DNA of 64,000 nt from Carnobacterium iners (GTDB lineage Bacteria; Bacillota; Bacilli; Lactobacillales; Carnobacteriaceae). The DNA is taken from the NCBI RefSeq assembly GCF_900177385.1, contig NZ_FXBJ01000002.1, forward strand, positions 186,001 to 250,000, written 5' to 3'. Every line of letters begins with the position of its first letter. The first letter of the stretch is position 1. The notes below the pieces were generated by a model. That model did not search any database. It saw only the letters and a program-made list of their open reading frames with translations, and was not told the DNA's origin. Below, one piece after another: positions 1 through 64,000 of this stretch. The position numbers and the translations under genes are program-made.

Positions 1-74
1 ATCCGATAATTATTACCTGTTTTCAAAATCCATAACCCGTTTTCACTATACTTCATTTCTTGTACTTCCACCAT
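1..74 (-). CDS. gcvH: GcvH-like (lipoyl carrier) protein, 5' end only
   Basis: Only the first 24 or so codons are in the window; the gene runs off the left edge. The reading frame starts at ATG (72-74) behind a GGAGAAA ribosome binding site and begins MVEVQEMKYSENGLWILKTG. This resembles the N-terminus of glycine-cleavage H proteins, which carry a lipoyl group. In many Lactobacillales a stand-alone GcvH-like gene follows an ArsC/Spx-family gene, as here, and is thought to serve lipoate relay. The family call rests on this short stretch plus that neighbourhood, so it is tentative. Confidence 0.6.
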   Translation of the reverse strand, partial: MVEVQEMKYSENGLWILKTGNNYR

Positions 75-88
75 GCTATTTTTCTCCT

Positions 89-445
89 TTACTTTAGCCA
101 TTCTTTTTCGAAGTCTTCTTCGTTAAAGCCAAGCGTAATCTTACTACCGTCAGTTATTAATGGGCGTTTGATAAGCATACCGTCTGTTGATAATATTTCG
201 GCTGCTGCTTCTATTGTCATATCTGATAAGTGGTCTTTTAAATTTAATTCACGGTACCGATTGCCTTTTCCGTTAAAAAAGCGACTAACGGGTAAATCAG
301 ATGCCGTCATCCACGCTATTAATTGTTCTTTTGAAGGAGGTTGTGCAATCATATCAATTGTCTGAAACTCAATTGCATTATTTTTTAACCATTTTCTACC
401 TTTACGACAAGTTGAACACAATTTGTGTTCATAGAAATTTAACAT
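89..445 (-). CDS. ArsC/Spx-family thioredoxin-fold protein
   Basis: A 118-residue cytoplasmic protein of the ArsC/Spx family. It opens with a beta strand followed by a CSTC motif (CxxC, around residues 10-13) and KGRKWL, the usual redox-switch position of Spx/YusI-like proteins. The remainder, including LPVSRFFNGKG and the RPLITD segment near residue 95, matches the ArsC fold; the proline before the conserved strand is present. It could be a YusI-like reductase or a regulator. It lacks the features that would identify the RNA-polymerase-binding SpxA with certainty. The start follows GAGGAGC at good spacing. It probably shares a transcript with the GcvH-like gene, whose start lies 14 bases further on. 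Confidence 0.8.
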   Translation of the reverse strand: MLNFYEHKLCSTCRKGRKWLKNNAIEFQTIDMIAQPPSKEQLIAWMTASDLPVSRFFNGKGNRYRELNLKDHLSDMTIEAAAEILSTDGMLIKRPLITDGSKITLGFNEEDFEKEWLK

Positions 446-491
446 CGTTAGTTGCTCCTCTACTTTTTCATTTCATTCTTTATTCTTCAAC

Positions 492-1664
492 TTAAAATTC
501 ACTTTCATCTTCTGAGAACATATAGCTACGGTAATGATACCTCATTGACATTACTAAACCAACACCCATCATGTTTCCTAATAAAGCTGTCCCACCTTGC
601 GAAATAAAGGGAAGTGGAATACCCGTTAAAGGCAACATCCCGATACCCATCCCGATATTTTCTAACACATGAAATAAAATCATCATAATCACACCTGTAG
701 AAATATACGTATAAAACTCATTTTTTGTATCAAAACAAATACGGACCATTTGGTAAATCAATAAAAAATAAATAAAAATTAACGCTGTACTACCAATAAA
801 GCCAAAATTTTCACCAATTGTCGAAAAAATCATATCAGATTCTCGCACAGGCACATATACTTCTGATACGCCAAATCCTTTACCAAAAACTTTACCTGAA
901 CCAATTGCTTTCATACTTTGAATCAACTGATAAGATGCATCGGCAGAATCTTGGTACGGATTAAGCCAAGAATCAATTCGAGCAAATTGATACGGTTTAA
1001 AACCAAAATTCAATAAAATCTCACGATTATTAGCAACGATAAACAATAGCCCTCCACCGGCGCCGGCTGTTGCAGCAAAAATGGGCAAGATAATTTTCCA
1101 AGTTATACCAGACATTAAAATAATCCCACCGATAATAGCCATAAAAACTAATGTTGTTCCTAAATCATTTTGCATTAGAATTAAGCCTAGTGGAATAATA
1201 GAAGTAAGTAATATTTTGCCTATCAATAGAAAATCTGCTTGTACAAAATGCTTCTCGTATTCACTATTGTGTTGCGTTACGACGCGTGCCAGCATTAAAA
1301 TAAAAGCAATTTTCATGATTTCTGAAGGCTGAAAGGTTATCGGTCCAAATTTGAACCAACTTTTTGCTCCGGTAAAAGCTTCTGTCTGTCGATCATAAAA
1401 GAATAAGACTAAAACCAAGAGCAACAATCCTACTCCATAAGCAATCGGTGCTAGTTTCCATAGTTGCTCAGAATCAAACTGCATAGTAATAATAATCGCA
1501 ATCGTTCCAATAATGTACCAAAGGACCTGCATAATCGTCGTTCGTATTCCTTTGCCTTCGATTAAGTAGGTAGTAGAAAAGAGAGTGGCTATACTGATAA
1601 TGGATAATAATAGAATAGATAAAATGATACCGTAATCTATTTTTGATTCTTTCGTCTCATTCAT
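492..1664 (-). CDS. rodA: Rod shape-determining SEDS glycosyltransferase RodA
   Basis: A 390-residue polytopic membrane protein of the SEDS family (FtsW/RodA/SpoVE). These proteins polymerise glycan strands from lipid II together with a class B penicillin-binding protein. About ten membrane helices are visible. Family signatures are AKSWFKFGPITFQPSEIMK around residues 100-120 and PLTGIPLPFISQGGTALL near the C-terminus. RodA is favoured over FtsW because a DUF2969 gene lies nearby, as it does next to rodA in Lactobacillales, and because no division genes are adjacent. The start has a GGAGAA ribosome binding site, and a TATAAT-like sequence lies upstream at 1728-1733. Confidence 0.88.
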   Translation of the reverse strand: MNETKESKIDYGIILSILLLSIISIATLFSTTYLIEGKGIRTTIMQVLWYIIGTIAIIITMQFDSEQLWKLAPIAYGVGLLLLVLVLFFYDRQTEAFTGAKSWFKFGPITFQPSEIMKIAFILMLARVVTQHNSEYEKHFVQADFLLIGKILLTSIIPLGLILMQNDLGTTLVFMAIIGGIILMSGITWKIILPIFAATAGAGGGLLFIVANNREILLNFGFKPYQFARIDSWLNPYQDSADASYQLIQSMKAIGSGKVFGKGFGVSEVYVPVRESDMIFSTIGENFGFIGSTALIFIYFLLIYQMVRICFDTKNEFYTYISTGVIMMILFHVLENIGMGIGMLPLTGIPLPFISQGGTALLGNMMGVGLVMSMRYHYRSYMFSEDESEF

Positions 1665-1750
1665 ACGTCAAAAATTCTCCTTGTCTGTTCATTCAACTAG
1701 TTAATCAATCTTTTTAGTTACTCATTCATTATATAAGAAATCAGCCACAA

Positions 1751-1789
1751 AAAAAAGGGGAGCAGGATAAACTCCAACTCCATTTTTTA
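1751..1789 (-). terminator. Rho-independent terminator after the YihY gene
   Basis: On the minus strand a GGAG/CTCC stem (about 1757-1782) is followed by a run of eight T. It lies just past the end of the YihY/BrkB gene and separates it from rodA. Confidence 0.55.
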
Positions 1790-1806
1790 AAATCATTGAC
1801 TCTTTA

Positions 1807-2811
1807 TCACAGTTCTATCTTCTCTTCATCTTTTTCTTGTTGTTGAACTATTTTGACCTTTACTAATTTTCCACGTTGTTTATTTGCTGAGTTCATCAGG
1901 CTATCTTCTTTTGTTTTCCCTTCTTCTTCGTCTTCTTTTTCTTTTTTGTATTCAGCGACTGTTTGGTCATTTTTATATTGGAAATAAATGACATTGATCA
2001 ACGCACCTAATAAAAAGACAATAGCAGATAAATACAGCCACAGCATCAGAATAATGAATACTCCAAACGCCCCACTACCAGATGCCGCACCTCCAGCAAC
2101 GGATACATAAAACGAAAATCCTTGCGATAAGACTAACCAGCCTAATGCAGAAAATATAGCACCAGGAATAGCATACTTGAAGGCTATTCCATGATTTGGT
2201 AGTAACGAATAAATCAATACTAGAACCACTAATAAAACAACTGATAGAATCAGCCATCTAAAACTGAGGATATCTTGAATTAACGTTAACTTAATATCAA
2301 AAAAATCTTCGATAAAACTCAGAATTTGCTCACCAAAGACAAAGGCAAACATGGTAACTCCTACCGCTCCAACAATAGCTAAATTAATAAGAAAAGAAAC
2401 GACTCGAACAATGATAAAATTTGTTCTCTTTTCTACACCGTATACTTCATTTAACACCAATTGAGTGGCATTGAACGCTTTACTTGCTGACCATAAAGAT
2501 GTGATTAAACCAATGGAAATCACCCCACCACGTGTCTGACTTAAAAAGCCTAGCAACATCGGCTGAACGATACGATAGATATCTGCTGGTAAAGCCGTTT
2601 CTAGATAAGGCAGTATGTCTGTTGCGCTAATTGGTAAAAAAGGGATGATATTCGCGACAACTAATAGAATAGGCGCAATTGAGAGTAAAATAAAATAAGC
2701 TAATTGTGCTGAATTAGGCGAAACTTGCGCTCTTTCCCAGTTTGGTTTTATCATTTCCAACCACGCTTTTGCTTTTGCTTTGAAAGAAGCCTCTTTTGGA
2801 ATTGCTGTCAC
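1807..2811 (-). CDS. YihY/BrkB-family integral membrane protein
   Basis: About 334 residues with six predicted membrane helices, of the YihY/virulence factor BrkB family (formerly and wrongly called ribonuclease BN). Typical segments are SAQLAYFILLSIAPILLVVANIIPFLP near the N-terminus and GAFGVFIILMLWLYLSAIVFLLGALINV near the last helices. The C-terminal 50 residues are highly charged (KEKEDEEEGKTKED), predicted cytoplasmic and probably disordered. A GTG start at 2811 is chosen because AAGAAAGG then lies 11 bases upstream. An upstream in-frame GTG at 2823 overlaps that ribosome binding site. The function of the family is unsettled; transport or envelope roles have been suggested. Confidence 0.85.
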   Translation of the reverse strand: MTAIPKEASFKAKAKAWLEMIKPNWERAQVSPNSAQLAYFILLSIAPILLVVANIIPFLPISATDILPYLETALPADIYRIVQPMLLGFLSQTRGGVISIGLITSLWSASKAFNATQLVLNEVYGVEKRTNFIIVRVVSFLINLAIVGAVGVTMFAFVFGEQILSFIEDFFDIKLTLIQDILSFRWLILSVVLLVVLVLIYSLLPNHGIAFKYAIPGAIFSALGWLVLSQGFSFYVSVAGGAASGSGAFGVFIILMLWLYLSAIVFLLGALINVIYFQYKNDQTVAEYKKEKEDEEEGKTKEDSLMNSANKQRGKLVKVKIVQQQEKDEEKIEL

Positions 2812-2864
2812 TGAACACCACACCTTTCTTGATTTGATTTTTAATCTTTAATGATTCTTTATTT

Positions 2865-3095
2865 TTATAGTTGGTGTAAATTATAATCCATTAACAGTTG
2901 ATTGATGCCATCATCAATGGTTCTTGCTTTTGATTCAACACCAGCATTTGTAATGACGGTTACAGACTTGCCTTCTTCTTGTTGGATCAAGCCGATTAGT
3001 CGCTCCCCTGCTGATAGCGATAACTCTACAAAACCCTCTTTATTATTCGTTGTTTCTTTTATTTCTACTTCAATTTTTTTATTCCCTTTTGTCAT
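2865..3095 (-). CDS. DUF2969 family protein
   Basis: A 76-residue protein starting MTKGNKKIEVEIKE and containing GFVELSLSAGERLIGLIQQEEGKSV. It matches the DUF2969 family found in Lactobacillales beside rodA. No function is established. The ATG at 3095 is preferred to an in-frame codon 69 bases upstream because AAAAGGAG sits 8-9 bases before it. There is no signal peptide or membrane segment. The gene lies about 50 bases upstream of the YihY gene and may share its transcript. Confidence 0.75.
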   Translation of the reverse strand: MTKGNKKIEVEIKETTNNKEGFVELSLSAGERLIGLIQQEEGKSVTVITNAGVESKARTIDDGINQLLMDYNLHQL

Positions 3096-3270
3096 AAATA
3101 AGCTCCTTTTAGTTGATTTCTCTTTTTCAGTATACCTTATTCTACTTAATTTTTCACTTCTCATCCATTACGGAAAATCAAAAAAACTGTGACACCCATC
3201 GCTAGATAAGTATCTCAGTTCTTTAAACTTCCTTAGTTAATGAAGCCCAATTATTTTTCAACCTATTATC

Positions 3271-3918
3271 CTATTCAGAAACGATTGCTACACCAGCACT
3301 TGCACCAATTCTTGTTGCTCCTGCTTTAACCATTGCTTCTAAATCAGCTTTTGAATGAATTCCGCCAGATGCTTTAACGCCAATTTTTTCTCCAACTGTT
3401 TTTCTCATTAATGTGATGTCTTCTTTTGTTGCTCCACCTGTTGAAAAACCAGTAGAAGTCTTCACGTAGTCTGTACCAGCTTTTACAGCTAGTTCACAAG
3501 CGCGTACTTTTTCTTCGTCTGTTAATAAGCACGTTTCAATAATAACTTTTACCAACGCTTTTCCCTTAGCCGCTTCAACCACTTTTTGAATATCGTTTAA
3601 CACTTGATCGTCTTCATTAGATTTTAATGCGCCAATATTGATAACCATATCTACTTCAGTTGCGCCATTATTGATTGCATCTGTTGTTTCGTATACTTTT
3701 ACATCCGTGGTATTTGCGCCTAATGGGAAACCAATAACGGTACACACATCAACCTCTGATCCCTTTAATTGTTTAGCTGCTTCTGCTACCCATGTTGGAT
3801 TAACACAAACAGAATAGAAACCATATTCCTTAGCTTCTGCTGTTAATTTTAGGATTTCTTTTTTTGTTACGCCTGGTTTTAAAGCTGTGTGGTCGATTAG
3901 ATTAGCTAGTTTATTCAT
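3271..3918 (-). CDS. deoC: Deoxyribose-phosphate aldolase DeoC
   Basis: A 215-residue class I aldolase that cleaves 2-deoxyribose-5-phosphate to glyceraldehyde-3-phosphate and acetaldehyde during deoxynucleoside catabolism in the cytoplasm. The catalytic motif [12 protein letters not shown] carries the Schiff-base lysine. IDHTALKP at the N-terminus and [28 protein letters not shown] at the C-terminus are family signatures. Length is normal. The start follows AGGAGG. It lies downstream of deoR in the same direction, with its own promoter and a likely DeoR operator between them. No nucleoside permease or phosphorylase gene accompanies it here. Confidence 0.95.
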
Positions 3919-3985
3919 TTGTTTTCCTCCTAATTTTTAAATCATTTTATTTAGTCGTCTTTCTTGAACATATGACCATTCGTTT

Positions 3986-4001
3986 ATGAAATTACGTTCA
4001 T
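3986..4001. promoter_or_regulatory. Putative DeoR operator in the deoC leader
   Basis: The minus strand reads ATGAACGTAATTTCAT, an inverted repeat ATGAA-N6-TTCAT. From memory this resembles the Bacillus subtilis deo operator palindrome. It begins about 8 bases after the expected deoC transcription start, a roadblock position. The assignment to DeoR is inferred from similarity and the adjacent regulator gene. Confidence 0.55.
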
Positions 4002-4015
4002 TTACCAATAACCTC

Positions 4016-4044
4016 ATTATATCTTAAATGCGACCAAATGTAAA
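4016..4044 (-). promoter_or_regulatory. Sigma-A promoter of deoC
   Basis: Read on the minus strand: TTTACA (4039-4044), a 17-base spacer, then TATAAT (4016-4021). The match to the housekeeping consensus is nearly perfect. It lies between the deoR stop and deoC, so deoC can be transcribed independently of deoR. Confidence 0.8.
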
Positions 4045-4068
4045 CGTTCCTATCGCAGGTTAGTTGGT

Positions 4069-5025
4069 TCATTCGTGTGGTTCATTCCACTTAAGAAGTT
4101 CTTTTGCAGTAAACTGATCAATCATTAAAATATTAGCATACTTTCCTTTTAGAGCCCCGTCGATAGCAGCTAATTTTCTATGTCCACCTGCTACTAGGAT
4201 TGATTTTTCTTTATACCTTAGCTCTTCTAAATCAATCCCCATTGTACGACTGTTGATTTCTTGATCACTTATTTCCCCTTTTGCATCAAAAAAACGTGAA
4301 CAAATATCACCAACTGCTTGTTTTTTTAAGCGCATCTTTTCATTTTCATCAAAATACCCTAATCTAAATAATAAAGCATTTTCACGTACCGTTCCTACTG
4401 TGAACAAGGCTACTGTTGCTTGTTTGCCCTTTTCAATGATGTAACGCATGTGTCGATCTTTTTCTACTAGTTTTTTAGTCGTAACATGATCAAATATAAC
4501 TGGCAACAATAAATGTAACGGAGTTGTTTGAAAAGCAGCAGAGAATAGAGAAATGGTTTCATTAGCATACGTTTGAACATCCGAATGGCTTATCCCTCCT
4601 TTTAACTGCACAACTTCTACTCCGCTAACTTTTTTTGGCGTTAATTTTCTAGCGATTTCGTACATAGTCGTTCCCCAACTGACTCCTAAAATCGTCCCTT
4701 CTACAATGACTTCTTCTAGGTACTTTGCTGCAAAATGAGACAAATGCGCTGTAATCGTTTCGTAATAAGATTCTGGCGAAAAGATAACATGCACTTCTGC
4801 TAGCGAGTATTTTTCTTTTAGCGCTGCTTCTAAATGAGCCAAATCAAAAAAAGGGTCCACTATTTTTATTTGAACGTATCCTTTGTCTTTAGCCCTTTTT
4901 AATAAACGAGAAACTGTTGGTCTCGATATACCAAATTTTGTGCCAATCTCTTGTTGGCTATAGTCTGATTGATAATATAACTTAGCCACTTCAATCATTA
5001 GCTGTTCTTTTGACTCATTTTCTAT
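4069..5025 (-). CDS. deoR: SorC/DeoR-type repressor DeoR, apparent AUA start
   Basis: About 318 residues. The N-terminal helix-turn-helix is YSQQEIGTKFGISRPTVSRLLKRAKDKGYV, followed by a SorC-type sugar-binding domain with GVSWGTTMYEIA and SILVAGGHRKLAAIDGALKG. It resembles Bacillus DeoR, which represses deoC until deoxyribose-5-phosphate binds. The ATG at 4998 has no convincing ribosome binding site and would cut off the first nine residues. In the same frame ATA at 5023-5025 sits 6 bases after AGGAGG, and the extension (IENESKEQL) aligns with the N-terminus of the Bacillus protein as I remember it. I therefore place the start at the AUA codon. If that is wrong, translation starts at 4998. 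Confidence 0.85.
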   Translation of the reverse strand: MENESKEQLMIEVAKLYYQSDYSQQEIGTKFGISRPTVSRLLKRAKDKGYVQIKIVDPFFDLAHLEAALKEKYSLAEVHVIFSPESYYETITAHLSHFAAKYLEEVIVEGTILGVSWGTTMYEIARKLTPKKVSGVEVVQLKGGISHSDVQTYANETISLFSAAFQTTPLHLLLPVIFDHVTTKKLVEKDRHMRYIIEKGKQATVALFTVGTVRENALLFRLGYFDENEKMRLKKQAVGDICSRFFDAKGEISDQEINSRTMGIDLEELRYKEKSILVAGGHRKLAAIDGALKGKYANILMIDQFTAKELLKWNEPHE

Positions 5026-5113
5026 ACTAACCCTCCTCTCATGATTTCTTTTTATTCATTATAACGGATTTTATAAATTTGTGGAATAGGGGTCAGTTGA
5101 ACCCATTCTCAGC

Positions 5114-5149
5114 AAAAAAGCTAAACCTATAATAGGCTTAGCTTTTTTT
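5114..5149 (-). terminator. Terminator after ald
   Basis: The hairpin AAGCTAAACCTAT / ATAGGCTTAGCTT is flanked by A6 and T7, so it can work in both directions. It follows the ald stop codon on the minus strand. Confidence 0.85.
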
Positions 5150-5156
5150 AGACTTA

Positions 5157-6272
5157 TTATTTTTTAAAGAATGTACTTGCTTCAACAAATTCCATGTCTA
5201 AAGATTCAGCAACTTCTTTTTTCGTTACTTTATGGTTCATAACGTTTATTCCACCGTATACAGTAGGATTTTCTTGTGCTGCTAATTCAACACCTTTTCC
5301 GGCAATTTCTATTGCATAAGGGACTGTAACGTTCGTTAAAGCCATTGTCGATGTCTTTGAAACAGCGCCCGGCATATTTGCAACAGCATAGTGAAGCACA
5401 CCATGACGTGTGTAAACAGGATTATCATGAGTCGTTACTTTATCAGCTGTTTCAATAATTCCGCCTTGATCGACTGCGATATCCACAATAACTGATCCAG
5501 CTTCCATTGTTTTAACCATTTCTTCTGTTACTAGTGTTGGTGCTTTAGAACCAGGGATCAATACAGCGCCGATAACTAAATCCGCTGTTTTAACTTGCTC
5601 TGCGATATTAAATTCATTTGACATTAATGTTGTAACTGAATTACCAAAGATATTGCCTAGGTCAGCTAGACGAGTAGGGTTTACATCTAAAATCGTTACA
5701 TCAGCACCAAGGCCGACTGCCATTTTAGCTGCGTGCATTCCCGAAACGCCACCACCGATAATAACAACATTACCCGTTGAAACACCTGGTGTTCCACCCA
5801 ATAACAGGCCTTTTCCGCCATGAGTATTTTCTAAGAATTGTGCCCCGATTTGAACAGCCATACGTCCAGCTACTTGACTCATTGGTGTTAATAGTGGCAA
5901 TACGCCGTCTTTAGCCATTGTTTCATAACCAATTGCTGTTACGCCTGATTCAACTAATTTATCTGTTAATTCTTTAGCTGCTGCTAAATGTAGGTAAGTG
6001 AACAGAATTAAACCTTCACGGAAATAAACATATTCTTCAGGTAGAGGTTCTTTTACTTTAATAACCATCTCAGCTGCCCAAATATCTGCAGCACTTTTTA
6101 ACATTTTTGCTCCTGCATCCACAAAAGCTTCGTCAGTGAAACCTGCTGTTTTCCCAGCTAACTCTTCAACAAAAACTTCATGTCCTGCTTCTACTAGGCC
6201 GTGAACTCCTGCTGGTGAAATAGCCACCCGATTTTCGTTGTTTTTGATTTCTTTAGGTATACCGATTTTCAT
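5157..6272 (-). CDS. ald: Alanine dehydrogenase
   Basis: A 371-residue NAD-dependent L-alanine dehydrogenase (L-alanine + NAD to pyruvate + ammonia). [23 protein letters not shown] is the classic N-terminus. The dinucleotide-binding region is [28 protein letters not shown] (around residues 170-197). Length equals the family norm. It is monocistronic: its own promoter lies at 6330-6358 and a strong terminator follows. The start is behind TAGGAGG. Confidence 0.95.
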
Positions 6273-6329
6273 AACAATTTTCCTCCTATTGGAAATACAC
6301 TGAACTCAATTCGAACAGCTTTGTCTATC

Positions 6330-6358
6330 ATTATACCGTTTAAATGGTTAAATGTGAA
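6330..6358 (-). promoter_or_regulatory. Sigma-A promoter of ald
   Basis: On the minus strand TTCACA (6353-6358) is followed after 17 bases by TATAAT (6330-6335), about 57 bases upstream of the ald start. Confidence 0.65.
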
Positions 6359-6469
6359 ATGAAAGCCTCAATGATTTTTTGTGAAAAAGCTTTTAATCTC
6401 CTTGGTTAAAGCATCTAAAGATTTTTTTTTTTTTTGAAATAAGCTTAATGACTCCCTATATGAACTTAA

Positions 6470-6667
6470 TTATTCTATAATTTTCTGTACTCTTCCGACT
6501 TGATCGTTTTCTTTTAACATCACTTTTATTCCATGAGGATGTTGTGCACTATTTGTCAAAATTCGCTTAACATGACCTCTCGTTAAAGTACCTGTTCGTT
6601 GGTCTTTTTTTAAGACAATATCAACTAATAAATCTAGTTTTATATTCGCTCTTTTCTTTCCGTCCAT
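6470..6667 (-). CDS. YwbE family protein (DUF2196)
   Basis: A 65-residue basic protein, MDGKKRANIKLDLLVDIVLKKDQRTGTLTRGHVKRILTNSAQHPHGIKVML. It matches the YwbE/DUF2196 family, whose signature is KKDQRTGxLTxGxVKxILTNSxxHPHGIKV. The biochemical role is unknown; the basic beta-rich sequence would suit nucleic-acid binding. The start at 6667 is chosen because GAGGAG lies 9 bases upstream; an ATG at 6685 overlaps that ribosome binding site. The 200 bases between it and the next gene are strongly T-rich and show no gene. Confidence 0.8.
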   Translation of the reverse strand: MDGKKRANIKLDLLVDIVLKKDQRTGTLTRGHVKRILTNSAQHPHGIKVMLKENDQVGRVQKIIE

Positions 6668-6887
6668 TTTTATTTCACTCCTCATTTTTATTGTTCTTAT
6701 TTTTATTGTACCATAGTTATTTTTGTGTTTAAATTCTTGCTTTTATTTTACTTTCATCCTTTTTTTGTTCTTAATTACCCACTGTATTTTTTTCTTTTCA
6801 TTTCTTTTTTTCCCCTTATTTTTATTTGCCTATTGAATTACTTTTCAAATAAGTTAAGATGTCTCATAAGAGAGAGGAGGACTAACT

Positions 6888-7862
6888 TTGGTATATAATC
6901 GAACAATTGACGTTATGAAAGGACTGGCGATTCTTTTTGTTATTTTTATCCATAGTTTAACAAATCAAACGGTACTAGATATCGGTGGACCTTTTTATAT
7001 TCTGCAAGCCGTTCCTTTATTTCTTGTTATCGCAGGATTCAACAATACGATGTCCTATGAACGACATCATTCTGAAACGCTCATCGATTTATACCAACCG
7101 ATTTTACTTTTAAAAAAATTAAATCGCATTCTATTGCCAGCAGTGCTAGCTTATTTGTTTCAACTAGTGATTGGTCCGTTTATTGGAGAAGAAGCTTCTA
7201 TTTTCTTTTATTTGTTCGGTCGAGGTGGATTTGGCGGGTTTTTTATTTCCATTATGATTCAACTTATTTTCTTTTTGCCTTTTCTTTATTATCTTGCTAA
7301 AAGAAACCATCATCTTATGTTATTAATCAGTTTCTTAGTAAATTTAGGTTTTGAATTAGCTAGTGATATTCTAGACTTACCCCCATTTTTATATCGTTTA
7401 TTTTTCTTTCGTTATCTATTCGCGATTGCTTTAGGTATTTGGTTTTACTTTATTCAACAAGATAAAAAAGCTTTAACTATCATTAAAATAGGTGCTTTTT
7501 TAAGCATTCTCTATCTTATCTTAGTTCATTATTTTGACTATAATGGATCTTTTTATTCATTCGATACTGCATGGAGAGGTCAAAATCCTCTAACTTTTTT
7601 CTATCCTTTATTCTTATTTCATTTAGGACTTACCTATCTGCCTAAGTTGAGATGGAATATCCTTTATGAAGGATTAGCGTGTTTAGGAAAACAGTCTTAT
7701 CATATCTTTATTGTTCAAATGGTTTACTTTTGGGTTATTGCTTCCTATATTGATAAAACCCAATCCATATTAGTAATTGATTTAGCGAGTTGCTTAATAA
7801 TTGGGAGTGCCTATTATCATCTCGAAAAATTTTATTTTCGTCATAAAAAACATTTGCGCTAG
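6888..7862 (+). CDS. Acyltransferase-3 family membrane protein
   Basis: A 324-residue polytopic protein starting at TTG, preceded by GAGAGAGGAGG. The N-terminus RTIDVMKGLAILFVIFIHSLT carries the conserved helix-1 arrangement of acyltransferase-3 proteins, including the catalytic-type histidine in IHSL, and further helices follow at regular spacing. Such enzymes O-acetylate cell-surface polysaccharides, peptidoglycan or small molecules. No sugar or wall gene is adjacent, so the substrate cannot be guessed. It is the only plus-strand gene near this point except for the nitroreductase that follows. Confidence 0.7.
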   Translation: MVYNRTIDVMKGLAILFVIFIHSLTNQTVLDIGGPFYILQAVPLFLVIAGFNNTMSYERHHSETLIDLYQPILLLKKLNRILLPAVLAYLFQLVIGPFIGEEASIFFYLFGRGGFGGFFISIMIQLIFFLPFLYYLAKRNHHLMLLISFLVNLGFELASDILDLPPFLYRLFFFRYLFAIALGIWFYFIQQDKKALTIIKIGAFLSILYLILVHYFDYNGSFYSFDTAWRGQNPLTFFYPLFLFHLGLTYLPKLRWNILYEGLACLGKQSYHIFIVQMVYFWVIASYIDKTQSILVIDLASCLIIGSAYYHLEKFYFRHKKHLR

Positions 7863-7888
7863 ACTGTTACTACTAAGAGCTTAGATAG

Positions 7889-7916
7889 TTGCCTACTAAA
7901 AGAAAGCTGTTATACT
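7889..7916 (+). promoter_or_regulatory. Promoter of the nitroreductase gene
   Basis: TTGCCT (7889-7894), a 16-base spacer and TATACT (7911-7916), 35 bases before the ATG. Confidence 0.55.
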
Positions 7917-7951
7917 AATTAGGTAAGTTCATCTAAGGAGGAATACAGTTT

Positions 7952-8554
7952 ATGAATAATCAATACATTGATTTATTAAAAGAACGTCGCTCCATTTATG
8001 CGCTAGGTAAAAAGGTTTCCTTATCTAACGAACAAATCATGGAATTAGTCAAAAAAGCAATCAAAGAAAGCCCCTCTTCATTCAATTCACAAACTTCACG
8101 TGCAATTGTTTTGTTTGGAGACTCTCACGAAACGTTATGGGATTTAACGGAAGCTGCTTTGAAAGAAGTCATTCCTGAAAGACAAGATTTTGCTCCAACA
8201 GTTGGAAAATTAAATTCTTTTCGCGCTGGATATGGAACGATTTTATTCTTTGAAGAAATGAGCATTGTTAAAAATCTACAAGAACGATTTGCACTGTATG
8301 CCGATAACTTCCCAGTTTGGTCAGAACAAGCTTCTGGTATAGCGCAACACTCTGTCTGGACTACATTAGCAATCGAAAATATCGGCGCTAGCTTACAACA
8401 CTATAACCCATTGATTGATGATGCTGTTCGCTCAGAATGGAACTTGTCTGCTAACTGGAAGTTACGTGCACAAATGCCATTTGGCTCCATTGAAGCACCT
8501 GCTCAAGATAAAGAATACATGAACGATGACGAGCGCGTTCTTTCATTTAATTAA
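7952..8554 (+). CDS. Nitroreductase family protein (Frm2/YdiA-like)
   Basis: A 200-residue flavoprotein of the nitroreductase fold. It begins YIDLLKERRSIYALGKKVSLSNEQI, with the conserved RRS FMN-phosphate contact, and has ESPSSFNSQTSRAIVLFG around residues 40-57. The compact length, the EQASGIAQHSVWTTLAIENIGASLQHYNP segment and the C-terminal MPFGSIEAPAQDKE place it with the fatty-acid-repression-mutant-like (Frm2) branch rather than NfsA/NfsB. It would reduce nitro compounds or quinone-like substrates with NAD(P)H in the cytoplasm. The ribosome binding site AAGGAGG is strong. It is monocistronic, between its own promoter and a terminator. Confidence 0.85.
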   Translation: MNNQYIDLLKERRSIYALGKKVSLSNEQIMELVKKAIKESPSSFNSQTSRAIVLFGDSHETLWDLTEAALKEVIPERQDFAPTVGKLNSFRAGYGTILFFEEMSIVKNLQERFALYADNFPVWSEQASGIAQHSVWTTLAIENIGASLQHYNPLIDDAVRSEWNLSANWKLRAQMPFGSIEAPAQDKEYMNDDERVLSFN

Positions 8555-8565
8555 TTATCATGTAA

Positions 8566-8611
8566 AGAGCCAAACACTAGCTAATTAAAGTTAGTGCTTG
8601 GCTCTTTTTTT
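8566..8611. terminator. Terminator between the convergent nitroreductase and pucR genes
   Basis: AGAGCCAAACACTA pairs with TTAGTGCTTGGCTCT and is followed by T7 on the plus strand. It serves the nitroreductase and may also help end the convergent pucR transcript. Confidence 0.85.
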
Positions 8612-8657
8612 ATTGTTTTTTTATATCAATGTATCCTTTTACTTAACTTGTAGAGTT

Positions 8658-10298
8658 CTAATTTGCAGTAGCATTATCTGAAAGTTCTAGAGCTAGTCTA
8701 AGTTTTAAAGATAAGTTTGGATTGTTAATAGGTGTTTCATAAATTTCTTCACATTTAATAATTCGATATTTAACGGTATTGCGATGAATAAATAATAACT
8801 TGGCCGTTAATGTAATATCGCATTGAGATTCTAAGTAAACTTTTAATGTTTTTCTTAGTTCTTTATCCATTTCACTAATTGGAAAAGCTAGTTTTTTCAA
8901 AGTTGTAACACAAAAATGCTCTACCTGTGCTATAGGTGTGTGTTCAATTAATTGATTAAAGCCTTTTGTTTGATAATAATGGACAATTTCAAGAGAATCA
9001 GTATTTAAAATAGTTTTACACGTTTCTAGTGCTTCTTGGTAAGAAAAATAAATAGAATTTATCTCGTTCACATCATTGCCAATTGAAAAATGAAGTGCAA
9101 TAGGTAATTTATCTTTCAACTGATGATGGATAAGACAAAGCTTATTTTTTAGTTCGGATTCAGATTTTTGTAAAAGAATGCCATAATAAATAGTATCTTT
9201 AATTGGAAATAATAAGGCCTCTTCAAAATGATTGGCTACTTGCTTTTCCAACCATTCGTAGGTTAAGTGGTATTGATCTATTTCGAGCTCGTTACTGATT
9301 GTATTCAATTCTCTGTTTTCAAAATGAACAATAATAATTTTATAAGTGGTTGACTGAACTAGGCCATAATCTTTTCCATAATCTAACCAATTAATCGCTG
9401 TTTTCTTATTTTGATTTTCCTTTTTTATTAATTGAGAAAAAAAGGTTTCCCTCAATTGTAACTTGCTTTCTGTTATTTTCAAATTCTTATAAAGAGTGTG
9501 TAAAAGAACCGTATTGGCTTGTTCTATAGCAAACTGAGAAAAAGGATAAGGAATCTGATCAGCTTTGAAAATAACTAGTAAATAAGGGAAATAAGCATTT
9601 ATCTGAATTGGAAAGACAGAAACAAGTAACTGATTGTCATTGTCTATTTCAAAAAGAAAAGTCGATTCTTTATTTGTATCCCGGATTTTTTTCAAATGAG
9701 GCGTCAGTTGTTGATGATTATAATTAGCAAAACTCAAGTGTTGTTGAAAATGCTTTGATTCAGCAATAATTTCTGTAAAAGGATTAACCATCATAACTGG
9801 CCGTTTTAAAATCATACCTAAATGACTAATCAATATTTTTAGGTCTGCTCCTTTAATCATCAAGTTAGAAAATTTCTTTTGAATATCCAGTGCGTAATAC
9901 AATTTATCAGTTTGCTGATCCCAAACATAAGAAAGCAATTGATGAGAAATTCTTCCTAATCCCACAGTGCTTGGTATTTGTAGCAACGGGAAATTTAAAT
10001 TATCCGCAAAGGTAATCACTTCTTCATCTAATTCACTAATAAATCTTCCTAATTTAATTCCAAGTCCAGCCACTGGTAATTCATTTAGCGATTGAATAAA
10101 CGCACATAGCTTTTTGGGTTCACCTTTAAAGGCCATCGCTGTCGTTAATAACAACGTATGTTTTGACAAATACGAAGCAACGTCAGGTGCCTCAGAAATT
10201 TCAATTGTATAGACTTCTCTAGATAAATCTGCTTGTTTATTTAGAACTTGAATACTAGAAAAACTTGGTAATTCTAGTATTGTTTTAAGAGCCGTCAT
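8658..10298 (-). CDS. pucR: PucR family transcriptional regulator
   Basis: A 546-residue regulator. The N-terminal PucR domain (about residues 1-120; YTIEISEAPDVASYLSKHTLLLTTAMAF) is followed by a GGDEF-like central region. The C-terminal PucR helix-turn-helix is ITLTAKLLFIHRNTVKYRIIKCEEI (about 490-520). In Bacillus PucR controls the purine/ureide catabolic genes. It is divergent from a destroyed pucG-like aminotransferase gene, which supports that role. A decayed allD lies about 12 kb away. The frame is intact, so the regulator may outlive its pathway or control something else. The start follows GGGGGGAAATAA. Confidence 0.8.
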   Translation of the reverse strand: MTALKTILELPSFSSIQVLNKQADLSREVYTIEISEAPDVASYLSKHTLLLTTAMAFKGEPKKLCAFIQSLNELPVAGLGIKLGRFISELDEEVITFADNLNFPLLQIPSTVGLGRISHQLLSYVWDQQTDKLYYALDIQKKFSNLMIKGADLKILISHLGMILKRPVMMVNPFTEIIAESKHFQQHLSFANYNHQQLTPHLKKIRDTNKESTFLFEIDNDNQLLVSVFPIQINAYFPYLLVIFKADQIPYPFSQFAIEQANTVLLHTLYKNLKITESKLQLRETFFSQLIKKENQNKKTAINWLDYGKDYGLVQSTTYKIIIVHFENRELNTISNELEIDQYHLTYEWLEKQVANHFEEALLFPIKDTIYYGILLQKSESELKNKLCLIHHQLKDKLPIALHFSIGNDVNEINSIYFSYQEALETCKTILNTDSLEIVHYYQTKGFNQLIEHTPIAQVEHFCVTTLKKLAFPISEMDKELRKTLKVYLESQCDITLTAKLLFIHRNTVKYRIIKCEEIYETPINNPNLSLKLRLALELSDNATAN

Positions 10299-10502
10299 TT
10301 ATTTCCCCCCATGCTTAAATACAATTAGATAAGATACGGTAACTTATCATTGATTATTTTTTGGATATTTTTTACTAAAGATAATGTGGGCTTTAGTTAT
10401 TTTAGATAATGATAGCAATACTTACTGTACCATACACTAGTAGATAAAGAATTCAAATCATAAAAATAAAAGAAAGAGTTATCTATTCCAAAAAGAATTA
10501 TT

Positions 10503-11094
10503 ATGACTCCAGGACCTGTTGAAATAAGTCCTCGTGTTTTAAGACCCATGAGTATGCCTATTTCAGGACAATATGCCCCTGTATTTAGAGACATTATGGA
10601 TGATGTCTCAGAATTATTGAAAAATGTGTTTAGAACAAAAAATATAACTATCTTTTCCATAAATGGAACAGCACGCTCAGGAATCGAGGCTGCCATGTTG
10701 GGGTTAGTCGAAGAGGGCGATTGGGTATTAATTCCAGCTTTTGGACGATTTTCTTATTTGCTAGTCGAATTTGCTAAGCGTGCGGGAGTAAATGTAAGAT
10801 GCTCGAAAAAGACTGGGGAAAAACGTCTGAACCCAGCGAAGTGATTGCTGATAATAAAGAGTATCAACCGTAAATTGTGTAGAAGTCCCTGAAGGAGTCG
10901 ATGAAGCTGCGGTACGTTCTACCTTACTAACCGATTTTGGTGTTGAGGTAGCAGGTTCGTTCAGACCTCTTGTAGGCAAAGCTTGGCGTATTTGCAACAT
11001 AGTCTATAATAGCCGCAAGGAGAATGTTTTATTAACATTTAGCGGCCTTAGAAGCCTCACTAATTGTCAGCAACGCGCAAATCAACATTGGTAA
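10503..11094 (+). pseudogene. pucG: Decayed ureidoglycine/alanine-glyoxylate aminotransferase (pucG-like)
   Basis: The N-terminal third is readable as MTPGPVEISPRVLRPMSMPI...GNGTARSGIEAAMLGLVEEGDWVLIP-type sequence up to KRAGVNV. The frame then shifts near 10798, and the correct frame (EKDWGKTSEPSEVIADNKEY) ends at 10871-10873. The next recognisable part is the C-terminus (VPEGVDEAAVRSTLLTDFG...WRICNIVYNSRKENVLL), which ends with TAA at 11094. The central part with the PLP-binding lysine is missing. The family is class V aminotransferases of the PucG/AGXT group, which in purine catabolism transfer an amino group from ureidoglycine to glyoxylate. It is non-functional: at least one frameshift and one large deletion. 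Confidence 0.85.
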
Positions 11095-11185
11095 AGTTGT
11101 CCTTGCTGCAATAGCTGTGTAACATTAAAATTGATACTATTTAAAGACAAAAGGCAAAAAAAAAGACCAAATAGATCTTTTTTCT

Positions 11186-11920
11186 TTAAATAGATAACTT
11201 CTTAAACGTCTTCCCAACCGATTCTTGAATAACCAAATCGATTGGTAAATCAATTGTTAAAGGTGTTTTATTGATGACAATGACTCGTTTGCCTGTAAAG
11301 TAATGAATTAAATTCTTAGCCGGATGAACGGTCAAAGATGTCCCTGCAATAATAAGCAAATCAGAACTAGCTATCAGTTCTTTTGCTCTTTCTAGAACTT
11401 CTGGCTTAATATTTTCACCAAATAAAACGACATCTGCTCGTATGATGCCGTTATCAATTGGACATCGGGGAATATTTTGTTCATCTTTTTGAATCTCTTT
11501 AGGCCCATATTCACGGCCGCATACCATACAATGAAAATGGCGATTATTGCCATGCAATTCAACAACTAACTTACTTCCAGCCGTTTGATGTAATCGGTCA
11601 ACATTTTGTGTAATAATGCGGACATCTTTTGGTTTGTTTTCTAATGCAGCTAAATAAAGATGAGCAGCATTAGGTTCAGGTTTTATCCACTTCTTGTTTT
11701 TATTTGGTTGATTGAAAAACTTTTCGGGGTAATTTATCAAATAACGTTTGCTCATGACTCTTCTAGGATCTAACTTTTGCCTCTCCAGTTCAGTATAAGC
11801 CCCGTCATCAGAACGATAATCCGGTAGTCCACTTTCCGTCGATACTCCTGCTCCACCGAAAAAAGTAATGTGCTCAGCTTCGTTAATAAATTGTTGCAGC
11901 GTTCCTATCGGATCAGTCAT
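11186..11920 (-). CDS. cobB: Sirtuin family NAD-dependent protein deacylase
   Basis: A 244-residue Sir2 protein. Motifs in order: ITFFGGAGVSTESGLPDYRS (NAD binding), ITQNVDRLHQTAGS, ELHGN (catalytic histidine), a zinc-ribbon segment, DVVLFGE and GTSLTVHPA. The zinc segment has CMVC followed by RCPIDNG where most sirtuins have CPxC, so the fourth cysteine ligand appears replaced by aspartate. It would remove acetyl or other acyl groups from lysines, releasing nicotinamide. The start follows ATGGAGGAAGAG. A weak hairpin with T-rich ends lies past the stop (11129-11192 region). Confidence 0.9.
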   Translation of the reverse strand: MTDPIGTLQQFINEAEHITFFGGAGVSTESGLPDYRSDDGAYTELERQKLDPRRVMSKRYLINYPEKFFNQPNKNKKWIKPEPNAAHLYLAALENKPKDVRIITQNVDRLHQTAGSKLVVELHGNNRHFHCMVCGREYGPKEIQKDEQNIPRCPIDNGIIRADVVLFGENIKPEVLERAKELIASSDLLIIAGTSLTVHPAKNLIHYFTGKRVIVINKTPLTIDLPIDLVIQESVGKTFKKLSI

Positions 11921-11944
11921 TTCTCTTCCTCCATCTTAAATAGT

Positions 11945-12009
11945 AAAAATGCATGAAACTAAACGAGAGAGTAGGCTACCCACTTTCTTCAAGTCTACAT
12001 GCATTTTTT
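11945..12009 (-). terminator. Terminator after the 12.1 kb membrane protein gene
   Basis: Arms AAAAATGCATG and CATGCATTTTTT enclose a loop of about 42 bases containing a GTAGGCTAC stem. It lies between the membrane gene stop and the sirtuin start. Confidence 0.55.
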
Positions 12010-12092
12010 CTTTCTTTATCTTTTCTTATAATTTATGTCTATATTGGTTTATTTCATCTTTACTAAGTCAACTCTTTAAACCTAAGAATAGT

Positions 12093-12869
12093 TTAGTCTC
12101 TCTTTATCAGCTTATATCCAATGAAGTAAATGGCTACTCCTACTATCACTGATAGATAGATAATTAGATTGTTTATCGCCAATTGGCTAAATAAAATTAA
12201 CAATAGGATTATCGCGCTAAACAAGAATTGACTTGCTAGTAGTTCGTATCTTTTTACGGGGTTACCTTTATCGTCTTCAACTTTTTCTTTTGATAAAAAC
12301 CAAAATAATACAAAAGATAGTCCCAATACAACAAGGCTAAATACATTAACAAGGCTTAAATAATCTGCCCTATTAAAAGTTAAATACCCCATAAAAAAGG
12401 TCTCTATTATAAATAATCCCAAACTAATTCCACTAGCTAGTAGAACTTTCTTACTTTTTTGTCTATTTATTAGAATTAAAGCCATTGCTAAGACGTAAAC
12501 GAGTAAATAAATACTATTTTCATTATTAAAAGATAAATAGATACTAAGTCCTAACACCGAAAACAAATCAAAAAAGGTTTGGCTTTCGCCTGTTATGCCA
12601 TTTACTATTCTCATAAGTAAAATAATCCAAAAGATTACTAAAAGTTGAATAGTTTCATAGTAAAATAAATTTAAACCAGAAAACGCAGCCGCTAGAAATG
12701 CTGAATAATCATGTTTGGGATCAAGTTCTCTAGAAAGTGACCAAGTTAAAAATACTCCACTTCCTACGTAGAGTCCTGATGAAATCTTTCCTATTAAAAT
12801 CCAGCCTATAGCCGCTACGACTAATGACATGATTGCTATTAGCTGATTGGTTCTGTAATTGAAATCCAT
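12093..12869 (-). CDS. Unrecognised integral membrane protein
   Basis: A 258-residue protein with about eight hydrophobic segments and few charged loops. I do not recognise the family. It begins MDFNYRTNQLIAIMSLVVAAIGWILIG, has a short soluble loop RELDPKHDYSAF and another, KEKVEDDKGNPVKRYE, before the last two helices. AGGAAG lies a few bases before the ATG. It is in the same direction as, and downstream of, the small membrane protein, GDSL hydrolase and ABC genes, so it may belong to the same functional group, although spacers of 90-140 bases separate them. Confidence 0.6.
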   Translation of the reverse strand: MDFNYRTNQLIAIMSLVVAAIGWILIGKISSGLYVGSGVFLTWSLSRELDPKHDYSAFLAAAFSGLNLFYYETIQLLVIFWIILLMRIVNGITGESQTFFDLFSVLGLSIYLSFNNENSIYLLVYVLAMALILINRQKSKKVLLASGISLGLFIIETFFMGYLTFNRADYLSLVNVFSLVVLGLSFVLFWFLSKEKVEDDKGNPVKRYELLASQFLFSAIILLLILFSQLAINNLIIYLSVIVGVAIYFIGYKLIKRD

Positions 12870-13015
12870 GTTTCTTCCTAATGTAAAAATAAAATCACTC
12901 CTTAATAAATCGATTATTCCCCAATTCTAGCTCATTGATAAAGAAAAGACTTTTTTATTTATTTGCTAAAATTATTTGTTTTTTCTATACTACTTTTACA
13001 TCGCAAATTAAACAG

Positions 13016-13378
13016 TTATTTTTTTGTATTAGCCCATTTTTCGGTTATCATTTCTCTTTTGTTTCCCAAGAAAAATTTCGCCCAATCGCCATCGGCTTTA
13101 TATAAATTAAATAAGATATACAAACTTGCCGTTAAGAATCCAAATAGTCCCATTAAAACGATCAACACACCAATTACTAATGGATTTTTTTCTCTAAATA
13201 CAATCCATGTTGAAAAAATTAAGATTCCTGCAAAAAGATCAACTAAAGACATAATTCCCCAATTGTTGCTTAATAATGCTGGACCTTCTATTGAAAAATC
13301 ACCATTTATAAAGACATTTCCCAAAGACAAAATCATTGCTAGTGCACACAAGTAATAAACAAATTTAATATATTTCAT
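13016..13378 (-). CDS. Small membrane protein, DUF1475/DUF2834-like
   Basis: About 120 residues starting MKYIKFVYYLCALAMILSL, with three to four membrane helices. The pattern SLVDLFAGILIFSTWIVFREK recalls the DUF1475/DUF2834 families of small membrane proteins with unknown function; this likeness is weak. The charged C-terminus GNKREMITEKWANTKK would face the cytoplasm. The ATG at 13378 is preferred because AAAGGAAAG precedes it; an in-frame codon 36 bases upstream has no ribosome binding site. Confidence 0.6.
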   Translation of the reverse strand: MKYIKFVYYLCALAMILSLGNVFINGDFSIEGPALLSNNWGIMSLVDLFAGILIFSTWIVFREKNPLVIGVLIVLMGLFGFLTASLYILFNLYKADGDWAKFFLGNKREMITEKWANTKK

Positions 13379-13468
13379 ATTCTCTTTCCTTTCTAGCCCT
13401 TTACATAAGACCATTTGCTTAACGTTATAGGCAACTCTCTTACATTCTATCCTAAATTGCTATTCTTT

Positions 13469-14260
13469 TCATTTATTTATTATTTTATTAAGCACTTCTG
13501 CTATGACTTGATAACCCAATCCACTTGGATGAAATTCATCTATAGAAAGATAATCATCTAAATGATATTCAAATAATTCATACGTTGGTATATAAGCAAA
13601 TTTAACATCTGAATTTACAATCACACGTGTTTCATAGTTCCATTCTAAAAGAAATATCGCTTTTTCTGGTTCTTCTTCGCTATAAGGATTATACAGTCCT
13701 ATAAACGCTAATTGTGCGTCAGGATTGATTGTTCTAATTTCTTTTGTTATTGCTGCTAAATTTTCTTTGTAGCTTTTAAGTGCTTCCTCAAAAGCAAGAG
13801 TTAACGTTACACTATCCTCATATTCTAAGCGATTTAAATCATTTCCCCCAATAGAAAGAATGATCAAATTAGCGCCTAAAATACTCGCATTGTTCTCTCC
13901 GCTTTTAATAGATTTTACTAAGTCTGCACTTTCATAGCCAGGTATAGAACTATTTTTAACAGCTTTTTTTTCTTGCCCTTCTTTAGCGATTAAATCTAAG
14001 TATCTTCCTCCTATACCTAGTTCTTCTTCGTCTCCTATTCCAAATCCTATAGAATCGCCAAGAATAAGGATTTCAGAAGAGTCTGTTGGTATTTCATCAC
14101 TTTCTTCAGGTAAACTTTGCATACTTTCCATTGGTTTTTCTGTTTGGTTTTCTTCTTCACTTTTGCTGACATTTACTGAGGCAACGAATCCCCCTATAAA
14201 AATAATCGATAAAGCTAACGAACTAACTAATATTAGTGGCCAAATGACTTTTTTAAACAT
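13469..14260 (-). CDS. Surface-anchored SGNH/GDSL hydrolase
   Basis: A 263-residue protein with an N-terminal membrane anchor (residues 8-30) and a serine/acid-rich linker, then an SGNH hydrolase domain outside the membrane. Catalytic blocks are LILGDSIGFGIGD (serine), LSIGGNDLN (Gly and Asn) and SIDEFHPSGLGYQ (Asp and His). Members are esterases, lipases or carbohydrate deacetylases. It lies 23 bases after an ABC permease gene, so it is probably the third gene of that operon. The same arrangement of ABC pair plus GDSL protein is seen elsewhere in Bacillota. The start follows AAGGAG. Confidence 0.85.
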   Translation of the reverse strand: MFKKVIWPLILVSSLALSIIFIGGFVASVNVSKSEEENQTEKPMESMQSLPEESDEIPTDSSEILILGDSIGFGIGDEEELGIGGRYLDLIAKEGQEKKAVKNSSIPGYESADLVKSIKSGENNASILGANLIILSIGGNDLNRLEYEDSVTLTLAFEEALKSYKENLAAITKEIRTINPDAQLAFIGLYNPYSEEEPEKAIFLLEWNYETRVIVNSDVKFAYIPTYELFEYHLDDYLSIDEFHPSGLGYQVIAEVLNKIINK

Positions 14261-14283
14261 ACTGATTCTCCTTAATAGTCGAT

Positions 14284-15285
14284 TTAAACGAGGACATCTT
14301 TGTGGTTAAATACAATGAAACTAATGATTAACGACAATAAGGCCCAGGCACTTAGTATCAGAACAGAAAAGTTTAAGCTCATCCCTTCAATAAGTTGATA
14401 AGATCCGGTTAAATAGCGCGTAAGATCTAAGTTTGTTACAAAGAAATATTTCACTAACTCCCATTCAGATAAGAAAAACTGTAGAAACTGACCACCAATT
14501 AAAGAGGCCATCAATATCCCTATCGCTGATGAGCTGTTATCAACTACAACCGATATCAATAGTGTGATGGACGCTACTACTGTAGACACAAACCATAATA
14601 AGGAATAAATCAATAACGTGTATTGGAATCGAGAGATTAGTATCGTTGAATTTGCATTTAACTCACCATTAACTAAACTAAAACCTGTCACGATGGGCTC
14701 ACTAAAGCCCCACTGTTGAAAAAACAAATAGGAGATTAAAGTAGATAAAACGCCAATGATAAAAACTAAAAGTGTAGTCATCATGATAAGTGCAATATAC
14801 TTACTCAATAATATTTTCCATCTAGGAACGGCTCTTGTGAGTAAGATCTTGATTGTTTTATTGGAAAATTCACTTGAAACTAAATCTGCGGCTAGAATAA
14901 CAACTAAAAGAGGAATAAAGAGGATGATGCCTTGTTCAACAAATTGAACATTGAATTTAGAGGCCGTTGGAGTAATAGGGTTAATATCATTTTCGATAAA
15001 ATAAGTTAATTGCTGAATTTCTCTATCGACAGATAATCTAACTTCCTTTGGGATAAATTCATTAGTACTGCGTTCTTCAAGATCATCAAGCCTTTGAGTA
15101 GTCAAACTTCTCCAATCATATTCCGCCCCGCCAGATTCTGCTTCAAATTTTTGGATATTCTGATCATAAGAATATTTTTGACCGTAGGCAAGTAAACTGA
15201 TAAAAATTAAAAGTAAAAGAACAATTAGAATCATTTTTTTCTTTAGTAAAATTTTTGTTATCTCGTTTTGGACTAACGAAATCAT
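14284..15285 (-). CDS. ABC-2 type transporter permease
   Basis: A 333-residue permease. The first helix is at residues 18-35 and a large extracellular loop follows (about residues 36-115, partly YDQNIQKFEAESGGAEYDWRSL). Then come five helices, starting with GIILFIPLLVVILAADLVSSEFSNKTIKILLTR. That segment is characteristic of BcrB/NatB-type ABC-2 exporters. It pairs with the ATPase 12 bases upstream. The likely role is export of, or resistance to, an antibiotic, peptide or ion; the sequence does not show which. Confidence 0.85.
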   Translation of the reverse strand: MISLVQNEITKILLKKKMILIVLLLLIFISLLAYGQKYSYDQNIQKFEAESGGAEYDWRSLTTQRLDDLEERSTNEFIPKEVRLSVDREIQQLTYFIENDINPITPTASKFNVQFVEQGIILFIPLLVVILAADLVSSEFSNKTIKILLTRAVPRWKILLSKYIALIMMTTLLVFIIGVLSTLISYLFFQQWGFSEPIVTGFSLVNGELNANSTILISRFQYTLLIYSLLWFVSTVVASITLLISVVVDNSSSAIGILMASLIGGQFLQFFLSEWELVKYFFVTNLDLTRYLTGSYQLIEGMSLNFSVLILSAWALLSLIISFIVFNHKDVLV

Positions 15286-15297
15286 ATTATCACACCT

Positions 15298-16209
15298 TTA
15301 CCCAATTTTATGTCTGTCTGTAAGTGTCAAAAAGAGATCTTCTAACGTTCTCTTTTTATTTTCAACATACTTAATCTCAAAACCTAGATCAAATAATGTT
15401 TTATTTATTTTTAAGAGCTTTTCTAAATCAACTAGCGCTGTTAATTTAGTTGCATTAATCGTTGAATCAACATCAAATCTTTTTTTAAGAACTAACTGGG
15501 CTTTTTCAGGATTATCTATTGTCCAAACAACTTCGCCAGTTGATAAAACTTCATCGATTGAGGTATTTCTAATAATCGTTCCGTTATTTATGATACTAAC
15601 TCGGTCACACATCAATTGAACTTCACTAATTAAATGTGAAGAAATTAATACTGCAATACCTTTTTCTTTAGCTAATTTTTTTACGATTTCCCTAAACTCA
15701 TGGATTCCTTGAGGATCAAGTCCATTCGTCGGTTCATCTAAAATTAATAAATTAGGTTTATGAATCAAAGCTTGGGCTAGGCCAACTCTTTGTTTCATTC
15801 CCATAGAATAGATAGCTACTTTATCATGGATACGTTCTCCCATACCAACTAATTCTACAGCTTCATCAATATCTTTTTTAGTCACATTTTTTGACATACT
15901 ACCCAGTAATTCAAGATTTTTATAGCCACTCATATAGTCATAAAGATCAGGACCTTCTATAATACACCCTACATTAGACATCGCTTTTACAAAGTCTTTC
16001 TCAATAGAATGTCCGCAGATTGTTATCTCTCCTGAAGTCGGTTTTAATAAACCTACTATCATTCTTAAGGTCGTCGTTTTTCCAGAGCCATTTGGTCCTA
16101 AAAAAGCTAAGATTTCACCTTGTTTAATATCAAGATTAATCTCTTTTATAATTTGATTTTTCTTAATTTTTTTTGCTAAATTAGAAACCTTTAATACCGA
16201 TATGTCCAT
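15298..16209 (-). CDS. ABC transporter ATP-binding protein (BcrA/NatA type)
   Basis: A 303-residue ATPase. Walker A is GPNGSGKTT (about residue 40), the signature motif is YSMGMKQRVGLAQAL, Walker B is LLILDEPTNGLDP, and the switch histidine is in LISSHL. The C-terminal 80 residues are the small extension typical of bacitracin-exporter-like subunits. It is the first gene of an operon with the ABC-2 permease and GDSL hydrolase. The start follows AAGAGG. Confidence 0.92.
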   Translation of the reverse strand: MDISVLKVSNLAKKIKKNQIIKEINLDIKQGEILAFLGPNGSGKTTTLRMIVGLLKPTSGEITICGHSIEKDFVKAMSNVGCIIEGPDLYDYMSGYKNLELLGSMSKNVTKKDIDEAVELVGMGERIHDKVAIYSMGMKQRVGLAQALIHKPNLLILDEPTNGLDPQGIHEFREIVKKLAKEKGIAVLISSHLISEVQLMCDRVSIINNGTIIRNTSIDEVLSTGEVVWTIDNPEKAQLVLKKRFDVDSTINATKLTALVDLEKLLKINKTLFDLGFEIKYVENKKRTLEDLFLTLTDRHKIG

Positions 16210-16342
16210 AATAAGCCTCTTTTCAAAAATAATTTTATTTACATAATAAAGATTAGCCTAGAAGACAGCAGTATTTCCAAGTGTTACTATTAAGAATAAA
16301 AACGTGCAAACATATTGAGTGAAATAAGTCAGGATGATTAAC

Positions 16343-17092
16343 CTACTCCGTTATTTCAACTGCATGAATAAAAAGTCTACCATCATTAACGTCATAATTA
16401 CAAGTAACTAGCGTCAGTATATTATCTTCTGCAGAAACTGGCGTATCTAATGAGAAAATAGACTCATTTTTTAGCGTATCAATAAAATTGCTGAATTCAT
16501 TGTCTTCAAATGTGACATTAATAAAATCAACGTTTGCATCAGAAGGATGTACTGAAAAAATTTTATATGTTCGTTTTGTAAATGGGTCACTAAAAATAAA
16601 TTCAGAATGTTCAGATAAAAAATCTTCTGAAAGATAACGATCTAAATCTTTAAACATCTGTCCGTATTTAGCATAATGTCCATAAAGAATTGTATGTTTA
16701 TCTAGACCCATACCAGCATTTCGATAATCCATAAAAATCGTACCTAAAACATCTTCTTCTTTGTAGAAATTATGCTTCAAATAATAGTCATTATCCTCTC
16801 CTCGTACAACTGGATAATCAATAGCTGTATCGGCAATGTTTAACCAACCCATGTAATCAGGATTAAGATCATAATATTTCGCAGCTTCATTTCTTACAAA
16901 TAATCGGTTTTCTTCAGTAATTTTAGTAGTAGCCATTGTCTTTTTGACTTCTTTATCATTAGCAGTTGTTTGAACCAAAGCACTCTCTGGTACTTTAACG
17001 TCTTTGCGTTGAGCGGATACTACGTTGTAATAATAGAAGATTTGTACTAAAAGTAGGCTGGATAAAATCATGAGTCCATACTTTTTTTTCAT
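16343..17092 (-). CDS. srtB: Class B sortase
   Basis: A 249-residue transpeptidase with an N-terminal membrane anchor (residues 5-22) and an extracellular sortase domain. DTAIDYPVVRGEDNDYYLKHNFY and GTIFMDYRN are class B features. The catalytic residues are the histidine in ILYGHY, Cys231 in TLVTCNYD and Arg239 in DGRLFIHA. Sortases cleave a C-terminal sorting signal and join the protein to peptidoglycan. The neighbouring divergent fasciclin gene ends in such a signal and is the likely substrate. The start at 17092 is chosen because GGAGG lies 7 bases upstream; an in-frame codon 39 bases upstream is poorly placed. Confidence 0.9.
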   Translation of the reverse strand: MKKKYGLMILSSLLLVQIFYYYNVVSAQRKDVKVPESALVQTTANDKEVKKTMATTKITEENRLFVRNEAAKYYDLNPDYMGWLNIADTAIDYPVVRGEDNDYYLKHNFYKEEDVLGTIFMDYRNAGMGLDKHTILYGHYAKYGQMFKDLDRYLSEDFLSEHSEFIFSDPFTKRTYKIFSVHPSDANVDFINVTFEDNEFSNFIDTLKNESIFSLDTPVSAEDNILTLVTCNYDVNDGRLFIHAVEITE

Positions 17093-17136
17093 ATAGGTTC
17101 CTCCATTTTTTTTTTTTATTTTTGAGTTCATTTATT

Positions 17137-17190
17137 TTGACAGCGGTTTCGTCATAATGGTATTGTAACTTATGTAGACAGAGATAACAA
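17137..17190. promoter_or_regulatory. Overlapping divergent promoters for srtB and the fasciclin gene
   Basis: Plus strand: TTGACA (17137-17142), an 18-base spacer, TATTGT (17161-17166), directed at the fasciclin gene. Minus strand: TTGTTA (17185-17190), a 17-base spacer, TACAAT (17162-17167), directed at srtB. The two -10 boxes occupy almost the same bases, so the promoters probably compete. Confidence 0.6.
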
Positions 17191-17224
17191 AATATAAACA
17201 CTGTCACAGAAGGAGATGGAAAAA

Positions 17225-17860
17225 ATGAACAAGATTTCGAAGATTGCATTTTCTCTTGTCACTCTATTGTTACTATCGCCAATTTTTGCCGCAACTGCTA
17301 ACGCAGCAGAACCTACAGAAGATGTAGTAGGTATCGCCCTCAGTAACCCTGATTTCAGTATCCTTGTCTCAGCCCTCCAAAAAGCAGAACTTGTTGACAC
17401 CCTTAAAGGAGACGGCCCCTTCACTGTATTTGCACCAACTAATGCTGCATTCGAAAAATTATTAATGGAATTAGATATTACGGCAGACGAATTATTAGCA
17501 CAACCTGATTTAGCAAAAGTTCTTACTTACCATGTAGTTTCTGGAAAAGTACTTGCTGGTGATTTAACTGATGGAATGACAGCACCAACAGTAAATGGTG
17601 AAGAATTAACATTTGATCTTTCAGCAGATCCAATGGTTAACAAATCTATGATTACTACAACAGATATCGAAGCAACAAATGGTGTCGTTCACGTTATTGA
17701 TACGGTCTTAGTACCTTCAAACTTTGCATTACAAGAAGTTGCAATGGAAGAAGAGACGGTCGCAAAAACAGGCATTGAAAGCAACACAGCACTTCTTGTA
17801 GCTATGCTAGTTACAGCTAGTGCAATTGGCTTCGTAGTTTTCAAAAAGAAACAAGCATAA
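17225..17860 (+). CDS. Fasciclin-domain surface protein with sortase-type C-terminus
   Basis: About 211 residues. A signal peptide (residues 1-29, ending ANA/AEP) is followed by one FAS1 domain (about 30-165). It contains DTLKGDGPFTVFAPTNAAFEKL, LTYHVVSGKVLAGDL and ATNGVVHVIDTVLVPSN. The C-terminus is a linker, then VAKTGIES, a hydrophobic helix and KKKQA, a cell-wall sorting signal in which VAKTG replaces LPXTG. Fasciclin domains mediate adhesion. The start at 17225 is chosen because AAGGAG lies 9 bases upstream; an ATG at 17216 touches that site. It is divergent from a class B sortase. Confidence 0.9.
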   Translation: MNKISKIAFSLVTLLLLSPIFAATANAAEPTEDVVGIALSNPDFSILVSALQKAELVDTLKGDGPFTVFAPTNAAFEKLLMELDITADELLAQPDLAKVLTYHVVSGKVLAGDLTDGMTAPTVNGEELTFDLSADPMVNKSMITTTDIEATNGVVHVIDTVLVPSNFALQEVAMEEETVAKTGIESNTALLVAMLVTASAIGFVVFKKKQA

Positions 17861-17900
17861 GTTAATTATTAAATAAATTTGTATCATTCATCTGATTATT

Positions 17901-17945
17901 AAAAAGCCTTCTAGAAAACTGTTTGTTTTCTAGAAGGCTTTTTTT
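17901..17945 (+). terminator. Terminator of the fasciclin gene
   Basis: Perfect 19-base arms AAAAAGCCTTCTAGAAAAC / GTTTTCTAGAAGGCTTTTT with a 5-base loop, followed by T-rich sequence. Confidence 0.92.
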
Positions 17946-18001
17946 ATATATGAAATTCTATTTATCATAATGAGTTCTTATTTGGTAGACGTGAGATAAA
18001 A

Positions 18002-18061
18002 AAATAAGCCGTTAAAACGTGTTAAAGATGCTTTCGCATTAACGTTTTAACGACCTTATTT
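18002..18061 (-). terminator. Terminator of ssrA
   Basis: Long arms AAATAAGCCGTTAAAACGT / ACGTTTTAACGACCTTATTT, followed on the minus strand by T7. It lies about 12 bases past the 3' end of tmRNA. Confidence 0.85.
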
Positions 18062-18072
18062 AATGAATAATA

Positions 18073-18436
18073 TGGAGACGGCGGGAGTCGAACCCGCGTC
18101 CAAATATATCGGCACCTAGATGTCTACGCTCATAGTTATGTTACTTAAAGTTTCGCTTTGTATCAGCCACACAACCGGCATCATACTTTGCTAGTCTGAT
18201 GATCTCTTCTAAAACTTGCAGACGGAAAGTTTTAGCGTATCCCACTAATTATAGGACCCTTGCTCGAGCACATGGGTGATGCCGAGAGGATCTACACTAA
18301 GCTGTTATTACGCAGCTAAAGCGTAAGAGTTATTATTGTTTTTAGCAGTTATTTTAACTGTAACGTTTTAACGTAGACGTAACCTACGAAGCGCAACCCA
18401 AGCTCGACCTATACCTGTCGAATCCGTAACGCCCCC
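18073..18436 (-). ncRNA. ssrA: Transfer-messenger RNA (tmRNA)
   Basis: The minus strand starts GGGGGCGTTACGGATTCGACAG and ends GGGTTCGACTCCCGCCGTCTCCA, so the tRNA-like acceptor, T-arm and encoded CCA are all present. Length is about 364 nt. The tag reading frame runs from GCT at 18344-18346 to tandem stops at 18305-18310 and encodes AKNNNNSYALAA, a typical Lactobacillales degradation tag. tmRNA with SmpB rescues stalled ribosomes. Here smpB is about 11 kb upstream rather than adjacent. The candidate promoter implies a 5' leader of about 60 bases that RNase P would remove. Confidence 0.97.
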
Positions 18437-18505
18437 GAATGGGAAGTGTATACAGAGAATGTAAAGTTACTTCTTGAATCCATTACTGATTAACTCTCAC
18501 TGGTT

Positions 18506-18533
18506 AGTATAACATAAATTTAATTAAGTTGAA
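18506..18533 (-). promoter_or_regulatory. Candidate ssrA promoter
   Basis: Minus strand TTCAAC (18528-18533), a 16-base spacer, TATACT (18506-18511). The left target duplication of the IS begins only 10 bases upstream of the -35 box, so the element stops just short of the promoter. Confidence 0.5.
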
Positions 18534-18654
18534 ATAAAAACTACTAGATAGTTTGTGTCAAGTTTTTCTCGAGCGTCCTATTACCATGCTAGTTTAGACG
18601 TTTTATTCTTGTACACTCATCAGCTACCGCACGGCTACGCCGCTTGCTGGCCCA

Positions 18655-18700
18655 TCTTTTGGGAGAAGGTTCCTAAAACCAGGAACCTTCTCCCAAAAGA
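18655..18700. terminator. Strong hairpin inside the IS, after the transposase
   Basis: Perfect 20-base arms TCTTTTGGGAGAAGGTTCCT / AGGAACCTTCTCCCAAAAGA with a 6-base loop, just past the transposase stop. No long T-run follows on the minus strand. It probably ends or attenuates transposase transcription before ssrA and blocks transcripts entering from outside. Confidence 0.6.
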
Positions 18701-18706
18701 CAGGAA

Positions 18707-20116
18707 TTAACGAAAACTTTTAATTAATTGTCCTATTGCTGATGAACGGGAGGCATATAACGGAATAGTCCCATTTTTTGCCCCGACTGACTGCCGTGTT
18801 TTCTCATGCAATAACGACGATAAACGAACCGTTTGGTTTAACTTACGTTGATTTCTCGCACTTCTATTTTGTTGGTGAAGATAGGCTTCACGCAAGGTGT
18901 GATTAAACATCCCTTGTTTTACCTTTACCATAGCTTCGCAACCTTCTGCGCTCCAATGCATTCCTCGCTTTTTCATACGAAAAGAGATACGTCGTTGATT
19001 GGACTCCATTGCGCCTAAACCTCTTGCGTCCTTCTGCGCTTGTTCTACTTTTTCGCGCCAATCGAAAATTCGATCCCAATTTCGTACTACATAGGTTCGA
19101 AATGTAGTCAGTTTTTCCACTGCAGAAGTTTCATCTAGCGTACTTTCATACGTATCCAACCAAATAGTTAACTGATCTAAATCATGCGTCTTTAATGCTT
19201 GTTTGACCTGCTGTTTAAAAATGGTAGTTTTCACGCCAAATGCACGGTTTAACCCTTGAAAAACATGATAAGAGTCTAGCTGATTTAAAACAGGGTAGTT
19301 CGATTGAGAAAAAGCTTCTTGGAATTTGTCTGCGGTATACCCTTGTCCGCCGTCACTATTTGTAATGATTTGAGCTTGTTGTAAGGCATAATGATTCGCT
19401 GTAAAGGCTTGAATCTCTGCCCAAAAACCAGCGGTTTTTTTAGTCGTCATAATGGCTTTGGGTTCCTTTAAAGAGACGCGTTTTCCATTTTTATTCCAGC
19501 CTTCATAAAGGATGGCATGACGAACTTCTAAGCTCTTTTTCTTTTTTGTCCCACGGACAAAAACTCCATCAGCCTCGGCATAAAGATAGTCTACCTTTTT
19601 TCCTTCCGGCAACTCAGCTGATTCTTCTAGTTCCAATACGCTCTCTTCATCTTCACGTGCTTGTGCGGATCCAACGCGTTTGAGAAGACTACCGACTGTT
19701 TGATGACTAATCGTAACAGCTGTCCATTCATTTAACATATCTGCAGTATCTCTATAAGTAACTTTACTCGCCAACTCTGCCACTTTTACTTCTACTAATG
19801 GACTATGGCGTTGATATTTCCGAATACCTAGCCAGTCATCTAGCGGATAATGATTTTGACTCTCTTGATCTATCATCAAGGTACGACAATAACGAACAGA
19901 CCCAAAAATAAACTGAACGGTTTTCCAATCTTCTCGTTTCACTTTCCAACCTTCCTCTTGTTTCTGCTCTTTGATTACCTGATTGAGATGAGTGAAGACA
20001 TCTCCTACTAATTCAGCGAATACTTCATACATACAGACTTGAATAGCTTCTTCTGTCTCTATTAAATTGCTTGAATCCTTTATTATTTGGTAAACCTTTG
20101 ATATAATCTTATTCAT
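18707..20116 (-). CDS. ISLre2 family (UPF0236) transposase
   Basis: A 469-residue transposase. Features include FGSVRYCRTLM, YLYAEADGVFVRG with an acidic residue of the likely catalytic core, IITNSDGGQGYTADKF, LDSYHVFQGLNRAFG and the C-terminal GAMESNQRRISFRMKKRGMHWSAEG. These are hallmarks of the ISLre2/UPF0236 group. The frame is intact and full length. The start at 20116 follows AAAGAGG at 7 bases; an upstream in-frame codon at 20152 has no ribosome binding site. Confidence 0.92.
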   Translation of the reverse strand: MNKIISKVYQIIKDSSNLIETEEAIQVCMYEVFAELVGDVFTHLNQVIKEQKQEEGWKVKREDWKTVQFIFGSVRYCRTLMIDQESQNHYPLDDWLGIRKYQRHSPLVEVKVAELASKVTYRDTADMLNEWTAVTISHQTVGSLLKRVGSAQAREDEESVLELEESAELPEGKKVDYLYAEADGVFVRGTKKKKSLEVRHAILYEGWNKNGKRVSLKEPKAIMTTKKTAGFWAEIQAFTANHYALQQAQIITNSDGGQGYTADKFQEAFSQSNYPVLNQLDSYHVFQGLNRAFGVKTTIFKQQVKQALKTHDLDQLTIWLDTYESTLDETSAVEKLTTFRTYVVRNWDRIFDWREKVEQAQKDARGLGAMESNQRRISFRMKKRGMHWSAEGCEAMVKVKQGMFNHTLREAYLHQQNRSARNQRKLNQTVRLSSLLHEKTRQSVGAKNGTIPLYASRSSAIGQLIKSFR

Positions 20117-20241
20117 AAGAAGGCCTCTTTCATTTATGTATTTGCCGCTCAAGCATACATTTATGATAGAACGTCTTCTTTCTTTTTGCTAGTAAAAAAT
20201 AATAGTATCTCGAGAACTATTTTACACATACTACTAGATAG

Positions 20242-20541
20242 ATACTTGCATTCTTTTCTTTTGATAAAATAAGTGATAAAGATTTAAAAACGATAAAAGA
20301 TAGTAGCTATAGAATAGCTTAAAATTTATTTATCTACTTATTATAAAAATGACACATCTTTATTTATAAATTTCCCAATAATTTCTTTTGGCTCATTGTC
20401 AGGATCAAGAAAAAAATAACTCACCTGTTCAAATAAATAGATAATACAGTCTATCTACCTTTCTTAACAGAAGAAAATAAAAGATGAAAGATAAAAACCC
20501 TCATAAAAAAAGGGCTTTTATCTTTAAATTAATTTAACTTT
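20242..20541. other. Intergenic stretch between IS and MFS gene
   Basis: No gene is evident. A strong terminator-type hairpin for the MFS gene lies at 20487-20525 (arms AAAGATAAAAACCC / GGGCTTTTATCTTT). A short minus-strand frame (20341-20451, containing YFFLDPDNEPKEIIGKFINK) reads like protein but has no start signal. It might be a gene remnant; I cannot assign it. Confidence 0.4.
20487..20525 (-). terminator. Terminator of the MFS transporter gene
   Basis: Arms AAAGATAAAAACCC and GGGCTTTTATCTTT around an A-rich loop. On the minus strand the arm ends in a T-rich stretch. Confidence 0.75.
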
Positions 20542-21825
20542 TTAATTAAAAGCAGCGACTTCATCTTCTTTAACGAAGCTAAAGACAATCATTCCGATTA
20601 CTAGTAGTGCAGCAGCTAGGTAGAAACCTAATTGCATTGAACCAAATTGGTCTGTAATCCAACCTGTTAAGAAAGGAGCAATAATTGAACTAGACATTCC
20701 GATAAAGTTATAAGCACTTAAAGCAGTAGATAAAGAACCTTTTGGTGCATTTTTAGCAACGAAAGCTACTAAAATAGGGTCTAATGCTAATTTACCAGTT
20801 AAACCATAAGCAATTAAAGCTACGATTAATAGTGTACGGTTTTCTACAAAAGCGATAGCAAAAATAGAAACCATTGCTACAGGAACTAACGTATAAACAA
20901 ATATTTTTGTACGTTTGTATTTATCTGATAAACGAGCAAATAATAATGCTCCAGGGATAGAAGCCCAAGGAACTAAAGAAGAAATAAAACCAACGCTTGT
21001 TCCTTCAAATCCACGTTCAACTTGTAAAAATTGTGGCAACCATGTTAATACTACAAAGAATCCGTAAAGCGAAGTAAAACATAAAACAAATGTTAGTACA
21101 AGATTACGATTTCTAAAGATAGCGCCTAAGGATACTTTTTTAACAACTTCAGCAGGATCGTTGTCGCCAGCTGTATCATCAGCAGCTTTTTGATCTTCTG
21201 GACGAACAACTTTTTCTTTTAGAAGAAAAAAGAATAATAAACCTACGATAACAGTTGGAATTGCCATAATTTTAAATGGTAATGTCCAGTGCTCTCCATT
21301 TTCTAAAACTAATTTACTTGAAATTAAGAATCCGGCAGAAGTACCTAACGCCATACCGCTATTAATGATAGCATTTCCAAGTGTTAGGTTCTTTGTTGGA
21401 ATTGCTTCAGTTGATAAGGCATATTGTGGACCGTAGTATGAACCTTGGCCTACACCTGTAAGAGCTCTAAAAATCATGAACATACCGAAACCTGAAACGA
21501 TCCCACTAAATAAAGTTGCGATTCCCATAAAAACAAAACCGATAGCAATAACCATTTTTCTACCATACTTATCGCCTATTACTCCAAATGGAATTTGCGT
21601 AATTGCGTAAGTTAAGAAAAACACACTACTAACTAAGCCTAATTGTGCATTACTTAAATCAAATTCTTTAGCAATTTGCGGCATGATAGGATTTAAGATT
21701 GTTCTATCTGCATACATTAATACCCATCCGAAGAAGAAAAGGGCTACTGTTTTCCACCAATATTTGTCTGATACATAAGTTGCCCCATTAACTACTCTGG
21801 GCTTTGTTTTAGTTAATTGTTCCAT
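20542..21825 (-). CDS. MFS transporter (anion:cation symporter-like)
   Basis: A 427-residue permease with twelve membrane helices. The MFS motif GVIGDKYGRKMVIAIG lies between helices 2 and 3, and MYADRTILNPIMPQIAKEF in helix 1 resembles the ACS family that takes up organic acids such as hexuronates, galactonate or phthalate. A long cytoplasmic loop (KVVRPEDQKAADDTAGDNDPAEVVKK) separates the halves. It is downstream of a decayed allD in the same direction, so the ancestral substrate may have been a ureide or an intermediate of allantoin breakdown; this is inference. The frame is intact and TGGAGG precedes the start. Confidence 0.85.
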   Translation of the reverse strand: MEQLTKTKPRVVNGATYVSDKYWWKTVALFFFGWVLMYADRTILNPIMPQIAKEFDLSNAQLGLVSSVFFLTYAITQIPFGVIGDKYGRKMVIAIGFVFMGIATLFSGIVSGFGMFMIFRALTGVGQGSYYGPQYALSTEAIPTKNLTLGNAIINSGMALGTSAGFLISSKLVLENGEHWTLPFKIMAIPTVIVGLLFFFLLKEKVVRPEDQKAADDTAGDNDPAEVVKKVSLGAIFRNRNLVLTFVLCFTSLYGFFVVLTWLPQFLQVERGFEGTSVGFISSLVPWASIPGALLFARLSDKYKRTKIFVYTLVPVAMVSIFAIAFVENRTLLIVALIAYGLTGKLALDPILVAFVAKNAPKGSLSTALSAYNFIGMSSSIIAPFLTGWITDQFGSMQLGFYLAAALLVIGMIVFSFVKEDEVAAFN

Positions 21826-21936
21826 TTCTTAATTCCTCCATATCTATGGTCTTGCTTAAAATAATTGCGTCTATCTATTTATCTATAAAAAGTTTATTTG
21901 GTACTATAAATCGAATAATCAAAAAAAATTTACCCG

Positions 21937-23006
21937 TTATCTTTCACTAAATGCATATGCTTTATCGTAATTATCAAAATGAATGGTCTCGCTTTTCAAA
22001 TAACCATAAATTTCTTTAACAATAGGAATGCCATCTTCTGAATATTTTTCAGCAACAATATTCGACATCTTGTTCGGATAAAGAACTCGATCAAAACCTT
22101 TAGCTGGTTTAACCCGTATCTAGCTCTTCTACCATTTTGTTGATATTTTTTTAAAATTCTGGTAAATCAGTGAAAACTTGAATTGATTAAAATATGCAAC
22201 TGTCCTAAATTACTACCAGCTGTAATATCCGTGTACATAGAAGAAACATTTTCACCAAATTGTAGTCCTAATAATGTACCAGATAAAATATCGACCATTA
22301 TCATTAGCTCATAACCTTTTGGTCCGGCAATTGGCAATTGTCCTTTAACATTATGTGGGTCTGTTGTTGGTGCTCTATTTTCATCGACTGCCCAAGTAGT
22401 TGGGATATCTACGTTACGTGATCGTGCATCTAAGGTTTCCCCCTAAGCTTGAATCGTTGTTGCCATATCAAAAAAACTGGCTTATGCTTTGCTCTAGGTG
22501 CAGCAAGTACAACCGGATTTGCTTCGAAATAAGGTTCTGCGCCACCAAATGGAACGACCATTGGACCTGATTGACAAACAGATAAAGAGATTAGATTTTG
22601 TTCAACTGCTTGTTCTACAAAATGCGCCATTGTACCGCTATGACAAATTTGATGGACACCAACAACTCCAATATCCGTCTCTTTAGCCAACTTTATACCT
22701 TCTTTTAAGGCTTCATTCGCAGTTACGTGTCCTACACCATTATCTACTTCAAAAACTCCCGTACTTGGACCTATTTGATTGAATTTAAATTTAGGAGTAA
22801 GATTAATGCCACCTTTTGAGATTCGTTCAGCGTAGTAATCTACACGAACTGCTCCGTGGGAATGAATCCCATGTGTATCTGAAAAAACGAGTGTCTCTGC
22901 AACTCCATTAGCGTGTTCTTTAGAAAGTCCCGCTTTTTTCAAGTTTAGCTTAAATCAATTGATGTAAGTCTTTTTCTGTTACCTTAACCATCTCTAACTC
23001 AGCCAT
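21937..23006 (-). pseudogene. allD: Decayed ureidoglycolate dehydrogenase (allD-like)
   Basis: Pieces of an Ldh2/AllD-type dehydrogenase are readable across about 1.07 kb. In order: MAELEMVKVTEKDLHQLI, then a stop and frame change; KAGLSKEHANGVAE; DTHGIHSHGAVRVDYYAERI; PMVVPFGGAEPYFEANP; a frameshift at a T7 run; DMATTIQA followed by TAG in place of the expected Trp; TLDARSRNVDIPTTWAVDE; GPKGYELMIMVDILSG; SNLGQLHILIN; more stops and shifts; and a C-terminus YPNKMSNIVAEKYSEDGIPI. AllD oxidises ureidoglycolate with NAD. HSHGAVRVxYYAERISKGG and PMVVPFGGAE fit AllD better than malate dehydrogenases. At least five lesions make it non-functional. Confidence 0.85.
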
Positions 23007-23368
23007 TAATTAGCCTACTTTCCATTTAATTTTTAGATTGTAGCTCTAGTTTTCTGACCAGACGTAGCATAATTACTCATAGCAACTAAATTTTTTCTGC
23101 TACTAGTGGTAAAAAAGAGTGTATAAAGTTCTATCTTTTTGCTTGACTTCTCTTTTTTTATTCCTCCTTTTGTTCAATCTTATTGAGATAAGCTATTTTT
23201 ATTTTTCGAATTATTTTGCATATCCTTTATTGTAAGCACTTTTCAGCCTAATTGCATTGTGCAAATAAGCTAAATCATCAGAACGTTATTTGTTCTATTT
23301 AAACAAGTACTCGCTGAGTTGTGCCTCTTATTCTTATAGCAAAGAGTAATATTTCGTGTAGAATACAC
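23007..23368. other. Intergenic stretch between allD remnant and group II intron
   Basis: AT-rich, with no gene visible on either strand. A weak A-rich/T-rich hairpin lies near 23110-23156. It is ancestral flanking DNA on the 3' exon side of the intron. Confidence 0.4.
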
Positions 23369-25227
23369 AATCGAGTAGGAGGAGCCTCACGGCTCCGACC
23401 TCTCACACCACCGTACGTACCGTTCGGTATACGGCGGTTCCATTTTATACTAAACATGTATTTTATCGTAATGCTCTACACAAGAGACTAGGCCAAATTG
23501 GGCAAGTCTCTTGTTTGTGATAGTCGTTGTTAAAATCCAAGAATAGGCAATACGTACGACACCCTTACTAGTGTGACTATTTTTATAGGCACTGTATTTG
23601 TCCATCCCTAATTTTATTAAGTTCTTTCGCCGATTCTTAGCTGTTTTCCATTTATGCCAAATACACATTCTGAGACGGACTCTCAAATGAGAGTCAATTT
23701 TCTTTAAAATGCTTTTCATTGAACCTATTTTATAGTAGTTTATCCACCCTCGAATCACTTGATTCAGTCGTTCCACTTGATATTTCGTATCAATACTCCA
23801 ATTCTTACGTGTAAGTACTTTAAGTTTATATCGAAAGTTTTCTACTGAGATTTTATGTGGTTTCGCTTGATAGGTTTTCTTATTAAAATCTCGGTAAAAA
23901 CCGAATCCTAAAAATTTCATTTCTGGATTATTTGGCTTCGTAATCTTAGATTTTGTACTATTGACAATCAATCCTAACTTTTCTTCGATAAATTTTGTAA
24001 CGGAACGCATCACTCTTCTCGCTGACATTTCACTCTTAACCATAATGATACAATCATCAGCGTAACGAACGAAACGGAGGTTTCGTTTTTCCAGTTCCTT
24101 ATCAAGTTCATTAAGCATGATATTGCTCAATAGCGGTGAAAGGTTCCCTCCTTGCGGAGTTCCAATGCTAGTATCTTGAATAATCCCATTAACTTGTACT
24201 CCACTGACAAGAAATTTACGAATCAGCGAAATTACATCTCCATCGGAGATTGTTCTAGAGACTAAATTCATCAATCGGTCATGTTGCACCGTATCAAAGA
24301 AACGTTCAAGATCGATATCAACAATCCAGTCATATCCTTCATTGAAGTACACTAACGCCTGATTAATCGCCATTTCAGCTTGACGGTTTGGTCGAAAACC
24401 GTAACTATAGTTACTAAAACCTTTATCGAATAAGGGAGTCAATACTTGTGCAATGGCTTGTTGAATCATACGGTCTTTAACTGTCGGGATTCCTAGTAAA
24501 CGAACATCACCATTTGGTTTAGGAATCTCCACTCGAAGAACGGGTGAGGTTTGGTAGTTTCTTTGACGAATCTGAGCCATAACTTCTTCTTTGTTTCGAA
24601 GAAAATATATTCCTAGCTCGTCAATTGTCATGCCATCCACACCTGCGACACCTTTATTTCGTCTTACTTGTTCGAATGCTACAGTCAAATTCTCTTTATC
24701 TAAGATACGCTCAAGGATTTTTCTTTCATACATGTTTGTTATTTCCTTTCCTTCTCGTGAAGTCGGTATCCACTTTCTCGTCTTTTGACCAGCGGTCTAT
24801 TTCCTCTTCCAATATTGATTTCCATAACGATAAAACGGTTCAGCCCTTCGCTCTGTCTAACTTTCACTAGCTGTCTTCACTACTACGGCTTCTGCTGACT
24901 TCTCCTGTCTCAGGCTTGTATCACTACAAGTTTTTGAAATAAGAACAGAAGACCTCCCCAGTTAAGGTGCGAACTCTTTCTCTCCATCTATCTGCCATAT
25001 CTACATCACACGATTGATACATTAGCTATTGGACTTCAGCTTCTTTTGCAACCTTATCCTCGTGCACTGCCTCCTATATGATTTCTGTTCGTCAGACCAG
25101 AGATTTGCCTCGAGCTTCCTTCAGATTCCACCTCACGGTGGACACCCTTGCTTTTAGCTACATGCTTACCGCTAATCGGTCGCACTCAGGACTTTCACCT
25201 GTTAGAGTTTGCCCATGCTGGGCGAAC
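23369..25227 (-). mobile_element. Group II intron
   Basis: About 1.86 kb on the minus strand. The 5' end reads GTTCGCCCAGCATGGGCAAA followed by CTCTAACAGGTGAAAGTCCTG, a typical domain I start. Downstream of the encoded maturase is a domain V-like hairpin (CCGCCGTATACC...GGTACGTACGGTGG), then a domain VI stem GGAGCCGTGAGGCTCC and the 3' end CCTACTCGATT. The 5' splice site lies directly after the T-run of a rho-independent terminator (25228-25253), an insertion preference best known for bacterial class C introns. The class itself is not established from the sequence I read. Confidence 0.88.
23450..24733 (-). CDS. ltrA: Group II intron reverse transcriptase/maturase
   Basis: A 427-residue intron-encoded protein. 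N-terminal RT blocks: NKGVAGVDGMTIDEL, VEIPKPNGDVRLLGIPTVKDRMIQQA, YSYGFRPNRQAEMAI, WIVDIDLERFFDTVQHDRL and TPQGGNLSPLLSNIML. The catalytic RFVRYADDCIIMV contains YADD. A maturase domain X follows (around 290-360, LNQVIRGWINYYKIGSM). No HNH endonuclease domain is present, so mobility would use pre-existing strand ends or single-stranded DNA. The frame is intact and GAAAGGAAATAAC precedes the ATG. Confidence 0.95.
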   Translation of the reverse strand: MYERKILERILDKENLTVAFEQVRRNKGVAGVDGMTIDELGIYFLRNKEEVMAQIRQRNYQTSPVLRVEIPKPNGDVRLLGIPTVKDRMIQQAIAQVLTPLFDKGFSNYSYGFRPNRQAEMAINQALVYFNEGYDWIVDIDLERFFDTVQHDRLMNLVSRTISDGDVISLIRKFLVSGVQVNGIIQDTSIGTPQGGNLSPLLSNIMLNELDKELEKRNLRFVRYADDCIIMVKSEMSARRVMRSVTKFIEEKLGLIVNSTKSKITKPNNPEMKFLGFGFYRDFNKKTYQAKPHKISVENFRYKLKVLTRKNWSIDTKYQVERLNQVIRGWINYYKIGSMKSILKKIDSHLRVRLRMCIWHKWKTAKNRRKNLIKLGMDKYSAYKNSHTSKGVVRIAYSWILTTTITNKRLAQFGLVSCVEHYDKIHV

Positions 25228-25253
25228 AAAAAAAGGAGTAAAAAAATTACTCC
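25228..25253 (-). terminator. Terminator of the HAD gene; intron insertion site
   Basis: On the minus strand GGAGTAA-N5-TTACTCC is followed by T7; the next base is the first of the group II intron. It lies about 120 bases past the HAD gene. Confidence 0.75.
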
Positions 25254-25375
25254 AGTAGATAAACAGTTATTTTTAATTTTTTCTAATTCGTAAAAATATC
25301 CAGCTAACTACTTTTACTATCAGATTTTTTTGGCCTATGTTAAAGTACTTCTCTCTCTTTTGAATCGCAAGAACT

Positions 25376-26152
25376 CTAAATTAAATCAAAATAGGATAAC
25401 CCTTCAATTATGCCACCTTTAGTATTTTCAGAAGTAACGTAACTAGCTTGTTCCTTCAAAGCAGGTAATCCATTGGCCATAACAATACTAAAATCGACGT
25501 GTTCAAGCATTTCAACATCATTTGACCCATCTCCAAATGCATAGGTAGTAAGGTGCTCTAAGTCCGTTTTCTTCATTAATTCTTTAATACCCGTAGCTTT
25601 AGAATTTCCTTTTGGGATAGTATCTATACTATAGGGCGTATTACGATAAAAAGATAATTCTGGAAATTGTTCTCTAAAATAAACATCTTCTATTGTATTT
25701 GTACTCAGAATTAGCGCCATTAGTATTTCTTCTGTTAAATGCAAAGAATGATCTATTAATGAAATAGGTGCATGAATAAACGCGTATGCTTCTTTTAAGG
25801 CAGTTGTTTGCCTAGTCGCTCGGATTTTATTCGCTGTGTAAAATGACAAAGCAAAATCTCGTTCTTGCGTAGCTTGTTTTAAACGCACAAGTGTATCCGT
25901 AGAAATACTACTACGGTATACTTCTTTTCCTTGATACACAATATATTGACCATTGAGAGCAATAAAAGAGTCAATGGTCGTTGACTCTAAAATAAATTGA
26001 ATTTCTAGCGGGCTGCGACCTGTTGCGATAAAAGGGATATGTCCATTAGCTTGCATTTGCTCGAATGCCTTTACTACTTCAGGTTCAATTTTTGATTCCC
26101 TATTTAATAACGTACCGTCTAAATCAAAAAATACAAATGATTTTGGATTCAC
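25376..26152 (-). CDS. Cof-type HAD family phosphatase
   Basis: A 258-residue HAD hydrolase of the Cof/YidA group. Motif I FFDLDGTLLNRESKI gives the nucleophile Asp, motif II is in FIATGRSP, motif III is the lysine in PKGNSKATGIKELM, and motif IV is YAFGDGSNDVEMLEHVDFSIVMANG. Such enzymes dephosphorylate sugar phosphates or cofactors such as FMN or PLP. The start is GTG behind TAAAGGAG. It lies 33 bases downstream of a histidine phosphatase gene and probably shares its transcript. Confidence 0.9.
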   Translation of the reverse strand: MNPKSFVFFDLDGTLLNRESKIEPEVVKAFEQMQANGHIPFIATGRSPLEIQFILESTTIDSFIALNGQYIVYQGKEVYRSSISTDTLVRLKQATQERDFALSFYTANKIRATRQTTALKEAYAFIHAPISLIDHSLHLTEEILMALILSTNTIEDVYFREQFPELSFYRNTPYSIDTIPKGNSKATGIKELMKKTDLEHLTTYAFGDGSNDVEMLEHVDFSIVMANGLPALKEQASYVTSENTKGGIIEGLSYFDLI

Positions 26153-26185
26153 GTTTGTTGTCTCCTTTAAGATTTATGTGCTCTT

Positions 26186-26860
26186 TTATAAATCTCTGAA
26201 ATGATCTACTTGGTTATAACTTTCTAAATGATAAAGGCCATCATAATAGCTTACTTTTGATACACTCGCATTCAATAGTGGCTGTGGAGCAACTAGCTCA
26301 GGGACTAACCCATTTAACATATAACGTATCGTATTGCCATGTGCTACAACTAATACCGTATCGCCAGTATCGCGATGTGTTTTGATTAACTCGATTAATC
26401 CTTTTTCAATCCGAGTCCAAAATTCAAGATAATTTTCAGCATGGTGATAAGGATCTGCTTTTTTTGTTGCATTCATTTGTTCAGGTACAGTAGCCTTTGA
26501 CCACAGATCGCCAACTGTTGGATAGCCCATCACTTCATTAATACTAGCCCAGACCTCATCAACACCTTGAGCTTCAAATGAACCAAAGAATACTTCTCTA
26601 AACTCAGGCATAGCATGAACGATTAGATCATCAGCATCCTTGTTCTCTTCTAAAATAATACCAGCTGTTTCAATTGTCCGACTGAGGTCGCTAGAGTATA
26701 CGGCATCAAATTTAACATTTGCTAAACCTTTCCCGCTTCTACGAACGTCTTCACTTCCTTTTTCAGTCAACTGAATGTTGCTCCACCCTTGCATTCTTCT
26801 ATATAAATTCAGATAAGTTTCACCATGTCGAACAAAATAAAATGTGCATCCTTTACTCAA
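26186..26860 (-). CDS. Histidine phosphatase (phosphoglycerate mutase-like)
   Basis: A 224-residue member of the histidine phosphatase superfamily. The catalytic RHG motif is in YFVRHGETYLNLYRRMQGWSNIQLTEKG, followed by SDLSRTIETAGIIL, and the second histidine is in LVVAHGNTIRYML. Members include broad-specificity phosphatases and cofactor-dependent mutases. A true phosphoglycerate mutase role is unlikely because an intact gpmI is in the window. The start is TTG behind TGGAGGAG. The Cof-type phosphatase follows. Confidence 0.88.
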   Translation of the reverse strand: MSKGCTFYFVRHGETYLNLYRRMQGWSNIQLTEKGSEDVRRSGKGLANVKFDAVYSSDLSRTIETAGIILEENKDADDLIVHAMPEFREVFFGSFEAQGVDEVWASINEVMGYPTVGDLWSKATVPEQMNATKKADPYHHAENYLEFWTRIEKGLIELIKTHRDTGDTVLVVAHGNTIRYMLNGLVPELVAPQPLLNASVSKVSYYDGLYHLESYNQVDHFRDL

Positions 26861-26966
26861 AAAAATCTCCTCCAGTTACTTACCATTTTCATGTTTTTTA
26901 CATGTTATCATCTTCTATTGTACCAAAAACAACCACCTAGTGAACCTATTCAGTGAGTTTTGTCAT

Positions 26967-28946
26967 TTAAGGTTTCTTTTTAATTTTTTGAAGAATTTCT
27001 CCTTCATAATAAGCCGTCAATAAAATCTTCAAATCTTTTACCTGTTCTGTCAAACGTCTACCGGTATCTGTTTCTCTCACTTTTTTGCGTTCCATCTCAC
27101 GGTCGACAACTCGTCTTGTGGACACAATATCAAATTCATCTTCGATAGCGTGTTTAACCGAAGTAAATGGCTGATGAGAAACTAGTTGCATGCCAAATGA
27201 GTTATAGAGTAAAGTATAGCCTGCTAGACCCGTTGTATGTTGGTAGGCTTTAGAGAAACCACCATCTATAACAATCATGCGTCCTTCTGCTTTAATCGGA
27301 TCTTCTCCCCGTTTTTCTTTTACCGGTGTGTGACCATTAATAATGTGTCCTTTAGTAGAATCTAAACCAAATTCATTTAATATATTTTCACATGTTGTGA
27401 CATCATTACGCAAATTGTAATAAGGGTTTTTCTTTTCTTCATGGGTTTCTTTATCTTCAATATAATAGCGTTCAAACGTTGTCATTTGTTTTTTACCAAA
27501 AAGGGAAGATGATGCACCAGTCCATAAATACCAGATAATATCCAAATGTTTTTCTTTATTTTCTTTGTCTCTCGTCAAATAGCCCTTACGGAGTACTTCT
27601 TCAAATTTATCTAATAAAGCTTTACCACTATAGGTATTTTTCCGAATTTTAAATGACATAAAGCTTCCATCTTCATTCAAAGGGACACACCCATGAAACA
27701 ATAAATTATCATTGTAGGTTAAATACATACTGCCTTTATTGTATAAATATGAAATATGTTTTTGAAGTCGCTCACTTGTTTTGAATGCATAGATTAATCT
27801 TTCTACAATACTTTCTTCTTCTTTGGTCAATTGATAGGGATTTTCTGGATCAATTGTCGGAAAATACGTATTCGTTAGTGGGTATATTTTCCTATTTATC
27901 GAAATCGTACCTTTTTCATAGTCAATTTTATCTAAAAGCATTCGATCATCCATCTTAAAATTTGGTTGCCTCTTAATAATGGCGCCTTCTAATTTAAATT
28001 GGATAATTGCAATAGCTTGGTGCATTTTTGTTATTTGCCTAATTTCTTCTTCAAAAAAATCAATTTCTTCTTTATCAATTTTTGGATAAAATCCTTCCGT
28101 TACTTCTTGCGTATATGTCATCTCTGCAAAAGTTAATAACTGTCGAAGTGAAATACCGTACGCATCTTCAATAATTTCAAGATTATTGTAACGAGCTGAT
28201 ATTCTGAGTACGTTCGCAATACAAACTGCTGAGCCACTAGCTGCTCCCATCCACAAAATATCGTGGTTCCCCCATTGTATATCGACAGAATGATGATCCA
28301 TTAAGGTATCAATAATTTTATCAGGATAAGGACCTCTATCGTAAATATCTCCTACGACATGCAAATGATCTACGACTAAGCGTTGAATAAGATAAGAAAT
28401 AGCTGTGATAAACTGTGGAGCTCGATCCAACGAGAGGATACTTTGAATAATTTCATTGTAATAATCTTCTTTATTAGGAAAACTAGTATCTTTAGATAAC
28501 AACTCTTCAATGATATAAGCAAACTCAACAGGCAAAGCTTTTCTAACTTTCGAGCTGGTATATTTTGAAGCTACGTAGACACACAGTTCAATTAAACGGG
28601 ATAAAGTCAGACGATACCACTCATCCATCTCTTGGGTTTCATCTATTGTTTCGCTTAAATTTTTTATTTTCTCTTCAGGGTAATAAATTAACGTCGCTAA
28701 TGTATTTCTATCTTTTGTACTTAAGCGTTCACTAAAAACCTCATTAATCTTCTCCTTAATATTTCCTGATCCATTGCGTAAAACATGCTGAAATGCATCG
28801 TATTCTCCATGAATATCACTCAAAAAATGCTCTGTTCCTTTTGGTAAGTTCATGATGGCTTCTAAGTTAATGATTTCTGTTGTTGTTTCTCCGATTGTCG
28901 GGTATTCTTTAGCTAATAAATCTAAGTATTTATTTTTACTACTCAT
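26967..28946 (-). CDS. fbp: Class III fructose-1,6-bisphosphatase
   Basis: About 659 residues, the typical large size of the Bacillota class III enzyme that hydrolyses fructose-1,6-bisphosphate during gluconeogenesis. Metallophosphatase motifs are [43 protein letters not shown] and INGHTPVK. The class is manganese-dependent, and a manganese-type transporter is encoded nearby. Of three tandem ATG codons the third (28946) is best spaced, 8 bases after AAGGAG. It lies downstream of gpx with a terminator between them. Confidence 0.95.
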
Positions 28947-29029
28947 CATCATTCTCCTTTTAGATTTCTATGTATACCAGTTCATCTTATCATAAATCAA
29001 CTGACTAAAACTAACCAGTTTAATCTTTT

Positions 29030-29075
29030 AAAAAAAGACACAAAACAACATTTAAAAGGCTGTTTTATATCTTTT
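29030..29075 (-). terminator. Terminator of gpx
   Basis: Arms AAAAGACACAAAACA / TGTTTTATATCTTTT with T7 on the minus strand, 30-70 bases past the gpx stop. Confidence 0.75.
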
Positions 29076-29101
29076 GTTCAACTTAATAAATTATTTTGAT
29101 C

Positions 29102-29575
29102 TTATTCAACATTCAAAATTGCTATAATTGAATCCTCTATTTTTTCAGGTTTAGTCATCGAACCAAATCGTTTAACAATTTCACCATCTTTACCAACAAG
29201 AAATTTAGTGAAGTTCCATTTAATTATTTTGTTGCCCGTTTGTTCAACCAAATACTTATATAAGGGACTAGCATCATTTCCATTAACTTTTATCTTTTCA
29301 TGTAAAGGAAAAGATACATTGTAGGTCATCTGACAATGATCTGCAATTTCCTCGTTGGATAAAGGTTCTTGATTCATAAATTGGTTAGATGGAAAGCCTA
29401 ACACAGTAAATCCAAGGTCATTGTATTTTTTATATAACTCTTCTAATCCTTCAAACTGAGGAGCAAAACCACACTTACTGGCCGTATTAACTATTAATAA
29501 AGGCTTGCCTTGATACTTACTAAGTGATACCTCTTCTCCGCCGATTTCTGTAACTGAATAATCATAAACTGACAT
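29102..29575 (-). CDS. gpx: Glutathione peroxidase family protein
   Basis: A 157-residue thiol peroxidase with the catalytic cysteine in VNTASKCGFAPQFEGLEEL, the glutamine in LGFPSNQFMNQEP and the tryptophan in KWNFTKFLVG. These form the Cys-Gln-Trp active site. It uses Cys rather than selenocysteine. In low-GC Gram-positives such proteins usually take electrons from thioredoxin; trxB is in this window. It protects against hydroperoxides in the cytoplasm. The start follows AGAAGGG. It is probably monocistronic. Confidence 0.93.
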   Translation of the reverse strand: MSVYDYSVTEIGGEEVSLSKYQGKPLLIVNTASKCGFAPQFEGLEELYKKYNDLGFTVLGFPSNQFMNQEPLSNEEIADHCQMTYNVSFPLHEKIKVNGNDASPLYKYLVEQTGNKIIKWNFTKFLVGKDGEIVKRFGSMTKPEKIEDSIIAILNVE

Positions 29576-29667
29576 AAGAACCCTTCTTTCTTTTATTACC
29601 TACTAAGTATACCAAACAGAAAATAAAAACACTCTCATAAAGCACTTTTAAAGTAGCCTTATTTTAT

Positions 29668-29705
29668 AAAAAAATAGCCTAAACATCGTTACATGTCCAG
29701 ACTAC
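29668..29705 (-). terminator. Probable terminator of smpB
   Basis: Minus-strand arms TAGTCTGGACAT / ATGTTTAGGCTA with a short loop and T7 afterwards, about 20 bases past smpB. ssrA, which often follows smpB, is absent here. Confidence 0.6.
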
Positions 29706-29723
29706 TTATCTTTTGATTCTATT

Positions 29724-30182
29724 TTATCTTTCTCTCAATGATCTTGCTAAATCACGTTTTTGGTCTTTACGTTTCAAATCTTCTCGTTTATCGTAATTTT
29801 TCTTCCCTTTTGCTACGCCAATCAACACTTTCGCATAGCCGTCTTTAAGATAAACTTTCAAAGGAACAAGTGTGTTTCCGCTCCCTTTCATTTCATTTTC
29901 TAGACGAGCTATTTGTTTTTTATGCATCAGCAATTTTCTCGTACGTAAAGGGTCGTGATTAAATTGATTGCCTTGTTCATAGGGGCTAATATGAACATTG
30001 TGTAAAAATATCTCTCCGTTACGAACTCGTGCAAAACCATCTTTTAAATTTATTCTAGCTGCTCTGATAGATTTTATTTCAGTCCCTTTTAAAACAATTC
30101 CAGCTTCAACTGTATCTAAAATAGTATAATCAAATCGTGCTTTTCTATTTTGAGCCAGCAGTTTCCCTTCTCCTTTTGGCAT
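29724..30182 (-). CDS. smpB: SsrA-binding protein SmpB
   Basis: A 152-residue RNA-binding protein that brings tmRNA to stalled ribosomes. [33 protein letters not shown] forms the N-terminal part of the beta-barrel. The basic C-terminal tail [27 protein letters not shown] inserts into the ribosomal A site. Length and motifs are normal. It lies 20 bases after rnr and is translated from GGAGGC. Together with rnr and est it keeps the conserved est-rnr-smpB order. Confidence 0.97.
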
Positions 30183-30202
30183 TTTTTTGCCTCCCTACTT
30201 GC

Positions 30203-32605
30203 TTAACTACGTTTCTTTTTAGGTTTGCCTTTTTTGGCAACATCTTTATAAAATGGTTTATTTTTCTTTTTATCAGTAGAATTAGTATTTTTACTATCTT
30301 TAGCTGGATAGCTTGTTTTTTTATTTAGTGGTCCTTTAGATTGTTTCTGTCTATCTGGTTTACGGTTTCCTGATTTCTTTTTATCTTTATCATCACTTTT
30401 TTTCAATTGTGTAAAAGAATCTGCTTTTGGTGCATCAGGATCTGGTATCAATTCAAAGTCAATTTCACGCGTTTCAGGGTTTGCTTTCGTTACTTTAATT
30501 TTGACTTTTTGGCCAATACGATAAACAACGCCTGTACGCTCTCCAACTAACAGCAGTTGTTCTTCAACATAGTTGTAATAGTCATCTTTCATATTAGAAA
30601 TATGAACAAGACCTTCAACGGTATTTGGCAATTCAATGAATAAGCCAAATCTCAATACTGAACCAATAATTCCTGTAAATGTTTCGCCAACTTTGTCGAC
30701 CATATATTCCGTTTTCTTCAATGCATCTGTTTCTCTTTCAGCATCTACGGCACGGCGTTCCATTTTAGAACTTTGAATCGCAATTTCGGGAAGAAGACTA
30801 TTCCACTTATCTTTTTGATCTGATTCTGTACCATTTTCACTGTATGAACGAATCAAACGGTGTAAAATTAAATCAGGGTAACGTCTAATCGGTGACGTAA
30901 AGTGAGAATAATAATCAGCAGCTAGGCCGTAATGACCCAAGGGTTCAACATCGTATTTGGCTTGCTTCATACTACGCAACAGCATAGTTGAAATAACCGT
31001 TTCTTCAGGTTTACCTGCTACGCTTCTCAAAACTTTTTGCAGGCTTTTTGGTGAGATATTTTCACTTAGTCCTTTTACAGAAATACCAAAGGCAGTAACG
31101 AATTCCATAAATTTTTGCATCCGATCGCTATCTGGTTGTTCATGCACACGGTAAATCATTGGAACTTTTAGACGCGTGAAATGTTCTGACACTGTTTCGT
31201 TGGCCGCAAGCATGAAAGATTCTATGATGCGCTCGCCAATGCCTCTTTCGCGTAAAACAATATCTAACGGATGTCCTTGTGAATCAACAATGATTTTAGC
31301 TTCTGGAGATTCAAAATCAATCGCACCACGTGTTTTTCTACTGGCTTCTAGAATTTTATGCAAGTCAGCCATATTTTCAAACATCGGAATTAAATCTGCG
31401 TTTTCTTTACGCACTGCCTCATCTGTATCCATAATAATTTGATTAACTTGTGTATAACTCATGCGGCGATAAGAACGAATCACACTTTGGAAGACATCAT
31501 GATTCACAACTTTACCGGTTGAATCTATTTCCATCTCACAACTCATTGCTAAGCGGTCTTCATTTGGATTCAAAGAACAAATACCATTTGATAAACGGTG
31601 TGGCAGCATAGGAATCACTCGATCGGTTAAGTAAACACTAGTAGCACGATCAAATGCCTCTTTATCTAACGGGCTGTCCTCGGTTACGTAATAAGAAACA
31701 TCTGCAATATGAACACCTAATTTAAAATGGCCATTTGCTAATTTTTTAACGGTTACCGCATCATCTAAATCTTTAGCGTCTTCTCCATCGATTGTAACAA
31801 CTATTTCATCACGTAAGTCACGGCGATTTTCCATATCTTTTTCAGTTATCTTGTCGGGCACTTCATTGGCTTGAGCCATCACTTCTTCTGGAAACTCGAT
31901 TTGAATACCATGTTTATAGACAATCGTTAAAATATCAATGCCTGGATCATTTTTGTGTCCAACGATAGATTTAACAATACCTTGCATACTTCTCGGAAAC
32001 TCTTTATCTGGATACAAAGTTAGCTCAACTAAAACAATCGCTCCATCAACTGGTTTAATGCCTTTTTCTTCAATAAATACTCTAAAATCAGTTAACTTTT
32101 TATCTTTTGGTTCAATGTAGCCATATAATCCAGTCTCATCAACGCCTTCTTGGGTATAAGCAAAGAACTCTCCAACTAATTGAGTGAATTTACGTTCGAT
32201 AATCGCTTTAACACGGCCTTCAGCACCTTTATCAAACCACGGTTCTGCTGGGCGAGTAATTTCTATTGTCACAATATCTCCATCTAATGCAAAATTCGTT
32301 TGATTGTTAGGAATATAAATATCATTTTCTTCATCTTCAATCGATACAAACCCAAAACCGCGATCACTTGCTCGAAAAATACCAGATAAAACACCTGCTT
32401 TTTCAGCTAGTTTAAACTCGCCTTTTTTATTAAGAAAAACCGTTCCTTCACGCTCTATATCAGCTAAAGTTGAAACGAGCATTTTAAAATCAACCGAACT
32501 AGTCAGCTTCATTCCTTCACTTAATTCTTTTACTTTAAAAGCCATTTGATCTTGTTCGTTCATATATACCAAGATAGCCTCTTTTATTGTTTGATTATTT
32601 TTCAT
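30203..32605 (-). CDS. rnr: Ribonuclease R
   Basis: An 800-residue 3'-5' exoribonuclease of the RNB family. Cold-shock domains occupy about residues 60-230. The RNB catalytic domain follows (DGEDAKDLDDAVTVKKLANGHFKLGVHIADVSYYV carries the metal-binding aspartates). An S1 domain lies near 620-710 (GETFTGIIGSVLRFGLFIELPNTVEGLVHIS), and a lysine-rich tail covers about 720-800. RNase R degrades structured RNA and acts with tmRNA-SmpB on non-stop messages. It starts 5 bases after est, so it is translationally close to it. Confidence 0.96.
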   Translation of the reverse strand: MKNNQTIKEAILVYMNEQDQMAFKVKELSEGMKLTSSVDFKMLVSTLADIEREGTVFLNKKGEFKLAEKAGVLSGIFRASDRGFGFVSIEDEENDIYIPNNQTNFALDGDIVTIEITRPAEPWFDKGAEGRVKAIIERKFTQLVGEFFAYTQEGVDETGLYGYIEPKDKKLTDFRVFIEEKGIKPVDGAIVLVELTLYPDKEFPRSMQGIVKSIVGHKNDPGIDILTIVYKHGIQIEFPEEVMAQANEVPDKITEKDMENRRDLRDEIVVTIDGEDAKDLDDAVTVKKLANGHFKLGVHIADVSYYVTEDSPLDKEAFDRATSVYLTDRVIPMLPHRLSNGICSLNPNEDRLAMSCEMEIDSTGKVVNHDVFQSVIRSYRRMSYTQVNQIIMDTDEAVRKENADLIPMFENMADLHKILEASRKTRGAIDFESPEAKIIVDSQGHPLDIVLRERGIGERIIESFMLAANETVSEHFTRLKVPMIYRVHEQPDSDRMQKFMEFVTAFGISVKGLSENISPKSLQKVLRSVAGKPEETVISTMLLRSMKQAKYDVEPLGHYGLAADYYSHFTSPIRRYPDLILHRLIRSYSENGTESDQKDKWNSLLPEIAIQSSKMERRAVDAERETDALKKTEYMVDKVGETFTGIIGSVLRFGLFIELPNTVEGLVHISNMKDDYYNYVEEQLLLVGERTGVVYRIGQKVKIKVTKANPETREIDFELIPDPDAPKADSFTQLKKSDDKDKKKSGNRKPDRQKQSKGPLNKKTSYPAKDSKNTNSTDKKKNKPFYKDVAKKGKPKKKRS

Positions 32606-32610
32606 TCATT

Positions 32611-33366
32611 TTACTCTCCATTCCAATTTAAATCAGATAGGAAAAATAATACATCCTTTTCTAACTCTCTTCTGTCTACACCTACTGTGATGACATGTGT
32701 ACTATTTTCATACCATTTAAAATCTATTTTTGCATGTATCAGTTTTTCTTTAAATTGCACCGCTATTTGCGGGTTGATTAATTCATCTTGGCCAGACTGA
32801 GCAATAAATATAGGCTTTATTATTTCTTGATAAGCTGGTTGCATCTCAGAAACCATTTCAGAAATTTCAGCTAATTGTTGATTAAGCTTTTCTTCAACTA
32901 ACACCATCCGAGAGTCTATACCTTCGTTTGTTTGTCCCGCTTGCTTTTTCACATGCCTAACATATCGTAAAAAAGCTGGTCTCAAATTGCTTTCTTCATC
33001 ATTTATTGTTGGCGAACTAAATGTTCCACTCGCTAAAATAGATTCTGATGTCATCATCTTGGTTGCTATGACCCCACCTAATGATAGACCAAAGACTGCA
33101 ACGTATTGGTATCCTTTTCCAGCTAAAAATTGTAAGGCATCTTTTGCATCTTGAATCCAGTCTGCAGTAGTCGCTGTCAAGATATCTTCTGGATCAAGTG
33201 TACCATGTCCTTTAAACATCGGTGCATATACTGTATAGTTTTCTTTTTCTAAAGCGCGCCCCATCATTCTAACATCATTTGGACTACCTGTATAAGCATG
33301 CATCAATAAAACTGCTTTAGGCCCTTTTTCAAAAAAAAACGGTTGCGGCAGTATTTGTTTGGCCAT
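32611..33366 (-). CDS. est: Carboxylesterase/monoacylglycerol lipase-like (Est/YvaK)
   Basis: A 251-residue alpha/beta hydrolase. The oxyanion region is VLLMHAYTGSPNDVR, the nucleophile serine is in VFGLSLGGVIATK, the aspartate is in AQSGQDELI, and the histidine is in YENSTHVITV. This matches the est/yvaK carboxylesterase found between secG and rnr in many Bacillota. It would hydrolyse short-chain esters in the cytoplasm. The true substrate is unknown. The start follows AGGGGGAG. The normal neighbour secG is displaced by the inserted mnt operon. Confidence 0.92.
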   Translation of the reverse strand: MAKQILPQPFFFEKGPKAVLLMHAYTGSPNDVRMMGRALEKENYTVYAPMFKGHGTLDPEDILTATTADWIQDAKDALQFLAGKGYQYVAVFGLSLGGVIATKMMTSESILASGTFSSPTINDEESNLRPAFLRYVRHVKKQAGQTNEGIDSRMVLVEEKLNQQLAEISEMVSEMQPAYQEIIKPIFIAQSGQDELINPQIAVQFKEKLIHAKIDFKWYENSTHVITVGVDRRELEKDVLFFLSDLNWNGE

Positions 33367-33497
33367 CGTGAAAATCTCCCCCTGTGATATTTCCTATTAC
33401 TTTCTATTTTACTTTATATTTACCTATTTTCATACCCATACACTACCGAAACATCTATTTACTCCTGACTTCTATCTATTATTCTTATTTTTTTTAA

Positions 33498-33554
33498 TCT
33501 AAATAAAAAACTAATGCAATAAAACCATATAAATGGTCCCATCACATTAGTTTT
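33498..33554 (-). terminator. Terminator of the mnt operon
   Basis: Arms AAAACTAATG / CATTAGTTTT enclose an inner ACCAT/ATGGT stem and are followed by T-rich sequence on the minus strand, about 20 bases after mntA. Confidence 0.8.
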
Positions 33555-33575
33555 CTCTCAAATCTTACAATCATT

Positions 33576-34499
33576 TTATTTATTTAGACCTTCGTGAATT
33601 TTTGTTAGATTCCATTCCATCATATCATAGTAACTGTCTCCATTTTCTCCTTCTTTTGCAACGGAATCAGTAAAAAGCGTTTCATAAATTGGAACTCCTG
33701 TTTCTTTTGAAACACTTTGCATGCTCCGGTTATCAACACTTGTTTCTACAAATAATGATGGGACCTTGCTCTCTCTAATAGTATCAATGATTGTACTCAT
33801 TTGTTCTGGTGTTCCTTGGCTATCTGTATTGATTTCCCAGATATAATCACCAGTCACCCCATAAGCGGCTGAGAAGTACTTAAAGGCACCTTCACTAGTA
33901 ACCAATAATTTTTGATCTTCAGGGATATCTTCAAATTCTTTTTTTGCTTTAGTATCTAATGCTGTTAATTTTTCAATATAGGCATCTGAATTGTTTTGAT
34001 AGTCTGCTTTATTATCTGGATCTTTTTCCATCAAAACTTCAGTAATATTTTTAACGTACTGAATGCCGTTACTAATATCTAACCACGCATGAGGATCTTG
34101 TTCAGATTCTTGCCCCGCAGAAGTTAGAAACATTGGCTGAACTCCTTCGCTTGTAGAAAAATAATCTTCTCCTTCAATTTTCTTAGACGTTTCCATCAAG
34201 TTAACAAACCAGCCATCTCCACCAGTTTCCAAGTTCAAACCATTATAAAAAATAACGTCTGAATCTGTTGATTTTTCAATATCTGCAGGAAGTACTTCGT
34301 ACTGATGGGGGTCTGTACCGACTGGAACAATACTGTGTAACTCAATATTATCGCCTGCTACATTTTTAATCATATCCGCTAAGATAGAGTTTGTCGCGAC
34401 AACTTGTAGTTTGCCACTTTCTACTGCTTCGTCATTTCCACAAGCTGCTATGAAAACTACCAACGTTAATAAAGCTAAAATTAATTTTATTTTTTTCAT
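33576..34499 (-). CDS. mntA: Manganese-type ABC transporter substrate-binding lipoprotein
   Basis: A 307-residue cluster A-I metal-binding protein of the PsaA/EfaA/MntA type. The N-terminus MKKIKLILALLTLVVFIAACGND is a lipoprotein signal with lipobox IAAC. Likely metal ligands are the histidines in DPHQYEVLP and DPHAWLDI, the glutamate in VTSEGAFKYF and an aspartate in LFTDSVAKEGENGDSYYDMM. Lack of a His-rich loop argues for manganese (or iron) over zinc. It is last in the operon and overlaps the permease by 4 bases (ATGA). Confidence 0.9.
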   Translation of the reverse strand: MKKIKLILALLTLVVFIAACGNDEAVESGKLQVVATNSILADMIKNVAGDNIELHSIVPVGTDPHQYEVLPADIEKSTDSDVIFYNGLNLETGGDGWFVNLMETSKKIEGEDYFSTSEGVQPMFLTSAGQESEQDPHAWLDISNGIQYVKNITEVLMEKDPDNKADYQNNSDAYIEKLTALDTKAKKEFEDIPEDQKLLVTSEGAFKYFSAAYGVTGDYIWEINTDSQGTPEQMSTIIDTIRESKVPSLFVETSVDNRSMQSVSKETGVPIYETLFTDSVAKEGENGDSYYDMMEWNLTKIHEGLNK

Positions 34500-35341
34500 T
34501 TTATAGCCTTCCTTCTCTTAATAAGTAAATTTTGTTTTGGTGAAAATAAGAATGCAATAATAAAGAATATAGTTGTTGTCAAGACGATCGCAGCACCTGA
34601 AGCTAAATTATATGAATAGCTTAAGAATAGGCCAACAACCGAACTGATTACACCGATTGTAGAAGCAATTAAAATCATAACAGATAGTCTATTTGATAAT
34701 AAATAAGCTGTTGCTGCAGGTGTAATTAACATCGCTACCACTAAAATAGTACCAACTGTCTGTAAAGCTGAAACAGCTACTAGTGTAAGTAATAGCATTA
34801 ATGTGTAATGGATAACTTGCGTTTTCAATCCATAAGCTTGTGACATCACTGGGTCAAACGAACTAACAAGTAGTTCTTTATAAAAAACAATCACAAATAA
34901 AATAACAATGATAGCAATAATCACAGTAATAATCATATCGCTTTGTGTTATAGCTAAGACGTTACCGAATAAAATATGGTATAAATCGGTTGAACTTTTT
35001 GCAAAAGAAATCGCAATAATACCGGCTGCAAAAAAGGAACTGAAGACAATTCCGATAGCGGTATCGCTTTTTAATTTACTGTGCTGAGTAACTAAGGCAA
35101 TCATTACTGCCGCAAATAAACCGAATACCGTTGCTCCAATAAAGTAGTTTACTCCTACAATATATGAAACAGCTACACCAGGAAGGACCGCATGTGATAT
35201 CGCATCCCCCATTAATGACATCCCTCTTAAAATGATGAAGCACCCAATCACTCCTGATACGACTCCAATAACGATTGACGTAAATAACGCATTTTGTAAA
35301 AATTGATACTTTGTTAAGCCTTCTATAAAGTTAGCAATCAT
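34496..35341 (-). CDS. mntC: Manganese-type ABC transporter permease
   Basis: A 281-residue permease of the ABC-3 (ZnuB/PsaC) family with eight to nine helices. LRGMSLMGDAISHAVLPGVAVSYIVG and SDTAIGIVFSSFFAAGI are family hallmarks. It moves metal ions inward with the adjacent ATPase and lipoprotein. The start overlaps the end of the ATPase gene, so the three genes are translationally coupled. Confidence 0.92.
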   Translation of the reverse strand: MIANFIEGLTKYQFLQNALFTSIVIGVVSGVIGCFIILRGMSLMGDAISHAVLPGVAVSYIVGVNYFIGATVFGLFAAVMIALVTQHSKLKSDTAIGIVFSSFFAAGIIAISFAKSSTDLYHILFGNVLAITQSDMIITVIIAIIVILFVIVFYKELLVSSFDPVMSQAYGLKTQVIHYTLMLLLTLVAVSALQTVGTILVVAMLITPAATAYLLSNRLSVMILIASTIGVISSVVGLFLSYSYNLASGAAIVLTTTIFFIIAFLFSPKQNLLIKRRKAIK

Positions 35342-36075
35342 TAATCATTGACCCCCTTGATCATTAAGTCTCCCATAGAATCCCCATAGGCTGCTTTGAT
35401 ATTTGCAGTTGTAAATGATTTAGAAATAGGACCATAACTAATCAATTCTTGATTTAAAATAATTAAATCATCAAAATAAGTTGTTACTTTACTTAAGTCA
35501 TGGTGAACAACAACAATCGTTTTGCCTTCATCTCTTAATTTTTTAAGTAAATCAATAATCACTTTTTCACTATTCATATCAATACCAACAAATGGTTCGT
35601 CTAAAAAAATAATATCAGCTTCTTGAGCTAGAGCACGTGCAATAAAGACCCGTTGCAATTGTCCACCAGATAGTTCACCAATTTGACGATTTCCAAATTC
35701 TTCCATTTTAACTTGCTTAAGACTTTCTATTACTTTTTGCTTTTCTTTTTCTTTCGGACGATGAAAAAGACCAAGTTTAGGAAATGTTCCTAATAAAACT
35801 GTTTCACTTACTTTTATAGGAAAAGTTAAATCAATGGTATTTCTTTGTTCCACATATGCAATGTTTTTCCTCACATTATTTAAAGGTTGATTATTCACGG
35901 TTGTCACACCAGAATTTTTTTTAACTAAATCCATCATGCCTTTAATTAGTGTTGATTTTCCGGCTCCATTAGGTCCGATGATTCCAGTTATAGCTTTTTC
36001 TCTAATTGTGAGCGATACGTCAGAAAGTGCTGGTTCATCTTGGTAAGTAACGGTTAAATTTTTTAATTCAATCAT
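35341..36075 (-). CDS. mntB: Manganese-type ABC transporter ATPase
   Basis: A 244-residue ATPase. Walker A is GPNGAGKST, the Q-loop is near YVEQRNTIDLTFP, the signature is IGELSGGQLQRVFIARAL, Walker B is IIFLDEPFVGID, and the switch histidine is in VVHHDL. It belongs to the zinc/manganese uptake branch. It is the first gene of the three-gene operon. A promoter with an MntR-type palindrome lies about 55-110 bases upstream. Confidence 0.92.
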   Translation of the reverse strand: MIELKNLTVTYQDEPALSDVSLTIREKAITGIIGPNGAGKSTLIKGMMDLVKKNSGVTTVNNQPLNNVRKNIAYVEQRNTIDLTFPIKVSETVLLGTFPKLGLFHRPKEKEKQKVIESLKQVKMEEFGNRQIGELSGGQLQRVFIARALAQEADIIFLDEPFVGIDMNSEKVIIDLLKKLRDEGKTIVVVHHDLSKVTTYFDDLIILNQELISYGPISKSFTTANIKAAYGDSMGDLMIKGVND

Positions 36076-36129
36076 GTTGTAACGACCTCTCTTTTTGTTC
36101 AGTTAATTATTTATAAGTTCAGAAAAAAA

Positions 36130-36144
36130 TTAAGGTGTGCCTAA
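36130..36144. promoter_or_regulatory. Putative MntR/DtxR-family operator
   Basis: TTAAGGTGTGCCTAA, a near palindrome resembling the TTAGGC-N3-GCCTAA type boxes bound by metal-dependent DtxR/MntR repressors before manganese transporter operons. It begins about 5 bases after the expected start of transcription. No mntR gene lies in the window. Confidence 0.6.
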
Positions 36145-36155
36145 ACCTCGTTTAA

Positions 36156-36184
36156 AGTATAACTAAATAGAGTAGTTTTAGCAA
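36156..36184 (-). promoter_or_regulatory. Promoter of the mnt operon
   Basis: Minus strand TTGCTA (36179-36184), a 17-base spacer, TATACT (36156-36161). Confidence 0.65.
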
Positions 36185-36341
36185 CCTTTTTTGTTTAAAT
36201 AATCGATAATTCTTACTAATTATAGCTACCACATCCCTAATTCAAATGGGATTCGACTTGTAAGCGGATACTTTTTTATCAATATACTAATTGCTTATCC
36301 ATTGAATTTCTTATGTATTTTTATTTATTTTTCAAAAAAAT

Positions 36342-36390
36342 AAAAAGGCTTAGTAACAGATTATTTTCAATCTACTACCAAGACCTTTTT
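36342..36390. terminator. Second hairpin downstream of secG
   Basis: AAAAAGGCTTAGTAACAGATT pairs with AATCTACTACCAAGACCTTTTT. T-rich sequence flanks both sides, so it can act in either direction. Confidence 0.65.
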
Positions 36391-36410
36391 TAATTTTATT
36401 TTTTTAAATA

Positions 36411-36437
36411 AAAAATTACCCACGATTTACTGGGTAA
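36411..36437 (-). terminator. Terminator of secG
   Basis: Minus-strand GTTACCCA-N8-TGGGTAA followed by T6. It separates secG from the inserted mnt operon. Confidence 0.75.
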
Positions 36438-36451
36438 CTTGACGTATTTAT

Positions 36452-36688
36452 TTAACCAACTGATAAATAAGCCAATAGTAGTGCTATTACAAAAAAGGCA
36501 ATTCCTAAAACAACGGTTACTCGTTGTAAAACAGCTTCAAAACCGCGTGCTTTTTGTTTGCCGAATAATTGTTCTGCTCCACCAGTAAACGCGCTAGCTG
36601 CATTATTTGTTTTAGTCGGTTGCATCACAATCACAATGATAAGTAGAACTGATACTATAAGTTCAGCAATTAAAAATGTATCGTACAC
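36452..36688 (-). CDS. secG: Preprotein translocase subunit SecG
   Basis: A 78-residue membrane protein with two helices (about 5-23 and 55-75) and the conserved segment VIVMQPTKTNNAASAFTGGAEQLFGKQKARGFEAVLQR. SecG is the small auxiliary subunit of SecYEG protein translocase. GTG start behind AGGAGGG at 8 bases. In relatives it follows eno and precedes est-rnr; here both sides have been opened by insertions. Confidence 0.95.
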   Translation of the reverse strand: MYDTFLIAELIVSVLLIIVIVMQPTKTNNAASAFTGGAEQLFGKQKARGFEAVLQRVTVVLGIAFFVIALLLAYLSVG

Positions 36689-36764
36689 GTTTAATGCCCT
36701 CCTGTCTAACGTTTCTCTTGCAACTTACTTTAACATAATGAACACTAAATTACCAGAAGAGTTT

Positions 36765-36799
36765 AGCCGTTCATCCTATTTAAAATAGAATGAACGGCT
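36765..36799. repeat. Inverted repeat between the PTS IIB gene and secG
   Basis: AGCCGTTCATCCTATTT / AAATAGAATGAACGGCT, 17-base arms with one mismatch and a one-base gap. It probably ends the IIB transcript. Only the plus strand has a few Ts after it, so terminator function is uncertain. Confidence 0.55.
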
Positions 36800-36893
36800 T
36801 TCTTAAATCTGGCCCAACGAATCTATCTCCTACTCAACTTTATTTGACTTGTATCTTTTTCTACTGTTTATTCTAGTACAGGATTCTAATTAA

Positions 36894-37406
36894 TTAATTG
36901 TTTTTGAATTCACAGCATATTTTCTTTTTTAAAAGATCCATCATATGAGTTTTGCTATCAGATACAACTTTTCTAATTTCTAATTCAATTCCTTGTTTAT
37001 TTAAATAATTAAAATCTTCAATATCTTTTGCGTTTACAGCAACAGCATTTGTAATCATTTTTTTTCCAGCAGAAAAACTCATTCCTCCAATATTAACAGA
37101 AGGAATTTTAACCCCACCTTCTACAACTCTTTTTACATCATGTGGATTTGTGAATAATAACATTGCTTTAAAAACATCAAATTGTGGATCTTGATAAATA
37201 GCAATCATCTTATCTATTGTTATGACATTAGCCGTCCCACCGGGAGGTGCTGCATGTTTTAATAGCGTTTTTCTTAATGTATCTTTTGCAACTTCATCAC
37301 TTATCACTAATATACGATTAATTTTCAGCGTTTTTGTCCAAACTGTTGCCACTTGACCATGAATCAAACGATCATCAATTCGTACTAAACGAATATCCAT
37401 TACCAT
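36894..37406 (-). CDS. PTS mannose/fructose/sorbose-type EIIB subunit
   Basis: About 170 residues of the mannose-family IIB domain. The N-terminal LVRIDDRLIHGQVATVWTK holds the phosphorylated histidine, as in LevE/ManX-type IIB. It accepts phosphate from IIA and passes it to sugar during uptake. No IIA, IIC or IID gene is nearby, so this is an orphan subunit. A LevR-type regulator lies just upstream, separated by a terminator. The orphan could signal to that regulator's PRD domains. Start at 37406 (MVMDIRL) is 9 bases after AAGGA. The C-terminal CCEFKNN is slightly unusual. Confidence 0.85.
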   Translation of the reverse strand: MVMDIRLVRIDDRLIHGQVATVWTKTLKINRILVISDEVAKDTLRKTLLKHAAPPGGTANVITIDKMIAIYQDPQFDVFKAMLLFTNPHDVKRVVEGGVKIPSVNIGGMSFSAGKKMITNAVAVNAKDIEDFNYLNKQGIELEIRKVVSDSKTHMMDLLKKKICCEFKNN

Positions 37407-37496
37407 AATCAACCATCCTTATCTTTAGTCCATTGAATTACTCACCATGGACGACACTCTTTTTAGCGTTATTAAGAAGTTTAGTCACTGGGTGAA

Positions 37497-37540
37497 AAAT
37501 AGACAGTTCTAAATGACTCGAATCATTTAGAACGTCTATT
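37497..37540. terminator. Terminator between the levR-like gene and the IIB gene
   Basis: AATAGACAGTTCTAAATGA / TCATTTAGAACGTCTATT, near-perfect arms with a 6-base loop; on the minus strand T5 follows. Confidence 0.8.
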
Positions 37541-37546
37541 TTACCT

Positions 37547-40111
37547 TTACTCTTCTAATTGTTTATCAAAGATTTTTAAAATATAAAAAATTTCTGAGTC
37601 AGGAATAACAAGATTTAATTTTGTTTTCACCATTGCGTTTGCTTCTAGTACAGCATCAAGGTAAAGATTATCTTCTTGATATTCTTCTTGTAAGGAAAGT
37701 GTATCATTTAGTAGTACCCGTTCAAGCACACCAGCTATATGCATAATTAGCCCTATCTTTAGACTATTGCAAAATGATTGTTTCCTATTTACTTCTATTA
37801 TTTCGCTGTATTCCCACAGAATAGAAATTAGTTTCTTAGGATTTAAAAACGTAAAGTACGTTCCTAGATAGTCTTCACACAATTCTTTCGTATCTATCGA
37901 CTCAACTAAACTTAATTCCTCGTCTTGACTATCTAAGACCACTTGCTTAATCCGTTCTTTTCCAAAAGATTGAAACAGTTCTTCCAAGGAAAGGTGAGGA
38001 ACTTGAATCGTAGGCTTACTTACTCCAGCAGTAGCTAAGATGTGGTACTTTTCTGCTATCTTCTTGACCGTTGAATCCATATCTAATAAAGAGATAGAAA
38101 TCACTTCAATGTCTTCATCTATAAATGTCGCTAGTAATTCTTCAACACGTTGTTTAATGATAACCGCAGTACCTTCTCCAGTCGAACAAATCGTAATAAT
38201 GGCTTTAGGCTGATAGGTTTTTATTGTTACATCATCCTCTTTAGAAGAATGAGGATACTCTAAAAAATTGCTGTATCCTCTAAAATTTTTGAGTGTATCA
38301 TAAATCTCATCTAATGAACTATCCATTAATGATATTTTTCTAGCCGCTTCTAATACAACTGGTGTTGTAACCATATCTATCGTTTTGATAGGAACATCCA
38401 TTTCTCGCATTAACTTATTGCCAAAAGTCGTTAACGAACCCATATCTACTAACAATAAGACACCATTGCCTTCATTGACACGTTGGACAGCCTCTTGTAC
38501 CATGCTGTAAACACGATGAGGAGACATCTCTAATGGCATATCTACTGCAACAATATTTTGGACATTTAATAACTTTGTCACGACTTGAACCATACTTGTT
38601 GCTGTACTTCTCCCATGAGCAGCTACAATAATTCCTACTTGGCCAATTAAATTTTGCTCTCTTAAAGAAACCAATAACATCGTCAAGTACCAACATTCTA
38701 CTTCAGGAACGATAATCTGATATTTCGTTTTGATATGATCTTTGATCATCAACGCAACTGAGTACTCTTTTTTATAACTAGAAATCAAGTTTTCTAGTTC
38801 TTTATTTGTTTTAGTTTGTACAACGCCTTCTTTAGAACGCTTAATAAAGGAACTCAAATGCAAGCTCATCGCATATAAGAAATTATCTTTAAAATGATAA
38901 TTTAAATACTCTTCTGCCATAGCACGAATTTCTTTCGTTAAAGTAATAATTTCTTGATCAACGATATCCTTTAAACTTTTTTCATTATCAAAATTTAATT
39001 TATTGGTTTTGTAAAATGACTTTAAATGCAAGTTAATATCTGTTGTAATAAAATTTTCGATATTTTCTGCATTTACACCTTCCGCTTTCAATAAAGCTGC
39101 TTTGTCTCCTATAATTTCATATAAATTAAAAGGTAGTTCATAAGCATCTTTTTCTAAAATATAAACAGAATTATCCGGTTGTAAAATCAATCTAGGCTCT
39201 AAGTAATTAGAAATTTCATTTAACTCTTCACGATGTTTGGCTAGATTAATCAAACCATCTTGAATAATAGGGGTCAAGTCATCCATCACAATTAAAACTT
39301 CATTATGATTATCCATACTATTTAAGAAGCCTTTGGCACAAGCTAATTGAACATTTGATTTTAACTGACCGACGTTTCCATAAGTCACACTACCTAATAA
39401 AGCTTTTACAACATTCTCATCTACTACAATACGCTTGTTGATTCTTTTAGCTTCAATAGATAAAAGTAATTTTACTAATTGGACACGTTCCTTGGCTGGA
39501 CGATCATTAAACGAAGGAAGTTGAATAGTTATCGGTATACGACGGACAAAGGTTTTTAATAACGCAGAGTCAGGATCTTCTGTTGTGGCACAAATAATAC
39601 GAACATTAGCTGTTAGGCGCTCTTCGGTATCGCCCATTCGTTGGAACGTTCCGTTATCCATAAAATAAAAGAGCATTTCTTGACCTTCTGGTGGTAGGCG
39701 ATGAATTTCATCTAAGAACAACATATTTTTATCTGCTTTAACAAGCAAACCATCTTTGTCTTCGGTTGCTCCTGTATAAGATCCCTTAGCATGCCCGAAT
39801 AAATGCGACATTAATAATTGTGGGTTCTGAGAATAATCAGCACAGTTAAAAATAATCATAGATTTAGTTTGGTCAATAACGCTTTTTGACTGAGAATATT
39901 CATACATTGCATTCGCAAAAAATGTTTTCCCTGAACCAGTGGGACCGATTATCAGGCTATTTAGCCCTTTAGGCGGATAAAATATTGCTGCTTTTGCTTG
40001 TTCCATCTGGTTTTTTAAACTACCATTTGAGCCAATCATATAATCGAATAAAGTCTTATCTGATTTATTTTTTATTTTTTTTATAGATTTATCTTTTTTT
40101 TCGTCAACCAA
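37547..40111 (-). CDS. levR: LevR-type sigma-54-dependent activator, main part
   Basis: 854 residues from a TTG codon. A sigma-54 AAA+ domain comes first: Walker A IIGPTGSGKTFFAN near residue 55, GSYTGA in the place of the sigma-54-contacting GAFTGA motif, and LFLDEIHRLPPEG. PTS regulation domain 1, a mannose-type EIIA-like domain (VGIIVAAHGRSTATSMVQV), an EIIB-like region and PRD 2 follow. LevR/ManR proteins activate mannose-family PTS operons with RpoN, whose gene is at 53859. This frame lacks the N-terminal HTH. The HTH is encoded just upstream in another frame (40204-40380). The TTG at 40111 is probably not a genuine start. Confidence 0.88.
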   Translation of the reverse strand: MVDEKKDKSIKKIKNKSDKTLFDYMIGSNGSLKNQMEQAKAAIFYPPKGLNSLIIGPTGSGKTFFANAMYEYSQSKSVIDQTKSMIIFNCADYSQNPQLLMSHLFGHAKGSYTGATEDKDGLLVKADKNMLFLDEIHRLPPEGQEMLFYFMDNGTFQRMGDTEERLTANVRIICATTEDPDSALLKTFVRRIPITIQLPSFNDRPAKERVQLVKLLLSIEAKRINKRIVVDENVVKALLGSVTYGNVGQLKSNVQLACAKGFLNSMDNHNEVLIVMDDLTPIIQDGLINLAKHREELNEISNYLEPRLILQPDNSVYILEKDAYELPFNLYEIIGDKAALLKAEGVNAENIENFITTDINLHLKSFYKTNKLNFDNEKSLKDIVDQEIITLTKEIRAMAEEYLNYHFKDNFLYAMSLHLSSFIKRSKEGVVQTKTNKELENLISSYKKEYSVALMIKDHIKTKYQIIVPEVECWYLTMLLVSLREQNLIGQVGIIVAAHGRSTATSMVQVVTKLLNVQNIVAVDMPLEMSPHRVYSMVQEAVQRVNEGNGVLLLVDMGSLTTFGNKLMREMDVPIKTIDMVTTPVVLEAARKISLMDSSLDEIYDTLKNFRGYSNFLEYPHSSKEDDVTIKTYQPKAIITICSTGEGTAVIIKQRVEELLATFIDEDIEVISISLLDMDSTVKKIAEKYHILATAGVSKPTIQVPHLSLEELFQSFGKERIKQVVLDSQDEELSLVESIDTKELCEDYLGTYFTFLNPKKLISILWEYSEIIEVNRKQSFCNSLKIGLIMHIAGVLERVLLNDTLSLQEEYQEDNLYLDAVLEANAMVKTKLNLVIPDSEIFYILKIFDKQLEE

Positions 40112-40203
40112 CGTACGTTCTTTATAAGATTTTACTTTTGTAGTTAATGGTTTCCAAACTAAACAAGTCTTATCTACATATCTGACAGGTCGACCACTAA
40201 TTT

Positions 40204-40380
40204 TTATTATTTTTCTTCCCGAACTAATTCATTTAGTTCCTTACTAACATTGTTACGAATAATATCTAACTCTTCCGCAATTTCGAGAGTCGTTAAACCA
40301 TTGCCAAATTCGATTTCTTCTTTAGTTAACCGTTCTGTATTTTTTTTAACATAGTGATAAATCAAATCTTTGCGCTTCAT
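40204..40380 (-). pseudogene. levR: N-terminal HTH piece of the levR-like gene, split by a frameshift
   Basis: ATG at 40380, preceded by AAAAAGGCGG, opens a 58-residue frame. It starts MKRKDLIYHYV and contains GLTTLEIAEELDIIRNNVSKELNELVREEK, then TAATAA. This is a winged helix-turn-helix as found at the N-terminus of LevR proteins. One extra base in the A5 run at 40210-40214 would restore the frame through KIIKISGRPVRYVDK into the AAA+ protein. Thus one gene spans 37547-40380 with a single-base deletion. It could be real inactivation, slippage-based switching or a sequencing error. Confidence 0.85.
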
Positions 40381-40428
40381 CTATTCACCGCCTTTTTCTA
40401 TTATCCATACGAGTATACCACATTATAA

Positions 40429-40458
40429 ATTCATACACTATTTTAATAGTGTATGAAT
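40429..40458. promoter_or_regulatory. 30-base palindrome upstream of the levR-like gene
   Basis: Arms ATTCATACACTATT and AATAGTGTATGAAT are perfect complements around a two-base centre. A TATAAT (40422-40427, minus strand) lies just inside, so the palindrome covers the -35 region of a promoter for levR. It may be an operator. It also abuts the degenerate copy of the eno terminator. Confidence 0.6.
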
Positions 40459-40500
40459 AAAAAAACCTTCGTTGTTCGGAATGAGTCCGCCAATAAAGAT
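40456..40500. repeat. Direct repeat copy 1: degenerate eno-type terminator
   Basis: AATAAAAAAACCTTCGTTGT followed by TCGGAATG is identical over 28 bases to 41979-42006, and similarity continues for about 15 bases. On the minus strand it still folds (CTTTATTGGCGGAC / CCGAACAACGAAGG) with T7, so it ends the two-gene cassette. Confidence 0.85.
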
Positions 40501-40518
40501 TCTTTAAGTTCGTTCCTA

Positions 40519-41376
40519 TCACTTACTAAACTTTACTCTTTTATTTAATAATTTAGCTTGTAGTTTAGTAGCATTTGCAAAATTACTCAATGCTTTTCTT
40601 TGAATCTCATCTAGTAATTCATAATCAATGGTTATGATTTTCTTTGATAAAAAAGCATACTGTTCATTAATATCAGAACTTGCTTCACTAAGTTTATCTC
40701 TGAACAGTATTATTTCCGGAGTTACTCGTTTTAGATTCTTAATTTCTTTAAGTATGTTGTCTATCTTTTTTTTAATTTCTAAGGTCATTTTTTCATTCTT
40801 TTTTTTAGTGCCTTTTCCAATCATATACGCCCCAGCCCCACCGACAGCCCAACCTATTGGTCCTGTTAGCCCAACAACTAAAGAACCCAATCCTATTCCA
40901 CCACCGCCAGCTACTAGTGCTCCGCCACCAAGCCAAGCTAAAGCTGCGTTAGTTGCTGCTGCTCCAGATAATGCGCTGATAGCTGTTCCTGTAGAAGCAA
41001 CACCAAAAGTAGTGGCTGAAGCCATTAAAATATTAGCTCCTAATACTCCAACAACTGCTCCCGTACCCGTAACTGCAGCTGCAGATTTGATTACCTTTTC
41101 ATCTATTTTCTTTATCTCTTTTTCTAACGTTTGTAGCTCAAATGTAAAATCTTTTAAACTTGATTCTGTAGATTCAATAGTGATACTAATTTCATCAGGA
41201 GTGTTTCTAAATAAATTATAATAATTAACACACCTTAAAATAGTATGATACAATTTTTGTTTATTTTCATAAATTTCTTGAGCAATTAAATTAACCTCTT
41301 CTACTACTATTTCATACTGTTCAACAGTTTTATAGTGTAATTTCTCATAAATCACTCGCTCTTCTTTTCCTAACAT
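40519..41376 (-). CDS. Cassette protein 2: coiled-coil protein with a glycine-rich membrane block
   Basis: About 285 residues; no family I can name firmly. Residues 1-97 are helical and charged (LEKEIKKIDEKVIK). Residues 98-188 form a long Gly/Ala-rich hydrophobic block with ALSGAAATNAALAWLGGGAL and GGGGIGLGSLVVGLTGPIGW, likely two or more membrane helices of glycine-zipper type. Residues 190-285 are again helical and Lys-rich. Similar blocks occur in bacterial membrane-active proteins, which makes a pore-forming effector conceivable; that is speculation. The start at 41376 follows GGGAGG. The gene is 26 bases after its partner. The pair sits between duplicated terminators. Confidence 0.75.
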   Translation of the reverse strand: MLGKEERVIYEKLHYKTVEQYEIVVEEVNLIAQEIYENKQKLYHTILRCVNYYNLFRNTPDEISITIESTESSLKDFTFELQTLEKEIKKIDEKVIKSAAAVTGTGAVVGVLGANILMASATTFGVASTGTAISALSGAAATNAALAWLGGGALVAGGGGIGLGSLVVGLTGPIGWAVGGAGAYMIGKGTKKKNEKMTLEIKKKIDNILKEIKNLKRVTPEIILFRDKLSEASSDINEQYAFLSKKIITIDYELLDEIQRKALSNFANATKLQAKLLNKRVKFSK

Positions 41377-41402
41377 GATTAAAAGCACCTCCCTTTAGTC
41401 TA

Positions 41403-41909
41403 TTATGTTCTAAAAAATGAATCACATTCTGCTATTTCAGTATAATTAAATTCACAATCTTCGATTGAAACAGCTTTTAGTTTAAGGTAATCCGTTAGTC
41501 CATCTTCTTTAACATAAGGAGCTTGTATTTTGATACCAGTCTTTTGATCATACCACCACTTTGTAAATTCAAAAAAATCAGATAATGTATCTTCTAATTC
41601 TAACTTAGTAATTATGTGGTCTTCATGTTTAGCTTTGTTCCCTTTTCTTCTTAAACGATGCATCGTATCTACAATAGACGAATCTAGCTCCATTCTCTTA
41701 GGAATTTCATTGATAGCGCAATACAATTTATTGTAATTTTCCTTTTCGAATGCTTCTATCTTAAAAACAAATTGCTTAAGCATTTTTTCTAATAGGCTTA
41801 TTGCCTCTCTAGTTTGTAAGGAATAGTTATTTGGGTGTATCTCCATTTCTCTAATACTTTTAAATAAGTCAGGAAATGCCTCTTTTAAAAAGATATAATT
41901 TGAATCCAC
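41403..41909 (-). CDS. Cassette protein 1: DUF4145/HEPN-like helical protein
   Basis: About 168 residues, helical throughout. The segment MHRLRRKGNKAKHEDHIITKLELEDTLSDFFEFTKWWY has the R-x-K-GN-x-A-x-H pattern typical of DUF4145-like domains. These occur in restriction and defence proteins, and I believe they belong to the HEPN superfamily of RNases and nucleic-acid-associated helical domains. The extended -10 promoter TGATATACT lies at about 41947-41955, so an ATG at 41960 cannot be the start. GTG at 41909 has AAAGG 10 bases upstream; TTG at 41927 is an alternative. It forms a two-gene unit with cassette protein 2. Confidence 0.7.
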   Translation of the reverse strand: MDSNYIFLKEAFPDLFKSIREMEIHPNNYSLQTREAISLLEKMLKQFVFKIEAFEKENYNKLYCAINEIPKRMELDSSIVDTMHRLRRKGNKAKHEDHIITKLELEDTLSDFFEFTKWWYDQKTGIKIQAPYVKEDGLTDYLKLKAVSIEDCEFNYTEIAECDSFFRT

Positions 41910-41946
41910 GTTCTCACTACCTTTCAAATTTACTCCTGATAAAGTT

Positions 41947-41955
41947 AGTATATCA
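41947..41955 (-). promoter_or_regulatory. Extended -10 promoter of the two-gene cassette
   Basis: Minus strand TGATATACT, an extended -10 box. It is placed about 40 bases before the GTG start of cassette protein 1. The -35 region (TATTTA at 17 bases) is poor, as is usual for extended -10 promoters. Confidence 0.55.
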
Positions 41956-41978
41956 TACAATCAGTGGGCTAAATACAT

Positions 41979-42027
41979 AATAAAAAAACCTTCGTTGTTC
42001 GGAATGGGTCCGACCAACAAAGGTTTC
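41979..42027 (-). terminator. eno terminator; direct repeat copy 2
   Basis: Minus-strand arms AACCTTTGTTGGTCGG / CCGAACAACGAAGGTT followed by T7, about 65 bases past the eno stop. A near copy lies at 40456-40500 on the other side of the two-gene cassette. Confidence 0.88.
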
Positions 42028-42091
42028 ATTTTTTTGCTTTTTAGTTTGTAAATAGACGTTAAATGGGTTAACTTCTATTTACTTAAATCGC

Positions 42092-43387
<1,296 letters not shown>

Positions 43388-43459
43388 TTATATTACTCTC
43401 CTTTGAGTTTCAATATTTTTGACCTAGGACGTTATTGTCCATGGCTTCATTCTAATTAT

Positions 43460-43487
43460 ATTTTACCTAAGATGCAATGATTTTCAA
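43460..43487 (-). promoter_or_regulatory. Candidate eno promoter
   Basis: Minus strand TTGAAA (43482-43487), a 16-base spacer, TAAAAT (43460-43465), with an alternative TATAAT at 43455-43460. It allows eno transcription independent of the upstream operon. Confidence 0.55.
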
Positions 43488-43612
43488 TCGATTCTGCCTA
43501 TTCATTATTTTCTATAAATTATCTGATTCAACTTCATACTTTATCCTCAACAGGATCTGCAGGCTCTTGTTAATTTTACTCATATAAAATCTACCGTGAA
43601 TCATTTTTTTAC

Positions 43613-43632
43613 GTTGATTTGCGCAAATCAAC
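43613..43632. repeat. Perfect 20-base palindrome between gpmI and eno
   Basis: GTTGATTTGCGCAAATCAAC is fully self-complementary and has no T-run on either side, so it is not a standard terminator. It lies about 57 bases after gpmI and 125 bases upstream of the eno promoter. The rest of the 301-base gap shows no gene. Confidence 0.6.
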
Positions 43633-43688
43633 AGATAAAACAATAGAATAGGTTTCATCAGTTTCTATTTTACATCAAAACTAACAAA

Positions 43689-45220
43689 TTATGGGTTAAT
43701 TATTAAACTTTCTCCAGTCATTTCTACTGGTTTTTCAATGTTTAATAAATCTAGCATTGTTGGAGCAATATCTGCTAATCTTCCGCCCTCACGTAATGTA
43801 ACACCTTTTTTCGTTACAATTACGGGTACAGGTACCGTTGTATGAGCAGTGTGTGGATTTCCTTCTGGAGTAAGCATTGTATCTGCATTACCATGATCTG
43901 CAAAGATAATAGCATAGCCGCCTTTAGCAACGATGGCATCAACAATACGTCCTAGATTTTCATCCACTGCTTCAATTGCTTTAATTGTTGGTTCTAGCAT
44001 GCCTGAGTGACCTACCATGTCTGGATTAGCAAAGTTCAAGATGATTGCATCAGATTGGTCTGCTTCAATATCAGCCACTAATGCATCTGTCACTTCGTAA
44101 GCACTCATTTCAGGTTTCAAGTCATACGTTTCTACTTTAGGGGAAGGAATTAAAATGCGGTTTTCTCCCGGGAACTCTTCATTACGACCACCATTCATAA
44201 AGAATGTAACATGTGGGTATTTTTCTGTCTCTGCAATACGCAATTGTTTCAAACCTTTGTCAGAAAGAACTTCTCCAATTACATTGTTCATTGGAATTGG
44301 TGCAAATGCAACTTCAGCTTTGATGCTTGGGTTGTATAAAGTCATTGTAACAAATTTAACATTTTGAGCTCTAACGCCACGTTCAAAGTGTTCCCACTCG
44401 TCATTTGTGAAAGCATTAGATAATTGGATAGCACGATCTGGTCGGAAGTTGAAAAAGATGATAGCGTCGTTACTTTTTACATTTGCTACGGGCTTGCCGT
44501 CTTTTTCAATCACTGTTGGAAGAACAAACTCATCAAATTTCTCTGATGCATAGCTTGTTTGAACAGCTTCCATCGCACTAGTTGCTTTAACACCTTCGCC
44601 ATGAGCGATAGCATTGTAAGCTTTTTCGACACGTTCCCAGCGCTTATCTCTATCCATTGCATAAAAGCGTCCGGAAACTGTTGCAATTTCACCTGCTCCA
44701 ATTTCTTGCATGGCTTTTTCTAATTGCTCTACGTAGCCAATTCCTGAATTAGGCGCTACATCGCGTCCATCAAGAAAAGCATGAACGTAAATATTGCGTA
44801 CGCCTTTTTCTTTTGCTGTTTTGATTAAAGAAATCAAGTGGTTGATGTGACTATGCACACCACCGTCAGACAATAATCCAAATAAATGTAAATCAGATTG
44901 GTTTTCAATCGTATGATTCATCGCTCCACTTAAAACTGGATTTACTTGGAAATCACCATCTTCGATTGCCTTATCAATACGAGTTAAGCTTTGGTAAACA
45001 ATGCGTCCAGCACCAATATTGGTATGTCCAACTTCTGAATTCCCCATTTGGCCTGCTGGAAGACCTACGTCTAGACCAGAAGCTTTTAATTGATTGTGAG
45101 GATAAATATCCATGTAGCGATCAAAATTAGGTTTTTTAGCTTGCGCTACCGCATTACCCATGACTTCGTTACGCCATCCAAGTCCATCAAGAATAATGAT
45201 GGCTACTGGTGATTTTTTCA

Positions 45221-45221
<1 letters not shown>
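43689..45221 (-). CDS. gpmI: Cofactor-independent phosphoglycerate mutase
   Basis: A 510-residue manganese-dependent enzyme that interconverts 3- and 2-phosphoglycerate. The N-terminus [12 protein letters not shown] holds the first metal aspartate. [16 protein letters not shown] contains the catalytic serine. [10 protein letters not shown] and [10 protein letters not shown] are further metal or substrate sites. It overlaps the tpiA stop (TAATG) and is part of the gap-pgk-tpiA-gpmI operon. Confidence 0.97.
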
Positions 45222-46000
<779 letters not shown>

Positions 46001-46012
46001 CTAAAAACTATC

Positions 46013-47194
46013 TTATTTGTTAGAGATTGATGATACTCCTGGTAATTCTTTGCCCTCAAGATATTCAAGAGATGCTCCGCCACCAGTAGAAATATGAGTG
46101 AATTGATCAGCAAAACCAAGTTCCATAGCTGCTGCTGCAGAATCTCCGCCACCAATAATTGTTGTTGCATCTGTTAAGTTTGCAATAGCTTCACACACAC
46201 CAATTGTACCGTTAGCAAAGTTTGTCATTTCAAATACGCCCATTGGTCCGTTCCATACAACTGTTTTAGCACCTTGTAATTCTTTAGTGAATAATTCAAT
46301 TGTTTTTGGCCCAATGTCTAGTCCCATTTGATCATTTGGAATTGCTTCATGAACTTCATTAGCAACATCATTACTAAACTCAGGAGCTGTGATTGAGTCA
46401 ACCGGCAAAATTAATTTGTCGCCGCCTTTTTCAATAAGAGTCTTAGCTAATTCAATTTTATCTTCCTCAACTAATGACTTACCGATTTCAATTCCTTTAG
46501 CAGCGTAGAATGTATAAGTCATTCCTCCACCAATAAGAACTTTATCCGCTTTATCTAATAAGTTTTCAATAACTCCAATTTTATCACTAACTTTTGCGCC
46601 GCCTAAAATAGCAATAAAAGGACGTTGTGGTTCATCAACTGCACCACCGATAAACTTGATTTCTTTATCCATTAAGAACCCAGCAGCTGTTTCAAGATTA
46701 GAAGCAACTCCAACGTTTGAAGCATGTGTTCTGTGGGCTGTACCGAATGCATCGTTGACGAATACGTCACCTAGGCTAGCCCAGTACTTACCAAGTTCAG
46801 CGTCGTTTTTGCTTTCTTTCTTGCCATCAATGTCTTCAAAACGAGTGTTTTCGAATAATAAGACTTCGCCATTTGCTAATGAAGCAACAGCATCTTCTAA
46901 TTCTTTGCCACGAGTTTCAGGTACGAAGGTTACTTCTTTACCTAATAATTCGCTCAAACGCTCTGCAATAGGACGCAATGTTTTATCTGCTTTGTCTTCT
47001 TCTGTTTTCACTTTACCTAAATGAGAGAAAAGAATAACTTTTCCACCTTGTTCAATAATGTATTGAATCGTTGGTAAAGCAGCTTGGATACGGTTATCAT
47101 TCGTGATTTTACCGTCTTTCATTGGCACGTTGAAATCAGCACGGACCAGTACTTTTTTATCTTTTAATTCTAAATCTGTTACAACTTTTTTTAC
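46013..47194 (-). CDS. pgk: Phosphoglycerate kinase
   Basis: A 393-residue kinase making ATP from 1,3-bisphosphoglycerate. Signatures: [63 protein letters not shown] and the C-terminal [13 protein letters not shown] with [15 protein letters not shown]. The start at 47194 (MVKKVVTD) follows GAGGAGG; an in-frame extension upstream lacks a site. A hairpin separates it from gap. Confidence 0.97.
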
Positions 47195-47230
47195 CATTGA
47201 GATCCTCCTCAATTCTACTAATTTATTCAA

Positions 47231-47262
47231 AAATAAAAACAGGGAAGCGCGCAGCTCCCCCG
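47231..47262 (-). terminator. Terminator-like hairpin between gap and pgk
   Basis: Minus strand GGGGAGC-N5-GCTTCCC then TGTTTTTATTTT. Because the operon continues into pgk, it probably acts as a partial terminator or 3' stabiliser giving extra gap message. Confidence 0.7.
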
Positions 47263-47284
47263 CTTATCAAAACGTCTTTATTAA

Positions 47285-48292
47285 TTATTTGCTCAATTTA
47301 GCGAAATACTCTAACGTACGAATTAATTGTGCAGTATATGACATTTCATTGTCATACCAAGAAACAGTTTTAACTAATTGCTTGTCTCCAACGGTCATAA
47401 CTTTTGTTTGAGTTGCATCATATAATGAACCAAATGTCATGCCTAAAACGTCTGAAGAAACGATTGGGTCTTCAGTGTAACCATAAGACTCGTTTGATGC
47501 TGCTTTCATAGCTGCGTCAACTTCTTCAACTGTTACAGTTTTTTCTAAAACAGTGATTAATTCTGTTAATGAACCAGCCGGTACAGGCACACGTTGCGCT
47601 GCTCCATCTAATTTACCTTTTAATTCAGGAATAACTAAACCAATTGCTTTAGCAGCTCCAGTTGTATTAGGAACGATGTTAGCTGCTGCTGCACGAGCAC
47701 GACGGAAGTCGCCACCAGCGTGTGGAGCATCTAATGTATTTTGGTCACCTGTATAAGCGTGAATTGTAGTCATTAAACCTTGAACAATTCCATATTTGTC
47801 ATTTAGTACTTGAGCCATAGGTGCTAAACAGTTCGTTGTACATGAAGCTCCAGAAATAACTGTTTCAGAACCGTCAAGAATTTCGTGGTTTACATTGTAA
47901 ACGATTGTTTTCATGTCGCCTGATGCAGGTGCAGAGATTACAACTTTTTTAGCTCCTGCTTTTAAGTGTAATTCAGCTTTTTCTTGAGAATTGAAGAAGC
48001 CAGTACATTCTAAAACGATTTCTACGCCTAATTCTCCCCATGGAAGTTCTTCAGGGTTACGGTTGCTTAAAACTTTTACGTCTTTGCCGTTAACATTGAA
48101 TGCGCCATCTTTAACTTCAACTTCACCATTGAAACGTCCTTGTGTTGTATCATATTTCAACAAGTGAGCCAACATGTTTGCATCTGTTAAATCGTTGATT
48201 GCTACTACTTCCATACCTTCTACTTCTTGAATGCGACGGAATGCAAGACGACCAATACGTCCAAAACCATTAATACCTACTTTAACTGTCAT
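47285..48292 (-). CDS. gap: Glyceraldehyde-3-phosphate dehydrogenase
   Basis: A 335-residue NAD-dependent GAPDH. The Rossmann start [19 protein letters not shown], the catalytic [13 protein letters not shown] (cysteine), the histidine in [15 protein letters not shown] and [20 protein letters not shown] are all present. Second gene of the cggR operon, 39 bases after cggR. The ribosome binding site AAAGGAGG is strong, as expected for an abundant protein. Confidence 0.98.
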
Positions 48293-48331
48293 AACTAAAT
48301 TTCCTCCTTTAGGAATCGTAAAAAATTTATT

Positions 48332-49369
48332 TTAAAGGGTTATCCCTCTTAAAATCTGATTGGCGGCACCTTCGTCTGTGATTAACCACGTTTGGGAAGG
48401 TACATTTTTCATATGTGCTTCAATCGCCTTGGCTTTAGAATTTCCTCCTGCAACTGCGATCACACTTGGTATTCGTGTAAGATCTTTTGATTGCATACCA
48501 ATACGTGGGATTTTATAAACAACTTCCCCATTCTGGTTATAGAATTCTCCGAAAGCTTCACCAACTGCTGCTTTGTTTTTAATCAGAGCTAGAACTTCTT
48601 TGCTCATACCTCTGCGCTTTGCCATATGTGTTGCATCTCCAATACTATAGAGAACACAGTTAGCTTGTTCCACCAGATCTAGCGTTTTTTTGATCTCTGG
48701 TTCTTTTAAGAGCGGCTTGTACGTTTCTTCGCTCACTTGTTCTGGTACATATAAAACACGGTTTTTCCCACCAGTTCTCTTAGCCATCTGTGCACTAACA
48801 GCGTTAGCTTGGATTTCTACTGACTCACCTAGTCCACCTCTAGCTGGTACAAACAATAATTTACGGTGGTAGGAAAGACTTCCATCCATATGATTCGCAA
48901 CTTCTGCCATTGTTGTTCCGCCCATAACAGCAATGATGTTCATTCCTTCAGGTAATAATACCTTCAACGAATCCATTGTTGCGCGTCCTAACTCATCTTG
49001 AACCTTGGGCTGCTCCTCAACATTTCCAGAAACAATTACACAATGTTCTATCTTAAAATAGGTGGCTAATTGATTTTCTTTCTCTCGCATCCCCAATAAT
49101 TGGCCCATTATCTGATCTAAATCATGGTATACACTTTCTCCACTTACGGTTAGCTGCATGCCTACTTTAGATGTTTTAATTAAGCCCTGTCTTTTCAATG
49201 CGTCTACTTCAGTTCTTAGTACACGCTCAGTAATATCCATTTTGTCGGCCAGCACTCTACGCCCAATAGGACCTAGTAAATAAACATTGCGCAAAATTTG
49301 ATACCGTCTCCTCAGCGTATCCATAATGTCCGGTGTAACTTTTTCTACGATAGACAATATATCCTGCAT
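48332..49369 (-). CDS. cggR: Central glycolytic genes regulator CggR
   Basis: A 345-residue SorC-family repressor. The N-terminal winged helix is REIL-type sequence (LLGPIGRRVLADKMDITERVLRTEVDALKRQGLI). The effector domain has AVMGGTTMAEVANHM, YVPARGGLG-like FVPARGGLGESVEIQANAVSAQMA, YSIGDATHMAKRRGM and VAVAGGNSKAKAIEAHM. In Bacillus it represses the gap operon until fructose-1,6-bisphosphate binds. It is the first gene of this operon, with a CggR-type operator just upstream, so autoregulation is expected. The start follows GAGGG. Confidence 0.95.
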   Translation of the reverse strand: MQDILSIVEKVTPDIMDTLRRRYQILRNVYLLGPIGRRVLADKMDITERVLRTEVDALKRQGLIKTSKVGMQLTVSGESVYHDLDQIMGQLLGMREKENQLATYFKIEHCVIVSGNVEEQPKVQDELGRATMDSLKVLLPEGMNIIAVMGGTTMAEVANHMDGSLSYHRKLLFVPARGGLGESVEIQANAVSAQMAKRTGGKNRVLYVPEQVSEETYKPLLKEPEIKKTLDLVEQANCVLYSIGDATHMAKRRGMSKEVLALIKNKAAVGEAFGEFYNQNGEVVYKIPRIGMQSKDLTRIPSVIAVAGGNSKAKAIEAHMKNVPSQTWLITDEGAANQILRGITL

Positions 49370-49388
49370 GAGTTCCCTCTTTCTCAGT

Positions 49389-49425
49389 GGGTCAATTAAC
49401 GACCACGTGAGTCGCCGGGCGACCC
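49389..49425 (-). promoter_or_regulatory. CggR operator
   Basis: On the minus strand two copies of GGTCG-N6-GAC occur with a period of 20 bases (cores GGTCG and GACT, then GGTCG and GACC). The known Bacillus operator has the same 20-base periodicity of CGGGAC-N6-TGTC. It lies 20-56 bases before the cggR start. The surrounding 49426-49655 stretch holds no gene; it contains a small CTTGTT/AACAAG repeat at 49425-49443. Confidence 0.75.
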
Positions 49426-49655
49426 TTGTTGACTAAAAAAACAAGAGATTTAAGTGAAACAAGACATTCAGTTAACTGTATGCTCTACTCTTGTTTTCCA
49501 CTGCAGTCTAAAAATGTGCACTGCTTTTATTCCTTACTTCTACCATTATATCATCTAGTCTTTTTAGTTTCAAGCTTTAAGGGGCAAACCAAGGAATATT
49601 ATTCGCATTTTTTTACCTCACTCTAAAGAATGAATAGTAACAATATTGTTTGAAT

Positions 49656-49704
49656 AAAAATAAAACCGCTCAGCAGACATCGTCTATTGAGTGGTTTTAT
49701 TTTT
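49656..49704. terminator. Terminator of the heliorhodopsin gene
   Basis: AAAAATAAAACCGCTCA / TGAGTGGTTTTATTTTT, 17-base arms with a loop of 15 bases and T-rich flanks. Confidence 0.85.
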
Positions 49705-49718
49705 ATTATTTTAGACTC

Positions 49719-50504
49719 TTAACCAGGCTGCATAACTCCTGCAAACGCTAACCATGCTAATACAGATTTAGCAACTAAACTTAAAATGATGTAGGCACGT
49801 TCTCCATAAAGATAATTTTTCCAGGGACCGACTTTTTTATACTGTAAAATCATATTTACTGGAAACAGATTAAAGAAAACAAAATAGGTTCCTGCTAAAG
49901 CATAAACGAACCAAGGAACTTCTGATGGATCAGCATTTCCGAATGCGTACAATAAAATAACTATCCATGGAACGAAACCGGCAATTGTTCCAAAAATAAA
50001 CGACTTCCAATCTGTTGACTTTCTGTAGTAAGTCATTTCCTCCATGACTAAACCGAATAGATTCATCGTGGCATTAAGAACAAACATTAAAATAAGTGAT
50101 CCAATGTCATATACACCAAACAACATCGCTATTAAAATAATCATTAATGACGAACTAATCGCATATTCATACCATCTAAAGCGATTCATATTTCTTTCTA
50201 AATCTTTATTGTATATTTTATTTCCCCAAGGCGTCACAATAATAAAATGTGCTAGTGCAGAGATAAATAAAAATAAAGAGACCATTATCCCGAATGGAGC
50301 ACTAAAAAGTTCTTTTTCTTCAGTTAACAATCTCATCTGAGTTGTATCAAATGTAAGGAAATAAGAGCGAATAGGAATCTTAAAATCAGCAATTCGATCA
50401 ATAAAAATAGCAAATCCAAGCATTAAGCTCCCTTGGACTAAATGCAATAACCCCATAATAATGTTAAATCTTTTTAACGATTTGAAATCTATTACTTTAG
50501 CCAT
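49719..50504 (-). CDS. Heliorhodopsin
   Basis: A 261-residue seven-helix protein of the heliorhodopsin family, retinal-binding light sensors inverted in the membrane relative to type 1 rhodopsins. Family marks: NIIMGLLHLVQGSLML in helix 1 (His21), LAHFIIVTPWG (His86), RFRWYEYAISSSLMI in helix 3 with the counterion-type Glu113, MNLFGLVMEE in helix 4, FIFGTIAGFVPWIVI in helix 5, and the Schiff-base lysine Lys246 in LSLVAKSVLAW of helix 7. The start at 50504 is chosen because AAAGGGGTGG lies just upstream. It appears monocistronic. No retinal-synthesis gene is in the window. Function is not known for this group beyond photosensory proposals. Confidence 0.9.
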   Translation of the reverse strand: MAKVIDFKSLKRFNIIMGLLHLVQGSLMLGFAIFIDRIADFKIPIRSYFLTFDTTQMRLLTEEKELFSAPFGIMVSLFLFISALAHFIIVTPWGNKIYNKDLERNMNRFRWYEYAISSSLMIILIAMLFGVYDIGSLILMFVLNATMNLFGLVMEEMTYYRKSTDWKSFIFGTIAGFVPWIVILLYAFGNADPSEVPWFVYALAGTYFVFFNLFPVNMILQYKKVGPWKNYLYGERAYIILSLVAKSVLAWLAFAGVMQPG

Positions 50505-50527
50505 TAAAACCACCCCTTTTTTTAGTT

Positions 50528-50559
50528 AAACTAGAAATTTCATTTTGCTATTCTAGTTT
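50528..50559. promoter_or_regulatory. Inverted repeat in the heliorhodopsin leader
   Basis: AAACTAGAA-N14-TTCTAGTTT lies 24-55 bases before the start codon. A TATAAT on the minus strand at 50586-50591 would start transcription near 50579, putting this repeat in the transcript leader. It could be an operator or an RNA stem. Confidence 0.5.
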
Positions 50560-50702
50560 ACTATATTTCTTCTTTGTACACGCTTATTATACGCTTTTTC
50601 TATAAATATAACTATTTATATGCTTAGTTATTTAAAATTCTTGTCTTCTTTTTCATAACTAATGAGGTTATTTAGCTTGTATTTATTGATTAACCTATCC
50701 GA

Positions 50703-51245
50703 TTATTTATTAGCTGAATTTAATTCATTCTCAATTAAGATCTGCAGTTCATCTACTGTAATATGTTCATCAAAAACTTCATCCCCGATAAAAACTGATG
50801 GAACTAACTCTACGTTAGCTCGAACGGCTTCTTCAATAATACTAGCTATTTCTTTTTCATTTGGCTGTATCGTTAAACCGCGTTTTTCTTCAACGTAAGC
50901 TGCAATTTCATCCATACTGTTTAAGTTGCCCCATTCGCCTTGTTTCTCATAAAAGTAATCTATTTCTTTTAAAGCGACTTCAGGAGTAGAGTAATCTAGA
51001 TAACGATGAACGACGTTTCCTTTTCTCAAATGAGGTGTCTCCTTATTATAATGCTTAATGATTCGTTGCACTTTTCCTTCTTCTACATATTTAGCCAAGA
51101 GCTCCTTCGAATCATCATGCCATTTCTTACAAAAAGGACAACTTACGTTAATAAATTCAATAACTTTAACTGGTGCGTTAGCGTCTCCAATTTTCAATCC
51201 ATAAACAGTCTCTACTTCTTTTGCTTTTATTTTGCTAGTATCCAT
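50703..51245 (-). CDS. DsbA-like thioredoxin-fold protein
   Basis: A 180-residue protein with a CPFC active site (FINVSCPFCKKWHDDSKELL), a helical insertion, and the cis-proline region ELVPSVFIGDEVFDEH. There is no signal peptide or lipobox, so it is probably cytoplasmic, unlike secreted DsbA. It may be a thiol oxidoreductase or FrnE/YjbH-like adapter. It precedes the heliorhodopsin gene by about 200 bases in the same direction. AAAGGGG precedes the start. Confidence 0.85.
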   Translation of the reverse strand: MDTSKIKAKEVETVYGLKIGDANAPVKVIEFINVSCPFCKKWHDDSKELLAKYVEEGKVQRIIKHYNKETPHLRKGNVVHRYLDYSTPEVALKEIDYFYEKQGEWGNLNSMDEIAAYVEEKRGLTIQPNEKEIASIIEEAVRANVELVPSVFIGDEVFDEHITVDELQILIENELNSANK

Positions 51246-51359
51246 TATAAAATCCCCTTTACTCTTTAGTACTTCACAGTATAAAGAAAATTTGACACAA
51301 GTGTTACCATTTTGAATTATCTTCTTAAAATTGATTTTATTTCTTTTCGCAAAACGAAA

Positions 51360-51389
51360 GAAGATGAGGCTTGTTGTCTCCCCATCTTC
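51360..51389 (-). terminator. Terminator of clpP
   Basis: GAAGATGAGG / CCCCATCTTC arms with TTTCGTTTT after it on the minus strand. Confidence 0.75.
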
Positions 51390-51399
51390 TCTATTATTC

Positions 51400-51996
51400 T
51401 TATCCTTTTAAATCTGCACTGTTTTCCATAATTTCGTCAATCAATCCGTATGCCTTAGAATCTTCAGCCGACATGTAGTTATCGCGATCTGTATCGCGTT
51501 CAATAACTTCAATCGGTTGTCCAGTACGCTCAGATAAAATTTGGTTTAAACGTGCTCGTGTTTTCAAAATATGACGTGCAGCAATTTCAATTTCTGTCGC
51601 TTGTCCTTGTGCTCCACCAAGTGGTTGGTGAATCATTACTTCAGCATTTGGTAATGCATAACGTTTCCCTTTAGTTCCAGCTGTTAATAAGAAGCTTCCC
51701 ATTGAAGCAGCCATTCCCATTGCGATTGTTTGAACATCTGCTTTAATAAAGTTCATTGTATCGTAAATAGCAAATCCAGCTGTTACGCTTCCTCCTGGAG
51801 AGTTAATATAAATATAAATATCTTTTTCAGGGTCTTGTGCATCTAAGAATAATAGTTGAGCGATTACTGAGTTTGCTACATCATCATTGATTTCTCCACT
51901 TAACATAATGATACGATCTTTTAATAGACGAGAATAGATGTCGTATGCACGCTCACCTCTTGATGATTGTTCTATTACTGTAGGGATTAAATTCAT
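51400..51996 (-). CDS. clpP: ATP-dependent Clp protease proteolytic subunit
   Basis: A 198-residue serine protease forming the tetradecameric ClpP barrel that works with ClpX/ClpC/Clp[30 protein letters not shown] is the standard N-terminus; the catalytic serine is in [11 protein letters not shown] and the histidine in [17 protein letters not shown]. The ATG at 51996 follows AAGGAGG; upstream in-frame codons are excluded because the promoter lies there. A CtsR site indicates heat-shock control. Confidence 0.98.
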
Positions 51997-52067
51997 AACT
52001 TGTTTCCTCCTTAAAATGGTATTCTTTTGTATTGTAACATAAACTTGTTTCAGTCTTGCTATTTTGT

Positions 52068-52097
52068 ATTTTACTCTTTTGGTCAACTAAGGTCAAA
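52068..52097 (-). promoter_or_regulatory. clpP promoter with CtsR operator
   Basis: The plus strand reads GGTCAACTAAGGTCAAA (52081-52097), a CtsR heptad repeat (GGTCAAA-N3-GGTCAAA) with one mismatch. On the minus strand TTGACC (52091-52096) and TAAAAT (52068-52073) form a promoter with a 17-base spacer, so CtsR would cover the -35 box. Confidence 0.8.
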
Positions 52098-52192
52098 TAA
52101 TAGAATTAGTTCATAAAAAAGTAGCGTTATTAATTATTATGGGTACAATTAAAGCACACTCACGTGAACTAATTAGTGAAAGGAGATTAAAC

Positions 52193-52513
52193 ATGGAGAC
52201 GAGAAAAAATACTAACTCTTATTTTGACGGAGGATTACTTAGTTTTATCGGATGGAATCTTCTAGGATTAACTGTCACTGTACTTACATTAGGGATTTGC
52301 TATCCTTGGGCATTATGTATGGTTTATGGTTGGAAAATCAATCATACTGTTATAGAAGGAAAAAGAATGAAGTTTGTCGGTTCAGCAGTTGGATTATTTG
52401 GGCATTGGATTAAGTGGGTGTTATTGTCTATCGTTACTTTAGGTATCTATAGTTTTTGGGTTTCTATCAAACTAGAGGACTGGAAAGTAAGAAACACACT
52501 ATTTTTAAATTAA
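52193..52513 (+). CDS. DUF898 (YjgN-like) small membrane protein
   Basis: A 106-residue protein with two to three membrane segments, containing YFDGGLLSFIGWNLLGLTVTVLTLGICYPWALCMVYGWKINHTVIEGKRMKFVG and WIKWVLLSIVTLGIYSFW. These repeats of G-(I/L)-x-x-x-W match the DUF898/YjgN family, often seen in YhcB-like stress regions; function unknown. ATG at 52193 follows AAAGGAG. It is one of very few plus-strand genes here, divergent from clpP. Confidence 0.8.
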   Translation: METRKNTNSYFDGGLLSFIGWNLLGLTVTVLTLGICYPWALCMVYGWKINHTVIEGKRMKFVGSAVGLFGHWIKWVLLSIVTLGIYSFWVSIKLEDWKVRNTLFLN

Positions 52514-52533
52514 ATAAAATAGATTATTTCATT

Positions 52534-52570
52534 GGACTTGCTTATTTATAGCAAGTCTCTTTTATTTTTT
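52534..52570 (+). terminator. Terminator of the DUF898 gene
   Basis: GGACTTGCT-N7-AGCAAGTCTC followed by T4 and T7. It overlaps the 3' end of the convergent CPBP pseudogene. Confidence 0.8.
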
Positions 52571-53366
52571 TCTATAAACATTGTACGATTATAGAGTAAT
52601 CCTAAAATGACAGATACGATTAGTTCGATGATAAAAACTAAAAATACTTTCCAATTTAAATTTAGTTGTAAATAGCCTTCGCTGCTTATGTAAACAGCTA
52701 ACCCAATACATCCATTGAACCATGCATGACTTAAAATACAGAGAAATAAGTTTTTTGTGTATTTATAAATTGTCGTAAATGTGAAAGATAAAATCACTCC
52801 TAAAAATAAATATAATCCAAATGGTATGGCACTTTGTGGAGTCCCCTTTATTGCCCATAATGGTAGATGCCATATACTCCAAATAATCCCAACAATTATA
52901 ACAGATGGAAAATAACTAACTATTTTTTCTAATTTAGGTTGTAAATACCCACGCCAACCTAATTCCTCAAGTCCACCTCCAATAATAAAAATTGGAAAGT
53001 TAAGGAGCATATAAAAAATGAATATTGACTCCTTTATCCCAAACGCAATCCAAACCATAAAGAAACGTCAAATGATATAAAATCCAAATATTAACCACGA
53101 TTTTCTATCTATTTTCCTGTCAAAAATGAATTTTAAAAAAGATTTTTTGTTAGACTCTTTATTGAACGTTTGATAAATGATATAAGAGCTAAAGGCAGGT
53201 CCTAACCCACCAATTAACATGGGGATATAAAACAAAGGTTCACCGTACCAAAGAGCATTAAAATATCTATTGCTATAATAATAATTAGCCAAGACAACCA
53301 AGTTATAGAAAAAGTATATAGTAGAAAAAGTCCAATTTTCTTTAGCGAATGATTTGTTTGTTCCAT
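52546..53366 (-). pseudogene. CPBP-family intramembrane protease, interrupted
   Basis: A CPBP (CAAX protease/bacteriocin-processing) gene read in pieces. ATG at 53366 behind AAAGGAG gives MEQTNHSLKKIGLFLLYTFSITWLSWLI. One base appears lost in the A3/T3 run near 53250, and the sequence resumes as YGEPLFYIPMLIGGLGPAFSSYI. It then meets an in-frame TGA at 53068-53070 and continues in the same frame as MVWIAFGIKES... The catalytic motifs are intact: EELGWRGYLQPKL, WHLPLW and HAWFNG. Such proteases process prenylated or bacteriocin-type peptides or give immunity. With one frameshift and one stop it is probably not functional. Confidence 0.82.
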
Positions 53367-53622
53367 ATTTTAGCACTCCTTTAACTACTCGCGATTCCTT
53401 ACAACTATTTTCTAGATTATAGTAAAATTCCATACGTAAAAGGTGCCTATTTTCAAATTCCACTATGTTTTTCTAACTATCCATTGATTAGTTAGATTAA
53501 TAAAAATAAAAAAGCACCTACTGCCATAGAAGATGAAAAACTTCGACAATAGATGTTTTTATGGGAATTAGATAGTATAATTAAAAAAAACTGTTAAATC
53601 AGTATTTATACGTCTTAATAAA

Positions 53623-53694
53623 TGCCTCCTGAGGGAATCGAACCCCCATCTCAAGAACCGGAATCTTACGTGCTATCCATTACACCAAGGAGAC
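53623..53694 (-). tRNA. tRNA-Arg (anticodon CCG)
   Basis: A 72-base cloverleaf on the minus strand. Acceptor GTCTCCT pairs with AGGAGGC (one G-U), followed by A; the D-arm contains GGTGTAATGGATAGC; the anticodon loop TTCCGGT reads CCG; the T-arm is GGGGGTTCGATTCCC. CCA is not encoded. It reads CGG arginine codons. It is solitary, upstream of rpoN on the opposite strand. Confidence 0.92.
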
Positions 53695-53858
53695 AAATTA
53701 ACCAAGCCTAACCAATTCATTTTAGCTGATATCTCGTTAAAAAACAAGGGCTTTAGCTAACCTATTCTTTTTCCAACTCTGACATTAGATAAAAAATACA
53801 CTCATTCTTTGTGTTACAATACTAGTATACCTACAATCTTATCAAAGGAGGCCGCTAC

Positions 53859-55211
53859 ATGAATTTTGAACAATCTTTTTCTCAACAACAAAATCAAGTT
53901 CAAAAAATGGCCATGACACAACAACTCCAACAATCTATCCAAATGTTACAATACAATCAAGAAGATTTATTGAATTTCTTAAACCAAAAAGCTTTAGGAA
54001 ACCCTTTAATTGAAGTAAGTGTTCCTCAAGAGCGACTAATTGAAAATTTCCCAACTACTATTGCCTATAATCCGGACGATGATGAAACGAATTATATGAA
54101 TCAAATTCCCGATACCTACTTGTCTTTATTTGAATACATTTATGAACAAATCCATTTAACCATGCGTGATACCCGGTTAAGGGAATTAGTTATCTGGCTA
54201 AGTGAATATTTAGATACTAATGGCTATTTAACCATTACCTTAGAAGAAGCTGAACGGTTAACAAAAGCTCAACCTCTTCAAATTCTTGATGCACTTGTTT
54301 TACTCCAACAGTTAGAACCAGGTGGTGTTGGAGCTAGAAATTTACAAGAGTGCCTAATGCTTCAAACAGAACGCCATGAAGATGCGCCAAATATGGCTTA
54401 TATTATTTTAGAAGAAGAATTTGATCTTTTCACAAATCGCAAGTGGAAGGAAATTACCAGAAAATTAGATGTCTCATTAAATGAAATACAACGCATCTTT
54501 GATTTCATTCAAACACTAACTCCTTATCCAGGTGCATTGTTTAATGGAGAAAAAGAACAATTTCTTAAACCAGATCTTTTTGTTGAAGTAGATTCTAAAG
54601 AACTAAAAGTGATTTCTGTTAAATCCGGACTGCCTGTTATTGCATTTCAATCTTCTTACTACGAAGATATGATACAAGTAAAAGATAAAGATGTTACTCA
54701 CTTTATTAAAGAAAAACAAGCTGAATATGACTGGCTCCAACGCAGTCTTACACAAAGAGGCGATACGATTTTACGTGTTGGAACAGCTATTGTAAAAAAA
54801 CAAAAAGGATTCTTTATTTTACCAGATCATCCTGTCCAACCCTTGACATTGAAAGATATCGCAACTGAACTCGAGATACATGAATCAACAGTTAGTCGTT
54901 CAATTAATGATAAATATTTAGAAACAACTTTTGGTATTTTTGAATTGAAACATTTTTTTACGAATGCATTAAATGTCCTAGCAACAGAGGAATCAACCTC
55001 AGAACAGTCTGAATTAGTTTCTACGAATGAAGTTAAAAAGAAATTAATATATTTTATCGATTCTGAAAACAAGCGAAAACCTTTATCCGATCAAAAGTTA
55101 ACTGAACTACTAGCAAAAGACGGAGTCGAAATATCTCGCAGAACAGTTGCTAAATATCGTGAAGCTCTTTTAATTCCAACCTCTCTTAAACGAAAACGCT
55201 TTGAAGAGTAA
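53859..55211 (+). CDS. rpoN: RNA polymerase sigma-54 factor RpoN
   Basis: A 450-residue sigma-54. The glutamine-rich region I (FSQQQNQVQKMAMTQQLQQSIQMLQYNQEDLLNFL) interacts with activators. A core-binding region and the helix-turn-helix PLTLKDIATELEIHESTVSRSINDKYL follow. The RpoN box ISRRTVAKYREAL near the C-terminus reads the -24 element. In this bacterial group it usually serves mannose-family PTS operons with LevR/ManR activators, and one damaged LevR gene is in this window. The start follows AAAGGAGG. A terminator follows. Confidence 0.96.
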   Translation: MNFEQSFSQQQNQVQKMAMTQQLQQSIQMLQYNQEDLLNFLNQKALGNPLIEVSVPQERLIENFPTTIAYNPDDDETNYMNQIPDTYLSLFEYIYEQIHLTMRDTRLRELVIWLSEYLDTNGYLTITLEEAERLTKAQPLQILDALVLLQQLEPGGVGARNLQECLMLQTERHEDAPNMAYIILEEEFDLFTNRKWKEITRKLDVSLNEIQRIFDFIQTLTPYPGALFNGEKEQFLKPDLFVEVDSKELKVISVKSGLPVIAFQSSYYEDMIQVKDKDVTHFIKEKQAEYDWLQRSLTQRGDTILRVGTAIVKKQKGFFILPDHPVQPLTLKDIATELEIHESTVSRSINDKYLETTFGIFELKHFFTNALNVLATEESTSEQSELVSTNEVKKKLIYFIDSENKRKPLSDQKLTELLAKDGVEISRRTVAKYREALLIPTSLKRKRFEE

Positions 55212-55233
55212 CAAGCTTTTTTAAAACAACATA

Positions 55234-55278
55234 AATACCTACAATCTGAGTATCCTACACAGTTCGTGGGTATTTTTT
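55234..55278 (+). terminator. Terminator of rpoN
   Basis: AATACCTAC pairs with GTGGGTATT across a loop of about 23 bases and is followed by T6. Confidence 0.65.
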
Positions 55279-55302
55279 GCTCTTTAAAGTTTAAAGTAAG
55301 CA

Positions 55303-56247
55303 TTAATGACTTGCAGTAGGTTGGTTTCTTAATTTTTCTGCTATCTCATTTAATCTGCGTAAACGGTGATTAATACCTGACTTGCTGATTTGACCGCTGG
55401 GAATCATTTCTCCTAGTTCCTTTAAAGAAACTTCAGGAGACTGAAGCCTTGCTAAAGCAATTTCTTGTAATTTAGCAGGCAGTTTGTCTAATCCCATGAC
55501 ATCATCAATGTACTTGATGCTTTCTATTTGCTTACTAGCTGCATCAATTACTTTATTTAAATTAGCGTTCTCACAATTTACTAAACGATTAACAGAGTTT
55601 CGCATATCTCGAACAATTCGCACGTCTTCAAATTTCAGCATCCCACTCGTCGCGCCTATGAGCGCCAGAAAATCAGCTATCTTTTCACCCTCTTTTAAAT
55701 AAGTAATGAATCCATTGCGTCTTTCTAATGTTCGAGCATTCATATCAAAATAATTCATCATTTGACAGATATCATCATTGTGCTCGGTATAATTAGAATA
55801 AATTTCTAAATGGTACCGGCTAGTCTCTGGATTATTAACTGATCCACCGGCTAAAAAAGATCCTCTCAAATAAGAACGCATTTTTTGAGAGTTCGTCATA
55901 ATCTCTTCCGGAACATGGCTGTGTATAATCATCCCATCCATAATAGATAAATCAGATAAAACTGTTTGTGTTCCTCTTTTTAGTCTTACAACGTAAACAT
56001 TGTTTTTCTTTAATTTCATTTTTCGTCGAACTAGCAATTCACTTTCAACAGAAAAATGATCTTTCAGCAAAATATAAATTCTTCTTGCGATTGCCGCATT
56101 CTCTGTTTGGATATTTAATACAAATTTTTTATTTACTAAACTAACTGTTCCATTCATTCGAATTAACGCTGCTAGTTCAGCTCTAGCATGCTCGCGATGA
56201 ACTTCTAATTGAGTTAACTCTTTTTTAACTTCTGAAGCATAAGACAA
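55303..56247 (-). CDS. whiA: DNA-binding protein WhiA
   Basis: A 314-residue WhiA: an N-terminal homing-endonuclease-like fold ([56 protein letters not shown]) without catalytic activity, then a C-terminal helix-turn-helix ([34 protein letters not shown]). It influences cell division and chromosome segregation in Bacillota. TTG start behind GGAGG at 9 bases. Last gene of rapZ-yvcK-whiA. Confidence 0.96.
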
Positions 56248-56284
56248 CTATATCCGCCTCCTTTAACTTTCATTAGCAAATTCG

Positions 56285-57298
56285 TTAAGCTTTGGCATAG
56301 CGAATACGATTTGTTTCATAAGCTAATTTAAATAATTCTTCTACTACTTTTTCCCCATCGTGAAAAACTCCTTCGTCTCTGAATAAGAGAAAATTATCCG
56401 AAATAACACGTGGGATTTCTTTAGATAAGCCAGTAAAATTATGTGAAACTTGTACTAAGTACTCTTCGTATTTTACATAATTCACATAGTCTTTAGGGAC
56501 GTGTTCAGTATTAACCAATACGGTATCTATGAACCTTTTCCCTAAATGTTTGTGCAGCACATCCACATGGTCTGAGTCTGTAAAGTTTTCTGTTTCGCCT
56601 AACTGAGTCATGATATTACAAATATAAACAACTTCAGCTTTCGTATCTACGACAGCTTGCCCCAAATCACCAATCATTAAATTAGGTAAAATACTTGTAA
56701 ATAAACTACCTGGACCTAATACGACCATATCTGCTTCTTGGATAGCTTTTAAGACCTCTCTAGAAGCTTTTACTTGGTGATTATCTTCATTGGCCGTAAC
56801 AAAAACTCTTTCAATTTTTTTACTTACTTTTGCAATTTTAGATTCTCCAACAATTTTTGATCCATCTTCAAAAATAGCATGCAAAAGTAAGGGCTCTTCT
56901 GCTGCCGGATAAACATGCCCATCAACACCCATCATTTCTGCTAAAGTTTGAATCGCTTCAAAAATATTGCCCTCCATTTCTGCCATAGCAGCAATAATTA
57001 AATTCCCAATAGAATGACCCGCTAAAAAATTATCTTTTGTATCAAAACGGTACTGAAAGATATCCTTATGCTGTTGAGGCATGTTGGAAAGTGATAATAA
57101 AACATTTCTAATATCTCCTGGAGGAACAACATTTGCATAATGGCGCAATGAACCACTACTGCCACCATCGTCTGCAACAGTTACGATTGCTGTGACATCT
57201 GCTTGTTTTGCTTTTAGTCCTTGTAAAATGACAGGTAAACCGGTCCCGCCACCTATTACTACTATTTTAGGTTTTCTTCCTTTTTTTTCATTCATCAT
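56285..57298 (-). CDS. yvcK: Gluconeogenesis factor YvcK (CofD-like)
   Basis: A 337-residue protein of the CofD/YvcK family. [52 protein letters not shown], and [18 protein letters not shown] are signatures. It binds UDP-sugars and is needed for growth on gluconeogenic substrates and for normal cell shape. It overlaps rapZ (ATGATGA) and is translated with it. galU, which makes UDP-glucose, is nearby. Confidence 0.95.
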
Positions 57299-58185
57299 GA
57301 TCGATTGACCGTTTCTTTTACCTTATCTTTATCGCGATGAGTAATGTGAACCGGATACCCATCCGTTGTAATTTTTTGTCCAATTCGTTCTGTGAGAGCT
57401 ACCGAACGGTGCTTTCCACCTGTACACCCAATCGCAATAGTGACATTATTTTTTCCTTCTTTTTTATAGCCCGGTAAAATAATATCTAGCAATTCAGTAA
57501 ATTTGCGGTAAAAAATTTCAGTTTCAGGCTGTTTCATAACGTATTCATACACAGGCTTATCCACACCTGTTAAAGGTCTCAAATTATCAACATAATGAGG
57601 ATTTGGTAAAAATCGAACATCCATTACTACATCTGCATCGATAGGCAAACCATATTTAAATCCAAATGAAACCAATTCAATACGGAATAAGTCTGCTCCA
57701 GCTTTTTTATTAAACGTTGTTTGGATTTCTTCCCTTAATTCACGTGGGCTCAAGTAACTCGTGTTAATAACTTTTTGAGCACGTCCTTTGATTTCATTAA
57801 GCAATTCACGTTCTTTTTTAATTCCTTCTATCACTCGATCATTCATTGCTAAAGGATGAGTTCTTCTTGTTTCTTTGTAACGAGAGACAAGCTCTTCATC
57901 GTCTGCTTCTAAAAATAAAATTTTAGTTGTAATAAAAGTAGTATTATCCATTCCTTCTAGTGCAGTAATAATTTCATCAAAAAATGCACGTGAACGTAAG
58001 TCAATGACTAACGCAATTTTAGTTAATTTTCCAGATTCTCTGACTAATTCCCAAAACTTAGGCAATAAGCTAGGAGGCATATTATCTACGCAAAAATAAC
58101 CCATGTCTTCAAAACTTTGCATGGCTACTGTCTTACCTGCGCCACTCATCCCTGTGATAATTACTAATTCTAAATTTTCTACCAT
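57295..58185 (-). CDS. rapZ: RNase adapter/P-loop protein RapZ (YvcJ)
   Basis: A 296-residue P-loop protein. Walker A is [14 protein letters not shown], with [19 protein letters not shown], then IVNPxx-type middle motifs, [18 protein letters not shown] and [15 protein letters not shown] near the C-terminus. In Bacillus YvcJ binds nucleotides; in enterics RapZ controls GlmS. The start at 58185 follows AAAGGAG; an in-frame codon 69 bases upstream is less likely. Confidence 0.95.
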
Positions 58186-58292
58186 TATTGGCACTCTCCT
58201 TTGAGTTCTCATTCTGCGAGCACTCTTATTATTATAACATTCCGGGTGTGTCATGTATAGCTAAGTTTCTTTTTGAATCTTTACTAATAGTC

Positions 58293-58330
58293 AAAAGCCA
58301 TAATGAGCGATTGAACTCATTATGGCTTTC
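58293..58330 (-). terminator. Terminator of pgcA
   Basis: Perfect arms AAAGCCATAATGAG / CTCATTATGGCTTT with an 8-base loop, just past the pgcA stop. Confidence 0.75.
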
Positions 58331-58336
58331 TTAAAC

Positions 58337-60064
58337 TTAGTTTTTTACTACAATAGCAATTGTTGCTTCAAAATCTGCTAGCTTTCTTTTTACTTCGCTA
58401 GCAGAAGTCGCAAAAGATCCAATATAAAATTTTATTTTTGGTTCCGTTCCTGATGGTCGAATCGCTATCCAACTACCGTCAACCATTTTGTATTTCAATA
58501 CATTAGATGAAGGCATATTGATTGTTTCTTTTTTTCCACCTCTATAGATACGTTCTCTTGTTTCAAAATCTTCAACATATTCTACACCAATTCCAGCAAA
58601 TTCTCTTGGTGTCTCTTTTCTAAACTTAGCAATTAAGTCTTTTATTTTTTCAGCGCCTTCAATGCCATCCATTGTCATAGAGATTGTTTTCTCCTGATAG
58701 TGACCAAATTCATAGTAGATATCTTGAAGACCGTCATAAAGTGTTTTATCTTGTTCTTTATAAAAAGCGGCAACTTCAGCAATCAAAACAAGAGCTTGAA
58801 TCGCATCTTTATCGCGGACAAATGGTTTCACTAAGTAACCATAACTTTCTTCAAAGCCAAATAAGAACTTTTGACTTTTGTCCGTTTCATATTGTTTAAT
58901 TTTTTCTGCAATGAATTTGAACCCAGTCAAAACATTGACCATTTTCATTCCAAATTGTTCTGCAATCGCTGTTGGTAACTCACTGGATACAATCGATTTC
59001 AATACAACTCCGTTATCCGCTAATGTCCCTTTTTCTCTTTGAGTTGTTAATAAATAATGAAGCATTAAACTAGCAATTTGGTTACCTGTTAGCACTTCAT
59101 AATTGCCAACGGTTGTTTTAACGGCTATTCCTAAACGGTCAGCATCTGGATCAGTCGCAACTAAAAGGTCAGCATCTATTTCTTTTCCTAAACGAAGAGC
59201 GTATTCAAACGCAGCTGGATCTTCAGGATTCGGCGATTTTACCGTAGAAAAATCAGGATCTGCAATAGCTTGTTCTGGAACAACGGTGATGCCTTTAAAT
59301 CCTGCATTTGCTAATGCGCATTCCCCTAACATCTGACCTGTACCATGTAAAGGTGTAAAGACAAGTTTCATCTTATCGCTCATTCGCTTAATCAACTCAG
59401 TATCAATCGTAACCGATTTGACTTGCTCAAGATACAGTTGATCCATCTCTTCACCTAAAATAGTTAAAAGTCCTTTAGAGTTAAGATCAGCTTCTGAAAT
59501 GACGTCAACAGTTAAACTATTTTTAACATTTCTTACATATGATGTTAAAGCATCAGCTTCTTTTGGAGGCATTTGTCCACCATCTTCGCCATATACTTTG
59601 TATCCATTGTAAGATGCTGGATTGTGGCTAGCTGTAATCATGATTCCGGCATACGCATTTAACTGACGAACTGCAAATGATAATTCTGGCGTAGGACGTA
59701 AACTTTCAAAAACAAACGAAGGAATATTATGAGCGCCCAATGTTTTTGCAGCTTCCATAGCAAATTCTGGAGACTGGTGTCTTGAATCATAAGCAATCGC
59801 GACACCACGTTTTTTAATGTCTTCTCCTAAGCTATCCATAAACAATGCTAAGCCTTCTGTTGCTTGACGGATTGTATAGGGATTCATACGATTAATTCCT
59901 ACACCTATTTTTCCACGCATTCCAGCAGTACCAAATTCTAGAGGAGCATAAAAAGCGTCTTCTAACTTATGCTTATCTTCTTTTAAAGTAAGTAATTCAG
60001 CTTTTAATGTTTCGTCTAGCGATTCATAATTATTCCAAATTTCATAGGTTTGTTCCCAAGTCAT
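58337..60064 (-). CDS. pgcA: Phosphoglucomutase/phosphomannomutase PgcA
   Basis: A 575-residue alpha-phosphohexomutase interconverting glucose-6- and glucose-1-phosphate. Active-site serine in MITASHNPASYNGYKVYG, metal-binding DPDADRLGIAV, sugar-binding GFEESYGYL, and the C-terminal phosphate loop AIRPSGTEPKIKFYIG. FGTAGMRG near residue 45 is conserved. Its product feeds galU for UDP-glucose. It is between two terminators, so it is probably monocistronic. Confidence 0.96.
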   Translation of the reverse strand: MTWEQTYEIWNNYESLDETLKAELLTLKEDKHKLEDAFYAPLEFGTAGMRGKIGVGINRMNPYTIRQATEGLALFMDSLGEDIKKRGVAIAYDSRHQSPEFAMEAAKTLGAHNIPSFVFESLRPTPELSFAVRQLNAYAGIMITASHNPASYNGYKVYGEDGGQMPPKEADALTSYVRNVKNSLTVDVISEADLNSKGLLTILGEEMDQLYLEQVKSVTIDTELIKRMSDKMKLVFTPLHGTGQMLGECALANAGFKGITVVPEQAIADPDFSTVKSPNPEDPAAFEYALRLGKEIDADLLVATDPDADRLGIAVKTTVGNYEVLTGNQIASLMLHYLLTTQREKGTLADNGVVLKSIVSSELPTAIAEQFGMKMVNVLTGFKFIAEKIKQYETDKSQKFLFGFEESYGYLVKPFVRDKDAIQALVLIAEVAAFYKEQDKTLYDGLQDIYYEFGHYQEKTISMTMDGIEGAEKIKDLIAKFRKETPREFAGIGVEYVEDFETRERIYRGGKKETINMPSSNVLKYKMVDGSWIAIRPSGTEPKIKFYIGSFATSASEVKRKLADFEATIAIVVKN

Positions 60065-60158
60065 ATTTAATCATCCTTTACTATTTGATAGAAAACGTTT
60101 AAATTACTTTTTTTAAGTATACCATTTATCTTATTTTCTTTCATTAAAATTACATCAC

Positions 60159-60207
60159 AAAAAAAGTAAGAGACCAGTGAATAATTCACTAGTTTCTTAC
60201 TTTTTTT
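60159..60207. terminator. Terminator of trxB
   Basis: AAAAAAAGTAAGAGACCAGT / ACTAGTTTCTTACTTTTTTT, a long hairpin with A7 and T7 flanks, active in either direction. Confidence 0.9.
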
Positions 60208-60222
60208 ATTCATTTATTCACC

Positions 60223-61194
<972 letters not shown>

Positions 61195-61243
61195 TTAAAT
61201 TCAGTCAATTTATCACTTATTCCTTTATTCTACACTGTATAAT

Positions 61244-61281
61244 AAAAAACTTCCATCTATTTGCTTACTAAATGGAAGTTG
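61244..61281 (-). terminator. Terminator of the TPR gene
   Basis: AACTTCCAT / ATGGAAGTT arms with a 14-base loop and T-rich end on the minus strand. It precedes trxB. Confidence 0.75.
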
Positions 61282-61285
61282 ATTT

Positions 61286-61717
61286 TTAATAGTCTTTTAT
61301 TTCAATTTCAATAACTTGCTTCAACGATTCTGCTTCCTCAGAAAAATCACCATCTGGTTCCATTTCTAAGTACTGGATAACTAATTCCAATGATTTTTCT
61401 AACTCATCTAAAAATGCATAATTATTGGCTTGGAAGTAGTAAGCTTCAGGAAAAATATCTCCGTCACTATGAATTAACTCCTCTAAAATTTCCATTGATT
61501 CACTAAATTCACCTGTTTGTTGATGACAAATAGCTAACTGGCAAAGAGCGAAAATTCTTTCTTCCTCAGTTTTACTTAGCGTACTTGCACGTAAGAGGTA
61601 CTCTTTAGCCTTTGTCATATCATTTTTTTGAAAAGCGTTAATTCCTCTTTGAAAATAAAAGTCACTAGTTGGGATAAATGGGATAATGGTTGCTTTTTCA
61701 TTTTCCATATCTGACAT
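61286..61717 (-). CDS. Tetratricopeptide repeat protein (YvcD-like)
   Basis: A 143-residue protein. FIPTSDFYFQRGINAFQKNDMTKAKEYLLRAS and FALCQLAICHQQTGEFSESMEILEELI are TPR helical pairs, and AYYFQANNYAFLDELEKSLELVIQYLEMEPDGDFSEEA is a third. TPR proteins next to trxB are common in Bacillales and Lactobacillales but are usually longer, so this copy may lack its C-terminal part. No frameshifted remainder was seen in the 100 bases after the stop. It would act as a protein-binding scaffold; the partner is unknown. The start follows GAGGAGG. Confidence 0.82.
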   Translation of the reverse strand: MSDMENEKATIIPFIPTSDFYFQRGINAFQKNDMTKAKEYLLRASTLSKTEEERIFALCQLAICHQQTGEFSESMEILEELIHSDGDIFPEAYYFQANNYAFLDELEKSLELVIQYLEMEPDGDFSEEAESLKQVIEIEIKDY

Positions 61718-61824
61718 TTGGCTTCCTCCTCTTCATTACACTTTATTTTGATAAGCAAGTATAGCACATAGACACTTAATTTCATATACCTGTCTATTCT
61801 TAATTTTAAATAACTAGTTACAAT

Positions 61825-61864
61825 AAAAAAAGCGTTCCATCGCACCACCTAGTAAGGTGAGCGA
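61825..61864 (-). terminator. Probable terminator of galU
   Basis: Minus strand TCGCTCACCT-N4-AGGTGGTGCGA, an 8-base gap and then T7. The gap makes it less than ideal. Confidence 0.5.
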
Positions 61865-61894
61865 CTTCTCGCTAATACTATTGCCATGAACCAA

Positions 61895-62797
61895 TTAGTT
61901 ATCTTTTTCTTTTTTATCTTCTTCTTCAAGCTTTTGGCCCATTTCAATAATGTATTCACGCAATGCATCTTTTACTTCATCGTGTTTTAAGCCATATTGA
62001 ATACTGGTTTTCAAGAAACCAAATTTATCGCCAACGTCAAATCGCTGTCCTTTAAACTCATGCGCAAAAACACGTTGCGTTTTATTTAACGTATCAATAG
62101 CGTCGGTTAATTGAATTTCTCCACCTGCACCTGGCTCTTGTTTTTCCAAAATATCGAAAATTTCAGGAGTCAGTAAGTAACGTCCAATAATAGCTAAGTC
62201 ACTTGGTGCATCCTCTGGTTTAGGTTTCTCAACAAAACTACGAACGTTATAAGTTGTTTCATCTACTTGTCCTTCAGGATCAATAATACCATATTTAGAT
62301 GTGTCTTCATGCGGAACTTTCATTACTGCAATGTTAGAAGCATGCGTTTTATCGTATCCATTAATAAGTTGTTTCGTTAAAGGTACTTCATCTTCCATCA
62401 AATCGTCTCCGAGCATCACAACAAATGGTTCATTTCCAATAAAGGCTTTTGCTTGTAAAACAGCATGACCCAAGCCTTTTGGATAAGACTGACGAACAAA
62501 AAACAAGTTCAAACCAGTTGTTTCTTCCACTAATTCTAAAAGGGCTAGTTTATCTTTGGCTCTCAAATTTTCTTCTAACTCTGGGTTTGAATCAAAGTGA
62601 TCTTCAATCGGACGTTTGCTTTTGCCTGTTACAATCAAAATATCTTCAATTCCTGAATTAATGGCTTCTTCTACAATAAATTGAATCGTTGGTTTGTCAA
62701 CGATTGGCAACATTTCTTTTGCCATTGCTTTTGTAGCGGGTAAGAAACGAGTTCCTAACCCTGCAGCTGGAATGACGGCTTTACGAACTTTTTGCAT
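61895..62797 (-). CDS. galU: UTP-glucose-1-phosphate uridylyltransferase
   Basis: A 300-residue nucleotidyltransferase that makes UDP-glucose. [41 protein letters not shown] is the nucleotide-binding start; [32 protein letters not shown] and [15 protein letters not shown] are family blocks. UDP-glucose supplies wall polymers and glycolipids and may signal through YvcK. It lies 45 bases after gpsA, in a conserved pair. The start follows TAGGAGG. Confidence 0.97.
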
Positions 62798-62842
62798 GTC
62801 TATTTTCCTCCTATGCTTTACTCTTTAATCAACCTAGTTTTA

Positions 62843-63847
62843 TTAGCTTTCAGATTTCCCAACACGCTTCATTAAGGAATCTACGGCCTCTTTAACGTTC
62901 GCATGATTATATAGTACGTCATAAATTGCTGCAGTAATCGGCATCTCTATACCTCTTTCTTTTGCCAATTCATAGACTGCTTTAGTCGTTGTTATCCCCT
63001 CAGCAACCATATCCATATGCGCTAGAGTTTCCTTTACCGTCATACCTTTTCCTAAAAAGTTACCGGCTTGCCAATTTCGTGAATGTACGCTTGTACACGT
63101 TACAATCAAGTCGCCAACTCCGCTTAGGCCAATAAAGGTTAGTGGATTGGCTCCAAAAGCTACCCCTAGACGACTAATTTCTGCTAGACCTCTAGTCATT
63201 AAGGCCGCTTTAGCATTGTCTCCATAACCTAAACCATGAAGAGCTCCTGCTCCAAGTGCAATAATATTTTTTAATGCTGCTCCAAGCTCTACTCCAATAA
63301 TATCTTTGTTTGTATAAACTCTAAAATAGTCATTCATAAATAATTGTTGCACGAATGTAGCAGATTCTAAATTAGGTGATGCTGCAGTAATGGTGGTTAA
63401 GTCTTTAACAGCTACTTCTTCTGCATGGCTAGGTCCAGATAAAACAACTACTGCTTTGCGTTTATCTGCAGAAATTTCTTCTTCTAAAACAACGGAAATA
63501 CGCTTATGTGTTTCTTGTTCTAATCCTTTGCTTGCATGAATGATTATAACTGACTTTTTCAAGGTAGCTTCCACCTTCTTAGCTACCTCGCGAATGGCTT
63601 TTGTTGGAACAACAAATAAAACAGCATCAACCGAATCTAAAACTTCTGTTAAATCGGTAAAAGCTTTTATATTTTTTGAAAGAACCACTTCTGGTAAATA
63701 ATGTTTATTTGTATGAAATTGATTGATTTCATCGACTTGCTCCTGGCTGTGACTCCATAAACGAACTTCGTGTCCATTTTCTTCGAGAACCATTGACAAG
63801 GACGTACCCCATGAACCAGCACCTAATAGTGCAATCTTATTCAACAT
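62843..63847 (-). CDS. gpsA: NAD(P)-dependent glycerol-3-phosphate dehydrogenase
   Basis: A 334-residue enzyme that makes sn-glycerol-3-phosphate for phospholipids. NAD motif [17 protein letters not shown]; substrate motifs [53 protein letters not shown] and [12 protein letters not shown] with the catalytic lysine. Length is normal. AAGGAGTG precedes the start. It probably begins the transcript shared with galU. Confidence 0.97.
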
Positions 63848-63930
63848 ATTATTTCATCACTCCTTATTCCTATTTCCATATCATTATTTTCTTTTTTAGT
63901 TACAAGATATTTTAGCTATACTAGTAGATT

Positions 63931-64000
63931 TTAATTTAGTTTTATTATCTCTTTTTCTTCATTTTTACTTAGTCCATCTAAATAATAAGGTACCGGTGGA
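63931..64000 (-). CDS. lgt: 3' end of a gene, probably lgt
   Basis: The last 22 codons of a minus-strand frame, PPVPYYLDGLSKNEEKEIIKLN, ending with TAA at 63931-63933; the rest is beyond the right edge. In relatives gpsA follows lgt (prolipoprotein diacylglyceryl transferase), and a short charged tail suits it. The call rests mainly on gene order. Confidence 0.45.
   Translation of the reverse strand, partial: PPVPYYLDGLSKNEEKEIIKLN

Follow-up and report, generated by a model that had tools for sequence, protein, structure and literature searches.

Heliorhodopsins are light-absorbing retinal proteins, the function of which is disputed. Among the described systems, TfHeR of Trichococcus flocculiformis binds and stimulates a photolyase, and its gene shares an operon with those for a class II photolyase and DUF2238 (PMC9769723). 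TaHeR (structure 6is6) and 48C12 (6su3) come from archaeal and actinobacterial hosts, respectively, and the MORN-HeR and Znf-HeR fusions (PMC8612252) carry an N-terminal extension on a heliorhodopsin core. Here we describe the heliorhodopsin gene of Carnobacterium iners, which lies within a 64,000-nucleotide stretch of DNA (the window) from a 2.57-Mb genome in three contigs.

The window protein is ~58% identical to TfHeR, shares family PF18761 with it, and likewise comes from a Lactobacillales host with a photolyase in its genome. The two proteins belong to different lineages in the heliorhodopsin tree, however, and neither Trichococcus-type feature, a photolyase in the same operon or a photolyase of the class II CPD type, was found in the window genome, where the heliorhodopsin gene stands alone and the photolyase is class I and encoded 583 kb away. 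TaHeR and 48C12 resemble the window protein in fold (TM 0.83-0.90), counterion, Schiff-base lysine, and AB-loop beta hairpin but are only about 42-45% identical to it by structural alignment. Unlike the fusions, and unlike several Syntrophomonadaceae relatives of about 390-417 amino acids (aa), the window protein has no fused N-terminal domain, being 261 aa long with a Pfam match that starts at residue 10. The closest cultured Lactobacillales lineage is Alkalibacterium (loci L009-L013 and L015-L018), the heliorhodopsins of which are 72-78% identical and are also stand-alone; in six of nine cases, the genome has a class I photolyase from the clade of the window genome's enzyme. The Alkalibacterium genes differ in occupying another chromosomal site, and most of their genomes have a strong match to SQS_PSY (C30-type carotenoid synthase), whereas the window genome has none.

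Identity and distribution of the protein

The initial annotation had placed the gene in the heliorhodopsin family and proposed a profile search as a check, which bore the assignment out: the 261-aa protein scored 340.1 bits against Pfam PF18761 (E 8e-102; cut-off, 26.7) and matched the NCBIfam HeR equivalog NF038020 over its full length at 314.6 bits (cut-off, 100). The key residues were also as first read, with His at positions 21 and 86, Glu at 113, and Lys at 246, and none of these columns varied in an alignment of 52 homologues. Lys246, on which the assignment had been staked beforehand, aligns with the Lys of TaHeR SLVAKSALAW in the PDB alignment, in which TaHeR 6is6 was the best of the solved heliorhodopsins, and Glu113 aligns with TaHeR Glu108, the position mutated in the E108D structure 7clj. 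Moreover, an AlphaFold (AF2) model computed from 52 sequences of the window and the loci (mean pLDDT, 91) showed the seven-helix heliorhodopsin fold with an AB-loop beta hairpin (strands 41-52 and 57-69). When the model was searched with Foldseek, TM scores of 0.89-0.90 were obtained to 6is6 and 7clj at ~44% identity, and the ten significant PDB matches were heliorhodopsins only, with type-1 rhodopsins much lower. By charge count, the four predicted inner segments hold 11 Lys plus Arg residues versus 5 in the outer segments, all 5 of which are in the AB loop, a distribution that fits an inverted topology (N-in/C-out). We conclude that the gene product is, with near certainty, a heliorhodopsin.

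The title of the initial annotation implied surprise at such a gene in a fermentative Gram-positive bacterium, but heliorhodopsins have already been described in Bacillota, Trichococcus among them (PMC9769723, PMC8612252). The window protein is an ordinary-looking heliorhodopsin, of a kind already known in this part of the Bacillota. Its closest named relative, from Carnobacterium sp. HKST-UBA02, is 98% identical, and no paper that mentions heliorhodopsin together with Carnobacterium was found in the searchable literature. Carriers make up three of the five genomes in the genus and 5 of 18 in the family, and a 399-genome sample of the class gave matches above cut-off in two genomes, including the window's own.

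In a tree built by a quick method, the window protein grouped with two clostridial MAG sequences beside Alkalibacterium (14-row set; SH-aLRT, 99), and the heliorhodopsins of the family's other carrier genus (g3, represented by carriers G008 and G011) clustered with those of Enterococcus aquimarinus and Trichococcus. The heliorhodopsins of the two genera thus fall in different tree groups, and therefore two lineages entered or survived in one family. We note that the Alkalibacterium putridalgicola gene (L018, 6001-6780) reads as two open reading frames (ORFs) of 186 and 77 aa, reflecting a frameshift or a sequencing error. A general rule confines heliorhodopsins to monoderms. Sequences that share 67-70% identity with the window protein and form clades of their own were seen at L023, L024, and L027 (labelled Spirochaetales) and at L028 and L031 (labelled Thermotogota), and one of these genes is on a 230-kb Sphaerochaeta contig. 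If contig binning is correct, these genes from outer-envelope phyla strain the monoderm-only rule.

The locus, its selection, and its expression signals

Consistent with the arrangement first described, the heliorhodopsin gene stands alone between dsbA and cggR (Table 1). Three carrier congeners share the order clpP-dsbA-HeR-cggR-gap-pgk-tpi, and the non-carriers G004 and G006 have clpP-dsbA-cggR-gap-pgk-tpi, in which dsbA and cggR are about 365-410 nt apart. Gene order is thus the same with and without heliorhodopsin, which makes it a clean single-gene presence/absence. We conclude that the heliorhodopsin gene, as a unit by itself, either was inserted between dsbA and cggR or was lost from there. 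Between congeners, heliorhodopsin is 95-98% identical in amino acid sequence at high synonymous distances, with a dN/dS of 0.016-0.039 that resembles that of clpP and is lower than that of dsbA (0.07-0.09; 77-87% aa identity). Transfer of heliorhodopsin between congeners was considered and set aside: synonymous distances were slightly discordant, on small numbers, in that the window genome was closer to G005 than to G007 for heliorhodopsin and the opposite held for the neighbours. We conclude that heliorhodopsin is under strong purifying selection. Elsewhere in the window, adjacent ORFs of 131 and 170 aa at 52546-53463 (-) resemble, by reading, one frameshifted CPBP-type membrane protease.

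Table 1. Features of the heliorhodopsin locus (window coordinates)
Feature	Position	Strand	Sequence	Basis or remark
cggR (neighbour outside the system)	48332-49369	-		Heads gap-pgk-tpi glycolytic run; clpP-dsbA-(HeR)-cggR-gap order in five genomes
Rho-independent-type terminator 3' of heliorhodopsin	49653-49709	-	AATAAAACCACTC...GAGCGGTTTTATTTTTATT	Hairpin and T-rich tail; kept in G005 and G007
Heliorhodopsin gene	49719-50504	-		261 codons plus stop, ATG start; Pfam/NCBIfam profiles, predicted fold, invariant residues
Ribosome-binding site	50510-50518	-	AAGGGGTGG	Direct reading; AGGAGTG in two congeners
Leader hairpin, just 5' of ribosome-binding site	50528-50559	-	AAACTAGAA-(14 nt)-TTCTAGTTT	Inverted repeat; comparison with G007
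Probable -10 box	50586-50591	-	TATAAT	Consensus; TACAAT in two congeners
20-bp palindrome over -35 region, candidate operator	50601-50620		TATAAATAGTTATATTTATA	Block kept in three congeners
DsbA-like thiol protein (Thioredoxin_4; neighbour outside the system)	50703-51245	-		PF13462, 124 bits; same site in non-carrier congeners

The initial annotation had taken a terminator of the gene's own and an inverted repeat in its leader as signs of regulated expression. Both elements are real, although the terminator was missed by a simple scan because its hairpin loop is long, and the probable -10 box was not listed by a promoter scan because the -35 element is weak. The leader hairpin differs in G007 by one compensatory change, in which the outermost pair is G-C instead of A-T, and a different hairpin occupies the leader position in G005. 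Compared with shuffled sequences, the leader fold gave a z of -1.5 in the window, which is not strongly better than chance, and of -2.9 in G007. The promoter palindrome lies in one of the best-conserved blocks of the leader among three congeners and has perfect 10-bp arms in G005, but it is only weakly above chance because the sequence is AT rich. No Rfam element was found in the leader, a tRNA being the sole Rfam match in the region. Further copies of the palindrome were found nowhere else in the genome, and the motifs were not found upstream of the photolyase gene. A regulon defined by the palindrome was rejected on account of this single site. Judged from these sequence elements, the regulated expression suggested by the initial annotation is possible.

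Co-occurrence with photolyase

Because TfHeR had been reported to bind and help photolyase (PMC9769723), genomes were searched for photolyase (PF00875). Within the family, photolyase was present in five of five heliorhodopsin carriers and 4 of 13 non-carriers. In genera g1 (Carnobacterium) and g3, the distribution was five of five carriers versus none of six non-carriers (Fisher p 0.002, unweighted), a co-variation that amounts to only two independent within-genus contrasts. Across the Lactobacillales, all 22 carriers searched had a photolyase versus 104 of 395 genomes (26%) order-wide, for a Fisher p of 3e-14 that ignores relatedness and in which heliorhodopsin status was unchecked in most of the 373 others. 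Photolyase was the sole cross-genome associate examined and thus has no ranking against other genes.

The photolyase of the window genome is a class I CPD type enzyme, as its best PDB match was E. coli 1dnp and PRK10674 scored far above phr2; moreover, a tblastn search with it against Trichococcus photolyases returned no match. The gene is located at G000:C2:818711, with heliorhodopsin at 235731, and is surrounded by the end of a multicopper oxidase gene (by reading), DUF302, DUF1541, and cadD. In G005, photolyase is at another site, adjoining a cadmium-type ATPase. The separation of 583 kb and the different site in G005 indicate that heliorhodopsin and photolyase are not physically linked.

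In the photolyase tree, a single clade (support, 100/99) unites the class I enzymes of carriers in Carnobacterium (g1), in g3, and in six of nine Alkalibacterium with those of five other genomes (G451, G519, G592, G618, and G762). One of those five, G618, belongs to another family and was found to have a heliorhodopsin gene ~5 kb away from the photolyase gene; the G618 and window heliorhodopsins share 75% identity. The G618 find is a check on the lead that could have failed. The trees are nevertheless incongruent in detail: by heliorhodopsin, g3 falls with Trichococcus and Enterococcus aquimarinus, and by photolyase it falls with G618 within the Carnobacterium/Alkalibacterium clade. Also counting against a fixed partnership, the photolyase here is an unlinked class I enzyme and the tested Trichococcus partner an operon-encoded class II enzyme. 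Moreover, photolyase was not found in three isolate genomes of anaerobic Clostridia that carry heliorhodopsin (Parasporobacterium paucivorans, [Clostridium] fimetarium, and Anaerobium acetethylicum), and thus photolyase cannot be a general heliorhodopsin partner.

Two photolyase loci had further features. In G618 (L196, 1913-11205), a cadmium-type ATPase, heliorhodopsin, two glycosyltransferases, a xanthine/uracil-type permease, and the class I photolyase are found together, and the ATPase and DUF1541-like genes resemble the photolyase neighbours in G005 and the window genome, which suggests a mobile stress island. In G762 (L184, 3342-10586), a C30-type carotenoid cluster (crtN, crtM, crtN-like, glycosyltransferase, and acyltransferase, by reading) is directly followed by a class I photolyase, split in two ORFs, to which the Carnobacterium enzyme is most closely related.

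One way to account for the co-occurrence is that heliorhodopsin and the class I CPD photolyase clade of the Lactobacillales function as a pair even without chromosomal linkage, in which the membrane sensor, loaded with scavenged retinal, would enhance or widen the light response of DNA repair. We regard such a pairing as unlikely overall, and a shared sunlit habitat accounts for the pattern equally well. If the pairing were true, heliorhodopsin and photolyase would have been gained and lost together, and the single tested case, with a class II enzyme in the same operon, would be extended to another photolyase class.

Retinal supply and the proposed role

The initial annotation had noted that no retinal-producing gene lies in the window, and the same was found genome-wide. 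Phytoene/dehydrosqualene synthase (SQS_PSY, PF00494) had no match in the genome, whereas seven of the control genomes and several relatives matched; since this is the first committed enzyme, the genome has no known route to beta-carotene. The remaining profiles were searched in 39 genome entries, namely 35 heliorhodopsin carriers (34 distinct genomes, including the window's) and four family non-carriers included for comparison. No RPE65-type oxygenase (PF03055) was detected in any of the 39, with two controls positive. No BCD/Blh match (PF15461) exceeded the cut-off in the 39 or in the 399-genome class sample, a search of unproven sensitivity because no positive control rang. Nine carrier genomes gave BCD matches, all below the cut-off, and the two inspected were by reading a YidC-like insertase and an ABC-type permease. 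We conclude that any retinal must come from outside. In g3, carriers G008 and G011 have only one partial SQS_PSY match (~88 bits) and non-carriers G009 and G010 have an additional strong match of the dehydrosqualene synthase type (~240 bits); pigment and photolyase may be alternating forms of light protection in that genus.

That the window genome and its carrier relatives make no retinal raises the alternative that heliorhodopsin works mainly without it, either as an apo-membrane protein or bound to a different small ligand. The lack of BCD and RPE65 matches above cut-off in the window genome and 33 other distinct carrier genomes is consistent with this alternative, but Lys246 and Glu113 are invariant in 52 of 52 sequences and the low dN/dS is as chromophore retention would require. 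Moreover, one report describes a bacterium that builds functional rhodopsins without known retinal genes (PMC7734400). A retinal-free role is therefore quite improbable, and we favor, as somewhat the better bet, a retinal-binding light sensor with a scavenged chromophore. By homology, such a sensor would be a seven-helix membrane protein with its N terminus inside, carrying all-trans retinal on Lys246 with Glu113 as the counterion. The cell would obtain the chromophore from its surroundings, either as retinal from animals, plants, or algae or as a carotenoid breakdown product. Light would then drive a slow photocycle, and the protein, if it behaves like other heliorhodopsins, would alter a partner's activity through direct contact and would not act as a pump. 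The best partner candidate in the genome may be the distant class I CPD photolyase, a step much weaker than sensing and scavenging; with that partner, heliorhodopsin might serve sunlight or UV tolerance.

The sensor could instead act on another partner, such as glutamine synthetase, a transporter, or a two-component system, with the photolyase pattern due to shared selection in sunlit habitats. We give this account an even chance. Other heliorhodopsins regulate a glutamine synthetase (PMC9529153) and an ABC transporter (PMC11109279), heliorhodopsins are enriched near two-component systems (PMC8612252), their neighbours vary between lineages, and some carriers have no photolyase, but heliorhodopsin stands alone in this clade and its context offers no alternative candidate. 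Among 85 carrier loci, no neighbour family was common beyond lineages, and the top other cluster occurred in 11. The DsbA-like neighbour, through which the initial annotation had linked the gene to oxidative stress, was rejected as such a candidate. Control of a thiol or oxidative-stress module with that protein would fit the general enrichment of redox genes near heliorhodopsins (PMC8612252) and the position of dsbA immediately upstream in all three carrier congeners, but it is largely refuted and highly improbable, as G004 and G006 keep dsbA next to cggR at the heliorhodopsin-empty site and the neighbour is thus uninformative on the role of heliorhodopsin. Moreover, dsbA evolves faster, a gap of ~199 nt with promoter-like sequence separates the two genes, and the dsbA homologue (cluster c24) occurs only in L001, L002, L003, and L006, with none found at carrier loci of other genera.

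For the favored reading of a light sensor with scavenged retinal, C. iners is a clean system: a lactic acid bacterium with one heliorhodopsin, no retinal synthesis, and some close relatives that naturally lack the gene at the same site. Such a system permits retinal to be supplied or withheld and carriers to be compared with non-carriers, and the co-variation with photolyase provides a concrete partner candidate, of an enzyme class other than that of the published case.
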